A stretch of DNA of 64,000 nucleotides, from contig NTMA01000021.1 of assembly GCA_002917075.1 (NCBI GenBank), forward strand, positions 1 to 64,000. The letters are read 5' to 3'. The DNA comes from Hawksworthiomyces lignivorus (taxonomy: Eukaryota; Ascomycota; Sordariomycetes; Ophiostomatales; Ophiostomataceae). Numbering within the stretch: position 1 is the stretch's first letter; each line of letters starts with the position of its first letter. The translations under genes and the position numbers were made by a program. The notes beneath the pieces were generated by a model. It was not told where the DNA came from, ran no database searches, and saw nothing but the letters and a program-made list of their open reading frames with translations. Shown here piece after piece: positions 1 to 64,000 of this stretch.

Positions 1-2573
1 GGCCCGCCGCGGCCGCTGGCCTCGGCGGCCATGAACATTGTGTCCATGCAGCTGCACCCGCGCGACGCGGGCCAGCTGCTAGTCGGCTACACGACAGGCG
101 CCGTCATCTACTCGTTCAAGCAGAACGAGGCCGTCAAGTACTTTGAATACAGCGTGCCGGCCGGCGCGCCCGGCGGCAACGGCGAGGCGCCGCACACGCT
201 GCGCAAGCCGCGCCTGACCCACGCGCTGTGGCACCCCAGCGGCACGTTTGTGCTAACGGCGCATGACGACGGCAGCCTCGTGTTCTGGGACCCCAAGGAC
301 GGCCGCGTGCTCATGGCCCGCAGCCTCTACGGCACCAGCGTCGACCAGCCGGTGGCTGGCACGCCCGCGCCGCGCGCGCTGGACCCCTTTGTGCAGATCG
401 CCTGGTGCTGCAAGAAGAACCCCGAGGACACGGCGCTGCTCATCGCCGGCGGCCTCGCCATGGACGAGCCCGACAAGGGCCTGACCTTTCTCGAGTTGGG
501 CCCCGCGCCCGTCTACGCCACCTCGTCCTGGCAGATCCTGTCCGACTACTTCAAGGGCAAGCGCCAGCACGTGCTGCCCCTGCCCGCCGGCACCGACGTC
601 ACCGGCTTCTGCCTGGCGCCGCGCGTCTCGCCCCACTTTGGCGGCGGCCACGACCCCATCGCCGTGTTCGCCCTCCTCAGCTCCGGCGAGATGCTCACGC
701 TCAGCTTCCCCTCGGGCTACCCCATCAGCCCCACCAACCAGCTGCACCCGTCGCTCTCGTTTGTATCGCCCTTTGTCTCCACCTTTGCCCTCGCCACCAT
801 GGGCCGTGAGCGCTGGCTGGGCCTGACCGAGAAGCGGAACCTCGGCGAGCCGCTGCTCAAGGGAGGCGCCGAGGGGCCCAAGCCGCGCCGCCGCTACGAG
901 GGCCGCAACATCGTCCAGACCGCCCACGCCGACGGCACCGTCCGCATCTGGGACGTCGGCCACGGCGACGAGATCGAGAACCCCTGCCAGCTGCAGGTCG
1001 ACGTCGCCCGCGCCGTCGAACGTGATCACGACATCGACGTCTCCGCCCTCGCGCTGGCGCCCGCCACCGGCGAGTTCGCCGCCGGCACCCGGCTCGGCGA
1101 GGTCCTTATCTTCCGCTGGGGGACGAACAAGTTCTTTGGCCGCCAGGACGCCCGCCCATCGTCCCAGCCGCGGTCCAATCCCGGCGGCTTCACAGACATC
1201 AGCTCGCGCACCGAAGACACCCTCCAGGACGGCCTGCAGCCCTGGCTCCTCTACGAGATGATGCAGGGGCCCATCACCGCGCTTAAGGTGTCCGACGTCG
1301 GCTTCGTGGCCGCCGGCTCCCAGAACGGCTTTCTCAGCATCGTCGACCTGCGCGGCCCCACTGTCATCTACCACGGCTCCACGGCAGAGTTTGCCAAATC
1401 GGAGAAGCGGTCGTCCTTCTTGGGCAAGCACAGCAGCTCCGGCGCCGCCGGTCAGAAGGAGACCCCCGTAGTCATTGAATTTGCCGTGCTTTCGCTCGAG
1501 GGCAAGTCGTATTCCAGTCTCGTCTGCCTCGTGGGCACAAGTCACGGAAAAGTTATTACGTTCGAGCTGCTGCCTTCGGGCAACGGCTACACCGCAAAGC
1601 TTGCTGGCGTCGTCGACCTAAAAGAAAAGATCATCGCCATCTGCCCGATCGTGTCAGAGACGGGAGCACCGGCGGTGGCTACAGGGGCATCTGTTGCTGG
1701 GCTACGGAGTGGACAGCATGTTAACGGCACACTCGTCGTGGGTAAGTTTTACCTCTTTTTTTTACCCTTTCCTCTCTTTCATTGAAGAACCTGCCATTTT
1801 TCCTTCTCTGACAATTTTTCTTCCCAGCTACGCAAAAGGAGGCCCGTATTTTCAAGCCGGTTGCCGCCAAGGGCGCGTCCAAGTCCTTTGACGACGCATT
1901 CTGCTACGCGGCGTCCGTGGCCCGCTTCGAGCTGCACGGTTATGCGCTCATCGGCGTCTTCGGCGACGGCTCCGTCCGTGCCTTTACGCTGCCCGGCCTC
2001 AAGGAGATCAACAAGGCGCCGCTGCCGGGCTTTGACCCGCAGCGGCTTGGCGACGCCGTCGTGGCGTCCACCGGCGACGTCTACGGCTGGTCGGGCCCCT
2101 CGGAGCTGGTGGCCGTGTCGGTCTGGGGCCAGGGCGTCGGCCAGGACGACCTCGGCCAGGACGCGCTCGTCAACCCGGACGTAGCAGTGCCGCCGCGCCC
2201 CACCATCAGCAACCTGCAGTGGATCTCGGGCACCCAGTACGTGTCACCGACTGACCTGGACATACTCATCGGCGGGCCGGACCGGCCGCCCAGCAAGCGC
2301 ATGATGGCCGCCGCGGCCGAGGAGGAGCGCCTGGCGCGGCGGGGAACCGCCGGCAGCGGCGGCATGACCGGCAACGCTGGCGGCAGCCAAGAGGGCTGGG
2401 GCCAGTACCTGTCGCGGCAGCTGAACCAGCGGACGGAGAACCTCAACTTCATGAGCGACAGCATGAACAACCTGCAGGAGCAGAGCCAAGGCTGGGCCGA
2501 CGACGTCAGCAAGTTCGTATCGAGACAGAAGCGCAGCCTCGTGCTGGGGGCCGTCAAGAGCAAGTTCACATAA
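1..2573 (+). CDS. SRO7: Sro7/Lgl-type WD40 exocytosis protein (5' partial)
   Basis: The gene runs in from the left edge, so its true start is missing; the frame is open from base 1 and the ATG at 31 is probably internal. One intron is clear: donor GTAAGT at 1742, acceptor TTCCCAG ending at 1827. Exon 1 (1-1741) and exon 2 (1828-2573) join in frame to give 828 visible residues. Degenerate WD blades appear throughout (HALWHPSGTFVLTAHDDGSLVFWD; HADGTVRIWDVG). The C-terminus (LNQRTENLNFMSDSMNNLQ and following) is the R-SNARE-like segment typical of tomosyn/Lgl proteins. In yeast Sro7 binds the t-SNARE Sec9, Sec4 and the exocyst to promote fusion of secretory vesicles at sites of polarised growth. 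The family is about 1,000 residues, so roughly one sixth is missing here. Family assignment is firm; the symbol follows the yeast orthologue. Confidence 0.88.
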
Positions 2574-3626
2574 CGGGATTATGAGATACAAAATGAGAAC
2601 ATGAGACCCTTTTTATCTTTTTTTTTAGAGTTCATCTTCTTGCATGTTATTTAACCTCTCTTTTTTTTGGAGCTTCTCAGCTTTCTCGTTCTTGTAAGAC
2701 AGCCTTTGTTGTCGTAGTCTTTTTTTCTCTGGCGTTTTTCCATCTTCACTGCTTTCTTTCTCGGAGCAGCCTCCGACGGATAATTGATTGCGCTGTTGGC
2801 ACCTTAAACGTGCCTTTTTTTTTCTGCTATGATAAACAAAACCCTCGTCCCGTCCTATATGCAAAAAAAAACTCGGAAGACCTCCACCAAGCGGTATGGA
2901 ATTCGCCAATATAAGGCTAAACAGAAAGAAAGTTCCGTCTCCGCCTTACATCGCTTTGTTTCGTTTACCATACTACCACTATCCTTTTATTCCCTCTTTC
3001 TATGCCCGGAACCAACCACTCTTTTTCTTCTCTTTAGGTATTTTATGATGTTTCTCTGCCGCACACACATGCACGAGCCCACGTCTACATTCTCGGCTCT
3101 CTTCTTTTCCGTACGCTTGGGGCATGTTGCTCAAATAGAATGCCTCAGTTGCGGAAGCTTCCTGGCCGCCAACGCCTACAAATTCATATATGTTCTTGTC
3201 TTAACCCTCTCTCCTTTTTAATATGCTTCTACCGAAAATTTACCGAAAGGCTGATGTGTGCCTTGCACGCAATTTAACTCATAGACAAATAAAATGCTTT
3301 AATTGCTTTCGATGCAGAAAAGCATTCTGCAACCCTGCAATATGCCTCCGCTCGATGCCCCAAACAGACGGCACGCGTCCGGAGAACGCTGCTGATTGCA
3401 CGTCTTGGGAGAGGAACATGCAGATGCTTTAAATAATATGAGAGCTGCACCCTTCTTTTAGAAAGCTGCTACGTACAGAGCTCTGCCAAGGTTTCTAACA
3501 GCTCAGATTCTTGCTCTTTTTTTTTTTTTTGGAAGAGCATCGTTGGCGTTTGGAGCAGGGCTTCTTATTTTCGTATGCTGGAAGTTAAAAGCATCTTGTA
3601 ACCCCTTGTCTGCGGCTTCTTTCATC
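2574..3626. other. Intergenic spacer between SRO7 and the GH3 gene
   Basis: T-rich spacer with several poly-T and poly-A runs. Short open frames exist on both strands (for example 2829-3221) but have no recognisable domains and biased low-complexity composition. It should hold the SRO7 3' UTR and the GH3 promoter; a T12 run lies at about 3520, just upstream of the GH3 start. Confidence 0.5.
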
Positions 3627-6533
3627 ATGGCGCGGACTACATCGGCCTTCTTGGCCGTTCTCAGCGTCATTGGCGCTTCTAAGGCCCAGGCACCCGCTCA
3701 GGCTCCAGGCATTTCCTTGTTTCCCTCTCCATGGGGAGTGGGCGGCGGCGATGGCTGGAGTGAGGCGTATGCGCAGGCGAAAGCGTTTGTGGGCAACCTG
3801 ACGCTGGTCGAGAAGGTCAACCTGACGACGGGCACCGGGTGGGAGTTCGACCGGTGCATCGGCAACACGGGATCTATTCCGCGGATAGGGTTCCGGTCGT
3901 TCTGTCTCGAAGACGGAACCGTGGCCGTTCGGTACAGTGCGTTTACGCTGTCTCTTTGTCTCTACTCTCGTTCTCTGTTTTCTGACCCTTTGCAGCCGAC
4001 CACAATTCGGTCTTCCCGGCCGGCATCAATGCCGCAGCCACGTTCAGCCGCAGCTTGATGAAGAAGCGCGGCCAGGCCATGGGTGCCGAATTCCGTGGCA
4101 AGGGCATCGACATTGCCCTAGGTCCCGTTGCAGGACCGCTCGGTCGTGTGCCGGCTGGTGGCCGCAACTGGGAAGGATTCTCGCCCGACCCATACCTGAC
4201 GGGCGTCGGCATGTTCGAGACGGTCCAGGGCATCCAGGAGTCTGGCGTTATTGCCACTGCCAAGCATTACATTCTCAACGAACAGGAGCATTTCCGCAAC
4301 AACGTCGACGTAACCATCGACGACCGCACGATGCACGAGGTGTACCTATGGTATGTGCTATGCCATCGTGTGACACTATACCTGCGTTCCTAGATCGTTT
4401 GAGTGCCGAAACTAACATTACAAGGCCCTTTGCAGATGCCGTGCGCGCTGGCGTCGGCGCTGTCATGTGCTCATACAACAAGATCAATGGTAACTACAGC
4501 TGCGAGAATGGCTGGACGACGAACTACCTCCTCAAGAATGAGCTGAATTTCCAGGGATTCGGTAAGACACACATTCATTCTGAGTTTTGGCCTTGAATCC
4601 TGCGCTCGGGAATTGTAGCAACGGAGGCGAACAAGCTGACCATGATAGTTATGTCTGACTGGGGTGCCCAACACTCCACTGTAGAAACAGCCCTTGCCGG
4701 CCTCGACCTGGCCATGCCCGGCGACGGCGGGCCTCGCGGCAGCGTTTACGGGGCTTTCTGGGGCGGCGCACTCACAGAGGCAGTGCTCAACGGCACGGTT
4801 CCCGCGTGGCGCGTCGACGACATGGCGGTGCGCATCATGGCGGCGTGGTACAAGATCAACAAGAACCGGCCACGGCCAGAGATCAACTTCTCAGCATGGG
4901 TGAAGCCCAACATCAGCTGGGGCCCCGTGTACTACCGCGCCAACGCCAGCATCCAGGAGGTCAACCTGCACGTCAACGTGCAGGCAGACCACGCAGATCT
5001 GATCCGCGAGATGGGCGCCAAGTCGGCAGTGCTGCTCAAGAACACCGCAGTGGGCGGCGCGCAGAGCGGCGCCGCCGCCCTGCCTCTGCAGCGCCCCGCA
5101 CGCATCGCTGTTATCGGCGACGACGCACAGGACGCGCCCGGAGGTCCTAACGCCTGCGAAGACAACAAGTGCTACCGCGGCACGCTAGCGACGGGCTACG
5201 GCTCAGGCCCGGGCAACTTCCCGTACCTTGTGTCGCCGGCGGCGGCGCTGCGGGCGCGTGCCGCCACGCACGGCGCCAACCTCACAGAGGCTCCCAACAG
5301 CTGGGACCTGGATGCGGCGCGCAAGGCAGCTGAGGGCGCCGACGTGGCGCTGGTGTTTGCCAGCGCCGACTCAGGCGAGGGCTACATCACCATCGACGGC
5401 AACACAGGCGACCGCAACAACCTGACGCTGTGGGGCAACGGCGACGCGCTGATCCAGGCCGTGGCCGCCGTCCACAACAACACCGTCGTGGTGCTGCACA
5501 CCGTGGGCCCCGTGGTGCTCGATTACGCGGCCCGTCACCCCAACATCACTGCTATCCTGTGGGCGGGCCTGCCCGGCCAGGAGTCTGGCAATTCGCTCGT
5601 CGACGTGCTGTACGGCGACGTCGCGCCGCAGGGCCGGTCGCCCTTCACCTGGGGCCGCAACGCCTCCGATTATGGCGCCGAGCTCATGTACAAGACGGCC
5701 AACTTCTTCGCCCCCGCGCAGAACTTTTCTGAAGGCGTCTTCATAGACTACCGCTACTTCCAGCGCTCCCATGCCGAGGCCGTCTATCCCTTCGGCCATG
5801 GCCTGACCTACACTCGCTTCCAGTACAGCAACCTGACGGTGCACGCTGCCACTGCCGCCACCCATAGCAACAAGACAGCGGCCGCACCCGGCAAGACGAG
5901 TCCCGCGCCCACCTACGGCACCGTCGACACGAACCCGGCCGCTAACGAGCAGCCCGCCGGCTTCCAGCGCATCAAGCCCTACATCTACCCCTGGATCATC
6001 CGCAGCAACACGTCATCCGCCACCAACGCCTCATGGCACGCGCCGCCCTTGAAGCCGTCAACCACGGACCCGCGTACTAACGGCTCGGCGCAACCCATCC
6101 TGCCGGCTGGCGGCGCTCCCGGTGGCAATGCCGGTCTGTATGAGACGGTGTACACCGTCGGCTTCGACATCAAGAATGTCGGCAACGTGTCTGCCACAGA
6201 AATTCCGCAGCTGGTGAGTCGCTTCAGGACAGAAGCATGCAAGCCCACCTCTTGTTGAAATCTCTCCACTAACAGCCGTTTTTTTTTTTTCAACAGTACG
6301 TCCAGCTCGGCGGCGAGGAAAACCCGTGGGGCGTTCTGCGCGGCTTTGATGATGTCTACGTCAAGGCGGGCAGCAGCGTGCATGTCGAGCTGAACCTGAC
6401 GCGGCGAGACGTTAGCAACTGGGACCCTGCGCAGCAGAACTGGGTGGTGACGAACCACACAAAGTTCGTGTTCATTGGCCGGTCGGTGACGGACATCGCG
6501 TTGAACGGATCACTTCCAGCTCTGGCCGCTTGA
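3627..6533 (+). CDS. Secreted GH3 beta-glucosidase
   Basis: Five exons: 3627-3936, 3996-4350, 4425-4561, 4649-6213 and 6297-6533. They join to 867 residues, normal for a fungal GH3 enzyme. I chose the ATG at 3627 because it opens directly into a signal peptide (MARTTSAFLAVLSVIGASKA); an earlier in-frame ATG would put extra residues before it. The N-terminal GH3 barrel carries the conserved CLEDG, NSVFPAGINAA and KHYILNEQEHFR motifs. The catalytic nucleophile should be Asp271 in VMSDWGAQ. The second domain holds LLKN and GLPGQESGNSLVDVLYG, and the C-terminus is a fibronectin III-like domain ending near RSVTDIALNGSLPAL. Many NxS/T sites fit secretion. It would release glucose from cellobiose or other beta-glucosides outside the cell. 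The first donor is GTGCGT, weaker than the others but the only one that restores VRYTDHNS. Confidence 0.93.
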
Positions 6534-7081
6534 GTGCGAAATCAAACATGACTAACGGATAATGGCACGAAAGGGACGCATTACGCCTCTTCTATCGCAT
6601 CTCTTATATCTAATTTACATAATTTAAAGGTCCTGCATTTAAATTGAAGAGGAACAAAATAAAATTGCTGAAACCTCAACAGGCGCCACGTATCAAAGCC
6701 AGCGAGAGATATCAGTACGCAATACAGAATGTTCACAGACAGAATACTACGGAGGAGATGCTTGGTAAATAAAAATTGGTTTATATTGATATTCAGTTGC
6801 TCTTTTTTGGTTCTCTATTTTTAATTGTGAACAACAACGGAAAGGCATTTCTTACTTGTCGTGGTAGCAGAAACATGCCTTTTCTGACGCACTATTTATC
6901 ACTTGCACTCTGTGCCTGGGGTTGGGAAACTCACCTGGTTGTGAACAATCTTACCTTGAGCGGACTGCCGCTTGCTTCATGATAGCTGGTTCTCATCTGC
7001 AGGTGCTCTCTATAACAGGCAACTCTGCTGGATCAATCTTAGATGGAACGACGGCTGCGAAGCTTGGGACCTCGAATAAAG
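6534..7081. other. Convergent spacer, GH3 and small membrane protein
   Basis: AT-rich 3' region shared by two convergent genes. I see no gene in it; the short frames at 6776-6982 and 6922-7110 lack any domain. Confidence 0.5.
6658..6663 (+). terminator. Candidate poly(A) signal for the GH3 gene
   Basis: An AATAAA hexamer lies 125 nt after the GH3 stop inside an AT-rich stretch. Fungal poly(A) signals are degenerate, so this is only a plausible 3'-end element. Confidence 0.3.
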
Positions 7082-7516
7082 CTAGATCGGCGGAAGAGCA
7101 CTGCCCGTGACGTAGAAGTCTGCGTAATGGCGGCCGTATTGAGGAGGCGGATTGCCGCTGTTGGCTGGAAGGTGGTCCGGTAAGCCAGGCGTACCAACTG
7201 GCAGCTGCCGTTGGCTGCCGGGGCGCAGGTGCACAGGGGCTAAGTCCTGCAGCGGGAGGCCTTCAAAGATGCCACCGCCGGCAGCAATAGCTCGGTTCTC
7301 AGCGCGCCGCGCATGCCGCTCAGCACGGCGCTGGCGATGGTGCCGCTGGAAACGGTCAAGCAAGCTGTCTGTGGGGTCGTACCGGCGGCTGCGCCAAGGC
7401 GTCCAGTGCATGGAGATGGTGACGATCACAGTCAAGACCACGGCCAGGCCGAGTCCAATGCCGAGTGCAATTAACGTACCACGTGGAGTCGTAGGGTCCA
7501 ACGTAAAATTAGGCAT
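7082..7516 (-). CDS. Small single-pass membrane protein with PPxY motif
   Basis: 144-residue protein, not recognised as a named family. The frame stays open further upstream, but I place the start at the ATG at 7516 (MPNFTLDPTTPRG), because the upstream residues look like translated leader and a TATA-like run lies about 180 bp before this ATG. Residues 14-36 form one strong hydrophobic helix. It is followed by HWTPWRSRR, then a very basic stretch (about 42-76, rich in R and H), then a proline-rich tail. By the positive-inside rule the tail faces the cytosol. The tail contains PPQY (residues 124-127), a PPxY motif of the kind bound by WW domains such as those of the Rsp5 ubiquitin ligase. Single-pass proteins of this layout in yeast include Rsp5 adaptors; a similar role here is inference only. 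Confidence 0.6.
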   Translation of the reverse strand: MPNFTLDPTTPRGTLIALGIGLGLAVVLTVIVTISMHWTPWRSRRYDPTDSLLDRFQRHHRQRRAERHARRAENRAIAAGGGIFEGLPLQDLAPVHLRPGSQRQLPVGTPGLPDHLPANSGNPPPQYGRHYADFYVTGSALPPI

Positions 7517-7696
7517 CGTAGCTGTCTTGACTTCTCCTTCGTCTCTGCTTGGTTGCTTTGCTAATCCGATTAGATACTTTACCGAAACTATTGAATTAGT
7601 AGGCAGTGCAGATCGAAGAAGGCGCGAAAGTGTCGTCGTTGTTGATAGGGAAGAGAACTCGAATGAAAGCCCGGTCTTAGACAAGGGGAAACGGGA

Positions 7697-7704
7697 TATA
7701 TATA
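7697..7704 (-). promoter_or_regulatory. TATA-like element upstream of the small membrane gene
   Basis: TATATATA lies about 180 bp upstream of the chosen ATG at 7516 on the minus strand. It supports that ATG over the longer upstream reading frame. Confidence 0.35.
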
Positions 7705-8935
7705 CATGTCCGAAGCGTCTATCAAATAATAACGAGGCTGAGAAAAAGTGAGCAACAAACTTGGACTCGATGAACAAACAATGGAACATGTAACCGAACA
7801 AGGAGTGAAATAGAGGATATTGTTCAGTACACACAACCAAATGCCAAGAACTTAAAAGGAGAGCTTTCGTTTGAAGCGTTGGGGCCTTGTTCTCGAACAA
7901 AGGCATTTTTCAGCACACATTGAAAGAAGATAACTAACAGTCAGAAGAAAGCAGCCAACAATCACGAGACCTACTTAATGAGATTCTATAAAAAATTGGT
8001 CTAATTGTATATCAGATAAATACAGATACTAATCTTTGTTCTATCAATGTTCTTGGCTCTAACGGACCTCCCATGGTAGTTGGCATTCCGCGGTATGATC
8101 TGAAGGTTTCAGCTATTGTGCTGACAAGCTTTGGTTATTGAATTTGAAGCGGACAATACAGATGCTCCGTCGAAGGTGTTTAAAGCGGCCAATATCATGA
8201 CTTTCACGACCATACACTACAAAATCGTGCCTCACTTAGACGTCTGACGACCGGAAGATGATGGTATGTTAAAGCAGAACAAGCCGTACGAGTACTACAA
8301 GCACGGACTGTGGTGTTTTAAAAGAAACAAATTGAGAGATAAAAACTGTCGACTATCAGTTTTCATTGTTCAATCCTTCAATATATCTCAACATGTTCAT
8401 TTACGTTGGCCACGGTATGCCACTTGTATAGCAATTCTCTCGATGAACTTGTGGCGAACTGCTTCCCCTTGAAACGTTTTAGCCTTAGCGGCGCTCTTTT
8501 GTCTTGCTCTTTAGCGGAAGAGGGTCCGGCCATCGTATTACTTGTATTTATAGTTATGGTCAATTTTTCCTCTTTAAATATCTTTTTATGATTGTGCTTT
8601 GGTCAGTTATATTAAATTAAAATTAGTACTGTATGCATCAGCTAAGATATTAACGACTTTGGAGGGTGTTTTACTGTACAGCTTTGAGCAAAACTGGAGT
8701 CCCTCCGTTATTCTTATGAACTTTACGGTATGGCGTGGCCACTACTCGAGGATACGGTTAAGCATAATGGTAGTTTAGTTCAGGCATATTAAAAACAGAT
8801 ACCGAGGAAATAGCAATAAGCAAATAGAATAATTAGAATGGATATGGCTTATCACACAGTGTCCTTGAAGTATGTAAGAGAGTGCTGGTCTACCTTTGGC
8901 TTGTTCCCTAAATCTCGGCCTAGTAGCACATTATC

Positions 8936-8936
<1 letters not shown>

Positions 8937-8972
<36 letters not shown>
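8937..8972 (+). repeat. Homopolymer of 36 adenines
   Basis: Uninterrupted A36 run in AT-rich intergenic DNA. No open reading frame of reverse-transcriptase type and no obvious target-site duplication is visible beside it. Confidence 0.9.
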
Positions 8973-8974
<2 letters not shown>

Positions 8975-9166
8975 CAGCTTGGGAGTTGTAATCGACTGCA
9001 ATATGTGGCGCAGTCTTTTCTGAACTTAGACCATAGCGTCTCTTCTCGAAAGCGTTCGAGCATAAGCCGAATATAAATATAATTTGCCATAGCTCCTTGC
9101 ACCCGTGGGTAAAGGGAACTTATACAAAAGTAATAATCAATATGATTCAAAGTTTAAAAAGGTGCC

Positions 9167-9817
9167 TCACCAAGGCTCTGTCGAGAAATGGAAGAACAAC
9201 ACCCGCCCCGACGAACAGCCGATCGCTACTGCCGCTCCCACAACAACCGACCGCGTAGGCCGATATTCTGATGGCAGCCATAACAATTTCTCTGAATACC
9301 AAGTGATCCAATGACCACCTGAACTGATGCCATATTCTCGGTAACAAGGTGGTAGAGGAGATCGAAGAAGAATGGTACCGGTATCGGTATGAAGACGAGA
9401 GTTCGTATCGAACGAGAAAGAATAAGCATCCCCTCTAGTTTTAATCGACTCTTGACGCTGGCCCGTCGCTACGTCCCAAAGCTTGATAACATCACGAGAT
9501 GCCAATGCGAGTAGTTCGCTGTTAGGCGAGAAAGCAACAATATTAACTAAGCCTCTATGACCATCGAGCTGTCGACACTGCCCTGTAATCACGTCCCAGA
9601 GCTTGATAGCGTCATGAGATGTTGATACGAGTAGCAAGCCGCTAGGCGAGAAGGTAACCGTATTAACAGAACCCCTATGGCTCTCGAGCGTCTGTCGACA
9701 CTGTCCTGTTGCTACGTCCCAAATTTTGACAGTGCTGTCGATAGAAGCCGATGCAAGCAACAAGCTATCAGGAGAGAAGGCGACAGCATTAACAGAACCT
9801 CGATGGCTCCTGAGCGT
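9167..9817 (-). pseudogene. Severed 3' end of the NACHT-WD40 NLR gene (WD repeats 12-14 and C-terminus)
   Basis: This stretch continues the NLR reading frame directly after the TAG at 9818-9820, with no further stop until TGA at 9167-9169. It encodes three more WD40 repeats ([47 protein letters not shown]). These are followed by the C-terminal block usual in HET-E/HNWD proteins: a [20 protein letters not shown] segment, then [16 protein letters not shown]. Because 217 codons stay open and keep the family sequence, the break looks recent. It is translated only if the stop is suppressed, or in an allele lacking it. Confidence 0.75.
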
Positions 9818-11210
9818 CTATCGATAGAGCCCTATCCCTACGTCCCAAAGTTGGACGGTACTGTCGACACAAGCCGATGCGAGTAACAAGCCATCAAACG
9901 AAAAGACGATAGTCTGAACAAGATTCCCATAATTCCCAAACGTTTGTCGACACTGTCCTGTCGTCACATCCCAAAGCTTGATATTTGTGTTCTTAGGAGC
10001 CGATACGAGTAGCGAGTTGTCAGGAGAGAAGGCGACAGCATTAACAGAACCTATATAACCCTCGAACGTATATCGACACTTCCCTGTCGCTACGTCCCAA
10101 AGCTTTATCGTCCTATCCATAGAAATCGTTACCAATAATAAGTTATCAGATGATAAGACAACATCAAGAACAACACTTTTATGGTCCTCAAGCGTCTGTC
10201 GACACTGTTCTGTCGTCACATCCCAAAGCTTGATAGTACCATCGGTAGAAGCCGATACGAGTAACAAGCCGTCAGGAGAGAAGATGGCAGTCTTAATAGA
10301 ACCCCTGTGTCCTTTGAGCGTTTGTTGACACCGTCCTGTCATCGTGTCCCAGAGTTTGATGGTGCTATCGAAACCAGCTGATATGAGTAATGAATTGTCA
10401 GACGAGGAGGTAACGACATTAACAGAAGCTCTATGACCCTCGAACGTTCGTCGACATTGTCCTGTCTTTACGTCCCAAAGTTTGATGGTCGTATCTCTAG
10501 AAGCCGACATGAGCAATGAATTGTCAGACGAGAAAGTAACGGCATTAATATAACCACTATGGCCCTTCAACGTATATCGGCACTGCTCAGTGACCATGTC
10601 CCAGAGCTTGACGGTCTCATCGTAAGAAGCCGATGCAAGTATCGAGCCGTCAAATGAAAAAGCAACAGTATTAATAGAATGTCTATGACCTTTTAATGTC
10701 TGTCGACACTGCAATGTCGTTACGTCCCAAAGCTTGATGGTGTTATCAAGAGAAGCCGATGCGAGCAATAAACTATCAAACGAGAAGATAGCAGTGTTAA
10801 CAGCATTTGTATGCCCCTTGAGGGTCTGTCGGCATTGTCCTGTCGCTACATCCCAAAACTTGATGGTCTCATCAATAGAAGCCGATGCGAGCAATAAATT
10901 ATCAAACGAGAAGATAGCAGTGTTAACAACATTTGTATGCCCCTCAAGGGTCTGTCGACATTGCCCTGTCGCTACGTCCCAAAGCTTGACGGTCTTATCT
11001 TCAGAAGCTGATGCGACTAATAAATTATCAAATGAGAAAACAACAGTATTAACAATACCTTTATGGCTCTTGAGCGTTTGCCGACATTGCCCTGTCGTCG
11101 TGTCCCAAAACTTGACCGTCATGTCTTCAGAACTCGATACGAGCAATGAACTGTCAGACGAGAAAGCAACAGTATTAATAGAACTGTCATGGCCTTCAAG
11201 CGTCTGTAAA
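9430..11210 (-). repeat. Tandem 126-bp WD40-coding repeats (14 copies)
   Basis: Fourteen head-to-tail units of about 126 bp, each coding one 42-residue WD40 blade. The consensus is LxGHxxxVNTVxFSxDxxLL followed by ASASxDxTIKLWDVxTGQCRQT. Units 13 and 14 are one or two codons shorter. Copies are related but clearly diverged, unlike the near-identical repeats of Podospora HNWD genes. Fourteen blades would make two seven-bladed propellers; only eleven lie before the stop. Confidence 0.85.
9818..9820 (-). other. Premature TAG in the NLR WD40 array
   Basis: The coding strand reads CGA TAG ACG where neighbouring repeats read CGA CAG ACG or similar (RQT). One C-to-T change at a CpA dinucleotide explains it. 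CpA to TpA is the change made by repeat-induced point mutation in ascomycetes, but one site cannot prove that cause. Confidence 0.85.
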
Positions 11211-13311
11211 CAAGGACTCCAATGGTCTTCCATAGTAGGCTTAGCTGTAATCCATTTAGGCTCCTCTTTATTGAACAAGCATTTTATTATGCTAGAAGCC
11301 GGAGCGAACACGAGTGCTGAAGCATAAACCTGGAGTGGGTAATTTTCCAAAACCCACTTGAAGGATATTAGAAAGCGGTATGCGTCTCTGACGAATTGTG
11401 ATAATCGAGCAACATTTGGCTTGTCCTAAACCACATTAGAGCGCATCTGAAATGATGTCGTTGACTCCTAAACTCACTTGGAGTAAATGCCGAAGTTTGG
11501 ATATTGAAAGCACTCCCTCTGACATACTGTTGAGAAGGCTTAAAGACTCGAGCCAGTATAAGTATTTATGTCTCAGAAACGTGTCTATTTTGCCATCATC
11601 TTGGATGCTATCGTTATAGTCAACAACTGTACAAGACCGCACAAGGTGTTCGATCCAATAAACACAAGAATACCGCGTTACTGCCAAAGGGTCTGCGGCC
11701 GGTGTTTTGACTTCTTCGATGGGAAATCCAGGGTGGTATAAGTTGTACATATCCCGCCGTAGTGTTCTAGTCATAACTTCGAGCGATCTCAAAAAGATAA
11801 CGCGGTGTTTCTCCTCGATCCCATGAGGAAACATCTCAGAAGATGCCTTCTCGAGCAAAAATTCTTTCGCCGACTGATGCACGAAGTAGATAGTGCTTTC
11901 TCGAAGCACCAGAAACGAGCCACACTCTTTTATAATCTCGGACAGATATCGGTCGCCACCAGGAATTTCTTCTAAGGACGTGAGTTCTTTCAATGTAATA
12001 GGTCGGAATACAGTTGACGCGATTGCAAGAATCCGATTACAAAGTTTAACATCCTCTGAGTTACGTATTTGCTCCATCATTCGTTCATAAAGAAGGTCGA
12101 GTTTAGGTGGAATCTCCGTTAATTTCACCTCTATGTTCCATGGCTTAATTGTCTCAAGAACTTCACAGACCAAAGCGACCCAGAGGAATGTGCCGTCTGC
12201 GTTTGAGGACAAGTAGTTTTGGATACTGTCTTTTGTTGTGTCATCGTAACGTTTTAAACCGGCCACTTTGTACTGGATAAATGCGTTGACTGCTGTAGAG
12301 ACGGAGTCCTCATCCTCAAGACACAGACATATTTTCTGTGCGGCAGCTTCTAGATGTCTTTCGATATCTAGCAAGTTACGGCTGGAGACGATCCATTTGA
12401 TGTGGGGAAATGCAGATGATTTTCGGATAATCAAATCGAGAAGTTGAGGTAGATCTTCCGCCACGCATTCGTCGAGCGCGTCGATGATCAAATAAGCACC
12501 CTTTAAGGCTGTGTCCCCCAGTATGTTGATAAATACCGTCTCTAAGGCGTACCAGGCGTTTCTTCCTTTAAAGAGCTGCTCGCCTGTGTCATCATATCTC
12601 TCCCATATGTGTGAGATGAGTGACGGCTGTTGTTTTATTAGTAAGTAGATGAGGCCGCGCAGCACGGCCGTGGCATTGTTGATGTACGAGTCGGTGGCCT
12701 GGCAGAAAAAGTAGGATAAAAGGGTGGGTCTGACGGCTGACCTCTCCTCAATTTCCTTCTTCTTCAGCTCCTCAATTTCATCCAGCTCGTTGATAATACC
12801 GCACAGCAGCATAGTCTTGCCCTTACCGGGGTCACCCTTGATCCAAAGCAGGCGGATATTCTCGTCGTTGCGCCATCGCTGGAAATCAGCGTTGTCCAGG
12901 ATCCAGTGGTACGAATCTTTTAACAGACCACCTTTGATCTGCTCGATACGGTTCTTATCAAGGCGGGGGTCTGTCACTTGGAGGTCTCTTAAACACCTGG
13001 CGTCTTTTTCATCGAAAGACGAATTAGTATATCATAATTGAAAAAAATTGCAATATCAAAAATTATTTAGAGTCGATTTTGAAGATAAATGTTGGGTCTT
13101 ATAATGAAACCTTATTATTTACCTTTCTCTTCTGGGCTACCGCCCCCAGCATAGTTGTTTACAGTTTGGTTGATAGGGCTATACAAGATGACAAGGTCGT
13201 TAATAACGATACGATACTGTAGCGCACTGCAAATAGAATATGCACTAACCCGTTATTGATGCCTTGTTGTGCGGTTGTTGAGTATACATTATCGTAATTT
13301 GTTGTTCCCAT
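9818..13311 (-). CDS. NACHT-WD40 NOD-like receptor with N-terminal amyloid-type motif, truncated by a nonsense codon
   Basis: Four exons: 13311-13250, 13178-13123, 13003-11478 and 11425-9818. They join in frame to 1,083 residues. The start ATG at 13311 gives an N, Q and G-rich 35-residue leader with AQQGINNGPI at residues 14-23, then SPEEKDARCLRDL leading into the NACHT. Walker A is GDPGKGKT (96-103) and Walker B LIIDALDE (211-218). From about residue 624 there are eleven 42-residue WD40 repeats. The intron at 11426-11477 (GTGAGT donor, CTAAT branch, TTTAG acceptor) restores the linker LSQFVRDAYRF that joins NACHT to WD in HET-E relatives. The intron at 13179-13249 uses a weaker GTTAGT donor. 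NLRs of this class sense a ligand through the repeats and trigger cell death through the N-terminal module. Here that module is a prion-type motif that should recruit the divergent HeLo gene product. The frame ends at a TAG that replaces the CAG of the CRQT signature in repeat 11. Confidence 0.82.
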
Positions 13312-14115
13312 CTTGACTTTATCTAGTCACACCGTTTTAAGTAACTGGATCGATATCCTGTTGACACTCGCGCAGCTGTCGTCTCTAATTGCGTTAACGA
13401 CGTTATGAATGTCGTATTTAAGAAAGCGCCCAGTTAATCTATGATCTCTCGCAGAAGAAGTGTTGCGTCTATGGCTTGACTCTTGTATTGTGTAGTGTTT
13501 GAAATTTGACCAAGCAAAGAGAGAAGAGTTTTGGAACCAAAAAACTGCGGCAGAGATTGGGCAAGAAACATAGAGAGTGGCTCGCCAAAAAAAAAAAACT
13601 ACGACGATTTCTAGTGTGAATTTTGTAGCCCAAATCAGCCACGCGTGCAGCTCTACCAATTAGAGTATATTTTGCTCATTTCATCTTCAGTAGGTGTCTA
13701 GGTTTGATTCAAGTGGCTGTGTTATTACTTTAATCATATATTACTGGCGAAGATGTACTGTCCAGGCGGTACCTTTGTATCTTGACCCGACACCATGTCG
13801 CACGGCGCGAAGTGTTTCCAACGTCGATCTGAGCGCTTGTCGTCAACTGGACATACGAATGACTGATGGCAATACGGAGTATAGCGGTATTTTTTCATTT
13901 GACTATGATTGACGGGATTTTATGTATCGCAATGCAAGAGCTATTGGAGCAAGGCTGTAACCTGCAGGATGCTTGATTAAACCCCGCCTACGAACCTTAA
14001 ATTGGGCATTACTTGGACACCTGGAAATCCAATCCCAGCCGTATTCTCATACCATTCTTAGGGTCATCTCTTTTTTTCCTCACGGTAAAACCCTTGTCAA
14101 CTTGAACACCTGACC
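13312..14115. promoter_or_regulatory. Divergent intergenic region between NLR and HeLo genes
   Basis: About 800 bp separate the start codons of the two divergently transcribed genes, so it must contain both promoters. This head-to-head arrangement is typical of fungal NLR/effector pairs and would allow co-regulation. The minus-strand open frame at 13327-13659 has no domain and I do not call it a gene. Confidence 0.6.
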
Positions 14116-14969
14116 ATGACCGACGGAGTCGGACTCGTCTTCCAGCTTGTTGGGCTCTTCAACACGGTTGTCGACGACTTTGCGTACATTCAGTTCGCAC
14201 GCAGCTTTGGCGCCGACTTCCAGGTGAACACGCTGCAGCTGAACAACGCGCAGTTGCGGCTCTCGCGCTGGGGGAAGTCTATCGGGCTCAGCGACATTGA
14301 CGACGAGACGCTGTCGCTACGTGGCACATTTATCTCTGAGGAGGACATCGGGCCCGCTCAGGAGCTGTTAAGCGGCATCCTGGCCGAGCTGCAGCGCGCC
14401 AAGGACAAGTCGGCCGAGTACGTCAGGAACAAGAAGCTCGACGACAAATCTCTCAGAATTTACAACGAAGAAAAAGACCTAGAATACTCGGACCTGTCTC
14501 TCCTCCAGGTCGGGCGACGGCTGGTGCAGAGGAGGAAGAATAGCATGCCCAGGTCGAAAAGGGCCAAGTGGGCACTGTACGACCGAGGACATTTTCAGGA
14601 GATGCTCGATAACGTGACGCGGCTGACGGGTGAGCTGGTTGAGCTCTTCCCGGCCGCCAAGGACAAGCAGAAGCAGCTGCGCGACGAGGAGGTAGCTGCA
14701 TTTACTGGCTCTCTGCGACAGCTGCAGGCTGCGATCGCCAAGCAGGATAACATGTTGGCCGAGGTGCTCAGTCAGTTGTTAATCGATGCGGTAAATTATT
14801 ATCCCCCACCCCCTTTTTTTAACAATTGTTAGATTGATTTGATTAGAGATATAAGAAAAATAACATTTATTTCATATAGAAGAGGCCGGCTGAAGAATAT
14901 AATTTCAATACACACAACTCGAAAATTGGGCAACAGGGGAGGAACGACGGAACCATCACAATGAATTAA
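14116..14969 (+). CDS. HeLo-domain cell-death effector with C-terminal amyloid-type motif (HET-S-like)
   Basis: Residues 1-225 (exon 1, 14116-14790) match the HeLo domain of Podospora HET-S. Landmarks are the hydrophobic N-terminal segment GVGLVFQLVGLFNTVVDDFAYIQF, LRLSRWGKSIGL, and the RAKWALYDRGHFQEMLDNV block. Without splicing the frame would run into a low-complexity end (YYPPPPFFNNC). Removing an intron at 14791-14879 (GTAAAT donor, CATATAG acceptor) adds 29 residues in phase 0 and stops at TAA 14967-14969, giving 254 residues. The tail carries GQQGRNDGTI at residues 242-251, close to the NLR motif AQQGINNGPI. In HET-S the HeLo domain becomes a membrane-disrupting toxin when the C-terminal prion region is templated by the NLR; I infer the same here. 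Other acceptors exist in this AT-rich stretch, so the tail needs RNA support. Confidence 0.78.
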
Positions 14970-15692
14970 TGTTAGTTAACAAGACAAAAGCGTTGCACTT
15001 TAGGCCTCCACAAGGCTGGAGTGGAGACTATGGGCCTAGCCAAAGCGGTGAAAAGGACGGTAGAACAAGGAAGAGGCACGAAAAGGCACCTTCTCACGCT
15101 CATGTAGAATGATATGTATATTTATATACTTCCAGGTCTTGGTGAGGAGTTTTATTAAAAGAGACATTTTATCAGAAAGAAGAAAAAAGGTGAACAAGCA
15201 ACTTTAAACTTCGTGTAATCAATCTAGTTCTTCTTGTCATGCTGGAGAAATGGCCACAGATCTCAAAAGGCCGGGTTAATCATTCAACCGTATGGTGTCC
15301 AGCGTTCCGCTGGAATAAAAGCCTAGGCTTACGGCTCCAAAAACCTGTAGAACACACATCATTCAACCAGTCGAAAACACTTCTCTAACCGCCTCCACGA
15401 AATCCTATTGGGTTTCATTTGGCTAGCTCTTGTCGGGCATCCTCCAGCATCGACCAGCTCTGCTGTGATATTATTGGCCTGAATACGCTGGCGTTGCTTT
15501 GACGAAAAGCCGCAATGATTCCGACTAAGCCTCCTTTTTCTCCCCTCTCATTCTCCCCTCTATTTCCCTGGTAGCCAGAAGGCTGGACTTTAGATTTCAA
15601 CCCCACATCTGTCAGGATACGGTAGTTCCCCCCTCAATTTTATGCCTTGACAGATAAACCAGCTCGGCTTTACGCCAAACCTCACGTTAGAG
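14970..15692. other. Spacer between HeLo gene and lipase-NB-ARC-TPR gene
   Basis: Contains the HeLo 3' UTR and the promoter of the next NLR. I see no gene; the open frame at 15415-15606 (minus) has no recognisable domain. Confidence 0.5.
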
Positions 15693-18600
15693 ATGCCAGT
15701 GAACCGAATCGGCTTTACGGAGCTCTCTGGCAGTCACGGCGATACGGGCGCTAGGGACGGGCAGTACCGAGTCAAGTATGTAATTAAGCTCTGATGCGGG
15801 GGTAGCCGTGACTAACGCGAAGCAGCATCGTCTTTGTACACGGCTTGCGCGGACATCCTCAGCACACGTGGGAAGGCAACCGTGCCGGAACTAGCGAGGA
15901 GAGGGGCAGCGTGGACAGAGGCAATAGGAACACGGGAGCGGCGACGCCAAGCAAGCGAAACGTCTTTCGGGGAATCTTCAAGTCCAGACCATCGTCCCCA
16001 GCTTCTGCTCCGGCCTCAGCTTCAGCGCCAACGTCGAGCAACGAGACGAGCGAAGAGAGCCCAGACAAGGTATTCTGGCCTGCCGAGTATCTCACGCAAG
16101 ACATTCCCGAGGCAAGAGTGTGGACATATGGCTACAACGCGGACGTGATCGGCGGGCTGTTCCAGGCGCACAGCAAGAACAGTATATCGCAACATGGTCG
16201 AGACCTCGCTGTCCGCGTCGACCGAGAAATACAAAATCAGGCAAGCGCTACGCTTCGGCAAGCACGGCTGGAGAACTCTCGCTAATAACCGCAGGATCCA
16301 ATCTTATTCGTGGCGCACAGCCTCGGCGGCATTATCGTCAAAGACGTACGTCTCGGTAGTGCAACTTGCTCCATACCACGGCCACTACTGACGCTGAGTT
16401 GCAGGCAATATGTCGATCGAATGCGTGTCGTGCGCGAGCGAGGCTGATTGTCTTCCTCGGCACGCCACATCGGGGGAGTGCGACTGCGGGATGGGGCGAG
16501 ATCGCGTCCAATCTAGCACTTTTGACAATGCAAGACTCGAATAAGAAGATCCTCAGTTCGCTAGAGGTGAACAGTGAGATCTTGGATAGAATCCATGAAG
16601 ATTTCAAGAATAAAGCAGACGAATCTCGTATCAAGATACACTCCTTCCAAGAGTCGCGGGCAATGACGGGCATGAAAGGTTTACACAATAAGGCAAGCTG
16701 CTCGAATATCTCTATTGCATCTTCTAGTACTAACTGCGAATTGCGGTAGGTGGTAGACGATTTCTCTTCAAAGCTCGATCTGCCGCAGTCTCTCGAGACT
16801 GTCGAGAGCATCGACGCGAACCACAGGCAGATGGTCAGATGTAGCAGCAGGACCGATCCACAATACAAGGCTATCTACAGTATTCTTCAGCAGTTCATCC
16901 AACATTCCCTACGCGATGAAAATAGAGTCGGGCCACAAGAATCAGCGTCGACGGCATCTTTACCAGAGGCCGGTGGAGCAGGTTTAGAGGGCGGCTTCCA
17001 AGGAGCCGCGACGAGTTAGTGTAGGAGAGCTCTACTTGAAACGACTGGTAGCTGCTAACGCTGCTGTAGACGCTGCTGCATCGCCTTGCTACTATATTCC
17101 GTTTCGCGAGAACCAACGCTTTGTTGGCCGGAACAGTACGTTGGACACCCTTGAGCAGATGTTGTTTCTGAACAAGGAGGCACAAAGGGCCGCCGTCGTC
17201 GGCTTGGGTGGGATCGGAAAGACCCAAGTCGCCGTCCGCTTTGCGTACCGGGTCAAAGAACAACATCCCGAGTATTCCGTCTTCTGGGTGCCGGCACTTA
17301 GCATGGGAACTTTCGAACAAGCCTATAGCAAACTAGCCAAGGAGCTCCCTCTACGGCAATCCGGCAAGGATGACGACCCCAAAGAATCTGTACGGCGATT
17401 CCTGGACTCGGATGCGGCGGGGCCATGGCTTCTCATAGTGGACAACGCAGACGACAAAGATGTTCTCTTTGGATCAGCAGATGCGTCGGAAGGTATTTGG
17501 GAGTACCTTCCCGAAAATGGCCTGACGCTATTCACGACCCGGTCCTTAGACATCGCAACGTCGGTTGCCGGGAGCGAGGTGGTCGAACTGCACGAAATGG
17601 ATCCGCCAGAGGCGGCTGAATTTCTGGAAAAATCGCTGATCCAGAAAGACGTGCTTCGCGACGAATCGGTGGCGGCAGAGTTGTTGAAAGAGCTTACTTA
17701 TCTCCCGCTTGCGATAGCACAAGCTGCAGCCTACATCAATCGAACGAAGCTGCCCCTTGCTCAGTACCTCAACCTGCTGCGCGGCACCGAACCAAACATC
17801 ATCAGCCTGATGAGCCGAGAGTTCCGCGACGACACGCGGTACAGGGAGACACGGCATCCTGTAGCGACAACGTGGCTTGTGTCGTTTGACCAGATTTTCA
17901 AGTCTGACAGCGCCGCGGCCGATCTGCTAGAGTTCATATCGTGCATCGAGCCGAAAGGCATCCCGCAGTCAATGCTACCTTTATTCGAGATAGAGGAAGA
18001 AACAGAGCACGCAATTGGGACGCTGTGCGAATATGCCTTCCTAACCAGACGCAGGGATGGCAAAACGTTCGACATGCACAGCTTGGTACACCTGGCGACC
18101 CGTCTCTGGGTTCAGAGAAACGGCCGTACGGTGAGGGTGACTGAAAAGGTGACCCGATATCTCGGATCCGTTTTCCCAAACGACGACCACGCCAACCGCC
18201 AGCTGTGGAGAGAGTATCTTCCGCATGCCTTCCGGGTTCTACAGAGCAGCGAAGAGCTGGACCCTGGAAAGAAAGTCGACCTGTGCTACTTCGTCGGAAA
18301 GTGTTTAATGAGCGACGGCAGGACTAGGGAATCTGTCAAATACTTGACCATGGTTTGCGATTGGGAGGCTTGCCGTGTCCCCGAAGACCACCCCGATCGG
18401 CTTGAGTCGCAGTATACGCTCGCTGTAGCCTATTTTGCCGACGGCCAGATCAAGAAGGCCATCGCGCTGCTCGAACAAATCGTCGCTATTCGTAAGAAAA
18501 CTCTCGCTGAAGATGACAGCGATCGACTTACATCGGAAAATATGCTCGGCGCCGCCTACCATGCCGATGAACAAATTCAAGAGTCCATCCCGATACTCGA

Positions 18601-19645
18601 GTCCGTCCTCGCTATTCGGAAGAGAATTCTCGCCGAAGACGACCGCGATCTACTTACGTCGCAACATACGCTTGCTAGAGCCTACCGGTCCAACCGCCAG
18701 GTTGCAGAGGCCATCGCGCTGCTCGAATACATTGCCGTTATTGAGAAAGAGATTCTCGTGGAAGACCACCCTGATCGGCTTGCAACGCAGCTTGAGCTAG
18801 CTAGAGCTTACGAGAGCGACGGCCAGAGCAAGAAGGCTATCGCGCTGCTCGAAAATATCGTTGCTCTTGAAAAGAAAACGTTTGCCGAATATCACCCCGA
18901 TACGCTTGCGTCGCAGTTTTCGCTTGCTAGAGCCTATCGATCCAACGGCCAGATCACAGAAGCCATCGCGCTGCTCGAATACAATTCCTCTATTGAAAAT
19001 GAGACTCTCGTGGAAGACCACCCTGATCGGCTCGCAACGCAGCTTGAGCTAGCTAGAGCTTATCGATCCAATAATCAAATCGAGAAAACTGTCGCGCTGC
19101 TCGAACACGTCGTCGCCATTGAAAAGCAGACTCTCGCCGAAGAAAACCCTGCCCTACTGTTGTCGCAGCATGAGCTTGCTCGAGCTTATCGGTCCAGTGG
19201 TCAAGTCAAAGAGGCTATAGCACTTTTCGAGCACATCGTCGCCGTTGACGAGAAGACGCTCACAAATGACAGTCATAATCGGTCTACATCGCAGCACGAA
19301 CTTGCCAGGGCCTATCAAGCCAATGGCCAAGTCCGGGAGGCCGTCACGCTGCTCGAAGACGTCGTCGCCTCTCAAAAGCAGACGCTCGGCGAAGACCACC
19401 CCGAGCTACTTATCTCGCAGCATATGCTTGCTAGCGTCTATCGAGCCAATGGCCAAATCAAAGAAGCGATTGCTTTGCTCGAATGCATCGTCGCTATCGA
19501 TGAGAAAACTCTGCCTGAAGACGACCCTGAAAGAATTTTCTCGGAGCGAGCACTTGCCGAAGCCATCGCATCCCAAACCGACGGCGAGGAGGACGTATAT
19601 TTCACAGCCAATATAGTCAAAGACACGTGTGACGAGAGTTGTTAG
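15693..19645 (+). CDS. Lipase/esterase (SesB-like)-NB-ARC-TPR NOD-like receptor
   Basis: Six exons: 15693-15775, 15826-16240, 16295-16345, 16405-16692, 16750-17014 and 17070-19645. They give 1,225 residues. The N-terminal alpha/beta hydrolase has the oxyanion region FVHGLRGHPQHTW and the nucleophile elbow AHSLGG (Ser175), then FLGTPHRGS. The NB-ARC ATPase follows with P-loop GLGGIGKT (412-419), LLIVDNADD, and FTTRS. The C-terminal part (about 811-1190) holds nine 42-residue TPR units of the kinesin light chain type (consensus ARAYRSNGQIKEAIALLE). The introns at 16241-16294 and 16693-16749 start with GC (contexts CAG|GCAAGC and AAG|GCAAGC); no GT nearby restores the family sequence, whereas the GC sites do. 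This architecture is a known fungal NLR class in which the hydrolase is the fused effector. Ligand and lipid substrate are unknown. Confidence 0.88.
18400..19540 (+). repeat. Tandem 126-bp TPR-coding repeats (9 copies)
   Basis: Nine units, each coding 42 residues. Each starts with LxSQHxLARAYRSNGQ and ends with IVAIEKKTLAEDHPDR or a variant. The degree of divergence between copies is moderate, with some units sharing long identical blocks (LVEDHPDRLATQLELARAY occurs twice). Confidence 0.85.
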
Positions 19646-20378
19646 GGATTGCTCCCTCCAATGTGTCGATATTCCAACACATATTTAGTCCAGTGTTATT
19701 TTCGGTCGTCTCAAGTAGAAAACCAAATCGATTCCAAAGTAAATTCTGTAGCCTTTAGACCGCAACGAGAACGTTCCACATCAATACAATCGGTGAGATA
19801 TACGAATGAAGCCCAAATGGCGTCCGGTCCCTTCAAAAGCAAATGATTTATCTTAATAGTGGATATTTTTCACCACCGAGACTGAAGTCCTTTGTCGTGC
19901 CGGCACTGCGCGGCCTGAAAAATCCGGCTTGAGGCGGCTACTCCGCACATCGTTATTAAGAAAACACTCTGAATGGCCCCATCTCGGTATACGCGTCGGT
20001 GCGACTATTGTATTTACCCGATACCAACAGCAGCACACGGGAGCTGTGCCTCAATCTAACTGATGGCGGTTATTGCTGGCGATCATACTTGACTGAATAC
20101 CACGTCTTTAGTCACAACCTTCTTCCGACCTTCCCATATCTCTAGGCCTCTGAATATTCTGTAGTAAATGACGGGACTAAAGCTAGTGAGACATATTGAT
20201 TACCGTAAGACGAGGCACGGTTTATGTCCCGCGGTATGTATCCGAGGCGCTTTGCCATTCTCTTTTCGCGCTACTAAATCTTCTGCTTCTGCTCTTGCTA
20301 CGGCGAAAATCAACATCGTGAATATCGCTAATTCCATCTTCATACTATCTTGGACGCCATCGAGATCAGAAGGAAACT
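19646..20378. other. Spacer without recognised gene
   Basis: 3' region of the NLR and promoter of the membrane-protein gene. The short frames at 19649-19846 and 20168-20389 have no domain or conserved feature. Confidence 0.5.
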
Positions 20379-22489
20379 ATGTCCATTGATTCAGCGACCG
20401 CCTATGGCGTCTATAAAGGGGCCTGGACTGACTGGTCAAAGGGGCCGGTTTTCGGAGCTACCTACACGCTTCCACGCCAAGATGGAAACTTGCTGATTGC
20501 CTTCGTGGCCTTCTTCGTGGCTCTTGTCGGCACGCGCTTCTGGAGACTTGTGTGCCTCGTTCTGCATTATGTCTATTCTAAAGATGCCCCTAGAGATGAT
20601 GGTCTTTACCACCAAAGACAGGCCTTCTTGCGCAATGCGCCTAATCACGAAGGCGGCGCTCTTTGGACACTTCTAGACATGGGTTTCTCCTGGAGAGCCA
20701 ACGCGGAACGAGTTTGGGTTCGATTACTTCCGCCATTAGGAGTGGCTGTGGCTTCTTTTGTTAGTTTTAATCTCGCAAGCGGTTTCTCGTCGCGCGTTGC
20801 TACCCTCGTTAGCAGCGAAGTGTTAATGTCGGGTGCGAACTGTTCATTCCTGTTTGATACTAGCAATATGACCGCTTACGGTGATACGATGGGTTCGCAT
20901 TTGGCCCAGACTATGATATCAGCGGAAAACTACGCTCGCCAGTGTTACTCATCTGCCCCCGCCATTGGCGTAAGTTGTGGTACCTACGTTAAGAAACAAC
21001 TAGCTCCGGCGGCGGTAGACACCAATGCGAGCTGTCCCTTCGATGTTAAGGTTTGCAAAAGTACAGCCGGAAACTTGTTTATAGACACCGGGCTCTTGGA
21101 TAGTAACGACGACTTTGGCCGCAACTCTCCACCCAACCAGAGGCTCCAGTTCCGAAGAACAGTACATTATGCGCCCTTGGCCACGGAGGGCTACCGGTTC
21201 TATACACACGCGGAAAATAAGTCTTATACTACATATTACTACGGTCCTTTACAGAATGTTAACGAGAGTATAACCTTAAATTATACAACACAATTTTACA
21301 ACGATGTTTACCCTGATATTGAGGAGTTGACGCACAATGGTATCGACACAGTACATGATTTTAGCCTCCGGTATATCTCGTGCTCATCCACTTTAACTTA
21401 TACCTATAATCTACTAATAGGAATAATATAGACAACATTTCTCCAACTACTGGAACAAAAGCCGCGAGCCAGCGTATTCTAGTTTTTTCCCCATTCCAGA
21501 GCTCAAGCCAGAAAGTGGCACGGTCTCTATTTACTTCTTAACGTCGGGTCGTCTCTTGTTTACACGCCCATCCAACGACGACTGGTATGGTGGAATAACG
21601 AACACCACGGAGGTCCACAAGCTCAGGTTTAGTGCTTGGGGCAATGCGACCTTTTTTCGACAAAGCGAGCCGGGCTCGCCACTGGGCTGCCTAGAACAAG
21701 AGCAATATTGTTACACTGGCGTAACCGGGCAGAAGTGCACGCCGCTCCAAAGCCATGAGGACTCGTCATGGCAACTAAGGAATGTTTTAGCCGAAGAGGA
21801 AGACAAGAAGTGGATGAAAGTCCGATTCGGAACAACTATTGCCAAGGCTAGACGACTATATGACCCCCTTCAGTTGCTCGGCACACGTGTTCTTATGGCA
21901 AGAAATAAGCTTAGCGGGCCGATTCTGGGTCCGTTGCCTGATAACCAGTGGCAGCTAGAGGTCCTACACTGGCATGCGACGGCAATGGCTTATTTCCAAT
22001 ATTTGTTCTTAGAATCGCAAATCGGATTTATAGATCCAAAGTTTGACGAAGCCGGAATGCTTACATATCCAACTAATCCAGAACGAAAGGCAGAGTGTGC
22101 AAATCAGGTACGGTCGTATTTTACGTTTCCCTATCTCGTACAAAGAAAGCAACAAAGCAAGACTAAACATATATGCATAGAAAATTATCGCCGAAGGATT
22201 CTTTTCCGTTAATATTTTTGGCTTGGCCTGTATATTCTTCGTCGGCGGGCTCATTATCGTCCTCTCCTACGTGTCTAGCCCAGCATTATCATGGTGCCTG
22301 ACCCGATTAGGGCGCTCCCAGTATACGAAGCTCGAACGGTTAAACAACGACGCCTTCCAGATGCAGAGAATGGCCCACGAGGGTGCAAGAATGGGTACGT
22401 GGTCGCGCGGGACGGACGATCAAGAGAGCGAGGGCCACGACAGCGAGGGCCACGACATATTGGTCCACGATCTTGAGGAGAAGCCGTAG
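20379..22489 (+). CDS. Fungal membrane protein of unknown function
   Basis: Three exons: 20379-21370, 21432-22107 and 22181-22489. They yield 658 residues. Both introns restore a continuous protein (SLR|QHFSNYW and ANQ|KIIAEGFFSV). Hydrophobic helices lie at about residues 35-60 (LLIAFVAFFVALVG) and 115-140 (LPPLGVAVASFVSFNLAS). One more lies near the C-terminus (FSVNIFGLACIFFVGGLIIVL). Between the second and last helix is a long domain with many Cys and NxS/T sites, likely outside the cell or in the lumen. The C-terminal tail is short and acidic and contains a doubled SEGHD. I know similar large-loop proteins only as uncharacterised fungal families, often multicopy and patchily distributed. 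Its place next to the NLR block suggests an accessory gene, but function cannot be assigned. Confidence 0.75.
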
Positions 22490-23510
22490 GCTGATGTTAG
22501 GGTACTGTTATGGTCAGAGACCCAAAGAAAACGAGAAAAAGGGGGATTTGAAAAGTACACAAGTAAGGTCACGCCATGGGACAGAACGACAGTTTTTGGG
22601 TAGATACAGGCCGCGTCATCTTCGGCGTTGGCGCAGAGGCTGCCAACACGAGCCGGCCCAACCCATAGACGACAGCAGACAGGACGCGGCTCTGCGGCAG
22701 GCACGCCGGAGTCCAAGCCCCAAAGGCGAAAGATGACTTGTAGGCGGTATAGCGTACTTAAGGTCCAGCCGATTCTGCCACCAAATTTATGTGTCAAGTA
22801 CGGGCATTACACTAGTGCTAACATCTAAGTACTCTATCTGCACCCCCTAGGATCCACCTTGAACGCCACATATACTTCATAGAACAATATAATATAATAA
22901 TTAAACTACCTACTTAGATAGTAATTTGACGGAGTATTAAACCCTTACACCGCCGTAACAGCATATTAGGAAAAACTACACACATGTATTAGAAGTTATT
23001 CTTAGTTTACTTCTTAGTAAAGACCGAAAACTTATTTTTAAATTTATGTTATATCCAACGGTAAGGATTTGGTTAAATAAGTGGCCCCCTTCAAGGAATA
23101 CCTGAACAAGTTCAAAGTACTTCTGGGTACTGCAAGGGACGCCAAAAATGGTGGCACACAACTAAGCCTTCTGAAAACGGCGGCTAGAATAGTGGCTGCT
23201 GTCTTTAACCTGTAATCTTCTTTCCCGGTAGTTATTCGGAACTTTTCCCCCTAAGTTAGATTGATACGAATGCTATTCATCTCCTTGCCCTGCAAAAATA
23301 TCCTTTTTCTCTTGCTTCTAGATTTTTTGGTCTTGGGCGATGTTTTACCGAAAAGAACCCATCCTGATTCCCTCTCAAAAACCATTGTGGAGGGAAAGCA
23401 AAAACACAGCACTGCCCCCTCGTTTCCTTTCTTATTTTAGACACGACAAATGAAATAGTGAAAACTGTACACAGAAGTCTGCCTTCTATTTTTATTCCGG
23501 AGATATTTTG
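22490..23510. other. AT-rich convergent spacer
   Basis: Lies between the membrane-protein gene and the 3' end of RNA14. The part from about 22830 to 23100 is strongly AT-rich with stops in every frame. No gene, terminal repeat or RNA feature is apparent. Confidence 0.5.
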
Positions 23511-26500
23511 TTACTGGTAGCGGAAGCCGCCGTACGGCTGACCTGCTTGAGGGGGGTGCTGCTGCTGTTGTGGGTAGCCAGACATCTGTGGCGCGCCGTA
23601 GCCCTGAAGAGGCAGAGCTGCTCCTCCACCGGCTGCTGCTGCCGCTGCCGCCGCTGCTGCCGCCGCTGCCGCTGCCGCTCCGGCCGGCCACTCATATTGT
23701 GCGCCAGCACCATATGGATATCCGCCAGGCGGAGCAGCCGCAGAACCAGCGCTGCCGCCAACCGTCGGTCCAGGTGGCTCGTACGAGTCATCCTGCGAGT
23801 CAGGCCGCAGCGACGACTGCCGGTAGGCTCTGTTTACGGCCCCACCAGCGCCGCCTGGCGCTGGTGAGTGCCGGCTGCCACCACCGCCGTGGTACGACGC
23901 GTAGTCGGACGACACCTGGCGCGCGTGCCGGCCGTACTGGCCGCTCGTCTGCCGCCCTCCTTTTCCGCCACCACCGCCACCCCCCCCTGCGCGCCGTCCG
24001 GCCTCCCAGGTGTTGGGGTCAATGTCCGTCTCCCGCAGCAGGCGCACTAGGCCCGCCGCCGAGAAGCGCATGCCCGTGTACTGAGAGGCGGGAGGGATCT
24101 GGCCAAGCAAGAAATTAACCATAGTCGGCAGCGGTGGCGGGCCGCCGCCTCCACCGCTATAGCCTCCGTAGCCGCCGTAACCGCCGGCGCCGCCACCTCC
24201 TCCTCCCTGGCTCTGGCCCTGGCCCTGCTGCTGCTGGAGCAACCGGCGCTGCTGGTCGAGGCGGCGGCCCGCAGCGCCCTTGAGCGGCGACTCGCCGCGC
24301 TGGAACTCGCGTTGCTCAGCCGCCCGCAGGATCTTGCGCGGCGGGTTGCCACCACCGCCGAGACTGCCGTCATCAAAGTCGTCTGCGGGATAGGGCCGCT
24401 TGGGCGAGCTGATGCCGCCGCTGGCGAACGGGATGCGCGGGCTGTTCCCTTGCCGCAAGGCGGAAGCGCCGCCACCCGGCATGGGGCTGTTGCGCAGAGA
24501 TGGCGGCTGCTGCTGCTGCCGCTCGACGGACGGCAATACCATCCGCGAAGGCCGCAGCTGCGTGGCCGGTGAGATAATGATGCGAGCGCCAACGGGGTCG
24601 AACTTCTCCGTCGAGAAACGCTTGCTGAATAGGGCGAGCTTCGGGTCGTCTGGGTAGAGCTGGGCCATGCGCTTCTCCAGCTCCGTGACGCGCGCGAGAT
24701 CGCCGTACTCGGCCTCGCGCTTGTGCATGTAGGCCAGAAGGGGCTTGGCCTTGTGCACCGTCTCGGGCTTCTGCGCTAGCTTGTTGACGCACGTCTCGAA
24801 CACGACGCGGGAATCTATTTCTGTTAGCGCGATGCCGAGTCGTAGACACCAAAACAAAAGCAGTCTCAGTCAAACACTTACTGGTATTGTCCCCGTGAGC
24901 GGTCAAGTACTTGATGTACTCGATCATAAAGTACGGGTCCTCGGGGAACAGCTTGGCGCCGCGCTCGAGGATCTTGCCGCCGGCCTTGTCGTTGTAGCAC
25001 TTCCACTCCATCTTCGCGACGGCCACGTAGATGTCGCTCTTGAGGCGGCCGCCCTGTCGCGCCTCGTAGAAGATCTTGCGCAGACCGCCCACGGGCCCCT
25101 GCGGGTTGCCCTTGCCCTGGATGCGGCGCATGGCGCGGGCCAGGGCGATCCAGACGTGCGTCAGGCACTTGGAGACCAGGTCCATCTGGGCGGCGAACCC
25201 CTGCTTGATCAGGGCGATCTTGGCCTCCTTCTCGGCGTCGGCCGGCTTGGCCTTCTTCTGGGCGGCAGTGCCGTAGAAGCCGCCGCCTCTCTCGTCATCG
25301 TCGTCGTCGTCGTCCATACCTGCTTCGGCATCCTGGGCGGCGGCAGCGGCGGGCTTCGCGGCGGCGAGCGCCTCTTCTAGGCGGGCCACCTCGGCCTTCT
25401 CGCGGTCCTGTAGCGACTTGTGCAGGTCGCGCAGCGTGGCGATGATCTTGTCATAAGGCTCGCGGACGGCCTGGCCGCGGGCGATCTTGGCGGCGTCGCC
25501 CTCCTCGATTGGGTAGGTGGACTCGATGCGGTCTGCGTGCTTGAGCGCCAGCAGGATGCTCTCCGGGTTGGCGGCGATGCCCTCGAGCAGAAAGTCCAGG
25601 CCCTTCTCCGGGGCGGTGGCCTCCTTGATGTCGTTGTCGAAGCACCACTCGGCGGCTTCGACCCAGAGCTCAGGCCAGAAGCGCAGGGGCATCAGCGCCT
25701 GCTTGTAGCAGTACAGGATGCGGGCCTTGAGCACCTCGGGCTCGTCGTCCTTGAGGTCCAGCGGATCAGACTTTTCCCAAGCGATCCACTTCTGCCACAG
25801 GTCCAGCTGGGTCATGTACTCCTGGTGGCCGTCAAAGCTGGCCACGGGCGGCAGGCGCGGGATAGTGGTGCGGCTGAGGCCGCGGGTCAGGTTGTCGAGG
25901 GCGGTGTTGGCGCTCTTGGCCGACATGTAGGCGGGCGACCGCTCGGCGAGGAACTTGCGGCCGGTGATCTTGTTGAGGCCCATCTCGAACTGGTCGTACT
26001 CTTTCCACAGCTGGTTGACATTGGAGATGGGGACGCTGGTGGCGCGGCGGAAGGCCTTGCGCAGCTGGTCCATCTTCTGCTGGTCCTGCCAGCCGCTGCC
26101 GCCAATGGTGCCGGGGCCGGAGCGGATGAACTGGACGTAGTCCTGCCAGATCTTGCCGGACTCCTTGTCGAGGCCGACATTGTCCAGCACGAACTCGTAG
26201 GCCCGGCCGACCACGGTGCGGGCCTCGCTGCTGTCGTTGAGATTGTTGCGGCGGCGGACGTAGTCCAGATAGACGACCCAGAGCGAGACGTTCAGGACCT
26301 TGGTAAGAGATTTGGTGAAGAGGTCTTCGGCGGCGGCGAAATTTTCTAGCTCGAGCTCCATCTCGATGTAGTCGACCCAGACTTCGGCCTTTGGAGGGAT
26401 GTCAGCACGAGAAAGACCCAAGCACGGGATACGAGACCAATGGATCAACTTACTGCTTGGGGAAATAGGTCCAAGAAGCGCTTGTATACAGCACGAGCAT

Positions 26501-27419
26501 CATCAAAACGATTGCTTCGGCGGTGCTCGCTAAGCAGCGCCAGCCAAGAGTCGGCAGAACCGCGAGGGTCGTCTGAGATGCGTGCTTCTAGGACACTGAT
26601 ATTATTTGGAGCCACAAGAGAAGGGGGGGCAGCAGAGAGTTGTGGCATCGGCCCTGGAGCCAGCGATTCCGTAGTTTGGGCGGGATCATAAGGGTCAGAG
26701 TCAGGAATAGGCACAGAGCGGGCATGGTGTGAGGAAGAAGGGACAGGTGGGAGATGCTGGGCGTAGGTGGTTTGGGAGTTGGCAGTGATCTGGGCAGGGT
26801 CGTACTCGGCTTCGTGCTGGCCATTTGCCTCTGGCGGAGCAGAGCTCTGCTCGTCCTCCGAGTCGGAGTCTCCTACTAAGAAGCCCCCGACCGCCTTAGG
26901 CTTCCTGGCCGGCGGCTGAACAACGAGGGACGGCACTGGCCCGGCCGTCGGTTGGACGGGTACCGGGATATCGGCCCCGTTTAAGTTCTCTTGGCCATCT
27001 TGGCCGTTCTGGTCGTCGTGGCCCTCTTGGCCATTTTGGCCTTCTTCTTCCCCGGCATCATTATCTTCTTCCTCTTCCTCTTCCTCTTCTTCTTCCCCTT
27101 CGTCTTCGTCCTCTTCTTCGTCTTCCCCTTCGCCTTCTTCCTCGTCTTCTTCGCCCCCGTCATCAGAGTCATCGCCGCCTAGAGCGGGAAGGGACACTGC
27201 TCCAGGATCATACTCTGCAGCGCCGCCAGTATTATCAGCAGGAAAAGATGGAGAGTCACCAGAGAAACCATGCACATCAGGATCTTGAGCTTGTTTTTCG
27301 CTAAGTTGAATATTAGAAGGCTGGCCCTGTTCCTCCAAATCAGCCATCTCACCACCAACCGTCTCTGCCCATTCTACACCTTGCTGAGTTAGCGCGTCAT
27401 CTGGAGCGCCGGAGGCCAT
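23511..27419 (-). CDS. RNA14: mRNA 3'-end-processing factor Rna14 (CFIA, CstF-77 homologue)
   Basis: Three exons: 27419-26454, 26388-24882 and 24814-23511. They encode 1,258 residues. The ATG at 27419 (MASGAPDD) sits in a good GCCATGGCC context; an in-frame upstream extension exists but has no ATG-supported family sequence I recognise. After an acidic N-terminus with a long Glu/Asp run (27050-27170), HAT repeats begin near residue 290 (DSWLALLSEHRRSNRFDDARAVYKRFL) and continue to LAKVTELEKRM-like units. The segment LDFLLEGIAANPESILLALK and the KCLTHVWIALARAMRRIQGKG block match CstF-77 proteins. The C-terminal third is low-complexity (Gly, Gln, Pro and an alanine run). Rna14 dimerises and scaffolds Rna15, Pcf11 and Clp1 in cleavage and polyadenylation of pre-mRNA in the nucleus. 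Confidence 0.92.
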
Positions 27420-29272
27420 GGCCACTTCGTAAGAGAGAGCCGGGCGGGCAACCAATGTTCGGCTGTCGCTACAGGGGTGGGAGCAAGCGATCAAGAGGAT
27501 CGCCTCGCAATGCACAGAGAGCTCTGGACAAAACTACCAAGAAGACTAGTTAGATTTCAGAGGAATAGACAACAGGAGCAAGAGTTTGTTCCCGACAGCA
27601 TATGAAACTCAATTCTATATCGTTGAACATACTCTTCTTCCAGAGGAACGGCCACGACCACGCACGCTCTGATAAAACTGGCTTAGTAACCAAAGAGGCC
27701 ACGCGGTGCTCAAATCAGACGTCGGCAGCTCGAGGGTATCGAAGGGATATGTAATGGTCCTTAAAAGATGGACAGATCACACACGAGGCGGCACAAGGAG
27801 CGGCAACCGAAGCTCAGGGTCGTTTGGGTATACGACGGCGAGCACGAGGTGATGGAGCACGAAGCTAGGAATCGCGTTGCGTTGTCGTCAAGGAAGCATC
27901 GCCAGTGGGTGTTCGATATGCCGCTTCTCCGAGACAAGGGAGAGGAGATGTCGTTCGATGCAGCTCTTAACCGTGCGGCTACAGAGGATGCTCTGATGCA
28001 GCTCGATCGCAGGCCGTACCACCTATTGCTGCGTTTGAGGGGGCTCTGCGGGATGGGATGCTCCGATTCGTTTGTCTTGGTCGTGCTATATTTTCATCCA
28101 GCCAAGAATGGCCTTTTTCTGTGCAGAGGCCGACAGACCTGCCAGGTGCAGAGAGCAGAGAGTGCGAAGTGATCGCCTTGGCAAGGAGTTGCACGCAAGA
28201 CAGAGGATATGATGGAGAATGGAGCAGAGAGACAGAGAGAGACACGAACAAAGAGACAGAGCAACCGAATTGCTGCTTGCAAGAAAAGAAAAGCTCTGCC
28301 GCTGCTAGGGGAGAAGCGGGCTAGTCCATTTGTGGCTTAGCCGCCATTGCTTCTGTGACGTTATTGACCATCCAGCCACTGCCACAGGGGCACCTTCCCA
28401 CAAATTATTTGATTACATAAGCCAAAAACAGCTGGAAGACAGCTAGAAGACAGTTAGAAGACAGCTGAAAGCCTCCCGCCCGCCCTGACTCCAGCCCTCC
28501 TATCGATCGTGCAGCTTTTTTGCTGGGGTCCCCTGAATGGCGGCGGCGCGTTTAAGCGTAATTACTCGCACATTGCCTTGTGGATTCTGTGTGGTCGTCT
28601 GTGCCAAAACGCGTACATACACGGTACCTCCACGCATGCTTTCACGCATACATGCACGCACACAAACTCGCAAACAAGCACGTACTCCTACTGTAATTCA
28701 GGTAGTATAGGCCTTCCCTCCCCCCCCCCAAGCAAGAGCTCTTCTCCTCCATCCTTCCTTCCCCCCTCCCTCGGCGCAAGCACTCAACGCGACTCTCCAC
28801 GCCCAAATTCTGCCAGCCCACCGCGACCGCGTTTTTGACCGCCGCCTCTCCTCACAGCCATCTCTCTTCCACTCTCACAACACGACAGCAACGGCCACCC
28901 AACGCAGACGAACAAAACCAAAACAAACCAGACCAAGAGAGAACACGCATTCGGTCTTTTTGCTGGCACATTTCGAGAGAAAAGAGAAGCGCAGAAGAGA
29001 AAAAGGGACCACAATCAAAACAAATCAATAGCCAACCTAAGCTGTCCCGCTGCTGATATACTCTTATCGTCCTCTGTATATCTCCTGCCATTCCCTTTTT
29101 CTTTTTCTTTTTTTCCCTTTTCTTTTTCCCCTTTGTTTCTTCCTTTTTTTTTCTCTCTTGCTTCCTTTTCTCTTATACCATCTGCTCCCACACCCTCCAG
29201 AGAACTTGCTTTTTGCATCGCGCCCATACCCACCCAACTTCAAACTGCTTCGCTCTCTCCTCCACCGGCAAC
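27420..29272. promoter_or_regulatory. Divergent promoter region of RNA14 and ASF1
   Basis: About 1.85 kb between two divergent start codons. It includes a four-copy 11-bp repeat at 28428-28471 and dense pyrimidine tracts at 29090-29170 just before ASF1, as is usual in mould core promoters. The open frame at 27768-28172 (134 codons) has no recognisable domain and is not called. Confidence 0.5.
28428..28471 (+). repeat. Four-copy 11-bp tandem repeat
   Basis: Four consecutive units of the form ACAGCTGGAAG / ACAGCTAGAAG / ACAGTTAGAAG / ACAGCTGAAAG. It lies in the RNA14-ASF1 intergenic region. Confidence 0.85.
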
Positions 29273-30443
29273 ATGTCAATCGTCTCTCTCCTCGACGTCA
29301 AGGTCATCAACAACCCGGCCAAGTTCACCGACCAGTATGAGTTCGAGATCACATTCGAGTGCCTCGAGCAGCTCGAGAAGGGTACGAGAGAGCAAGAAAG
29401 CAGGCTGGGAACTGCGTTTTCATAGAGGAAGCATGATTTGGCTAACATAACTTGCTTTCTGCTCAGATCTCGAGTGGAAGCTGACTTACGTCGGTTCGGC
29501 AACTTCGTACGTGTCTTGTCCGGGTATCTTGTTTGAGGTTTTTTTTTTGGGCCCCTTTCTTTAGCTCCATGCTAACCCTTCTCCCCCGGCAACCAGCGAC
29601 CAGCATGACCAAGAGCTCGACTCGCTGCTCGTAGGCCCCATCCCCGTGGGCGTCAACAAGTTCATCTTCGAGGCCGACCCGCCAGACGTCAAGCGCATCC
29701 CCGACGCCGAGATCCTCGGCGTCACCGTGATCTTGCTCACCTGCGCCTACGACGGCCGCGAGTTCGTCCGCGTGGGATACTATGTGAACAACGAGTACGA
29801 CACGGACGAGCTCAACGCCGACCCACCCGCCAAGCCTCAGGTCGACCACATTCGTCGCAACGTCCTGGCCGAGAAGCCGCGTGTCACGCGCTTCGCTATC
29901 AAGTGGTGCGTTGGGGATGCATTGCCCCCGTCTGGGTTGCCGCTGTTGCTGCTGCCCCCTAGCAGCTTTTTCTCTAGAAGCCTACCTTCGGTTTTTGCAC
30001 AAAATTTGCTGACATGTTCTACTTTTAATTTCAGGGACTCTGAGGCGTCTGCTCCTGCCGAATTCCCGCCGGAGCAGCCCGAGGCCGACCTTGCCGCCGA
30101 CGAGGAGGAGTACGGCGCCGATGAGGCCGACGAGGATGACGAGGAGAGTGGCCCGTCTGCAGTCGCCGCCGAAGGCGAGGCAGACAAGGCCGCTACTGAG
30201 GGCGAGGACGCTGCCATGGCGGGTGCCGACGAGCCGGCCGAGAACGCCGACGAGGACGACATGTCGGATGACGGTAGCGTCGACATCGAGGGCGAGAGCG
30301 ACGAGGAGATCGAGGAGGAGGAGGAGGGCGAGGGAGAAGGTGAAGGCGAAGCCGAGGGCGAGGGCGACGAGATGGACGTCGACTCTGACAAGCCTGCCGC
30401 GTCGGCAGATGGCCACCACCCCGTCGAGGTAATGTCGCACTAA
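29273..30443 (+). CDS. ASF1: Histone H3-H4 chaperone Asf1
   Basis: Four exons: 29273-29381, 29467-29506, 29597-29905 and 30035-30443. They give 288 residues. The first 155 or so are the conserved Asf1 immunoglobulin-like core ([69 protein letters not shown]). The rest is a long Glu/Asp-rich acidic tail, as in yeast Asf1. The 40-nt second exon is supported because both junctions restore conserved codons (EKDLEW and ATSDQHD). Asf1 hands H3-H4 dimers to CAF-1 and HIRA during chromatin assembly and is needed for Rtt109-dependent H3K56 acetylation. It works in the nucleus. Confidence 0.96.
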
Positions 30444-31063
30444 CGAAGAAAATGAAAGTGCTCGTCTTCTCGTTCATTTTTTTTCTCTCGGCCGCAGGTC
30501 CTGCCTAAAAAACGCATTTGTGCATGTTTTTTATCGTCTTGTCTCAGCTCTTTTTTTTTTTTTTTTGTTCTCCTTTGTCGTGTCTACTTTCTCGTTTCTT
30601 TGTTTGCTTGGATGGAAAGCTAGAAGACGGTGGTCCGCATGGTTTGATGGGAAGCTGGCTGCAGGGTGGGAAATGGTCGAATCGGGCGCTTTATTGATAT
30701 ACCACAGACACTAGAAACAATGTCTCTGTCTTTCGCCCTGCATATAGAATAGCTGAAGAGCTGCGCGGAGAGACGGAGACGATGTGAGAGCGAGAGAGAA
30801 AAGAATCATATACCGCGTTTAAAGCAATTATTTTTGAGGTAGTTCTTAACATGCTCATATATTCACACAAACCACGTCGTATTGTACACCCAAATAAACA
30901 TAGTTGACTTTTGAACCAAGTTGAAAGCGATGGTCACTGCAGAGTATGAAACATGAGAGGAGCGCGACGCATGCAGCCACAAAGAATACGCTCAGGAAAC
31001 CAGACAGCCTCCGCCTTTCCCTTTGTCTTCCTGTTCATCCCTCCCCTGTGCCGCCTCGCCCAC
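30444..31063. other. Convergent spacer, ASF1 and BolA genes
   Basis: Holds the two 3' UTRs. T-rich after ASF1, with a T16 run near 30551. No gene seen. Confidence 0.5.
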
Positions 31064-31509
31064 TCATGCGCCGACCACCTCGTTAGCGGCGCCGTTGACC
31101 GGCTTCGGCGCCCGCGCCCACTCGTCGGGCGTGTGACACTTGGCGCTCCACGCGTGTATGCTGGCGATCTCGTCGCGCAGGGCCGCGTTGACGAGCCGGT
31201 GGCGCTTGAGCGAGTTGAGCGTGGCAAACTGCGGCGACACGATGATCGCTGTGAAAGCCTGGCCGCATCCGCCTGCGCAAGTGGGGGGAGAAGAGAGGGC
31301 ATGTCAGCGGGGTTTCTACTGTACAGATGGGGGGGGCCAAGAGCGAGACAATGAGGGAGGGGTTTGAGAGAGCTGTGAGGCAGGCTTGAATAAACCTCAA
31401 GAGCGCTCTGGAAGAACCTACCAGATACGTCCGTAACCTCGACATGCTCGGCCTTGAGCTTCTCCCGCAGCGCATTCTTGAGATACTCTTCGTTGATCTG
31501 GTCGCCCAT
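31064..31509 (-). CDS. BolA-like protein (BolA2/Fra2 type)
   Basis: Two exons (31509-31422 and 31272-31064) around a 149-nt intron give 98 residues, the size of cytosolic BolA2. The junction restores the diagnostic DVSGGCGQAFTAIIVSPQF, including the conserved Cys of BolA2 proteins. It is followed by LNSLKRHRLVNAALRDEIASIHAW, where the RHR..N segment carries the conserved His that helps bind a [2Fe-2S] cluster with a monothiol glutaredoxin. Yeast Fra2 works with Grx3/4 and Fra1 in iron sensing. There is no obvious mitochondrial presequence, which favours the Fra2 branch over BolA1/3. Confidence 0.92.
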
Positions 31510-32202
31510 GGTGAGGAAAAAAGGCCCTTGGCACTGTCTGTCACAAGAGGCTCGAAACCGATCAGAGAGAAAAGGACCAGGTGAGGCGATTTTTTCAAGA
31601 AAATTATCAGATTGATAAGATGCTGCTACTGCTGACTATTACGCAGCGATCCGCAGACTGAGAAATTGGAGCTGTGCTGCCGTCCCGCGGTAAGAGAAAG
31701 AAAAATTCTAGACACTGTGCTGATGTCGGCAGTGGGATGCTAGAAATCGAAGCTGCGGCTTTGCGTTGCTGGAATGAATATGGCTTTGAATCTATATATA
31801 TGTGAGCATACGATGAGGCAACAAAGAGAAGCAATCCGCGTGAATTCGTCTCTCTGTCTCAGAGCCTCACCCTGCCGCCTTTATTTGCTGCCTGCCTTGC
31901 GTCTTCGGAGCTGCAGGTCCCCAAAATCCCTTCTCTGCATTTCTAATGCCCACTGACGCCATAGGGTTTAGCGGCAGCATTCCAAGAAAAAAAAAATGGT
32001 ACTGTGTGCGACAAGCTTATCGTTGTATATTGCACTGTATCAGCTTGGCTGGAGCTTCATGAAAATGAGAACAGGTGAAAACTGGCCAAGAGATTCTCAT
32101 CCCAGCTCGCCAGACTCACAACATTGCTCTTTCAGTTAACATTTCGGTTCCTATTTCGTATTGAGCTCATACCAAAGAAGCCTCGAAATATATTTGACTC
32201 GC
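31510..32202. promoter_or_regulatory. Divergent promoter region of the BolA and NIF3 genes
   Basis: About 690 bp between divergent start codons. A TATA-like run (TATATATATG) is at about 31793-31802. No coding feature recognised. Confidence 0.45.
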
Positions 32203-33624
32203 ATGTCCGGCCGGCCTCTCCCACGAAGTTGCGGTCTACGTCCCATCGTTCATCCACTTCGCTATCTCGAACCCACCACTTGTACGGTCTGCTCGCGTTC
32301 ATTCTCGACCTCACGGGCATCTTCAGCTGTTCCTTTTTCCTCCAGTATCCGCCCTTTACCCTATAAGCAAGGCAGAGCTTCTCGTAGTATTCAGAACACA
32401 TCCGCATCTCCTCTCTCGTTCCATCAGCTACGCACCATGGCGGCTAATGGATTTACGCAAGTGGTCGTCTCTCTGATGCAGAACTTGTGAGTTTGTGCAA
32501 TTTTATGTTATTCTAATCTTGATTTCTTTTTGTGTCTGTGTGTGCTATGCAATTCGTTTTGCCTTATTCATTTTTTTGTTCTGACGTCGTGCAAGGTATC
32601 CGGAGGCCTATGCCGACAGGTCGTGGGACAATGTCGGCCTCCTGCTGGAGAACTCCGCAACGCCTGAAGGCACTGTGTCGCGCAACCGCGTCCTGCTGAC
32701 CAACGACCTGACACCGGATGTGGTCGAAGAGGCCATCGACTACAACGTGTCGGTCATTGTGTCGTACCGTGGGTGTCTTCCCCCTCACATCTCTCTGCTT
32801 GTCTTTTGCACGTGCTGACCCCTCTCCCTCTCTCCCCCACCACAGACCCCATCATCTTCCGCGGCCTCAAGGCTATCACCTTGAAGGACACGCAGCAGAG
32901 GTCACTGCTGCGGCTGGCGCGGCACAACATTGCCGTGTACTGCCCCCACACGGCGCTGGACGCGGCCGAGGGCGGCATCAACGACTGGCTGGCCGATGCG
33001 GTGGACCGGGCGATGCGGGCGGTGGGCAGGGGCACGAACCAGCACGTGGAGAAGACGGTGGTGAAGCCGGTGGCGGGGCTGGCGGCGGCGGCGGCAGCGG
33101 ACGCGCGCGTGGGCTACGGGCGGCGGGTGTGGACGAGCCCCGGGGTGGACGCGTACGAGCTGGTGCGGGAGGTGGTGCGGCAGCTGGGGCTGGCGCAGCG
33201 GCACGTGCTGGTGGCGCGGCCGCGGGGGCCGGCGGGGAACACCAACCACGCGGCGCGCTCGTGGATCGGGGACCGCGTGTTCGGCGTGGCCGTGTGCGCG
33301 GGCTCGGGCTTCGACGTGGTGCGCGACACGCCCAACATCAACATGATCATCACGGGCGAGGTCAGCCACCACGACGCGCTGCAGGCCACCACGCGCGGCA
33401 TCTGGGTCGTCTGCCTGCTGCACAGCAACTCGGAGCGCCGCTTCCTGGCCGACCGCCTGCGCGCCCAGCTGCAGGACGCCCTCGCCGCCGCCGGCACCCA
33501 CCAGGCCACCGTCCTCGTCAGCGAGCGCGACCGCGACCCCTTTGAGTTCTGGGACATCACCACCTCGCGGCCCCCGTCCCCCGACATCGAGGGCGGCGAC
33601 ACGTCCGGCACCTTCTCCGTCTGA
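32203..33624 (+). CDS. NIF3: NIF3-like (NGG1-interacting factor 3, DUF34) protein
   Basis: Three exons: 32203-32486, 32596-32768 and 32846-33624. Two in-frame starts are plausible. The ATG at 32437 (MAANGFTQVV) gives a 333-residue protein of normal NIF3 length. The ATG at 32203 adds 78 residues rich in Ser, Arg and Pro with RSFSTSRASSA, the look of a mitochondrial presequence, giving 411 residues. Family motifs are AYADRSWDNVGLLLE, VLLTNDLTPDVVEEAI, VSYHPIIFRGLKAIT, IAVYCPHTALDAAEGGINDWL and MIITGEVSHHDALQA. The conserved His and Glu in these motifs form the dinuclear metal site of the family. Yeast Nif3 is found in mitochondria; the biochemical role of the family is not settled. I annotate the longer form and flag the shorter. 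Confidence 0.88.
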
Positions 33625-33697
33625 TTCATCTGATTTTCTCAAGCGTGCAGAGCTGGTCGGACAACGAAAAGGTTCCAAAGAAAAAAAAAATCAAGTA

Positions 33698-33703
33698 AAT
33701 AAA
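33698..33703 (+). terminator. Candidate poly(A) signal for NIF3
   Basis: AATAAA 74 nt after the stop codon within an A-rich stretch. Confidence 0.3.
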
Positions 33704-33857
33704 AAATAATCAAAGCCATAAGACAGTGTATGAAATTATGTAGCTGAGCCATGCATATGCCATTTTATTTCCCACCTTGTTTAACGCCCGCAAAAAAAGA
33801 AAAAAACTTCTTTCTCAGCTTCTATTATCTCTCTTCCTCCCTTTCTCCTCACGTCCT

Positions 33858-34957
33858 TCACTCCTTGCTCTCGTCCTCGCCTCCGCCGCCGCTGTCTGCC
33901 CGCCGCCCAGTCGGGCTCGTTTCGCCCCGCAGCGCCGCATCGCCGTCCGCCAGACACGCGGCGACGTCGGCGCCGCCCAGCCCGCGCGCCTGCCAGACCT
34001 CCAGCAGCTGCCGCGGGCGCTCCCAGGCGGCGGCGGCCTCGTCTTCCCGGCCGGCGCGCACAAGGGCCCGCAGGCGCGCGGGAGTCTCCAGCACGGCGGC
34101 GGCCAGCTGGCGGGTGCGGGCGCGGCTGGCCGCCGCCTGGGCTGCAGCGCTGCCGGGTTCGGGCACGGCCTCGCGCAGGGCGTCGCGCAGGGACTTGGCC
34201 TGGTGGTAGATGTGCGCGATGGCCGGGTCCAGCGTCGACGCCATGGGGTTGAGCGGGTCCATGTTGGCGCGCATCTGTTTCGGGTGGTCAGAGGGAAAAA
34301 AAAAAAAAAAATGCAATACCACCTAGCTCCTGTGCCTGTCCTCACCTTCCGGATCGTCTCCGTCGCCGTGATCAGCCGGCTGTAGTTGTCGTACACGAGG
34401 CCCTTCTTCTCCGCGTCCAGCGCCCGCGTCTCGCCCAGCACCCGCGTGTACACGCGCAGCAGCTCCTCCAGGCTGCTGTTCTGCAGCGTCGCCCGCACAA
34501 ACGCCTCCGCGTCGAACCCGGGCTTGTCCATCTCCGACGGCGGCACCTCCGAGTACGACAAGATGTGATGCTGCTGCTGCTGGTCTCTGCTGTAGTCCGA
34601 CCCGTCCTCAAACGCCTCCGTCACCTCCAGCACCGGCGTGCCGCTGCCGCCGCCGCCGCCCGTCTTTTTCAGGTTGTAGTACTCGCGCAGCGCCGCGCGG
34701 TTTCGCCGTGCCGCGCCCCCCGCCGCCGTCGCCGCTGCTGCACCCCCTGCTGCTGCTGCTGCTGCTGAGCTGCCACTGCCGCCCCCCGCCGACGGCGTGC
34801 CGGTGCCAGATGTGCCCCCCGATGCGGCGTGCGGCTTCGGCGAGCTGGAGACGGACCGGCTGGTCTCGAGGCTAGGCCGGCTGGAGCTGGTGGGCGTGTG
34901 CGAGGAGGACGGCATCCGCCGCATGGGCGGCTCGCGCGGGGAGGCAATTGTCGACAT
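33858..34957 (-). CDS. VPS51: GARP complex subunit Vps51
   Basis: Two exons (34957-34346 and 34274-33858) separated by a 71-nt intron give 342 residues. The ATG at 34957 (MSTIASPREPP) begins a low-complexity Ser/Gly/Ala-rich region with an alanine run. The Vps51 family signature then starts at NRAALREYYNL (about residue 80). FDAEAFVRATLQNSSLEELLRVYTRVLGETRALDAEKKGLVYDNYSRLI follows as a helical core. The junction TIRK|MRANMDPLNPMASTLDPAI restores the conserved continuation. Vps51 links the GARP tether (Vps52, 53, 54) to the SNARE Tlg1 at the trans-Golgi network. The C-terminal half is shorter and more variable than the N-terminal part, as usual in fungi. Confidence 0.85.
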
Positions 34958-37356
34958 GGTGAAATGGCTGTATGACGCACGAGGCAAGAAGAGGGAAACG
35001 AGAGGCCAGCTCGTCGTTTTGGTCGACGTTGTATGCGTTTCCAGGGTACATTGGGAGTTCGCGCGTCGCTGCAGCACAGGCCGTCTTGTGATTCGCTCTG
35101 GAGTGGTCATCACGTGTAGCGTCTAGCCCCGCCGAAAAATAGTACCTGACATCCTCAACCGCATACTTAGCTGCGCTATTACGGGGTAGATCTTAGCTAG
35201 CTTTTGCACCGGTTTTCCTGATGCAATGCCTTTTCTATTCCTGAAATTTCTCTGTTTTCCCCCTGTAAATGGTCTTATAGGTACAAAAAACCACTTGCAA
35301 TAACCACTGAAAAGAAAGCATAATTGTTTCCACAAAAAAAAGTCCTATTTTGGCGCTCAAGGGCATCATTCCCGTATGACCGCTAGAGGTGGCGATATTT
35401 TGGACTTAATAACCGCATGCAAATACAGCGACGCTTCTTGCAGTATCTGTGGTATTATTGCTCTTGATCTTCGAGTTTCATTTTTACTTATTTTCTTGAC
35501 TTTTCATTGCTACAATGTTTCCGCAATGGTGCTCTTACTGCAATGCTGAATCTGTGGCCTTATGAAATTCAATCACGTGCCTCTGTCAGCCTTGTTAGAG
35601 TTTGTATGACTAAGCCATATTGATATGCAAAATAGTACTGCCCTAACTGCAATGCAAATAGGCCATATAACACCTTAACAAGTCTTGGCGCCACCCGCTG
35701 CAGGTAAAAGGTACAGGTACCTCCGCAGCATCCCCCGGCTCTGGGCATCCTCAGCTAAGGGGGGCTTGGCACGAGAAGCCTTCCCCTTTCTGCAAAGCCA
35801 CTTTTCTGCCCCTGATTATCTTCCCACCCTAAGTATTGGGGATTGTGCTCCGTACTACTCTCCTTTTTGTTTCTTGAAATATCACGCTCTATCTCTCTGA
35901 CTTTTAGAATGGCGTTCCGTGGCGGCTGCATTCCTTGAACTCGCGTCTTACTTGCTATCTTCTCGATGCGAGAATTCATCTAACTTGCAGCCCGCCTGCA
36001 GTATATGTTGTTGGCATGTCTAGGCTCCACGGTTGGATGCTATCTCTGCTTTTGGTCAGGTTCAACAATCAAATACCGCAGGCAATTCTCCGTATGTCCT
36101 GTCCTATTTTAAGACTGCGTCACATTTCCCAGCAGCGGGCTGCCCGCCCCCCCAAAAGGACCACTATAAATAAAAAAACAATACAGGGTATAAGATCATC
36201 GTCATCCCGTCCCAACGCAAACGGTGCAGCGGGGGAGGCCTGGACATTCGAGCAGTCGTTTCACTGCGAGAGAACACCGACCTGTGTTGGCTCTTCTTTT
36301 TTTGTCGTTTCTTTTTTCTTCTTTTTCATTTGCTCGTGTTTTTTTGTCTTGGCCTCTTCTTTAGTTTTCTGCATACCTGCTACTATGAAACAAATTGTGT
36401 GATTGAACTCCATCTTTCGTCCTGTCTCGTGGTCCAATTAGCAAGTCTCCAAATTCAGGGACAGGCTGCATGCCCATCGGTGCTGTCGGGCGGCAAAGGT
36501 TGCCGCACTGTACGTACGTGCATAGCTTGTACCTGAATCAGGTACGGCACTGTACGCAGCACAAAGAATAGTGTACAAATTCCGAAGATCGTTACTAGAG
36601 TCCACAAGTGCGGTGAATTATGGAGTACTCGCGCGAGCTCTGCGACTAGGAACCATCCAAACGAAAAAGATCGACATGGTCACTCACTAGCTAGGCCAGA
36701 CATACTTGTTTTTATTCGCGTTTTCCAGGCTTGGCACATGTACATCCTCAGTATTCTCTGTACTCCTTGATACTAAATACACAGTGGCACGCGTACATGT
36801 ACGACGTACTTTTTTCTGCTGAGGTATTTGGCCCCCTGTTCGTGCAGAAAAAGAGCCTGGGTCGACCTTGGACTGGCCCTGGATGTGGTGAGTGTGGATG
36901 AGTGGGGGCTTGAAATCCTGCTGAAAAGTACAGTACTCCATACCTCCTGGCCATACTCCGTAGTGATCCGTACTCGTATACTTTTGTTGGAGGCCCGACG
37001 GGGATGCTGAAATTGCTTCTCCTTGCCCGAGGTTCCAGCTGCGTAATAAGCAAGCATACTTGACTTGGTGCACTGCCATTCGTATTCATTCATTTGTTTG
37101 TTCGTCCGTTCATTCTCTCTTCTTTCTTCTCAACTTCATCCTCAAACTCTTCTCGTTGAGGTCGCTCTTTCTTTGTTTTCCCTTCTTTTTTTACCAAGTC
37201 ACTCTTTTTTTCTTTAATTTTCAATCTTTGGCTTTTCATTGCCGTGCCGCTCTTTTTATCTTTGCTGTGATCGACAAAAACCCGCGTCACACGCGTCTTG
37301 CTTATCTCTCTTGCACGCTCAAACACTCTATCAAACCACCAACCTCTCCGCCCACC
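34958..37356. promoter_or_regulatory. Long intergenic region, VPS51 to GH17 glucanase
   Basis: 2.4 kb between divergent genes. No open frame in it has a recognisable domain. The last 250 bp before the GH17 start are a T/C-rich pyrimidine tract, which marks a strong mould promoter. The unusual length fits a highly regulated cell-wall gene with a long 5' region. Confidence 0.5.
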
Positions 37357-38517
37357 ATGCGTGCCTCGGCCTACCTCGCCGCCAGCGCGCTGGTCGCCGC
37401 CGCCTCCGCCCAGAACTACCTCGGCTTCAGCACTGGCTCTACCAAGATCGACGGCTCGGCCAAGGTGCAGGCCGACTACGAGGCCGAGTTCACGGCCGCA
37501 CAGAAGCTGGTCGGCGCGCCCGGCGTCTTCAACGCCGCCCGCCTGTACACCAACATCCAGGGCGGGTCGACCTCGGACCCAATCGAGGCCTTTGCGGCCG
37601 CCATCGCCACCAACACCAAGCTGCTGCTGGGCATCTGGTGCTCGGGTACGACCACGATCCAGCCGGAGCTGACAGCGCTCAAGGCCGGCCTGGACAAGTA
37701 CGGCCAGAAGCTGGCCGACCTGGTCATCGGCATCTCCATCGGCAGCGAGGACCTGTACCGCAACTCGGTGACGGGCGTGGCCAACAAGGCGGGCATCGGC
37801 GCAAACCCGGACGTGCTGGTCGGCTTCATCGGCGACTACCGCAGCGCCTTCAAGTCGTCGCTGCTCAAGAGTGTGCCCGTGGGCCACGTCGACACGTGGA
37901 ACGTGTTCCCCAACGCGTCCAACAAGGCCGTCGTCGACGCCGTCGACTGGGTCGGCCTCGACGAGTACCCCTACTACCAGAGCGGCCAGGACAACACCAT
38001 TGAGAACGCCGCCAACCTCTTCTCCGCCGCCTACGACGCCGCCAAGGCCGCCGTCGGCGACAAGCCCCTCTGGGTCACCGAGACCGGCTGGCCCTACACC
38101 GGCATGACCTGGGACCAGGGCGTCCCCAGCGTCGCCAACGCAAAGACCTACTGGGACGCCGTCGGCTGCGCCATGCTCTTCAACAAGGTCCCCACCTTCT
38201 GGTACGACCTCGTCGACGACAACGCCGGCAACAATGAGAGCTTCGCCATCACCGACAACCTCAGCCCCAACGCCCGCTGGAACCTGACCTGCCCGGCATC
38301 CACCTCCTCCACCGCCACCGCTACCGCCACTGGCACCAAGGGCACCGCCACCGGCACCCACGCCGCCGCCACCACCACCGCCGGCAGCAAGACCGGCTCC
38401 TCCAGCACCACCTCCGCCACCGGCGCCTCCGCCTCTACCAACGGTGCCGGTGCCGTCCGCGTCGTCTCCCTGGGCGCCCTGGCCGCCGGCCTCGCTGCGT
38501 TCGCCTTCCTGCTGTAG
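37357..38517 (+). CDS. GPI-anchored GH17 endo-beta-1,3-glucanase
   Basis: Single exon, 386 residues. The ATG at 37357 in a CCCACCATG context opens a signal peptide (MRASAYLAASALVAAASA); the frame continues upstream but only through leader DNA. The GH17 barrel holds both catalytic residues: Glu131 in ISIGSEDLYR (acid/base) and Glu242 in WVTETGWPYTG (nucleophile). After the catalytic domain (ends near NARWNLTCP) comes a Thr/Ala/Ser-rich stretch, then a C-terminal hydrophobic tail (VVSLGALAAGLAAFAFLL) preceded by small residues. This is a standard GPI-attachment signal, so the enzyme should sit on the plasma membrane or wall. Relatives such as Aspergillus EglC remodel beta-1,3-glucan. Codon use is very biased to C in the third position, suggesting high expression. 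Confidence 0.95.
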   Translation: MRASAYLAASALVAAASAQNYLGFSTGSTKIDGSAKVQADYEAEFTAAQKLVGAPGVFNAARLYTNIQGGSTSDPIEAFAAAIATNTKLLLGIWCSGTTTIQPELTALKAGLDKYGQKLADLVIGISIGSEDLYRNSVTGVANKAGIGANPDVLVGFIGDYRSAFKSSLLKSVPVGHVDTWNVFPNASNKAVVDAVDWVGLDEYPYYQSGQDNTIENAANLFSAAYDAAKAAVGDKPLWVTETGWPYTGMTWDQGVPSVANAKTYWDAVGCAMLFNKVPTFWYDLVDDNAGNNESFAITDNLSPNARWNLTCPASTSSTATATATGTKGTATGTHAAATTTAGSKTGSSSTTSATGASASTNGAGAVRVVSLGALAAGLAAFAFLL

Positions 38518-39254
38518 ATCTGCTGTGTTTCCTTGGTTTCCCTCGAGGGGGTTTGCTAGGGCTGGTTCTTCGCATGGTCATGTTGTTTTTGGGGTCTCAG
38601 GCCTCTGTTTTTTCTCTCGTACCCACCATAGACAAGACGTCACAAAATTGACAGGTTTTTTTTTCCACATCATCATGTATACCTGAATTTTTCTATAGAC
38701 GGAATGGAATCACACTTTTGGTAATCTGACAGGGCCTACCCTCAAATTGATTTCTACGTGCAGTCCTGCGTGTCTTTCGTGTTACCATTAGAGCCCCATA
38801 TTAGTACCATTTCTAGATTTTCAGAAGCTATGGCAGCAGATCCTGTTAGCTTGAACGCAGAACTAAAAAAGAAAAAAGAAAAGAAAATACGGTCAAATGT
38901 GGAGCATGCTCGTATAGGATGCATGCCTTTCATGGTCCTTTTCTAAATTTACAGCGTCTCATTTCACTAGAATTAAGGAGAGTATAGTGGAGTGGTCTAC
39001 TAAAATTATTGTGGAAAAGGTGGGGTCTAGGCCATAGGGTAGCCTGGGTGCCTGGCTCGCGCTACAAGTGCTTCTAGTACGCGGGTTCAGGTGACTTGGC
39101 GATTCGTTTTGGCGGGGAGAACCACGCTGGCACAGGCTTGTCGACTCAGACCAGCGCGTCACTGTTGCAACGATGAGTTGCACCAAAAGAGACATAGGAT
39201 TGACTGCACTACACATATACGCACTCACGCACGCCTTCCTCCCGCGAACCGGCG
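38518..39254. other. Spacer between GH17 and RMI1 genes
   Basis: GH17 3' UTR and RMI1 promoter. No gene recognised. Confidence 0.5.
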
Positions 39255-40088
39255 ATGAACAAGGTGCTGCAGATCCGCCTGGCGCTGACGGCAGAGCAGC
39301 TGCCGGCGCCGTCGCAGGCGTGGCTGCAGACGCTGGTGGGCCAGCAGCCACCGCAGCAGCAGGCCATCGCCGCGCTCGTGGCCGCCGCCCGCGCGCGCCT
39401 GCTAGCCGCCGACCTCACGACCCCGGGCCTCCTGGACCCGGCCGCCCTGTCCGGGCTGACCTTCCCACCGGAGCTAGCAGGTGGTGGCAGCGGCAGCGGG
39501 GCGAACAGCTCTGCTTCGCCCACCGCCGCCGCCGTGCAGGAGGTGCGGCTCCCGCACGACGTCGTCGTCCAGGTCCTCGACATGGAGAACCTGGCGCAGA
39601 GCCGCTGGCAGCAGGTGCAAGACCTCGAGGCCATTGAGCGCGGCGAGCAGAAGCGCGGCCGCGCCATCGTGCGGCTGCCCGTGGGTGGCTCTGGGGACGG
39701 CGACGGCAGCGACGACGAGGGGAGTGGCGGTGGCGGCGGCGGAAGCAGCAGCAGCAGAGCGTCAGGAGCTGCCGGCGCCGCTACGGCGGCTGCGGCCGCA
39801 CAGCCACCGTCGGCCGGCGCCAATGCGACCCACCGCCTGGTCCTGCAGGACGCGCGGGGCGCCGCGCTCTTCGGCCTCGAGCTGGTCCGCATCCCCCGCA
39901 TCGGCGTCGGCCGCCTCAGCATCGGCGAGAAGCTGCTGCTCCGCGCCGGCACCGTCGTCGCCCGCGGCCTGGTCCTGCTCGAGCCTGCCGGCGTAAAGTT
40001 CCTCGGTGGCCGCGTCGAGCCCCTGCACAAGGCCTGGGTCGACGGCCGCCTCGCCCGCCTGCGCGCGGCCGCGCAGGCCACGCAGTGA
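39255..40088 (+). CDS. RMI1: RecQ-mediated genome instability protein 1 (Rmi1), OB-fold domain
   Basis: Single exon, 277 residues. The N-terminus contains a helical segment (QAWLQTLV). An OB-fold follows with LPHDVVVQVLDMENLAQSRWQQVQDLEAIERGEQ (the conserved region after the DUF1767 part) and, after an insertion, HRLVLQDARGAALFGLELVRIPRIGVGRLSIGEKLLL. The OB-fold is split by about 60 Gly/Ser/Ala-rich residues (near 150-200). The end is LRAGTVVARGLVLLEPAGVKFLGG. Rmi1 stabilises topoisomerase III and works with the RecQ helicase Sgs1 to dissolve double Holliday junctions in the nucleus. It is convergent with SKI3, with 277 bp between stops. Confidence 0.9.
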   Translation: MNKVLQIRLALTAEQLPAPSQAWLQTLVGQQPPQQQAIAALVAAARARLLAADLTTPGLLDPAALSGLTFPPELAGGGSGSGANSSASPTAAAVQEVRLPHDVVVQVLDMENLAQSRWQQVQDLEAIERGEQKRGRAIVRLPVGGSGDGDGSDDEGSGGGGGGSSSSRASGAAGAATAAAAAQPPSAGANATHRLVLQDARGAALFGLELVRIPRIGVGRLSIGEKLLLRAGTVVARGLVLLEPAGVKFLGGRVEPLHKAWVDGRLARLRAAAQATQ

Positions 40089-40365
40089 CTAGAGGGAGGA
40101 GACGTTGGAAAGAAACCAAAAAATAGAGACATGGACAATGGCAAGTCACACGACACGGAGAAGCCCGCAAGGTGTTGGCGTGGTGCACTTTATGTGAACG
40201 AAATGTATGATACCCTGAATACGCTATAATGCTGCTTATTTCTTTTTCCTTTTTTGTCGTTCTCCCTCCGTGAAACCGTCCTGTTTCCAGCATCATGATA
40301 TCCCAGATCACGCTCCTGTACCCTTATGATCCACTGATGCGGCGAACTCCTAACCTGACAAGAAC

Positions 40366-43300
40366 CTATCCCGAAACCGCCTCTGCCAGCGCCTGCCAGC
40401 CGTCCCGGAGCCACGGTGCCGCGAAGATGGCGACCTGCGCGTCGGCCGGGCGTCTCGTTCCCACGCAGGCCCGCGCGAGGTCCTCGGGCCCCAGCTCGCC
40501 CCGCGGCGGGAGGAGGTTGAGCGTCAGCCGCAGGGCCATGTCACTTGCAAAGTCGTACTCGTCGTCGACGTTGTCGTCGTCGTCGTCCGCGGCATCCTCG
40601 TCTGGGCTCTGGGCCAGGTTCGCCCATCCGTGCGGCAGGTAGGGCCGCAGCATAATGTCGCGCTGCGCCTGGCTGCGGCTGCTGCTGCTGCCAGCCGGGC
40701 CAATACCGTCCTCCGCCGAGCCGGCCAGTGCGTGCAGGATCTGACCGATCTGGGCCTGGCCGGCGGCGGTGACGCCCGCGCTGTCGCGGGCCTGCAGGTC
40801 GCGCAGCTCGGCGACGACGGCCTCGGCGCTCTCGTCGTCGCTGCTGAGCAGCGCGATGGCACCCAGCAGCAGGATCGCCTGCACGTGGTCCGGGTGCGCC
40901 TCAATCACCGCAAACAGCTCGTCCTGCGCGCGCTGCCGCGCGTCCTCGCCGCCCGTCGCCCACAGCACCTGCGCCAGCAGGCACACGGCATCGGGGTTTT
41001 TTGCCGTCTTGTCCGCGTCGCCGTCGTCGTCGTCAGCGGCGCCGCTGCCCACGACCGCCTCCAGGTCGGCCAGCGCGCCGTCAAAGTCCTCGCTGAAGAA
41101 CCGCGCCAGGCCCCCCGCCAGGTGCGCCGACAGCTCCACGCGGCCGCGCGCCGCCGCCGACAGCTCGCCGCCGTCGCCCACCAGCTGCAGCGCCATCTCG
41201 GCGCAGTCAATGGCCTCCTCGTACGCCCCCAGCGCCACGTAGGCGCGCGCCAGGTCCGATTTGGCCACGGCGACCTGCTTCAGCGACTCGACCGACTCGG
41301 TCTTCTCAAACTCGGCCTCGAGCACCGCGCACACCTCTTCCAGGATCTTGGCCGTGCCCTCGGCGTCGTGGATGCGCTCGCGGAACAGCGCAAACAGGTG
41401 CGCGTACGGCAGCTCCTGCGGCCGCAGCCGTTGCACCTGCTCAAGCCCGATCAGCGGCCGCGCCAGGTCTGTCGACGCCGCCACCGCCGCCGCATCGACC
41501 ACCTCGTCCGACACGAGGTGGTCAAAGACGGAGATGGCGTACTGCTGCCGCGCGGCCAGCGACGACGCGTCCGACAGGTCCATCGAGTGCATAAACAGGC
41601 TGCGCGCCTCGGCCGCCTCGCCAAACTGCAGAGCCACAAAGCCCTGGCCCAGCCAGCTCGGCGCGTAGTCCGGGTCGCTCGACTGCCCCTCGGCAAATGC
41701 CTTGTTGGCGAGCTCGACGTCGTCGTGCAACAGTGCCAGCGTGCCCAGGTTGGCCCACACCGGCGCCTTGCCGCGGCCCAGATAGAGGCTCCGCGCAAAG
41801 GCGTGCTGCGAAATGGGCGGGTGGACGGCGCTCGTCGCCACGCCGAGTGCGTTCCAGAACTTGCGGTTGCCCGCCTCAAGCTCGATCGCCCTCTTGAAGC
41901 AGCGGATCGCCGTGCGCAGGTAGCCGTTCAGGCTCTCGCGGAGGTCGGCCGGCAGACATGTGTGCGCACGATACTCTGCCCAGCCCAGGTTGTAGTGGGC
42001 GACGGCCAGCATGTGCATATCGTCGCGGGGGGTGACGTGCAGCGCCCGCTTGTACGCCAGGATCGTCGCATGCAGGCAGCGGGTGAGATCGACGCCCACC
42101 TTTTCCTCGTCTGCAAAGATGCCTTTCGCCAGAACCACCCCGGTTCCCACGCGGTCAATCTCCTCCAGGAATTTGTACGCAGCATGCTCTCCCTCGCCGT
42201 CACTAGCATCCTTCTCTTCTGCCTCGCTCCCGAGGGTGATCAGCGACGCCGCCAAGGAGGCCGGGAACGCCGTCACCTTCCCCTGCACGGTGGAGAAGAC
42301 GGCACAGGCGCTGGCGACCGCCGTCCAGAAGCCAAATGTGGTCTCTGCAGTCGCGCGCGGCACTTTGGCGGCAAACGCAAGCGTGTCGGTCGCCTTGCTG
42401 ACGGCCTCGCTGAAGAGGCCGATCTTGATGCAGCCCTCTGCGCTCTCCACCATGGCGTGCATCAGAGCAATCAGTACGCCTTCCTCGCTAGGCCGCTCGG
42501 CGAGAATCGACTCGTACAGCGCAATCGCCTTGTCGTGTTCGCCCACGCCACGGTACACATTTCCGAGAAGGTAGTCGGTGAACCACTTCTCGTAGCCTTC
42601 GTCGAGCCCCTGCTCTTCCTCGATCCTCCGCGCCTGGTCGATGGCCCGGACGGCCGAGTAGTGCATCCGCGCCCGGAGGTACGTCTCGGCCAGGGCGACA
42701 AAGGAGTGATAGTCACCTTGCGACATACGCGTGGCCATCCGAAATGACATCATGGCCTTGTTGTACTCCTTCTTGTGCAGCTGGGCCGTGCCGAGGGCGG
42801 CAAACGGCCAGCTGTGCGGCTTCTTCTTGGAGCCCCACGGCGGCGTCGCCTGGCCCGAGTCGACGACCCGCTGGGCGACGAGCTCGATGCTGTCCCAGTC
42901 CCGCTTGTCCGCAAAGGTCTGCACTAGCCGCCGGCCGGCCTCTAGCTCCGCGGCAGACAGCTCGATCGCCTTCATGAAGCACTTGAATGCCCTCTTACGA
43001 TCTTTTCCATAGTCGGCATAGAACACGCCGAGACTGGTATAAGCTGGCGCCAGATTCAGGTCGTTCTTCAACGCATTTAAAAAGTGTCTGTAGGCCTGGG
43101 TGCGATCTCTCCTTGCCGCCTTGGATGGATCCAGCTCCCAGAGGCAGACGCCCAGGCGGTACTGCGTCAGAGCAAGGAGCTTCTGCGCAGTCTGTGACTG
43201 TCTTGTCCCATTTCCGTGCGCCTGCTTTGAAAGCAAGGGGATGCAGGCTTCGAATTCGTCTTTGGCATGCGCGTATTCTCCCCGCAGCGTACGAACCCAT

Positions 43301-44932
43301 GCCGCTTCGCTTCGCACGCGCAGGTCATCTCGATCACGCTCAAGAGCGCGCTCCAGGAAGGAAACAGCCGAGTCGTAGTCGATTTCTTCTTCGTAGATAA
43401 GACCTACTCCAACAAGCGCAGGCGTTGCCGTAGCGTTGTGGGCGAGTACCTTTTCAAAGAGATGCTTTGCTTCTGGGTGGTTTCGCGGCGTTTGGTAGTA
43501 AATAAGAGCCGTGGCGAGAAAAATCGTAAAGGCGTCCTCCGTGTTCTGATACGCAATTCCGCTGCTTTGCCGCCGTAATTCAAGGCGCTTGAGTGCCCCG
43601 CGCATCAATTCAACGTTGTCCAAGTAGTCCTCGGAATGTTGATACCAAGTAGCCATCATCCGGTAAGCCAAAAGTGATTTTGACTCTGAAACGCCGTCCA
43701 TCAAGAGAGCCAAGCGGGCCTCATCAGTCGTCGGCAAAGGTATAAAAACTTTCCTTGGGCTACTGCCCTCAGTCTTCTTTTCTTTTTCAGCCTCATCAGA
43801 CTCTCCACCCTCTCCACAGTTGTCTTTCACTTCTTCTTCTTTCTCGCCTTCAGCGGCTTCTTCTTGGCCAGGATCCTTGTTGGGAAACGGAGACAGCTCG
43901 CTGGTCAGAAATCCAGACAACACTTTCCCCAATCCCGACGTAGGGAATATTGTCCGGTATTCCCATAGCAAGCCGGCATCCCAGCCACTGATCTCCGCAA
44001 AGTCTTCCCAGTCCACAGTGATGTCCCAGGCTAGCTGAAAGGGATGCTTGATAATGACCATGCCCTTTGCTAATCTTCGCACTTCAGCCAGCTCGTTGGC
44101 TTTTTCCTCGCCAGAAAATGCTGAGAGGCGCTCGACACGGTATGCCAACAGCTTCTCTTCGTATGTGCGCCGCAAGTCGTCGTCGTTGGTCCAGTTGATG
44201 ATCTGCTCAAACAGGTGGGCCAGCTGGCTCTGCGAAAACACCTCGTTTTTGACTTCCACTGTAACTTCGACCAACCTGGCGCCGAGGCGAGTTCTCCGCT
44301 CGCCGATGAGCGTGTTGATGCGCTTCTGCTCTTCGGCTTCGATAATCTTGGCCAGCGTCTCATATGTCGCCGCCGGACGCGGCACGCGACCCTCAAGAGC
44401 TGGATATATAGGAGAGTCGGGTAGGATGATACCCAACGCATCTACGAGCTGCTTGCTGTCGCCCTTGGCGCGAGCAAAGTCGACAAAGGTATCGACGACA
44501 ACCTGGCACTTGTACATCTCGTTGGCATCGCGGAAGATCTCAGCCAGGTGGAGAGCAGCCTCTTTATACTGTGCAATGGCCTTGGCACCCTGCTTCTCAT
44601 AGACTTTTATAAGGCCCTGCCATGCTTGAGGGTCGCCTGGTTTGACACCAGCTGCCTCTTTATAGGCAGGGACGGCATCGTCGAGCTTGTCTGTCTTGTC
44701 CAGGGCAAACCCCAAGAAAATCAAACTGCATAACCCTCTCGTCAGCTGCTTAGCACACAACAGACAGATATGTAGATGCCACGTACGCCTGGTAATTCTT
44801 CGAGTCGGTCTCGAGAATATCTCGCGCTTGTTGAGCTGCCGCATCATAGTTTTGCTGCTTTAAAGCTTCTCCAATGGCCTTCAGCTGTGCTTTGGCACTA
44901 GGCTGGCCGCCGGGCTTTCTTGCTCCGGCCAT
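40366..44932 (-). CDS. SKI3: Superkiller protein Ski3 (TPR scaffold of the Ski complex)
   Basis: Two exons: 44932-44787 and 44725-40366, with a 61-nt intron whose junction restores NYQALIFLGFALDKTDKLDDAV. The product has 1,501 residues, close to the family norm. It is almost entirely TPR units; early ones include LKAIGEALKQQNYDAAAQQARDIL and AVPAYKEAAGVKPGDPQAW. The central region contains LNLAPAYTSLGVFYADYGKDRKRAFKCF and ELEAGNRKFWNALGV, both typical of Ski3/TTC37. Ski3 holds the helicase Ski2 and two copies of Ski8 and threads mRNA from the ribosome to the cytoplasmic exosome for 3'-5' decay. It is divergent from UTP22 with a 446-bp shared promoter. Confidence 0.94.
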
Positions 44933-45378
44933 TGGCAGGACCTATTCATTCCAAGAAATCCAAAACTTTACTATCGCCAAAATCAAGAAGCTATCAGAGC
45001 TCCAATATCACATCAACTCGCTGGCCTCACGTCAACTTTGCCGTCTTGCGCACTATGGGAAGGTTGGACGTTTAGCAGCTGTGGGGCAGTTCTTGGGGTA
45101 GTTATGGCTTCTATTGGCCCCCAAAGAAGCTGCTGTGAGAGCTTAGCCGCGCTGTAGCTGGTCCTCCCCGCCGGGGCTTGATCAACTATCATCCGATCTT
45201 ATCACGATAAGATTTTCTTATCTCAATTAATTTTTTTTTTCTTTATCGAGCATCACCAGCAAAAACGAAGCTCCCTCCTAGTAAATATCTTCACCAGGTC
45301 GCATCACGCACATACTTCGTGCTTTGGTACAGGACGTTTCTCTCCAAGAAGAACGTTTCCGTCGCACATCTCCCCAAA
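44933..45378. promoter_or_regulatory. Bidirectional promoter of SKI3 and UTP22 with GATA-type sites
   Basis: 446 bp between divergent starts. It includes an inverted pair CTTATC (45198-45203) and GATAAG (45206-45211) and a further CTTATC (45217-45222), three GATA-factor core sites in 25 bp. Confidence 0.55.
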
Positions 45379-48300
45379 ATGGATTCAAATCCAGCAAAAC
45401 GTCGAAAAACCGACCATTCTGCTCTTGGCGACTCCAATGCGTCGCTCTCTTTCGATGCCGCTGCCGCCGCCTCCGCTGGCATGTTTCGACCGAGCACCTT
45501 CATCCTCGAAACGGCCGAACTGCTGGAGCAGAGCAGAGTCGACTACGGCAAGCTGCTTCCAGATGCAGAAGCGCTTCTACGCAATCTGAAGGCTGCCGTG
45601 GAATCGGTGGACACGCACGATCCTATTCTCGTAAGTTGTAGCATAGACTACGCCGGCAACTCTACATTATCACACCCAGTCTTCCTTTCGGGGCTCATAG
45701 ATTGCTAATATTCCTTTCTATAGATTAGTAAAGCAATAAAATCATTTGAGAAGAAGAATGCCATCCAAATACCCTTTCCGAGCCCCCGTCCAGCCGCCGA
45801 TTCCCTCTTGAAGCTGTCTATGGAGAAGCCTGCGCATTGCAATGTTGTTGGCAGCTATGTCGCGAAGACCATGATCCGCTCCCAGCGGGAATTCTCGATT
45901 GATTTCATTGTCGAAATGCCACGCACTCTGTTTCAGGAGAAGGACTATCTGAATCTGCGCTACTTTTACAAGCGCGCATACTACCTGGCGCACATCGCCC
46001 GGGCTGTCTCCAAAGCTGCATCTCTGAAAGACGCCTTTGACGACGTGTCCTTCGCCTACCTGAACGACAACCCTCTGCTTCCCATTCTCGTTGCTACGCC
46101 AAAAAGTGCGTCGGCTGATTCATCATCGCACGGCCGGCAGTGCAAGATTCAGATCATCCCATGCTGCTCCGACGGCTTGTTCCCGCGACAGAAGCTCCTG
46201 GCTAGCAAAAACTGCCTGCGGCCGGATGCGTTCTCCTCCACTGCTTCTTCATCTACTTCCGCCTCCCCCGACGACGCGAAAGATCTGCCGCCGACACCCT
46301 TTTACAATACCACACTCAAAGCAGAGTCCACCTTTCTGCCCTGCCTAAAGCTGCTGCATCAGGCCCAGAAGACGTGCTCGGCGTTTGTGGATGCCTGCCT
46401 GCTGGGCCGCGTGTGGCTGCAGCAGCGCGGCTTCGGGGGCTCGATGGCGCGCGGTGGGTTCGGGTCGTTCGAGTGGGCTGCTCTAGTTGCGCTTCTTCTT
46501 CAGACAGGAAGCAAAAAGAAGCGGTCGTCCTCCGCCTCGTCTGGCGGTGCCGCCTCCATCCTATCCCCGTCGCTGAGCGCAACACAGATCTTCAAGGCTG
46601 TCGTCCAGTTTCTCGCATCCACCGACTTCCGCAGCAAACCCTGTATTCTCGCTGGTCCAACGCCCGAATCTGGCCTGGATTCGCTCCGCGAAGGCTCGAC
46701 GCCCGTTCTGTACGACGCGGGACGCCAGCTTAATGTTGGCTACAAGATGAGCCCGTGGTCTGCGACTATGCTGCGGCAGTACGCCAAGTGGACCCACGAG
46801 CTGCTGAAGGACGATTCCGCTCCGGACCAGTTTACACCTACGTTTATCGCCCGGGCTGATATCGCCTTGGAGGCCTTTGACATGGTGCTTCGCATCCGCC
46901 GCCCGACCTCTCTCGCTTCTACTACAAGCACGGCAATTACCAGCCGCCGTGGCGCTGTCTGGGATTTCGGGGACAGCGTCTTCCAGGTGTTGAAGAAGGC
47001 AATGGGCGACCGCGCCAAGCAGGTCTACGTCCAGCTTCCCGGCGGCCCGGCATGGTCTCTCGACCAGCCAAGTCCGGAGGTAGCCTCACCAACTGCCGAA
47101 TTAGAAGCAGCAAGCGCTTACATCTCGGTCGGTATCGCCTTCGACCCAGTTAACATGGCACGCCACATCGACCACGGGCCCGCCGCCGAGGACAAGAAGG
47201 AAGCCCGCAGGTTCCGCGAGTTCTGGGGCGAGCGAGCCGAGCTGCGGCGCTTCAGGGACGGCAGCATCTTGGAGACGCTGGTGTGGACGGCGGGCGCCGC
47301 GGGGGGGTCCATGGCCCTGTGCGAGGAGATTGTGCGATACATCCTGGGCCGGCGGTTGCAGCTGACAGACGCCGCCGACGTACAGGTGGTGGGGGGCGAC
47401 TTTGGAGCGCTGGTGCCGCTGGCGCCGGCGGCCGACGCGGCGGCATTTGCGCAGGCGCGAGAGGCTTTTGCCACGCTCGAGACCGACATCCGCGCCCTCG
47501 AGGACCTGCCGCTGCACGTGCGGCAGGTGGCACCAGTGGCGGCGGCGCTGCGGTCGGCCACGGTGCGCCCGCCGCCCGTGCAGACGCCGCGGGCGGCGCT
47601 GCACCCGATGGAGGTGGTGCTGTACTTTGAGGCGTCGGGCAAGTGGCCTGACAGCCTGGCCGCCATCCAGCGGGCCAAGCTGGCGTTTCTGCTGCACATC
47701 GGCGAGTCGCTGGAGGCGGCCAAGGCAGCGCAGACGGACGACGCGGACGCCGTGACGACGTACGTGGGCCTAGAGGAGCGCGAGGGGCCGGCGGGCGGCA
47801 GCGGCGGCGAGGGAGCCGCGGACGAAAACGGCGGCAGCAGCCAGGGTGCGGCCGCGTACCTGGACATTGTGTACCGCGACGCGGCGGCGTTCCGGCTGCG
47901 CATCCACAGCGACCTCGAGGAGACGCTGCTGGCGCGGCGCGCCCGCGACAAGACGCTGCCGCCGCCGGCGCGCCAGGGCGCCGCGCACCAGCTGGCCGCG
48001 CACCGCCGGCTGTTCGGCTGGCTGCCGCTGCACACGCAGACGGTGGCCACGCTGGCCACGCGCTTCCCCGCGCTCGGCCCCACCGTGCGCCTGGTCAAGC
48101 GCTGGTTCGCCGCCCACAAGCTGGCGGCCCACGTGTCAGACGAGCTGCTCGAGCTACTGGTCCTGCACGTCTTTCTGCGGCCCCACCCTTGGCAGGCGCC
48201 CGCCAGCGCCGCCCCGGGCTTGCTGCGCACGCTGCAGTTCCTGGCCCGCTGGGACTGGCGCGCCGAGCCGCTCGTGGTCGACACGTCGGCGCTCGCCGCC

Positions 48301-49170
48301 GACGTGCCCCCCGAGCTGCAGCCGTCGCTGCCCGAGGAGCCGTCGCTGCAGTCCGCCGCCTCGGCCGACCCACGCACCCGCCTCGCCGCCTGGCGCAAGA
48401 TCGATCCCAACATGAACCACACCGTGCTCTTCGTGGCCGCCACCCACGAGCCCAGCGGCACCGCCTTCACCACCGCCGGCGGCGGCAGCCGCCCGCTGCC
48501 GTCCAAGGTCGCCGCCGCACGCATGACCAGCCTGGCGCGCGCCGCCTGCCGCCTCGTCAAGGAGGCCGATGTGTCTGCTGCTGCTACCGCTACCGACCTC
48601 GACCCCGCGCGGCTCTTCCAGCCCTCGCTCGGCGACTACGACGTGCGCATCCACCTCTCGCCGCGCGTGGTCAAGCGGCTCGTCAAGAGCGACTTTGCCG
48701 CGGCGGACGGCGACGCCGACACCGACGGCCGCCGCCGCTCCTCCGTCTACAAGAACCTCAACCCCCGCACCAACCGCGCCCTGCACGTCCTCCCGCGCCA
48801 CCCCGTGCAGCTGCTCCTCGACCAGCTGGACGCCGCCTACGGCGCCGGCGCCAGCGGCGGCGTCGGCCCCATCGTCTTCTTCCACGGCGCGCCCGCCACC
48901 GCCGCCGACAACGACAGCGACGACTACGTCATCGCCGCCATGTGGAACCCCCAGGTGCACCGCCGGCCGTTCCGCGTCCACATGCCGTGCTCGTTCCGGC
49001 CAGCGGCGGCAGGCGCAATGGGCAAGGCCAAGGCCAAGGGCGGCGCGGAGGACGAAGAGGCCCAAGACGGCAGCAGCGCCGAGGAGCTCGTTGAGGTTAA
49101 CCGCGAGGCGATCCTCGCAGAGATCGCCCGGATCGGCGGGTCCCTGATTGAAAGAATCGAAGTAAAATGA
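45379..49170 (+). CDS. UTP22: U3 snoRNP / UTP-C component Utp22 (Nrap family)
   Basis: Two exons: 45379-45630 and 45724-49170. The 93-nt intron (GTAAGT donor, TATAG acceptor) joins THDPIL to ISKAIKSFEKK. The result is 1,232 residues, the usual size for Nrap/Utp22. The ATG at 45379 (MDSNPAKRRKTD) starts a nuclear-localisation-like basic patch. Family landmarks include FIVEMPRTLFQEKDYLNLRYFYKRAYYLAHIA, GRVWLQQRGF, GFGSFEWAALVALLLQTG, and RLFGWLPLHTQTVATLATRFPALGPTVRLVKRWFAAH. In the last quarter are WRKIDPNMNHTVLFVA and VIAAMWNPQVHRRPFRV. Utp22 belongs to the Rrp7-CK2 UTP-C module of the small-subunit processome and supports 18S rRNA maturation in the nucleolus. The C-terminal part is unusually rich in alanine and GC. 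Confidence 0.95.
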
Positions 49171-51973
49171 GCGGGACGGCAAAGGAAAAGCACAGCGACA
49201 GACGCTGCCTAATGAACACAAGCATCCATAAGCAAAACCAAAAAAGAGCATTTGCATATAAATCTATAGATTAGGAGACGACTACGTGAAAACGTGAAAG
49301 ACATTGTCTATCTAACTCGTCACGGCAGAACGCCACCAAAAGAATACCAAGCATTTTTTCACTAGAAACACAGCCAGCAATACTACAAAATTCATTTCAA
49401 ACTGTACCTGGAGTTATCTGGGAAATCAGCTCTGCCATATATTCATAAAGAAAGTGTTATTTTCTAATAAATAAATAAGTAAGAAAACAAAGGGAACTGA
49501 CGCGTCAGTTGATACACAGCTCAGTCATGAATACACTCCAGGCGAATTACCTATTCACCATATCCCTCATAAATGTGCATATTATTCACATATACCTCAC
49601 ATTTGGCCTCACTATTGCAATGTTTCTTTTCTTAGCTCACAGTAAGGCAGAGGAATGGCGGGTCATAAATATGCATGCCACTACTACATGTAGTATTTAG
49701 TTCCCGTTTTCTGGAGGACAAAGTAGCACTTTATCTACGCGGCATATAAACATAGCCTGCTTTAGAAGCTGTTAAAAATATCACAAGCTCCTTAAAATCC
49801 GGTATGGCTGAGAAATTCTGGCAAAGTGTAGTACGTTGCATCAAGCAGACGAACTGCGTGACAACGGTCTAGCCTCGCGTCGGAGCGCAGTCACTTCGTC
49901 TATGTAGATACCGCGGACTAGAGAAGACGATTTACATCATACAGAATGTTGCTCTTAGAGTAGAAAGAAGAAAGGCGGCAACAACTGACGAAGCAAACAT
50001 GCATCCGATCTGCATCTTCTCCCATGGTTCCTCAATCAGCCCATTGCGTCCCCATCGTAAAGTTCTCGCCCTTCGTCGACCTTTTTTCTTTCGAAGCGCA
50101 CACCTCAGTCCGAGTTTCCCGCCTTTCGTTCGTCTAAAAACAAAATCCTCTTCCTATCTCCTCAGGCTCTTATTCCTTTTTCTGATTTTCTTCCGCCCTC
50201 TTCCCCCCCCCCTTTCTCCTCTCTGCCTCTCATTTTCTCCCCACTATCGCCCCAGAAGCGAGCTTCAGGATCCTTGGCGATGTGGATAAATTGCGGGGGA
50301 TCGACTAATAACATATCCGCACATCATATATCTAGGCAGTTAAGCACGGCACCCTAGCAGGGGATGTCAGTGTCACTTTTCATATTTGCCTCTTTCGGAC
50401 GGTCCATTTTGATTTGCCTTTGACGTTTCCTTGGCACGTCGTCCTCAACGAACAATTCTGCGCCTCATTCTTGCATAGCGTTCGCCCTCCAGACATCTGA
50501 GTGGCGTCCATCACATTGCCTTCCTTCTGTCAGAATTCTAAAAAGTGTAACTGCCCGTTAGGAAGCTCGAGTTGACCAAGAATCTGCTCAAACAAGGGGA
50601 AACGTCTGAGTTGCCCAAAGCGAACCAATCCTGTTTATTGTCGTCTATTACCCCCCTTGCTTTTAAAGAGCCAGATTTTTGTGTGTTGCTGGCCACAATA
50701 TCCAGGAATCCGTAGGATGGCACATTAGGTAGCTGCTCGGCGCAAGTTGTCGTCTTTCTTATATAAGTACTACATTCATGTTGACCTTCTTCATTGGGTA
50801 GGTTAGGGCGTCCGCCTTGTCCCAATCCACGGGTTTGATGTCTCTCTTCGGCTCTGTTTGTTTCTTGGCATAATCTACAAGGCAGAACAATCAACATTAA
50901 AGGTATCTTGGTAGAAATGCCACTGAAAACTGTCGTATGCCTGGCCAGACTTATGAAATTCTTAGATAACAGCCCCCAATCCCTCTTTCGGTTTCTCTCC
51001 GCTTGCTTCGGCCCCTTTGTGATTTAGCTTGGGACAGTATTGCATGTCTCGACCCGTTTTATCCATTTTCGTCATCTCGTCCGCTGCTTGAAGTTTCTCC
51101 TCATCAACGCGGTCTTGTACTTCTGTCTTTCTTTGTTTGTTTCCTTTTTTTGGTATATAGACAGTTCTCGAACGCAACGTAGCCGCCCTTGTTCTCTGCT
51201 GTTCTGCTGCGATCTCTTGTGTCCCATAGTATTTTTAAATTTCTCCTTCCTAGTTGACATCGCCACATGCACATACTCTCATGGCTGAGGCATATCTACA
51301 GAGTCTCTATACAAATGTCTTAATTATTCGTTTAGCAAGCACTTGCTTTTTCCGTCTTAGAAATCCTCACATCTTGAATTTGTATGTGCCTTAATATCGC
51401 ATCTTCACCGCGTCCTTGCGTAAATTGTATCTGTTCCACATGATGTGTAAACGAGCGTGTACGAATAATTCTCACTCACCGTGGATTTTTTTTCCTGTTT
51501 GGGCCACTTCCTGAAGTGCCTCTGCTGTCTCTTCTACGCTCACTTGATCCAACTTCGCCTCTTCTGATTCCCTCCTCTGGCTTCTGTTCAAAATATATCA
51601 TTGACTGAGAATATTAGCGTTTCATCGGCCTTCTGCCTCCCCATTTCGGTCCTTCTCTATCCTAGCCTACCGTTCCGCACGACCACCTTTTCCTCCTCTT
51701 CAATTCACTTTACATCCTTGTGAATCCTGCTCTTCGATCTTGGCTTTAAGGTCGCGGGAGACCCTCTCTGGTTGTTGGTCCATCTCTATTCAAAGAAAAT
51801 GAAATGAGAGTTGATAAACAACCCTTGTTGTTTCTTTGGCATCATTGCTACCCATTTGTTTCTTAGCAGACTTTTCCTATAAGAAAAAAAAGAAGACCAT
51901 ATAAAGTGAAGAGCAGTAAGAGGCTCTGCTTGCTTTCCTTTTGTGCCTTTTTCAACTTCGCCCTCCTGTCAAA
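49171..51973. other. 2.8-kb gene-poor spacer, UTP22 to MFS transporter
   Basis: AT-rich from 49200 to 49960, then C/T-rich blocks (50090-50250 and 51480-51720). Only short frames without domains occur (50538-50897, 51040-51288). It probably contains a long 5' region of the transporter; I see no terminal repeats or RNA genes. Confidence 0.5.
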
Positions 51974-53835
51974 ATGGTGAGCAGCGACACCGAAAAGAAC
52001 ACCGCCGGCTCCGGCGAAGCGTATACGGTTAAATCGGATAGTAGCATCGTCCCTGAAGATGAGGTGCTGCAGGAATTCTCGCCCGACGAGCAGAAGAAGA
52101 TCATCAGCCGTATTGACCGGCGGCTTGTCGTCACCGTCGGCTTCATGTACTGCGTATCCCTTATGGACCGCACAAATTTGGGCGCTGCCAACATTGCCGG
52201 CATGGAAGATGATCTCGGCCTGTCTATTGGTACCCGTTACGTATGTTCCCTTTTGCTCTATCTCTCCTTTTCTCTCTCGCTGCTGAAGCCCTAACCCCCA
52301 ACATGCCAGTCGATTATGACTCTGGTTTTCTTCATTCCATATGTTCTGCTTCAGCCACCTTCGACTGTTATCGTGCGCAAAGTTGGTCCTCGTCTCCACC
52401 TCGCTGGTATCACGCTCTTCTGGGGTGTCGTCATGATCGGCATGGCCTTCGTTAAGACATGGAACGTAATGGCCGGCCTTAGAGTTATCTTGGGCGCTCT
52501 TGAGGCTGGCTTCTTCCCTAGCTGTGTGTACCTGCTCAGCACTTGGTATACACGATGTACGTATGAATTTTTATGTTTCTCCCATTCTATGGTAACGAAT
52601 GTCGCTGCCAATTGGAAGAAATCTTTTCTGACTGCATTGGATAGACGAGGTTGGCAAGCGGAATGCCCTGTTTTATCTCCTTGGCTGCATCGCCGCCGCG
52701 TGTACTGGTGTTCTGTCCGCTGGCATCATGCAGATGAAAGGAATTCAGGGTTTGTCTGGGTAGGTTGCTTCTCCGTCCTCTTACATCTTCGTCCTTTTTA
52801 AACTCTTAGTCGCTTTCAAAAGAGAGTGGAAACTGGCAGCTGACAAGGCGTCCCAACACGTTTCAGATGGCGCTGGATCTTTATCATCGAGGGCCTCATC
52901 ACCTGCCTGCTGGGCATCGGCGGCTACTGGCTCCTGGTTGACTTTCCTGACTCCGAGCGGAAGACGTGGCGCTTCCTGGGCAAGCGCGAGCGGGCCTGGG
53001 TGGTGGCACGCGTCAACGCAGACCGCGGCGACGCGGAGCTGCCGCCCTTTACGATGACGGCGTACCTGCGGTCGGCGCTGGACTGGCGGGTGTGGGCGTA
53101 TGCGATGATGTTCTTCAACACGACCACGATCACGTACTCGCTGGCGTACTTCCTGCCCATCATCCTGGAGAAGAGCTTGGGCTTTACGCTGGTGCAGGCG
53201 CAGTGCCTGGCGACGCCGCCGTACGTGCTGGCGGCCATCGTCATGATGGCGACGAGCTGGGTGGGCGACCGCTACAAGGTGCGCGGGCCCATTGTCGTGT
53301 TCAACAATCTTCTGTGCCTGATCGGCCTGCCCATCGTCGGCTTCCACTCGAGCCCGGGCGTGCGCTACCTGGGCGTGTTCCTGGTCACCGCTGGCGCCAA
53401 CTCCAACGTGCCCGCTGTCATGTCGTACCAGGCCAACAACATCCGCGGCCAGTGGAAGCGCGCCTTTGCCAGCTCCACCTTTGTCGCCTTTGGCGGCATC
53501 GGCGGCATCTGCGGCAGCCTCGTCTTCCGCTCGCAGGACAGCCCCACCTACCGGCCCGGTATCTACGCGTGCATCGCCACGAGCCTGCTGAGCCTCCTGC
53601 TCGTCACCGCGCTGGATCTGAGCTTCTACTGGAGCCACCGCAAGGCCGACCGGAACGGGACCGAGCTCGAGGCCGTCGACGTAAGTTTGCCCTTTCCTTT
53701 GCTCCATCTCTCAATCCGGCGCTTTTGGACCTCTCTGTTTGCGCTCCCCCCTTTCCCCCCTGCAAAGTGGCAAGACATGCTAACACTCGTTCATGACAGG
53801 GCGAATACCAACCGGGATTCCGCTATACGTACTAA
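51974..53835 (+). CDS. MFS transporter, Dal5/Tna1 (anion:cation symporter) family
   Basis: Five exons: 51974-52240, 52310-52556, 52645-52759, 52867-53680 and 53800-53835. They encode 492 residues. The final exon codes only GEYQPGFRYTY, the short C-terminal FRY-type ending of this family. Motifs include LDRTNLG-like SLMDRTNLGAANIAGM in the first loop, LRVILGALEAGFFPSCVYLLSTWYTRYEVGKRNALFY around helices 4-5, and GLSGWRWIFIIEGLIT before helix 6. After the central loop come LAYFLPIILEKSLGFT and QANNIRGQWKRAFASSTFVAFGGIGGICGS. About twelve hydrophobic helices are present. Members take up allantoate, nicotinate, small carboxylates or thiamine-type vitamins across the plasma membrane; the substrate cannot be read from sequence. 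No neighbouring pathway genes help. Confidence 0.92.
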
Positions 53836-55171
53836 GCTGGGAAGAGAATGTGTGCCTCTATAGGAGGGAGGATATTATGGAAAAGCAAGATGTATTGTTG
53901 TAATGATTTGGCTGCAAGTTGCGCTGCTCATATAATAATGGACCGATTCATGAGACGTCTCGCAGGTCGAAATTCCAATCCGTAGTCTCAAACAGCGTCC
54001 TAAATTTTGCGCCCTCACAACACAATTCTCAGCTCAGAACATAAAGCACCCGAACATGGCTTGAGAAGCCGTCGCCCGGCTCTACAGAATAATACCACTG
54101 TATCACTTTGGGAGTTCAAATCTTGAAGCTTCATCAACGCCGATGGAAAGCAAGTAGGCCATTTTGGGAATTTTGCTGGCCGGGTCTTATCAGCTCATGC
54201 ACATGGACAAGCAGCGAAATAATGTTGACAAAAAAAACTGAAAGATCTCCTGTCTATGCCCTGTGAGTAGTGTTTTTTCTGGCCATGTCTCCCAGACCAC
54301 CAATTACCTCTCGGATAGATGTAGCTTGCCTTCATCCTCCTCCTGAATATGTGAGGCAATAAGAGATCATGGGTCTGCCTGCTCTTTAGAAAGATACTGA
54401 ACAACAATCCGCCAGTTCCCATTTGCCTGCTTAGGAATATGCCCTCCAGGTTGCTAAAAAGTCTCCCGCGCAATGAGATTTCCATCACGTAGAAAACCAA
54501 AATAAATTCATCCAAGTCATTGGCTCATATGCCTCGAATAGAGTCTTTAGAGTTAGCATGTATCCAACTGCTTTTGCCATTAGGTCACGTCTCTTCTATT
54601 TCTCAATATTTACTCCGTCCTGTCTACATTCAGAAGAGAAACAAATAAAATACAATACGAGACGAAAGTGAGCTCTCATTAAGAAGAAGTCCATTGTCAA
54701 GACAACCATCAGCTGTGTCGCTATCGCCTGTCATTTGAGAAAACTAGTGACTGCAAATGACGTGGTTATTGCCTTTGTAGGAAGTCTTGAGACGCACTCA
54801 CCTAGTTCTTCCCTGCGTTTGTCCCTCTTCGCTCGTTCGTTCCTTCTTCGTTTGCACCTCTCCATCTCTAGCAGTCTTATCACCCGCTCCTTCCTTCTTT
54901 TCTCCTACTGCCTCGTCACTATAAATATCTCCTCTCTTCGCTCGCCTTCTCCCTCTCTTCTTCTCCCTCTCCTCTTTTGCCTCTCCTCTCCTCCTCTCCC
55001 CAAGCCAACTTCTTCTCTGCTCTCCTTCCGCCTCCCCTATTGGCTTCTTCTTTTATTCCTCTTTACTCGACTTCAAATATATTGTGTCACCCTTCTCAAG
55101 TACTAGCTTCTCTTCATCTCAATTTGCTCATCTTATCACTTCATCTGGACTCCTGGCATAAAAACAGTCTT
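53836..55171. promoter_or_regulatory. Promoter region of the Argonaute gene
   Basis: Spacer of about 1.3 kb. The last 350 bp are a long C/T-rich tract (54800-55070), with TATAAATAT at 54920. The first part is the transporter 3' region; no gene is recognised. Confidence 0.5.
54920..54928 (+). promoter_or_regulatory. TATA box candidate for the Argonaute gene
   Basis: TATAAATAT about 250 bp upstream of the Argonaute ATG, within a pyrimidine-rich stretch. Confidence 0.45.
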
Positions 55172-58100
55172 ATGATGGAGGGTAACCAGTATCCGCGAAG
55201 CGGACCTCCTGGTGGCCCACAACACCAGCGGCACTCTTCTCAAGGTAGTTTACATGGAGGTAGTCCGCCACATGGCCATGCTCAGCAGCGCCGTCCATCC
55301 CAATCAGGATCACAAACAGGCCCTCCTCCGCCCATGGGAAGTTCGTCTCAGTCATCTCGGTCTGGCTCTCCGGGCCCATCCCGCTCTCAGCAGAATGTGA
55401 AGCCCCCCACTGAATCTGGTCCTGGTAATCCATTTCCGAAAGGACTGGGGTATGATCCTGCGAGAGACAAGCTGGAAGAAGCGAAACGCAAAGAGAAACA
55501 GATGTCTATGCGAATTGATCTCCCTCCGGAAGCATACAATACCGTAAGTATTCATAGCAGAGCTACTTTCCTGATAATTCATATTCTAATGCATTTTTGG
55601 CGGGGGCATTGCAGGATCCCAAGCTTCCAACACCATATGCTCGCCGTCCAGGATATAACGAAAAAGACAAGCCCTTGGCTCTTCGTATCAACCAGTACCG
55701 TGTGGAGAAAGCAACTGGCGTGAGGGTATATCAATATGCAGTAAGTCTCCAACGCACTCTTGTATGCTGTATGATGTATAACATGTTCTCTTCTAACATT
55801 TTCTTTCTTAGGTTACTCTTATTCCTGAGCCTACACGTGCCATTGTCTACAAAAAGTGCTGGGCGAGCTCCAAATTCCAGCGTGAACTTGACAAACATAA
55901 TCGTATTTGGTTGTATGATGGCCGGAGTCTAGCTTGGTATGTCATTTGCTCACTGCAATCCTATATTTATCACATCCAAAGACGTTTGAACTTTGATACT
56001 TTGTGCTAACAGATTTTTTTTTTTTTTTTTGGCAATAGGACCATCAATAATGTGACAAGCCAATTCAAGGTCGACATCGATCTGGATGCTGAGAACGGGA
56101 AGACTCCTCGTCCTGGTGCCCCGAATACGTTTGTCTTGCAGGTAAAGCAGACCAGCGTTATCAACCTTGATAGTCTGGTCGGTTATCTTCGTGGCACCGC
56201 ATCGTGGGACACACATGTCTTGGAGTGCATGAACTTCTTCGATCATGCACTTCGTCAAAAACCTTCTCAACTAATGACCGCCATTCGGCGCAACTTCTAT
56301 CATCCAGACGCTCCCAGAAGAGACCTCGACGGCACCATTTATGCGGCAAAGGGCATATATGCCGCATTTCGCCTCTCTGAGTCCATCCGCTCTGGTGGCT
56401 CAGGACTAGGCATCAACGTAGATGTAGCCAATACTACATTCTGGAAAGACCAGCCACTTCACAACCTGGTTCTAGAACTGCTGCAGATTTCCAGCACTAA
56501 ATGGCGCCCCAAAAGTCATGCCGAGGCCATGGATCTTCTCAAGCCGGTTCAGTGGCAGATGAACCAGAAGACCAATGAGCCAACCATGTCTGAAGCATTC
56601 ATTTGCTTGCGTCGTCTGCACAAACTGCGCTTCAAGGTTCAGCATAGAGGTAAAACGAATGACCAGAAGACATATACCATCGCTCGTATTGCCTGGCACC
56701 AGAAGTTTATGTTCGAAGGCGCTACTGCAAAGAACTACACGTTCACCGTCCGAAAGACAGGCGAGACGCGGAGCGTCTATGACCACTACAGGAAGCAATA
56801 CGACATGACCCTCCAATACCCTGGCTACCCAGTCATAGAGACCACTCGCGACGGAGCATTCCCCCTCGAAGTCTGCCATATTTTGTCCTGGCAGCGATAC
56901 AACTACAAGCTCAATGCTTCACAGACGTCGGCCATGATCAAGTTCGCTGTCACCCGGCCGCAAGAGCGCGCCCGGAACATCGCAGAGAATGTCAAAAGGC
57001 TGGGTTGGGATACGGATGAGTATCTGCGCGAGTTTGGCATTCGCGTCAATCCGAACATGGTTCAGGTACAAGGACGGCTTATTCAGCCCCCCAATGTAGC
57101 TTACAAGAATGGACTGGCCCGTCCAGGCACGACTGGCCGCTGGGACCTGCGGCAGAAAGTGTTCCACATCAACAACAAAGGCCGCGAGTTGAAGTCGTGG
57201 GGTGTTGCTGTTGTCGACGGCTGCGTGGATCAGCCTGTCATTCAAAACTTTATGCGCGTCTTCATCAAGACCTACAAAGACCATGGCGGCTTGGTCGAGA
57301 AGCCTCCCCACATCTGTCGATTCGCGCGCGGCATGCCGCACGACGAGGTATATCTGCAGGCATACAATTCCACCACCAACGCCAATGGTGGCGACCAGCC
57401 CATCATGATGTTCTTTGTCCTGCCGTCCAAGGACGCATTCGCGTACTACCGGCTGAAGAAGAGCGGCGAGTGCCGCTTCGGCATGGTCTCCCAGATGATG
57501 CACATGTCGCATGTTATCAAGGCCCAGCCGCAATACTGCTCCAATGTTTGCATGAAAGTAAACGCGAAGCTGGGCGGAACAACCTGCCGCGTGCCGGCTG
57601 AAGGCTCCAACCCCGCGGCGCCGGCTTTCTTCAAGGCACCAACCATGATTATCGGCGTTGATGTGTCGCACGGTGCAACAAATCTCAAGAACGAGCTCGA
57701 GCCGTCGCTGGCGGCCATGTCTGTTTCTTGGGACAAAGATGCCTCTAAATATGCAGCGTTCTGCCAGACGAATGGCTACCGTATGGAGATCATCAACCCG
57801 ATGCGACTGGAAAGCATGTTTGATGGAGCCCTTCAGAAGTGGTGCCAAACGTTGAACTGCCGGATGCCGGAGCATGTGTTCTATTTCCGTGACGGCGTGG
57901 GAGAGGGCCAGTTCTCCCAAGTCATGGACTACGAAATTACAGAACTCAAGAAGATTTTCTCGCGGCGGTGCGGCAGGGTGCCTAAGTTCACCGTCATCGT
58001 GGCCACCAAGCGCCATCATATTCGTTTCTTTCCTGAAGGCAACAGCGGCGACAGAAACGGCAACCCTCTGCCAGGCACCCTCGTAGAGAGAGAAGTGACG

Positions 58101-58511
58101 CATCCTTTCCACTATGATTTTTACCTTTGCTCGCATGTGGCCATCCAGGGTACAGCTCGTCCGGTCCACTACCATGTAGTCCACGACGAGATCGGGATGC
58201 CTCCGTCGTTGCTGCAGAAGATGATTTATCATCAGTGCTACCAGTATGCCCGATCGACCACGCCGGTCTCTCTCCACCCAGCCGTGTACTACGCCCATCT
58301 GGCCGGCGATCGTGCCAAGTCGCACGAGAATGTCGTATCGGACCGCAAAGATCCTGAATACATGAAGAAGATGATGTCCAACTGGACAGCGAAGAGGACA
58401 TCAGGCAGCGCAACGCATCCCACGGAGGCACCACCCCTGCTACCTTTTGGCGCTAAAGAGGCCGTAGACAAGAACAAGAATTTCACGCCATTCACAATGT
58501 GGTTTATCTAA
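55172..58511 (+). CDS. Argonaute (QDE-2-like) small-RNA effector
   Basis: Four exons: 55172-55543, 55615-55740, 55812-55936 and 56039-58511. They give 1,031 residues. Two adjacent ATGs open the frame at 55172 (MMEGNQYPRS). The N-terminal 90 residues are Gly/Pro/Ser/Gln-rich, as in fungal and plant AGOs. The N domain, linker, PAZ and MID regions follow. The PIWI domain starts near IIGVDVSHGATN. The slicer residues look intact: Asp in GVDVSHG (about 749), Asp in FRDGVGEGQ (about 826), and His in YYAHLAG (about 961). The protein ends in FTMWFI, close to the usual hydrophobic AGO C-terminus. Such proteins load siRNAs made by Dicer and cut matching RNA in quelling and antiviral defence. Whether this is the quelling or the meiotic-silencing paralogue (SMS-2) cannot be settled without a tree. 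Confidence 0.95.
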
Positions 58512-59140
58512 GTGATTTGTTTGTCGAGGGCATGCTTAATCAAGCTTGATAGTTCGGGAATGGAGAGGCATTTAACGACGCGCAGATTTCGTTTTGCATT
58601 GCTATCCGAGTTTTATCTTTCTAATGATTTCTTTTTCTTCTCGTTTTACTGCAACTGCTGAGCAACACTGAAGCCAGCTAGGAAGGGAAAAGAGTCTAAA
58701 AAAAGCAAAATGGACGGGTAATTCGATCCTTTAGGAGCTTAGCTAAAATGAATAAAACATTTTGCCCATTTGTGCGGCCAAAAATTTGGTGTGATGATGC
58801 TAGAATCTTTTATTTCACACCAAAAACCATGTGTTAACTAAAAGCAAGTGACGCTACCTAAAAAAGAACCCCCTGTCGAATGTTCCAACTCTGCCTGGAC
58901 TTGATTGACAGCCCCGTATACCGCTGACGTTGTTATGGGTGATATTTTATTAACTAAGGCTATGGAAAGTTGAGGGCCGGAAAACAGATGGTATCATAAC
59001 GCCAAAGCCCAAGAAGAGAAATTTAAAGGGCAAGTGGAAAAACTGAGAACGCATTACTTGAGGCCATAGCTCGTTCAGATATACAAAAACGTTTAAAAAA
59101 AAAGGAAAAAAAAACATAGGAAAAGAGGTTGGGCTGGCAT
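58512..59140. other. Convergent spacer, Argonaute and RasGAP
   Basis: AT-rich 3' regions of two convergent genes. No gene recognised; the small minus-strand frame at 59023-59277 only overlaps the last RasGAP exon in another frame. Confidence 0.5.
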
Positions 59141-61743
59141 CTACCAGCCCTTCTTTCTTGCGAAACGCTTATTGAGGAGAGCGAGTACCTTGGGTACGTT
59201 AAATTGGACGTACTCCAAGTCGAGCTCGTCCAGGTTGTCTTTCTGCATCTCCAATAAATCGTCGAGCTTGAGGTCAAGTTCCAAAAGGCCTCGGGTGCGT
59301 CCTATTAGAGTTAGTTAATACGATGTTCTCAAAGAGGCTTTCAGACACAAGAAAACAGTGGCTTACCCTTATAGTGCAAGGAAATGACAAATGTGCCCGG
59401 TAGCGGGCTAGTGAAGTTGAAGTATATGTTCGCTCTCCGGTTGTCGGGGACATTGCTCTTTTGAATGACGCCCTCCTTCTCTAGCTGCTGATGGGTAAAC
59501 TTATATGGGCCAAGCACCTGCTGCTTCTGCGGTTTCCGGCGTGTGCCCTCACTCTGGCTACGGACGTTATGAAGGTAGCTCTTGTACGTCTCCAGCTGAC
59601 CATTCAAGTAGGCGTTGTGGTCCGTGATGGTGGCAAAGACTTCAGCCAGCTTCTTAGTCTCTGTGAGGACACCCTCCTTCAACGAGCCGAGGTGCTGCAG
59701 CTCCTGTTCGACTTCATCACGCAGCAGAGAAAAACCGTCGGACTTATCGGTGACCTTCATCTCTTGCAGTTGACTCAGAAGTTCCATGGCACGGATACCC
59801 TTACGAACCATGACGGCATCGTTCTTAGATGTGGCAGCGGCGTCGGCGATTCTCTCCAGGCGCAGGGGACGGCGAGCAACGGACGAGTTCTGTGGGATCG
59901 AGCGCATGATCTGCACAAAGATGGACTTGGCCTCCATGAAGAACACCTCCTCTTGCGTGATATCAAGCGCCGCAGTGAGATCGTCCAGAGCAGCCTCCCA
60001 GCGGCTGAACAGGGGAAGGTTGATGACGCGGTTCTCCTTTCTTGGGAGTTGAGCCGGTGCAGCACCTAGCTCCCCCATCATGATGGCAAGATGCGAATTC
60101 GAGTCTTTGCAGAGCTCGCCCTGGTGCTTCTCAATCAGGGCGTGCATGGCATAGATTTCATTCAAGGTGATAGACAGCTCGAGGTCTTTCTTTGAGAGAG
60201 CCACGTAGTTGTCCATCTCCAGGCTCTCATAAAAATCTTGCACTTCACAGAGGTCGAGCATGAATTTATTAACACGGTCCTTGTTCTGATGGATGAAGGG
60301 CTGCAGCTTGGCCATGTATGGCTCCTTGGCATACGACGGCTTGTTGGCCAAGTTTTGCAGCATCTTGGCGATTAGAGTTAGAGTGCGGCGAGGCCGGTCG
60401 GCAGGGGTACCATCAATAAGCATGTACGACTTCGGTGTGACAATGGCGGGGTTGATGAAGCGCAGGAAGAAGAACCCGCCGATCAGAGTACAGACGACCT
60501 GGTCGTTGGCGTCGGGGTACTTGCGCTTGGTGAGACTACGAATCTGCTTGCAGATCCAGCGGATGCCATACGGTGCCTCCTCGAGGCCGTCGATGATGGT
60601 GGTGAGGAAGCCATTGGCAATCTCGTTGAGCATGGTCAAGCGGGGCTCAATGATGGCCTGCACCTGGGGGTTCTCAGCGGCCTGTTCCGCAGTAATTCCT
60701 TTCGGCAGCGAAGGCGGCAGGCTGCCGGTATCTTCCTCGATCTGAGCAATCATGGTGTCGTATACCTTGAGGGGATTGATCTCAAGATCTAGATCATGAA
60801 GTTCAATGAGGCTATTAATCCTGTCGGCAAGGATGGACTTGAGGAAGCTCTGTCCGGGGCCACGTCTCGTGTACGTGGTCATCATGCGAGACACTGGGGT
60901 ATTGGCACGCAGCAGCGAGGAATACTCAGGAGTGTTGTCGAATTGGTATGTCAAGACGGACTGGAACATTGTCAAAAGCAGATGCTCTTCACGGCTCTCG
61001 TATTGGTTACCGTAGATGGTGAACATGACGGTCTGGAGCAGAGAGTCGATCTCGGTCATGGAGACTAAACGACAAAGGTGTGCAATGTGTCTCGGCTCGG
61101 ACTGCAGCATAAACATCAAGTTGCCGTATTTCTGTGTCTTCTCGTCGTTCGGGAAGCCGCCAACTAGCAGCTCAGAGGTATCTTCAAGTCTGCTTGCAAC
61201 TTCGTTTTGCTGCGAGAAGTATACATTAGTTCAAAGAGTCTAGGAACAGGAGGCACATTGGATCACAATGCGTGCTGGCACAATCTGTTTAGACAGCATA
61301 GCTGTAAGCTACATCTGCAGCCTTATAACATACCTCTTCCAAAGCCATGCGATTCTGGATGAGAAGAGCGATTCGAGAGTCCAGATAGCGGACATCCTTC
61401 TCTAGGACGAAGTTCTGCTTGGATTGGGACGAGATCTTGGCTTTGAGGTCGCGCAGTTTCTTCTGGGCTGGATAGGAAGATGGGATGTCAGTCGAGACAC
61501 GCAGTCAATGCTAGTAAATTAGGCAAAAAGAGACAACGTACCTTTGGCAAGTTCGTCCTCAATTTCCAAATCAGTCTCCTGTGCCGACATGGACATGTAG
61601 AGCGCAGACATCGAAATCCGCTTGGATTGGCGGGCGGACCGCGCGCCATCGTAGGACGACATTGTGTTCTGTCTGGATATAGGTTGGAAGGAAGAAGAGG
61701 AAGCAGTCGAAGCTCGTGAAGGCGTCTGCAGCATGACGGACAT
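59141..61743 (-). CDS. Ras GTPase-activating protein (Gap1/Sar1 type, RasGAP + RasGAP_C)
   Basis: Four exons: 61743-61542, 61467-61334, 61209-59367 and 59301-59141. They join to 779 residues. The start is the ATG at 61743 ([13 protein letters not shown]); the extension beyond it begins with GTG only. A coiled segment follows ([19 protein letters not shown]). The catalytic domain contains [11 protein letters not shown] with the probable arginine finger (Arg213) and the hallmark [17 protein letters not shown]. The RasGAP_C region lies in the last 200 residues ([35 protein letters not shown]). The last exon adds [19 protein letters not shown] and ends RFARKKGW. The layout matches Schizosaccharomyces Gap1/Sar1 and the C-terminal half of IQGAPs; no IQ or calponin domain is present here. 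It should switch off Ras and so influence growth, morphology and mating signals. Confidence 0.93.
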
Positions 61744-64000
61744 GGTTTCCGGCACGAGGAGCTCGGTGTTGTTCACGCGTGCAATGGGAAACGATCAATG
61801 ACTTGACTTAGGAGGGGAAATCGCAATGCTCGTCTCCCCTTTAGAGGAAAGCCAAAGAAGAACTGCTCTCCGGCAGCTGCGGCCGAGGAATAGATCAACC
61901 TCTGAAAGAGGTGAATGGATGGAAGCGGCGGAAGACGAACAAAAAGGGATTTTAGAATGTGTGTTCTAAGATAGAAACAGCAGCCGCGAACTAAGACGAA
62001 ATGTCGCAAGACCAAATGAAACAGGCTAGTCTCTCTCTATCGCCGTCACTGCTAAGGTCCAGCCTAAGGGGCAGTTCGTCTCGAAGGAGATATCGTGGAG
62101 TCGTGCTCGAATATCGTATCGTGATGATTATGTCGGATTGGTGCAGCGCGTTCATGGAGGATCGTGAAGAGCGAAGAGATGCAAAAGGAACACATAGGAT
62201 GGGGGGAAATAGTGAAGAAAGAAGGAAAAGAGGAAAAAAAGATGCGCGCGTGAGTGGAGTTTGTAAGAGAAACGGGAAAGGGGAGAAATCAAAGATAGAG
62301 AGGGGGAAGGTTCAGGGATTCTTCTCTGGAGGGGAATTCGACTGGGGCTCAGGAACGGTTTCAGGGCAATTGGGAAGTTCGGCCAGTGAGCGCCAACTAC
62401 GGGTGAAGACCAAAGGAGACAGCGACGGGAAAGGGGAAGGGAGGGGCGAGGAACAGGAAATGGAAAGGAGCAGGAAAACAAGAAGGAAAATACTTAGACA
62501 GGGCGGCCAATTTGGTGTGAGTGGGCTGGGGTGGTTGGTCCCAGTACGACTGTACCTATGTAAGTAAGTCGAGGTCCTTGTGGGAAAAGAAATGGTTTGA
62601 AAGTCGACCTGCGCCAAGGGGCGGGGAGACGGTGAAGTGGTAACGGAGGTGTGGTGTGGGTAGTGCCTGTGGTGGTGCAGGCGGCGGCGGCGGTAGTGGT
62701 GGTGTTGGTGGTGGTCTGCAGCGTATAGGCGAGGAGAACGATAAAAAAAGTAGCCAAGACGTGGGTGGTGAGTACGACGCAGTGGTGCGCAGTGGGTGCG
62801 TCCTATAAAACGTTATATTGACGGATAGCCGTTTTGGAAATGAAAGTGTGTCGGTTTTGCCAATGTGCCTGAGGTCGTTCCGTCGTTCCCCTTTTTTCAC
62901 CGTTGCGCTTGTGCCTCTAGCTCGACTCGATTCCAACTGTTTGCCTTCTTATTCGCATATAGCCCCGGTTTTGTAGCTCTCCCCTTTTCTCACTAGCTTT
63001 CAATGACGGCAATAAAAAAAAAAAATAAAAGATGGAGAGTTTTTGCTGGACCAAGCTACTAAGCAGAAAACCTTCGCCTGCGTCGACTCGTTCCGCTGGT
63101 CTGCAGTTGTACGCCGTTCCCGTAAAAGAATGGAAACTTAATATGGAGAACGGGCCACTTTAGTGTGATGGGGGACCGTTTTTTGTTGGTGAACTCTGAA
63201 TTCACTACAAATCGATGGAGAGCCGCAGAAGGGGTCCTGAAAATGATGAAAAGCGAGACAGGGCTCCAGAACTCGCCAGCGGGAGATCGGTCGACTGCCT
63301 CTCTCTTTCTCTATTTGGCCTCTCGTTTCCCGCTGTTTCTATTCGTCTCTCGTCAGAGTTGCGTGTGGGAACGCATACATATTACAGCACCAAATAAAAA
63401 GCATGTCTAAACCGAAGCAAGGGAACAAAAGAAGATCAGAAAATATGTGGGTACGACGCAGGTTACTCACAGAAGAAAAACCCCAAAACAAGAACAGAAA
63501 AAGAGCAGAAAGACAAAAAGGGGAGGTGTGGAGCCGTCGCCTTTCTGTCTCAGAACCAGGGGCAGGGGGGAGGCACAAAAGAGCAGAAACAAAAGTCGTC
63601 ACTGCGGGAGAGACGATTATTGCAAATCTTCCGGTTGGTAGGATCGGTAGGAGCGCTGATAGGGCACACCAGCAGGTACGGAGTACTTGCAAGCCATGTA
63701 ACGGAAGAACAAGACAGGTACGGGCGGGGCGGAGAAGCAGAAGCTCAAGAAGAGCACAAAAGAAAGCTAAAAAGAACAGAGGACAGGGAGGGCTAGTGTA
63801 GAGGCGCTCTGTTTGATAGAGTGCGGTGTCACGGCCAGTCAGATGAGCAAGGCCGGATGCTGTGGATGGGAGGGGAAACAGGACAATGGTGTGGGAGGAT
63901 GGGCATATGTGGTGGTTGGTGGAGAGCTTATCGAGAGGATGTGAGAGACAAAAAGGGCGAGAAGAGGAAAAATGAGAAAATAAGAAAGGTAAAAAAGGAA
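61744..64000. promoter_or_regulatory. RasGAP promoter and unassigned right end
   Basis: 2.26 kb to the window edge. It is rich in purine runs on the plus strand (pyrimidine on the RasGAP coding strand). The open frames at 62001-62567, 62556-62936 and 63403-63801 are low-complexity Arg/Ser/Pro products without domains. I find no gene here; the long region fits an extended 5' leader and promoter of RasGAP. Confidence 0.45.

Follow-up and report, generated by a model that had tools for sequence, protein, structure and literature searches.

Two divergently oriented genes of the ascomycete Hawksworthiomyces lignivorus, one encoding a NACHT-WD40 NLR and the other a HeLo-domain protein, raise the question of whether they carry a common terminal motif like that which couples receptor and effector in two-gene amyloid-signalling systems and, if so, to which motif family it belongs. 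The window, by which we mean the whole stretch of DNA that was analysed, comprises 64,000 nucleotides (contig NTMA01000021.1, assembly GCA_002917075.1). All introns of the window genes are predicted, and NLR intron 2 has a weak acceptor (AAAAAG). The features of the pair are as follows.

13250..13311, minus strand: predicted NLR exon 1, MGTTNYDNVYSTTAQQGINNG, with the first motif half at 13272-13250; a counterpart exon and donor site occur in the NLR paralogues on contigs C181 and C174.
13123..13178, minus strand: predicted NLR exon 2, PINQTVNNYAGGGSPEEK, with the second motif half at 13177-13154; kept in C181 and C174, and compatible in Purpureocillium lilacinum (9/9 positions).
11478..13003, minus strand: NLR exon 3, linker and NACHT region (NPHP3_N, PF24883; NACHT, PF05729 match).
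9818..11425, minus strand: NLR exon 4, WD40 repeats, closed by an in-frame TAG at 9820-9818.
9167..9817, minus strand: WD40 frame past the TAG; its end, ...FHFSTEPW, is similar to the C-terminal sequence of the C181 and C174 paralogues.
14116..14790, plus strand: HeLo gene exon 1, HeLo domain (PF14479, E 3.6e-34; HET-s HeLo structure 2wvn, E 3.1e-20).
14880..14969, plus strand: HeLo gene exon 2, KRPAEEYNFNTHNSKIGQQGRNDGTITMN and stop, with GQQGRNDGTI at 14928-14957; the tail exon is joined in the relative P0006.

The spliced NLR product begins MGTTNYDNVYSTTAQQGINNGPINQTVNNYAGGG... and carries AQQGINNGPI at residues 14-23, its codons interrupted by intron 1. This four-exon layout can also be modelled in the C181 and C174 paralogues. 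The TAG leaves the window NLR at 1083 aa, with the NACHT region and 11 WD40 stretches encoded upstream of it and the frame open again to 9167. The HeLo gene is an open frame of 254 aa (14116-14790 joined to 14880-14969) with GQQGRNDGTI at residues 242-251; its product matches PF14479 with 118.8 bits against a cut-off of 23.2, and the annotated relative P0006 has an exon junction at the matching place. The 29-residue tail exon holds, on inspection, a single motif copy and no repeats, and in the AlphaFold model of P0006 the tail has a pLDDT below 50 and lies outside the confident HeLo fold. The two-letter indices of RIP decay in the window are no more than borderline.

Both peptides are encoded where the initial annotation had placed them, and our recount agrees with its figure of six identical residues in ten. 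Because 72 of 4000 double shuffles reach the best ungapped 10-mer score of the window pair (its identity count was reached in 69 of 4000), the similarity of these two peptides is marginal when they are taken by themselves; with relatives included, it is far beyond chance. Over 16 residues, the window NLR is identical to the HeLo tails of a paralogue on contig C112 and of the relatives P0003 and P0006 at 12, 11, and 10 positions, respectively, each score being reached by 0 of 4000 shuffles, and the window HeLo tail is identical to the C181 and C174 NLRs at 8 and 7 of 12 positions (each 0 of 2000 shuffles). A search of the whole genome with a degenerate DNA pattern for A-Q-Q-G-x-N-x-G returned four matches and its reversed control none, and all four lie at NLR N-termini (window, C174, and C181) or at a HeLo tail (C112). 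The motif, here called AQQG, reads (A/G)-Q-Q-G-x-N-x-G-x-(I/V)-x-Q-(T/N)-V-x-N and occurs once per NLR N-terminus or HeLo C-terminus; only its first half remains in the window HeLo tail, from which the QTVNN half is absent. The annotation's view of a divergent NLR/HeLo pair built like the known two-gene systems is thus borne out by adjacent genes whose products share a motif, N-terminal in the NLR and C-terminal in the effector, which is marginal in the window pair alone, and by the recurrence of the motif in the genome. The C112 HeLo gene, which lies divergent to a WD40 fragment similar to the window NLR repeats, favours this view; the 8-11 kb covered on either side of the C174 and C181 NLRs, where no HeLo gene was found, speaks against it.

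Relatives in the protein databases extend this picture unevenly. Among the nine closest HeLo relatives, six (P0001, P0002, P0004, P0005, P0008, and P0009) do not show the motif tail, in five of these six apparently because the gene prediction runs into the intron, and P0049 keeps ...GVQVAQQ before its sequence diverges. A protein database search with the first 90 residues of the window NLR returned two NLRs, both without the motif. A regular expression run over 122 NLRs, namely these two and the 120 listed of 5090 profile matches, picked out three N-termini of PP type and no additional AQQG. In P. lilacinum, PCL_00451 is a HeLo protein with an AQQG tail, AQQGKNMGQVHQT, and PCL_00450 is an NLR; the two have consecutive tags, and their records both name a contig of 10,410 bp. 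When the annotated residues of PCL_00450 are read in a shifted frame, they fit exon 1 at 19 of 21 positions and exon 2 at 9 of 9; none of 242 control readings exceeded 13 and 7. The annotation of PCL_00450 thus appears to read the AQQG motif out of frame, and we infer from the protein records that P. lilacinum has a matching pair. Since the tag is split over two tiny exons and the P. lilacinum NLR is apparently misframed, a survey that relies on predicted N-termini can overlook tags of this kind.

To which family does the motif belong? PP motifs have a central G-phi-Q-phi-G core, pseudo-palindromic around the Q, with conserved N and G residues on its flanks (as described in passages of PMC7885112 and PMC9815663). 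All seven aligned AQQG peptides lack the G at Q-2 and hydrophobic residues on both sides of the Q, and the NxG left arm is absent; the right flank, QxGxNxG, is present in all seven. Searched against Pfam at E up to 10, the motif peptides had no match to Ses_B (PF17046); HMMER filters drop most weak matches in such searches. We also made a PP profile from 43 Ses_B-type tails among relatives P0010-P0058 (49 proteins), leaving out tails that did not fit Q.[GA].[NSD].G. With this profile the C174 NLR outscores all 2857 shuffles, and the C181 NLR (23 shuffles as good) and the window tail (103) are suggestive only; it fails on the window NLR, for which 1141 of 2858 shuffles score as well, and on the C112, P0003, and P0006 tails (618, 785, and 515 of 2857). 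Because just one of the seven peptides is clearly recognised, we file AQQG as PP-derived and not as a PP member.

Other comparisons link AQQG to PP. In the numbering of the AQQG NLRs, the PP NLRs P0130, P0172, and P0175 have Q15, G17, N19, and G21, with position 23 hydrophobic, and the C174 NLR reads QQGHNSGTV where PP has LQIGHNSGTM. The relative P0059, which lies above the Ses_B cut-off, is intermediate, with LQQGVNYG as its core. HeLo relatives of 33-39% identity bear Ses_B tails in the corresponding position. AQQG probably branched off from the PP motif (Ses_B, RHIM-like), keeping the right half, QxGxNxG-x-hydrophobic, and replacing the G-phi-Q-phi-G core. Like the PP systems (Pfam Ses_B; PNT1/HELLP in Podospora, HELLP/SBP/PNT1 in Chaetomium), it is a single short N/Q/G-rich motif shared by the NLR N-terminus and effector C-terminus of adjoining genes, with the QxGxNxG right half. 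It differs in its core, T/V/I-A/G-Q-(Q/A)-G, in the intron that splits the NLR motif, in the absence of a Ses_B match, in the NACHT-WD40 receptor (NB-ARC-TPR in PNT1), and in the HeLo rather than HELL effector, although Ses_B tails are common on the HeLo relatives found here.

The same genome holds PP-like tags nearer the canonical core, on contigs C9 and C163, both below the Ses_B cut-off. The C9 pair, a HeLo-like/PigL_N-type effector beside a WD40 NLR, shares with the window pair the divergent layout and an effector motif, SQVGMNSGTIT, that resembles the window tail GQQGRNDGTIT; it differs in that the effector retains G-S-Q-V-G, its domain is of PigL_N rather than HeLo type, and in its NLR a TAG stands where the core glutamine would be. 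The window genes might be an ordinary PP pair, with divergent PP motifs behaving in the normal PP manner, a reading that differs from ours in degree only and that we consider rather unlikely. The common QxGxNxG spacing and NLR/HeLo tail position, the C174 likeness, and the P0059 core speak for it; the missing G-phi-Q-phi-G in all seven peptides, the lack of a Ses_B match at E up to 10, the four of seven peptides that the PP profile does not distinguish from shuffles, and the coexistence of the C9 and C163 tags weigh against it.

The HET-S system offers another comparison. Like NWD2/HET-S (HRAM, Podospora), the window has an adjoining NACHT-WD40 NLR and HeLo effector with a terminal motif in common, and its HeLo domain is homologous to that of HET-s (E 3.1e-20); the effector, however, has one motif copy of another sequence pattern where HET-S has two 21-residue repeats. 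The HRAM family (PF11558, HET-s_218-289) did not match the window HeLo protein, whereas it detected an HRAM HeLo gene on contig C117 of the same genome, in agreement with the annotation's judgement that this short single motif is not an HRAM. Its alternative of a "sigma-like or new variant" survives in the second half only: this is a short tail without repeats, whose relatives point to a divergent offshoot of PP/Ses_B. The profile check of the tails proposed there gave no HRAM, sigma, or Ses_B Pfam match, and the PP profile clearly recognised the C174 NLR alone. A sigma or HRAM system is thus extremely improbable, even though sigma also stands at NACHT NLR N-termini and HRAMs accompany HeLo effectors (passages of PMC9815663 and PMC5485727); no domain of either kind was found on the HeLo protein (E up to 1) or the N-terminal peptides (no Pfam family listed at E up to 10), and sigma spans about 40 residues of threefold submotifs (PMC5485727), against a 29-residue tail exon. 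We rejected membership of both. PUASM, given as FxGxGxQxxGxGxF with a PNP_UDP effector in passages of PMC9815663, does not apply either, the effector here being HeLo and the pattern being absent from the AQQG peptides on inspection. Very unlikely, too, is a fortuitous likeness of low-complexity N/Q/G/T linkers on unrelated genes, with no amyloid signalling: both peptides are rich in these residues and the window pair by itself exceeds composition only marginally, but no shuffle in 4000 reached the 16-residue matches, all four genome matches fall at NLR N-termini or a HeLo tail, and the P. lilacinum layout is compatible.

A more serious alternative, which we rate somewhat below even odds and which is compatible with a signalling module, is that the locus is decaying: an ancestral pair that, with a truncated NLR and a worn effector tail, no longer signals, the open-frame AQQG receptors being those on C174 and C181. 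The frames of these two paralogues are open through to a C-terminus matching the continuation of the window NLR beyond its TAG. The C112 HeLo gene, itself interrupted by an in-frame TAG, lies divergent to a mere WD40 fragment similar to the window NLR repeats, next to which we looked for a NACHT part and found none; a further HeLo relic lies on C113. After its core, the window tail is 15 bases shorter than that of C112, and past QQGxN its DNA aligns best to the paralogue once shifted by 4 bases (14 of 18 positions matching, 7 of 20000 shuffles), against 9 of 24 in frame, so the later G and I matches may be accidental. Part of the tail is possibly frameshifted, which the DNA favours and the in-frame protein match to the C181 NLR (8/12) opposes. 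On the other side stand the wholly open HeLo frame, the retained NACHT region and WD40 stretches, and the preserved GQQGRN. In the window, the pair may be impaired or partly degraded, and this would fit the module explanation.

We therefore favour, with a probability of about 0.72, a two-gene amyloid-signalling cell-death module in which the NACHT-WD40 NLR and the HeLo effector, of the pore-forming type, share a probably PP-derived AQQG motif. Since receptor and HeLo killer carry the same tag, the receptor probably activates the killer by passing on an amyloid fold. By analogy with NWD2/HET-S and PNT1/HELLP, a ligand sensed by the WD40 repeats would cause the NACHT domain to oligomerise, the clustered NLR N-termini would nucleate a beta-arch amyloid that templates the HeLo tail, and the freed HeLo domain would refold and attack the membrane, leading to cell death. 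If this explanation is true, a RHIM/PP-type signal can shed its core signature and yet still match receptor to effector, with consequences for the role of the RHIM/PP core residues and for the insulation of parallel amyloid channels. A more speculative reading, which we consider rather unlikely, makes AQQG a separate amyloid channel derived from the PP/RHIM lineage, with polar Q-Q replacing the hydrophobic G-phi-Q-phi-G, insulated from the PP-like and HRAM channels of the genome and forming a network rather than a pair. Regarding the network part, the window effector is closer to the C181 and C174 NLRs than to its neighbour, and it is the window NLR that the C112 effector tail is similar to, along 16 residues.

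The genome that carries the window (43.7 Mb, 191 contigs) holds there two divergent genes, each with a short tag.

13311 (start), minus strand: NACHT-WD40 NLR
14116 (start), plus strand: HeLo gene, divergent from the NLR across a gap of about 800 bases

The peptides that the initial annotation read from them, AQQGINNGPI in the NLR and GQQGRNDGTI in the HeLo tail, proved correct together with their coordinates. The 254-residue HeLo product matches PF14479 (E 3.6e-34) and the solved HET-s HeLo structure (E 3.1e-20). Two very short exons of 62 and 56 bases are predicted to encode residues 1-39 of the NLR, with predicted intron 1 splitting the motif after AQQGINNG. Immediately 3′ of the HeLo gene lies a second NLR with NB-ARC and TPR repeats (15700-19645, plus strand), preceded by a stretch, FVHGLRGHPQHTW..., that by eye has the look of a SesB-type alpha/beta-hydrolase; Pfam lists no alpha/beta-hydrolase domain on the one ORF examined. 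With this NLR and its SesB-like stretch adjoining the HeLo gene downstream, three genes may form one NLR/effector cluster here.

Taken alone, the window pair barely exceeds chance, its best 10-mer score being equalled by 72 of 4000 double shuffles. The similarity of the tags goes beyond chance because the tails of HeLo relatives also match the window NLR motif. The tail exon is kept in a HeLo paralogue on contig C112 (C-terminal end SETYNFEMSGGQVAQQGKNMGRIQQTVNNNK) and in the database relatives P0003 (end ...GGQVAQQGKNTGQIHQTVHNR), P0006 from Cladorrhinum (end ...GGQVAQAGRNVGHVQQTVNNHR), and P0007 from Purpureocillium (containing ...AGQVAQQGKNMGQVHQT...). In a 16-residue shuffle test that took in C112, P0003, and P0006 and left out P0007, the window NLR motif AQQGINNGPINQTVNN was identical to these tails at 12/16, 11/16, and 10/16 positions, respectively (0 of 4000 shuffles each). 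The tail is not seen in six of the nine closest HeLo relatives, in five of these apparently since the prediction reads into the intron; P0049 retains ...GVQVAQQ and diverges thereafter.

The tag also recurs within the genome. A degenerate DNA pattern for A-Q-Q-G-x-N-x-G has four matches genome-wide (reversed control, 0), namely the window NLR, the C112 HeLo tail, and sites on contigs C174 and C181, with the window HeLo tail (GQQG) falling outside the four. The C174 and C181 sites are first exons of NLRs in both of which the four-exon layout of the window NLR can be modelled, giving MGTTYYDNTHSATAQQGHNSG/TVIQNVYNH for C174 (open to 1174 aa) and MGITNYDNIHSTTAQQGPNSG/TIIQNVNNY for C181 (open to 1172 aa). 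The window HeLo tail is closer to these two NLRs than to the one adjoining it, with 8/12 (C181) and 7/12 (C174) identical residues (0 of 2000 shuffles each); no HeLo gene was found near either NLR in the 8-11 kb examined per side.

The neighbouring NLR/HeLo arrangement recurs, probably on C112 and, as judged from protein, in Purpureocillium lilacinum. The C112 HeLo paralogue is 64% identical to the window HeLo and has a TAG within its frame. Beside it, in divergent orientation, is a WD40 fragment similar to the window NLR repeats; we infer that this fragment, beside which no NACHT part was found, is an NLR remnant. In P. lilacinum, the locus tags of HeLo PCL_00451 (P0007) and NLR PCL_00450 (P0128) follow one another, and the records of both list a contig of 10,410 bp. 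As annotated, the deposited NLR is without the motif; in a shifted frame its residues 66-87 are compatible with exon 1 of the three H. lignivorus NLRs (window, C174, and C181) at 19/21 positions and residues 95-104 with exon 2 at 9/9, compared with best values of 13 and 7, respectively, when 121 other NLRs were each read in two frames as controls (242 readings). At one mismatch, H or Y stands in place of the first Q of QQG. Read back from the protein record, the AQQG motif appears to lie out of frame in this annotated NLR.

The window copy itself may be non-functional, a reading to which we give somewhat less than even odds. An in-frame TAG interrupts the WD40 array of the window NLR, where the C174 and C181 paralogues run on to a matching C-terminus, and past the core the window HeLo has a tail exon that falls 15 bases short of the C112 paralogue's. 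This post-core DNA aligns best to the paralogue with a 4-base shift (14/18 matches, 7 of 20000 shuffles; in frame 9/24), but the in-frame reading gives N-x-G-T-I as in the C181 NLR. Both peptides are encoded as the initial annotation held, but the G and I matches in its shared 10-mer may be partly accidental, because the shifted DNA fits the C112 paralogue better.

The genome contains three motif types: AQQG, PP-like (PP being a RHIM-like amyloid motif family, Pfam Ses_B PF17046), and HRAM. The PP-like and HRAM loci are as follows.

C9:52133-53351 (L038/L039): PP-like pair, PigL_N-type (HeLo-like) effector and divergent WD40 NLR
C163:111298-111351 (L037): NLR N-terminus with PP-like tag, NB-ARC-like by eye
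C117:25504-26298 (L003/L040): HET-S-like HeLo gene with HRAM tail, HET-s_218-289 E 1.4e-16

The C9 and C163 tags are both under the Ses_B cut-off. The C9 effector tail reads ...GSQVGMNSGTITNTFNN in a frame interrupted by stops or introns, and its WD40 NLR likewise has TAG where the PP core glutamine is expected; the C163 tag, GFEVGNNFGSI, has glutamate in place of the central glutamine (23.0 bits vs a cut-off of 23.2). No window NLR match was found in the 7-11 kb examined on each side of the C117 HeLo gene. HeLo gene relics occur at C113:119375-119553 (L007/L023) and C107:412493-412708 (L006), of which one belongs to the AQQG lineage and lies close to a WD40 array, and the other is a short HeLo piece leading into an HRAM repeat. 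HeLo proteins P0054, P0060, P0061, P0063, and P0064 have a distinct recurrent tail, NQV-(N/T)-G-x-QNI... (e.g. HIRNQVTGTQNISGGMTFN), possibly another tag.

As to the family of AQQG, HRAM was ruled out, in agreement with the initial annotation, since the window protein has no HET-s_218-289 match while the C117 HeLo gene, as positive control, gives one (PF11558 positions 4-65). The suggestion of a sigma-like motif did not hold, as motif length and the absence of repeats disagree with the sigma description in the sections of PMC5485727 compared. Of the proposed new variant joined to a HeLo effector, the variant on the HeLo tail stands, but it is most likely PP-derived. HeLo relatives at 33-39% identity have Ses_B (PP-like) tails, e.g. 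FSGSGNTGLQLGHNSGTMSGFTFG, in the same place as the AQQG tail; these relatives, where named, we take to be mostly Dothideomycetes. The PP-type Penicillium NLRs P0130, P0172, and P0175 share Q15, G17, N19, G21, and isoleucine 23 with the identically numbered window NLR. With a PP profile built from 43 Ses_B-type tails of HeLo relatives, the C174 NLR outscores all 2857 shuffles, whereas 23 of them do as well as the C181 NLR and 103 as well as the window tail; the window NLR and the C112, P0003, and P0006 tails are unrecognised. P0059 (LQQGVNYG, Ses_B 31.4 bits) looks intermediate between AQQG and PP. The PP hallmark, a G-phi-Q-phi-G core in the parts of PMC7885112 and PMC9815663 compared, is absent from all seven aligned AQQG peptides. 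AQQG is like PP in anatomy and probably descends from it but lacks the defining core, and we class it as a variant derived from PP rather than as a PP motif proper. The compared text portions of the literature on fungal amyloid motifs (PMC9815663, PMC5485727, PMC4518210, PMC7885112, PMC12261475) hold no description of AQQG; it could already be present, unnamed, in published motif sets, because figure logos and supplementary profiles lie outside that text.

On the template of NWD2/HET-S and PNT1/HELLP, as given in the compared parts of PMC5485727 and PMC7885112, a ligand would drive oligomerisation of the window NLR, and its clustered N-terminal tags would form an amyloid that templates the HeLo effector tail, releasing the HeLo domain for membrane attack. 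For the AQQG pair, amyloid, templating, and cell death are suggested by this analogy. In an AlphaFold model of the relative P0006 (mean pLDDT 79.1, pTM 0.76), the tail (226-256) has pLDDT below 50 and lies outside the confident fold.
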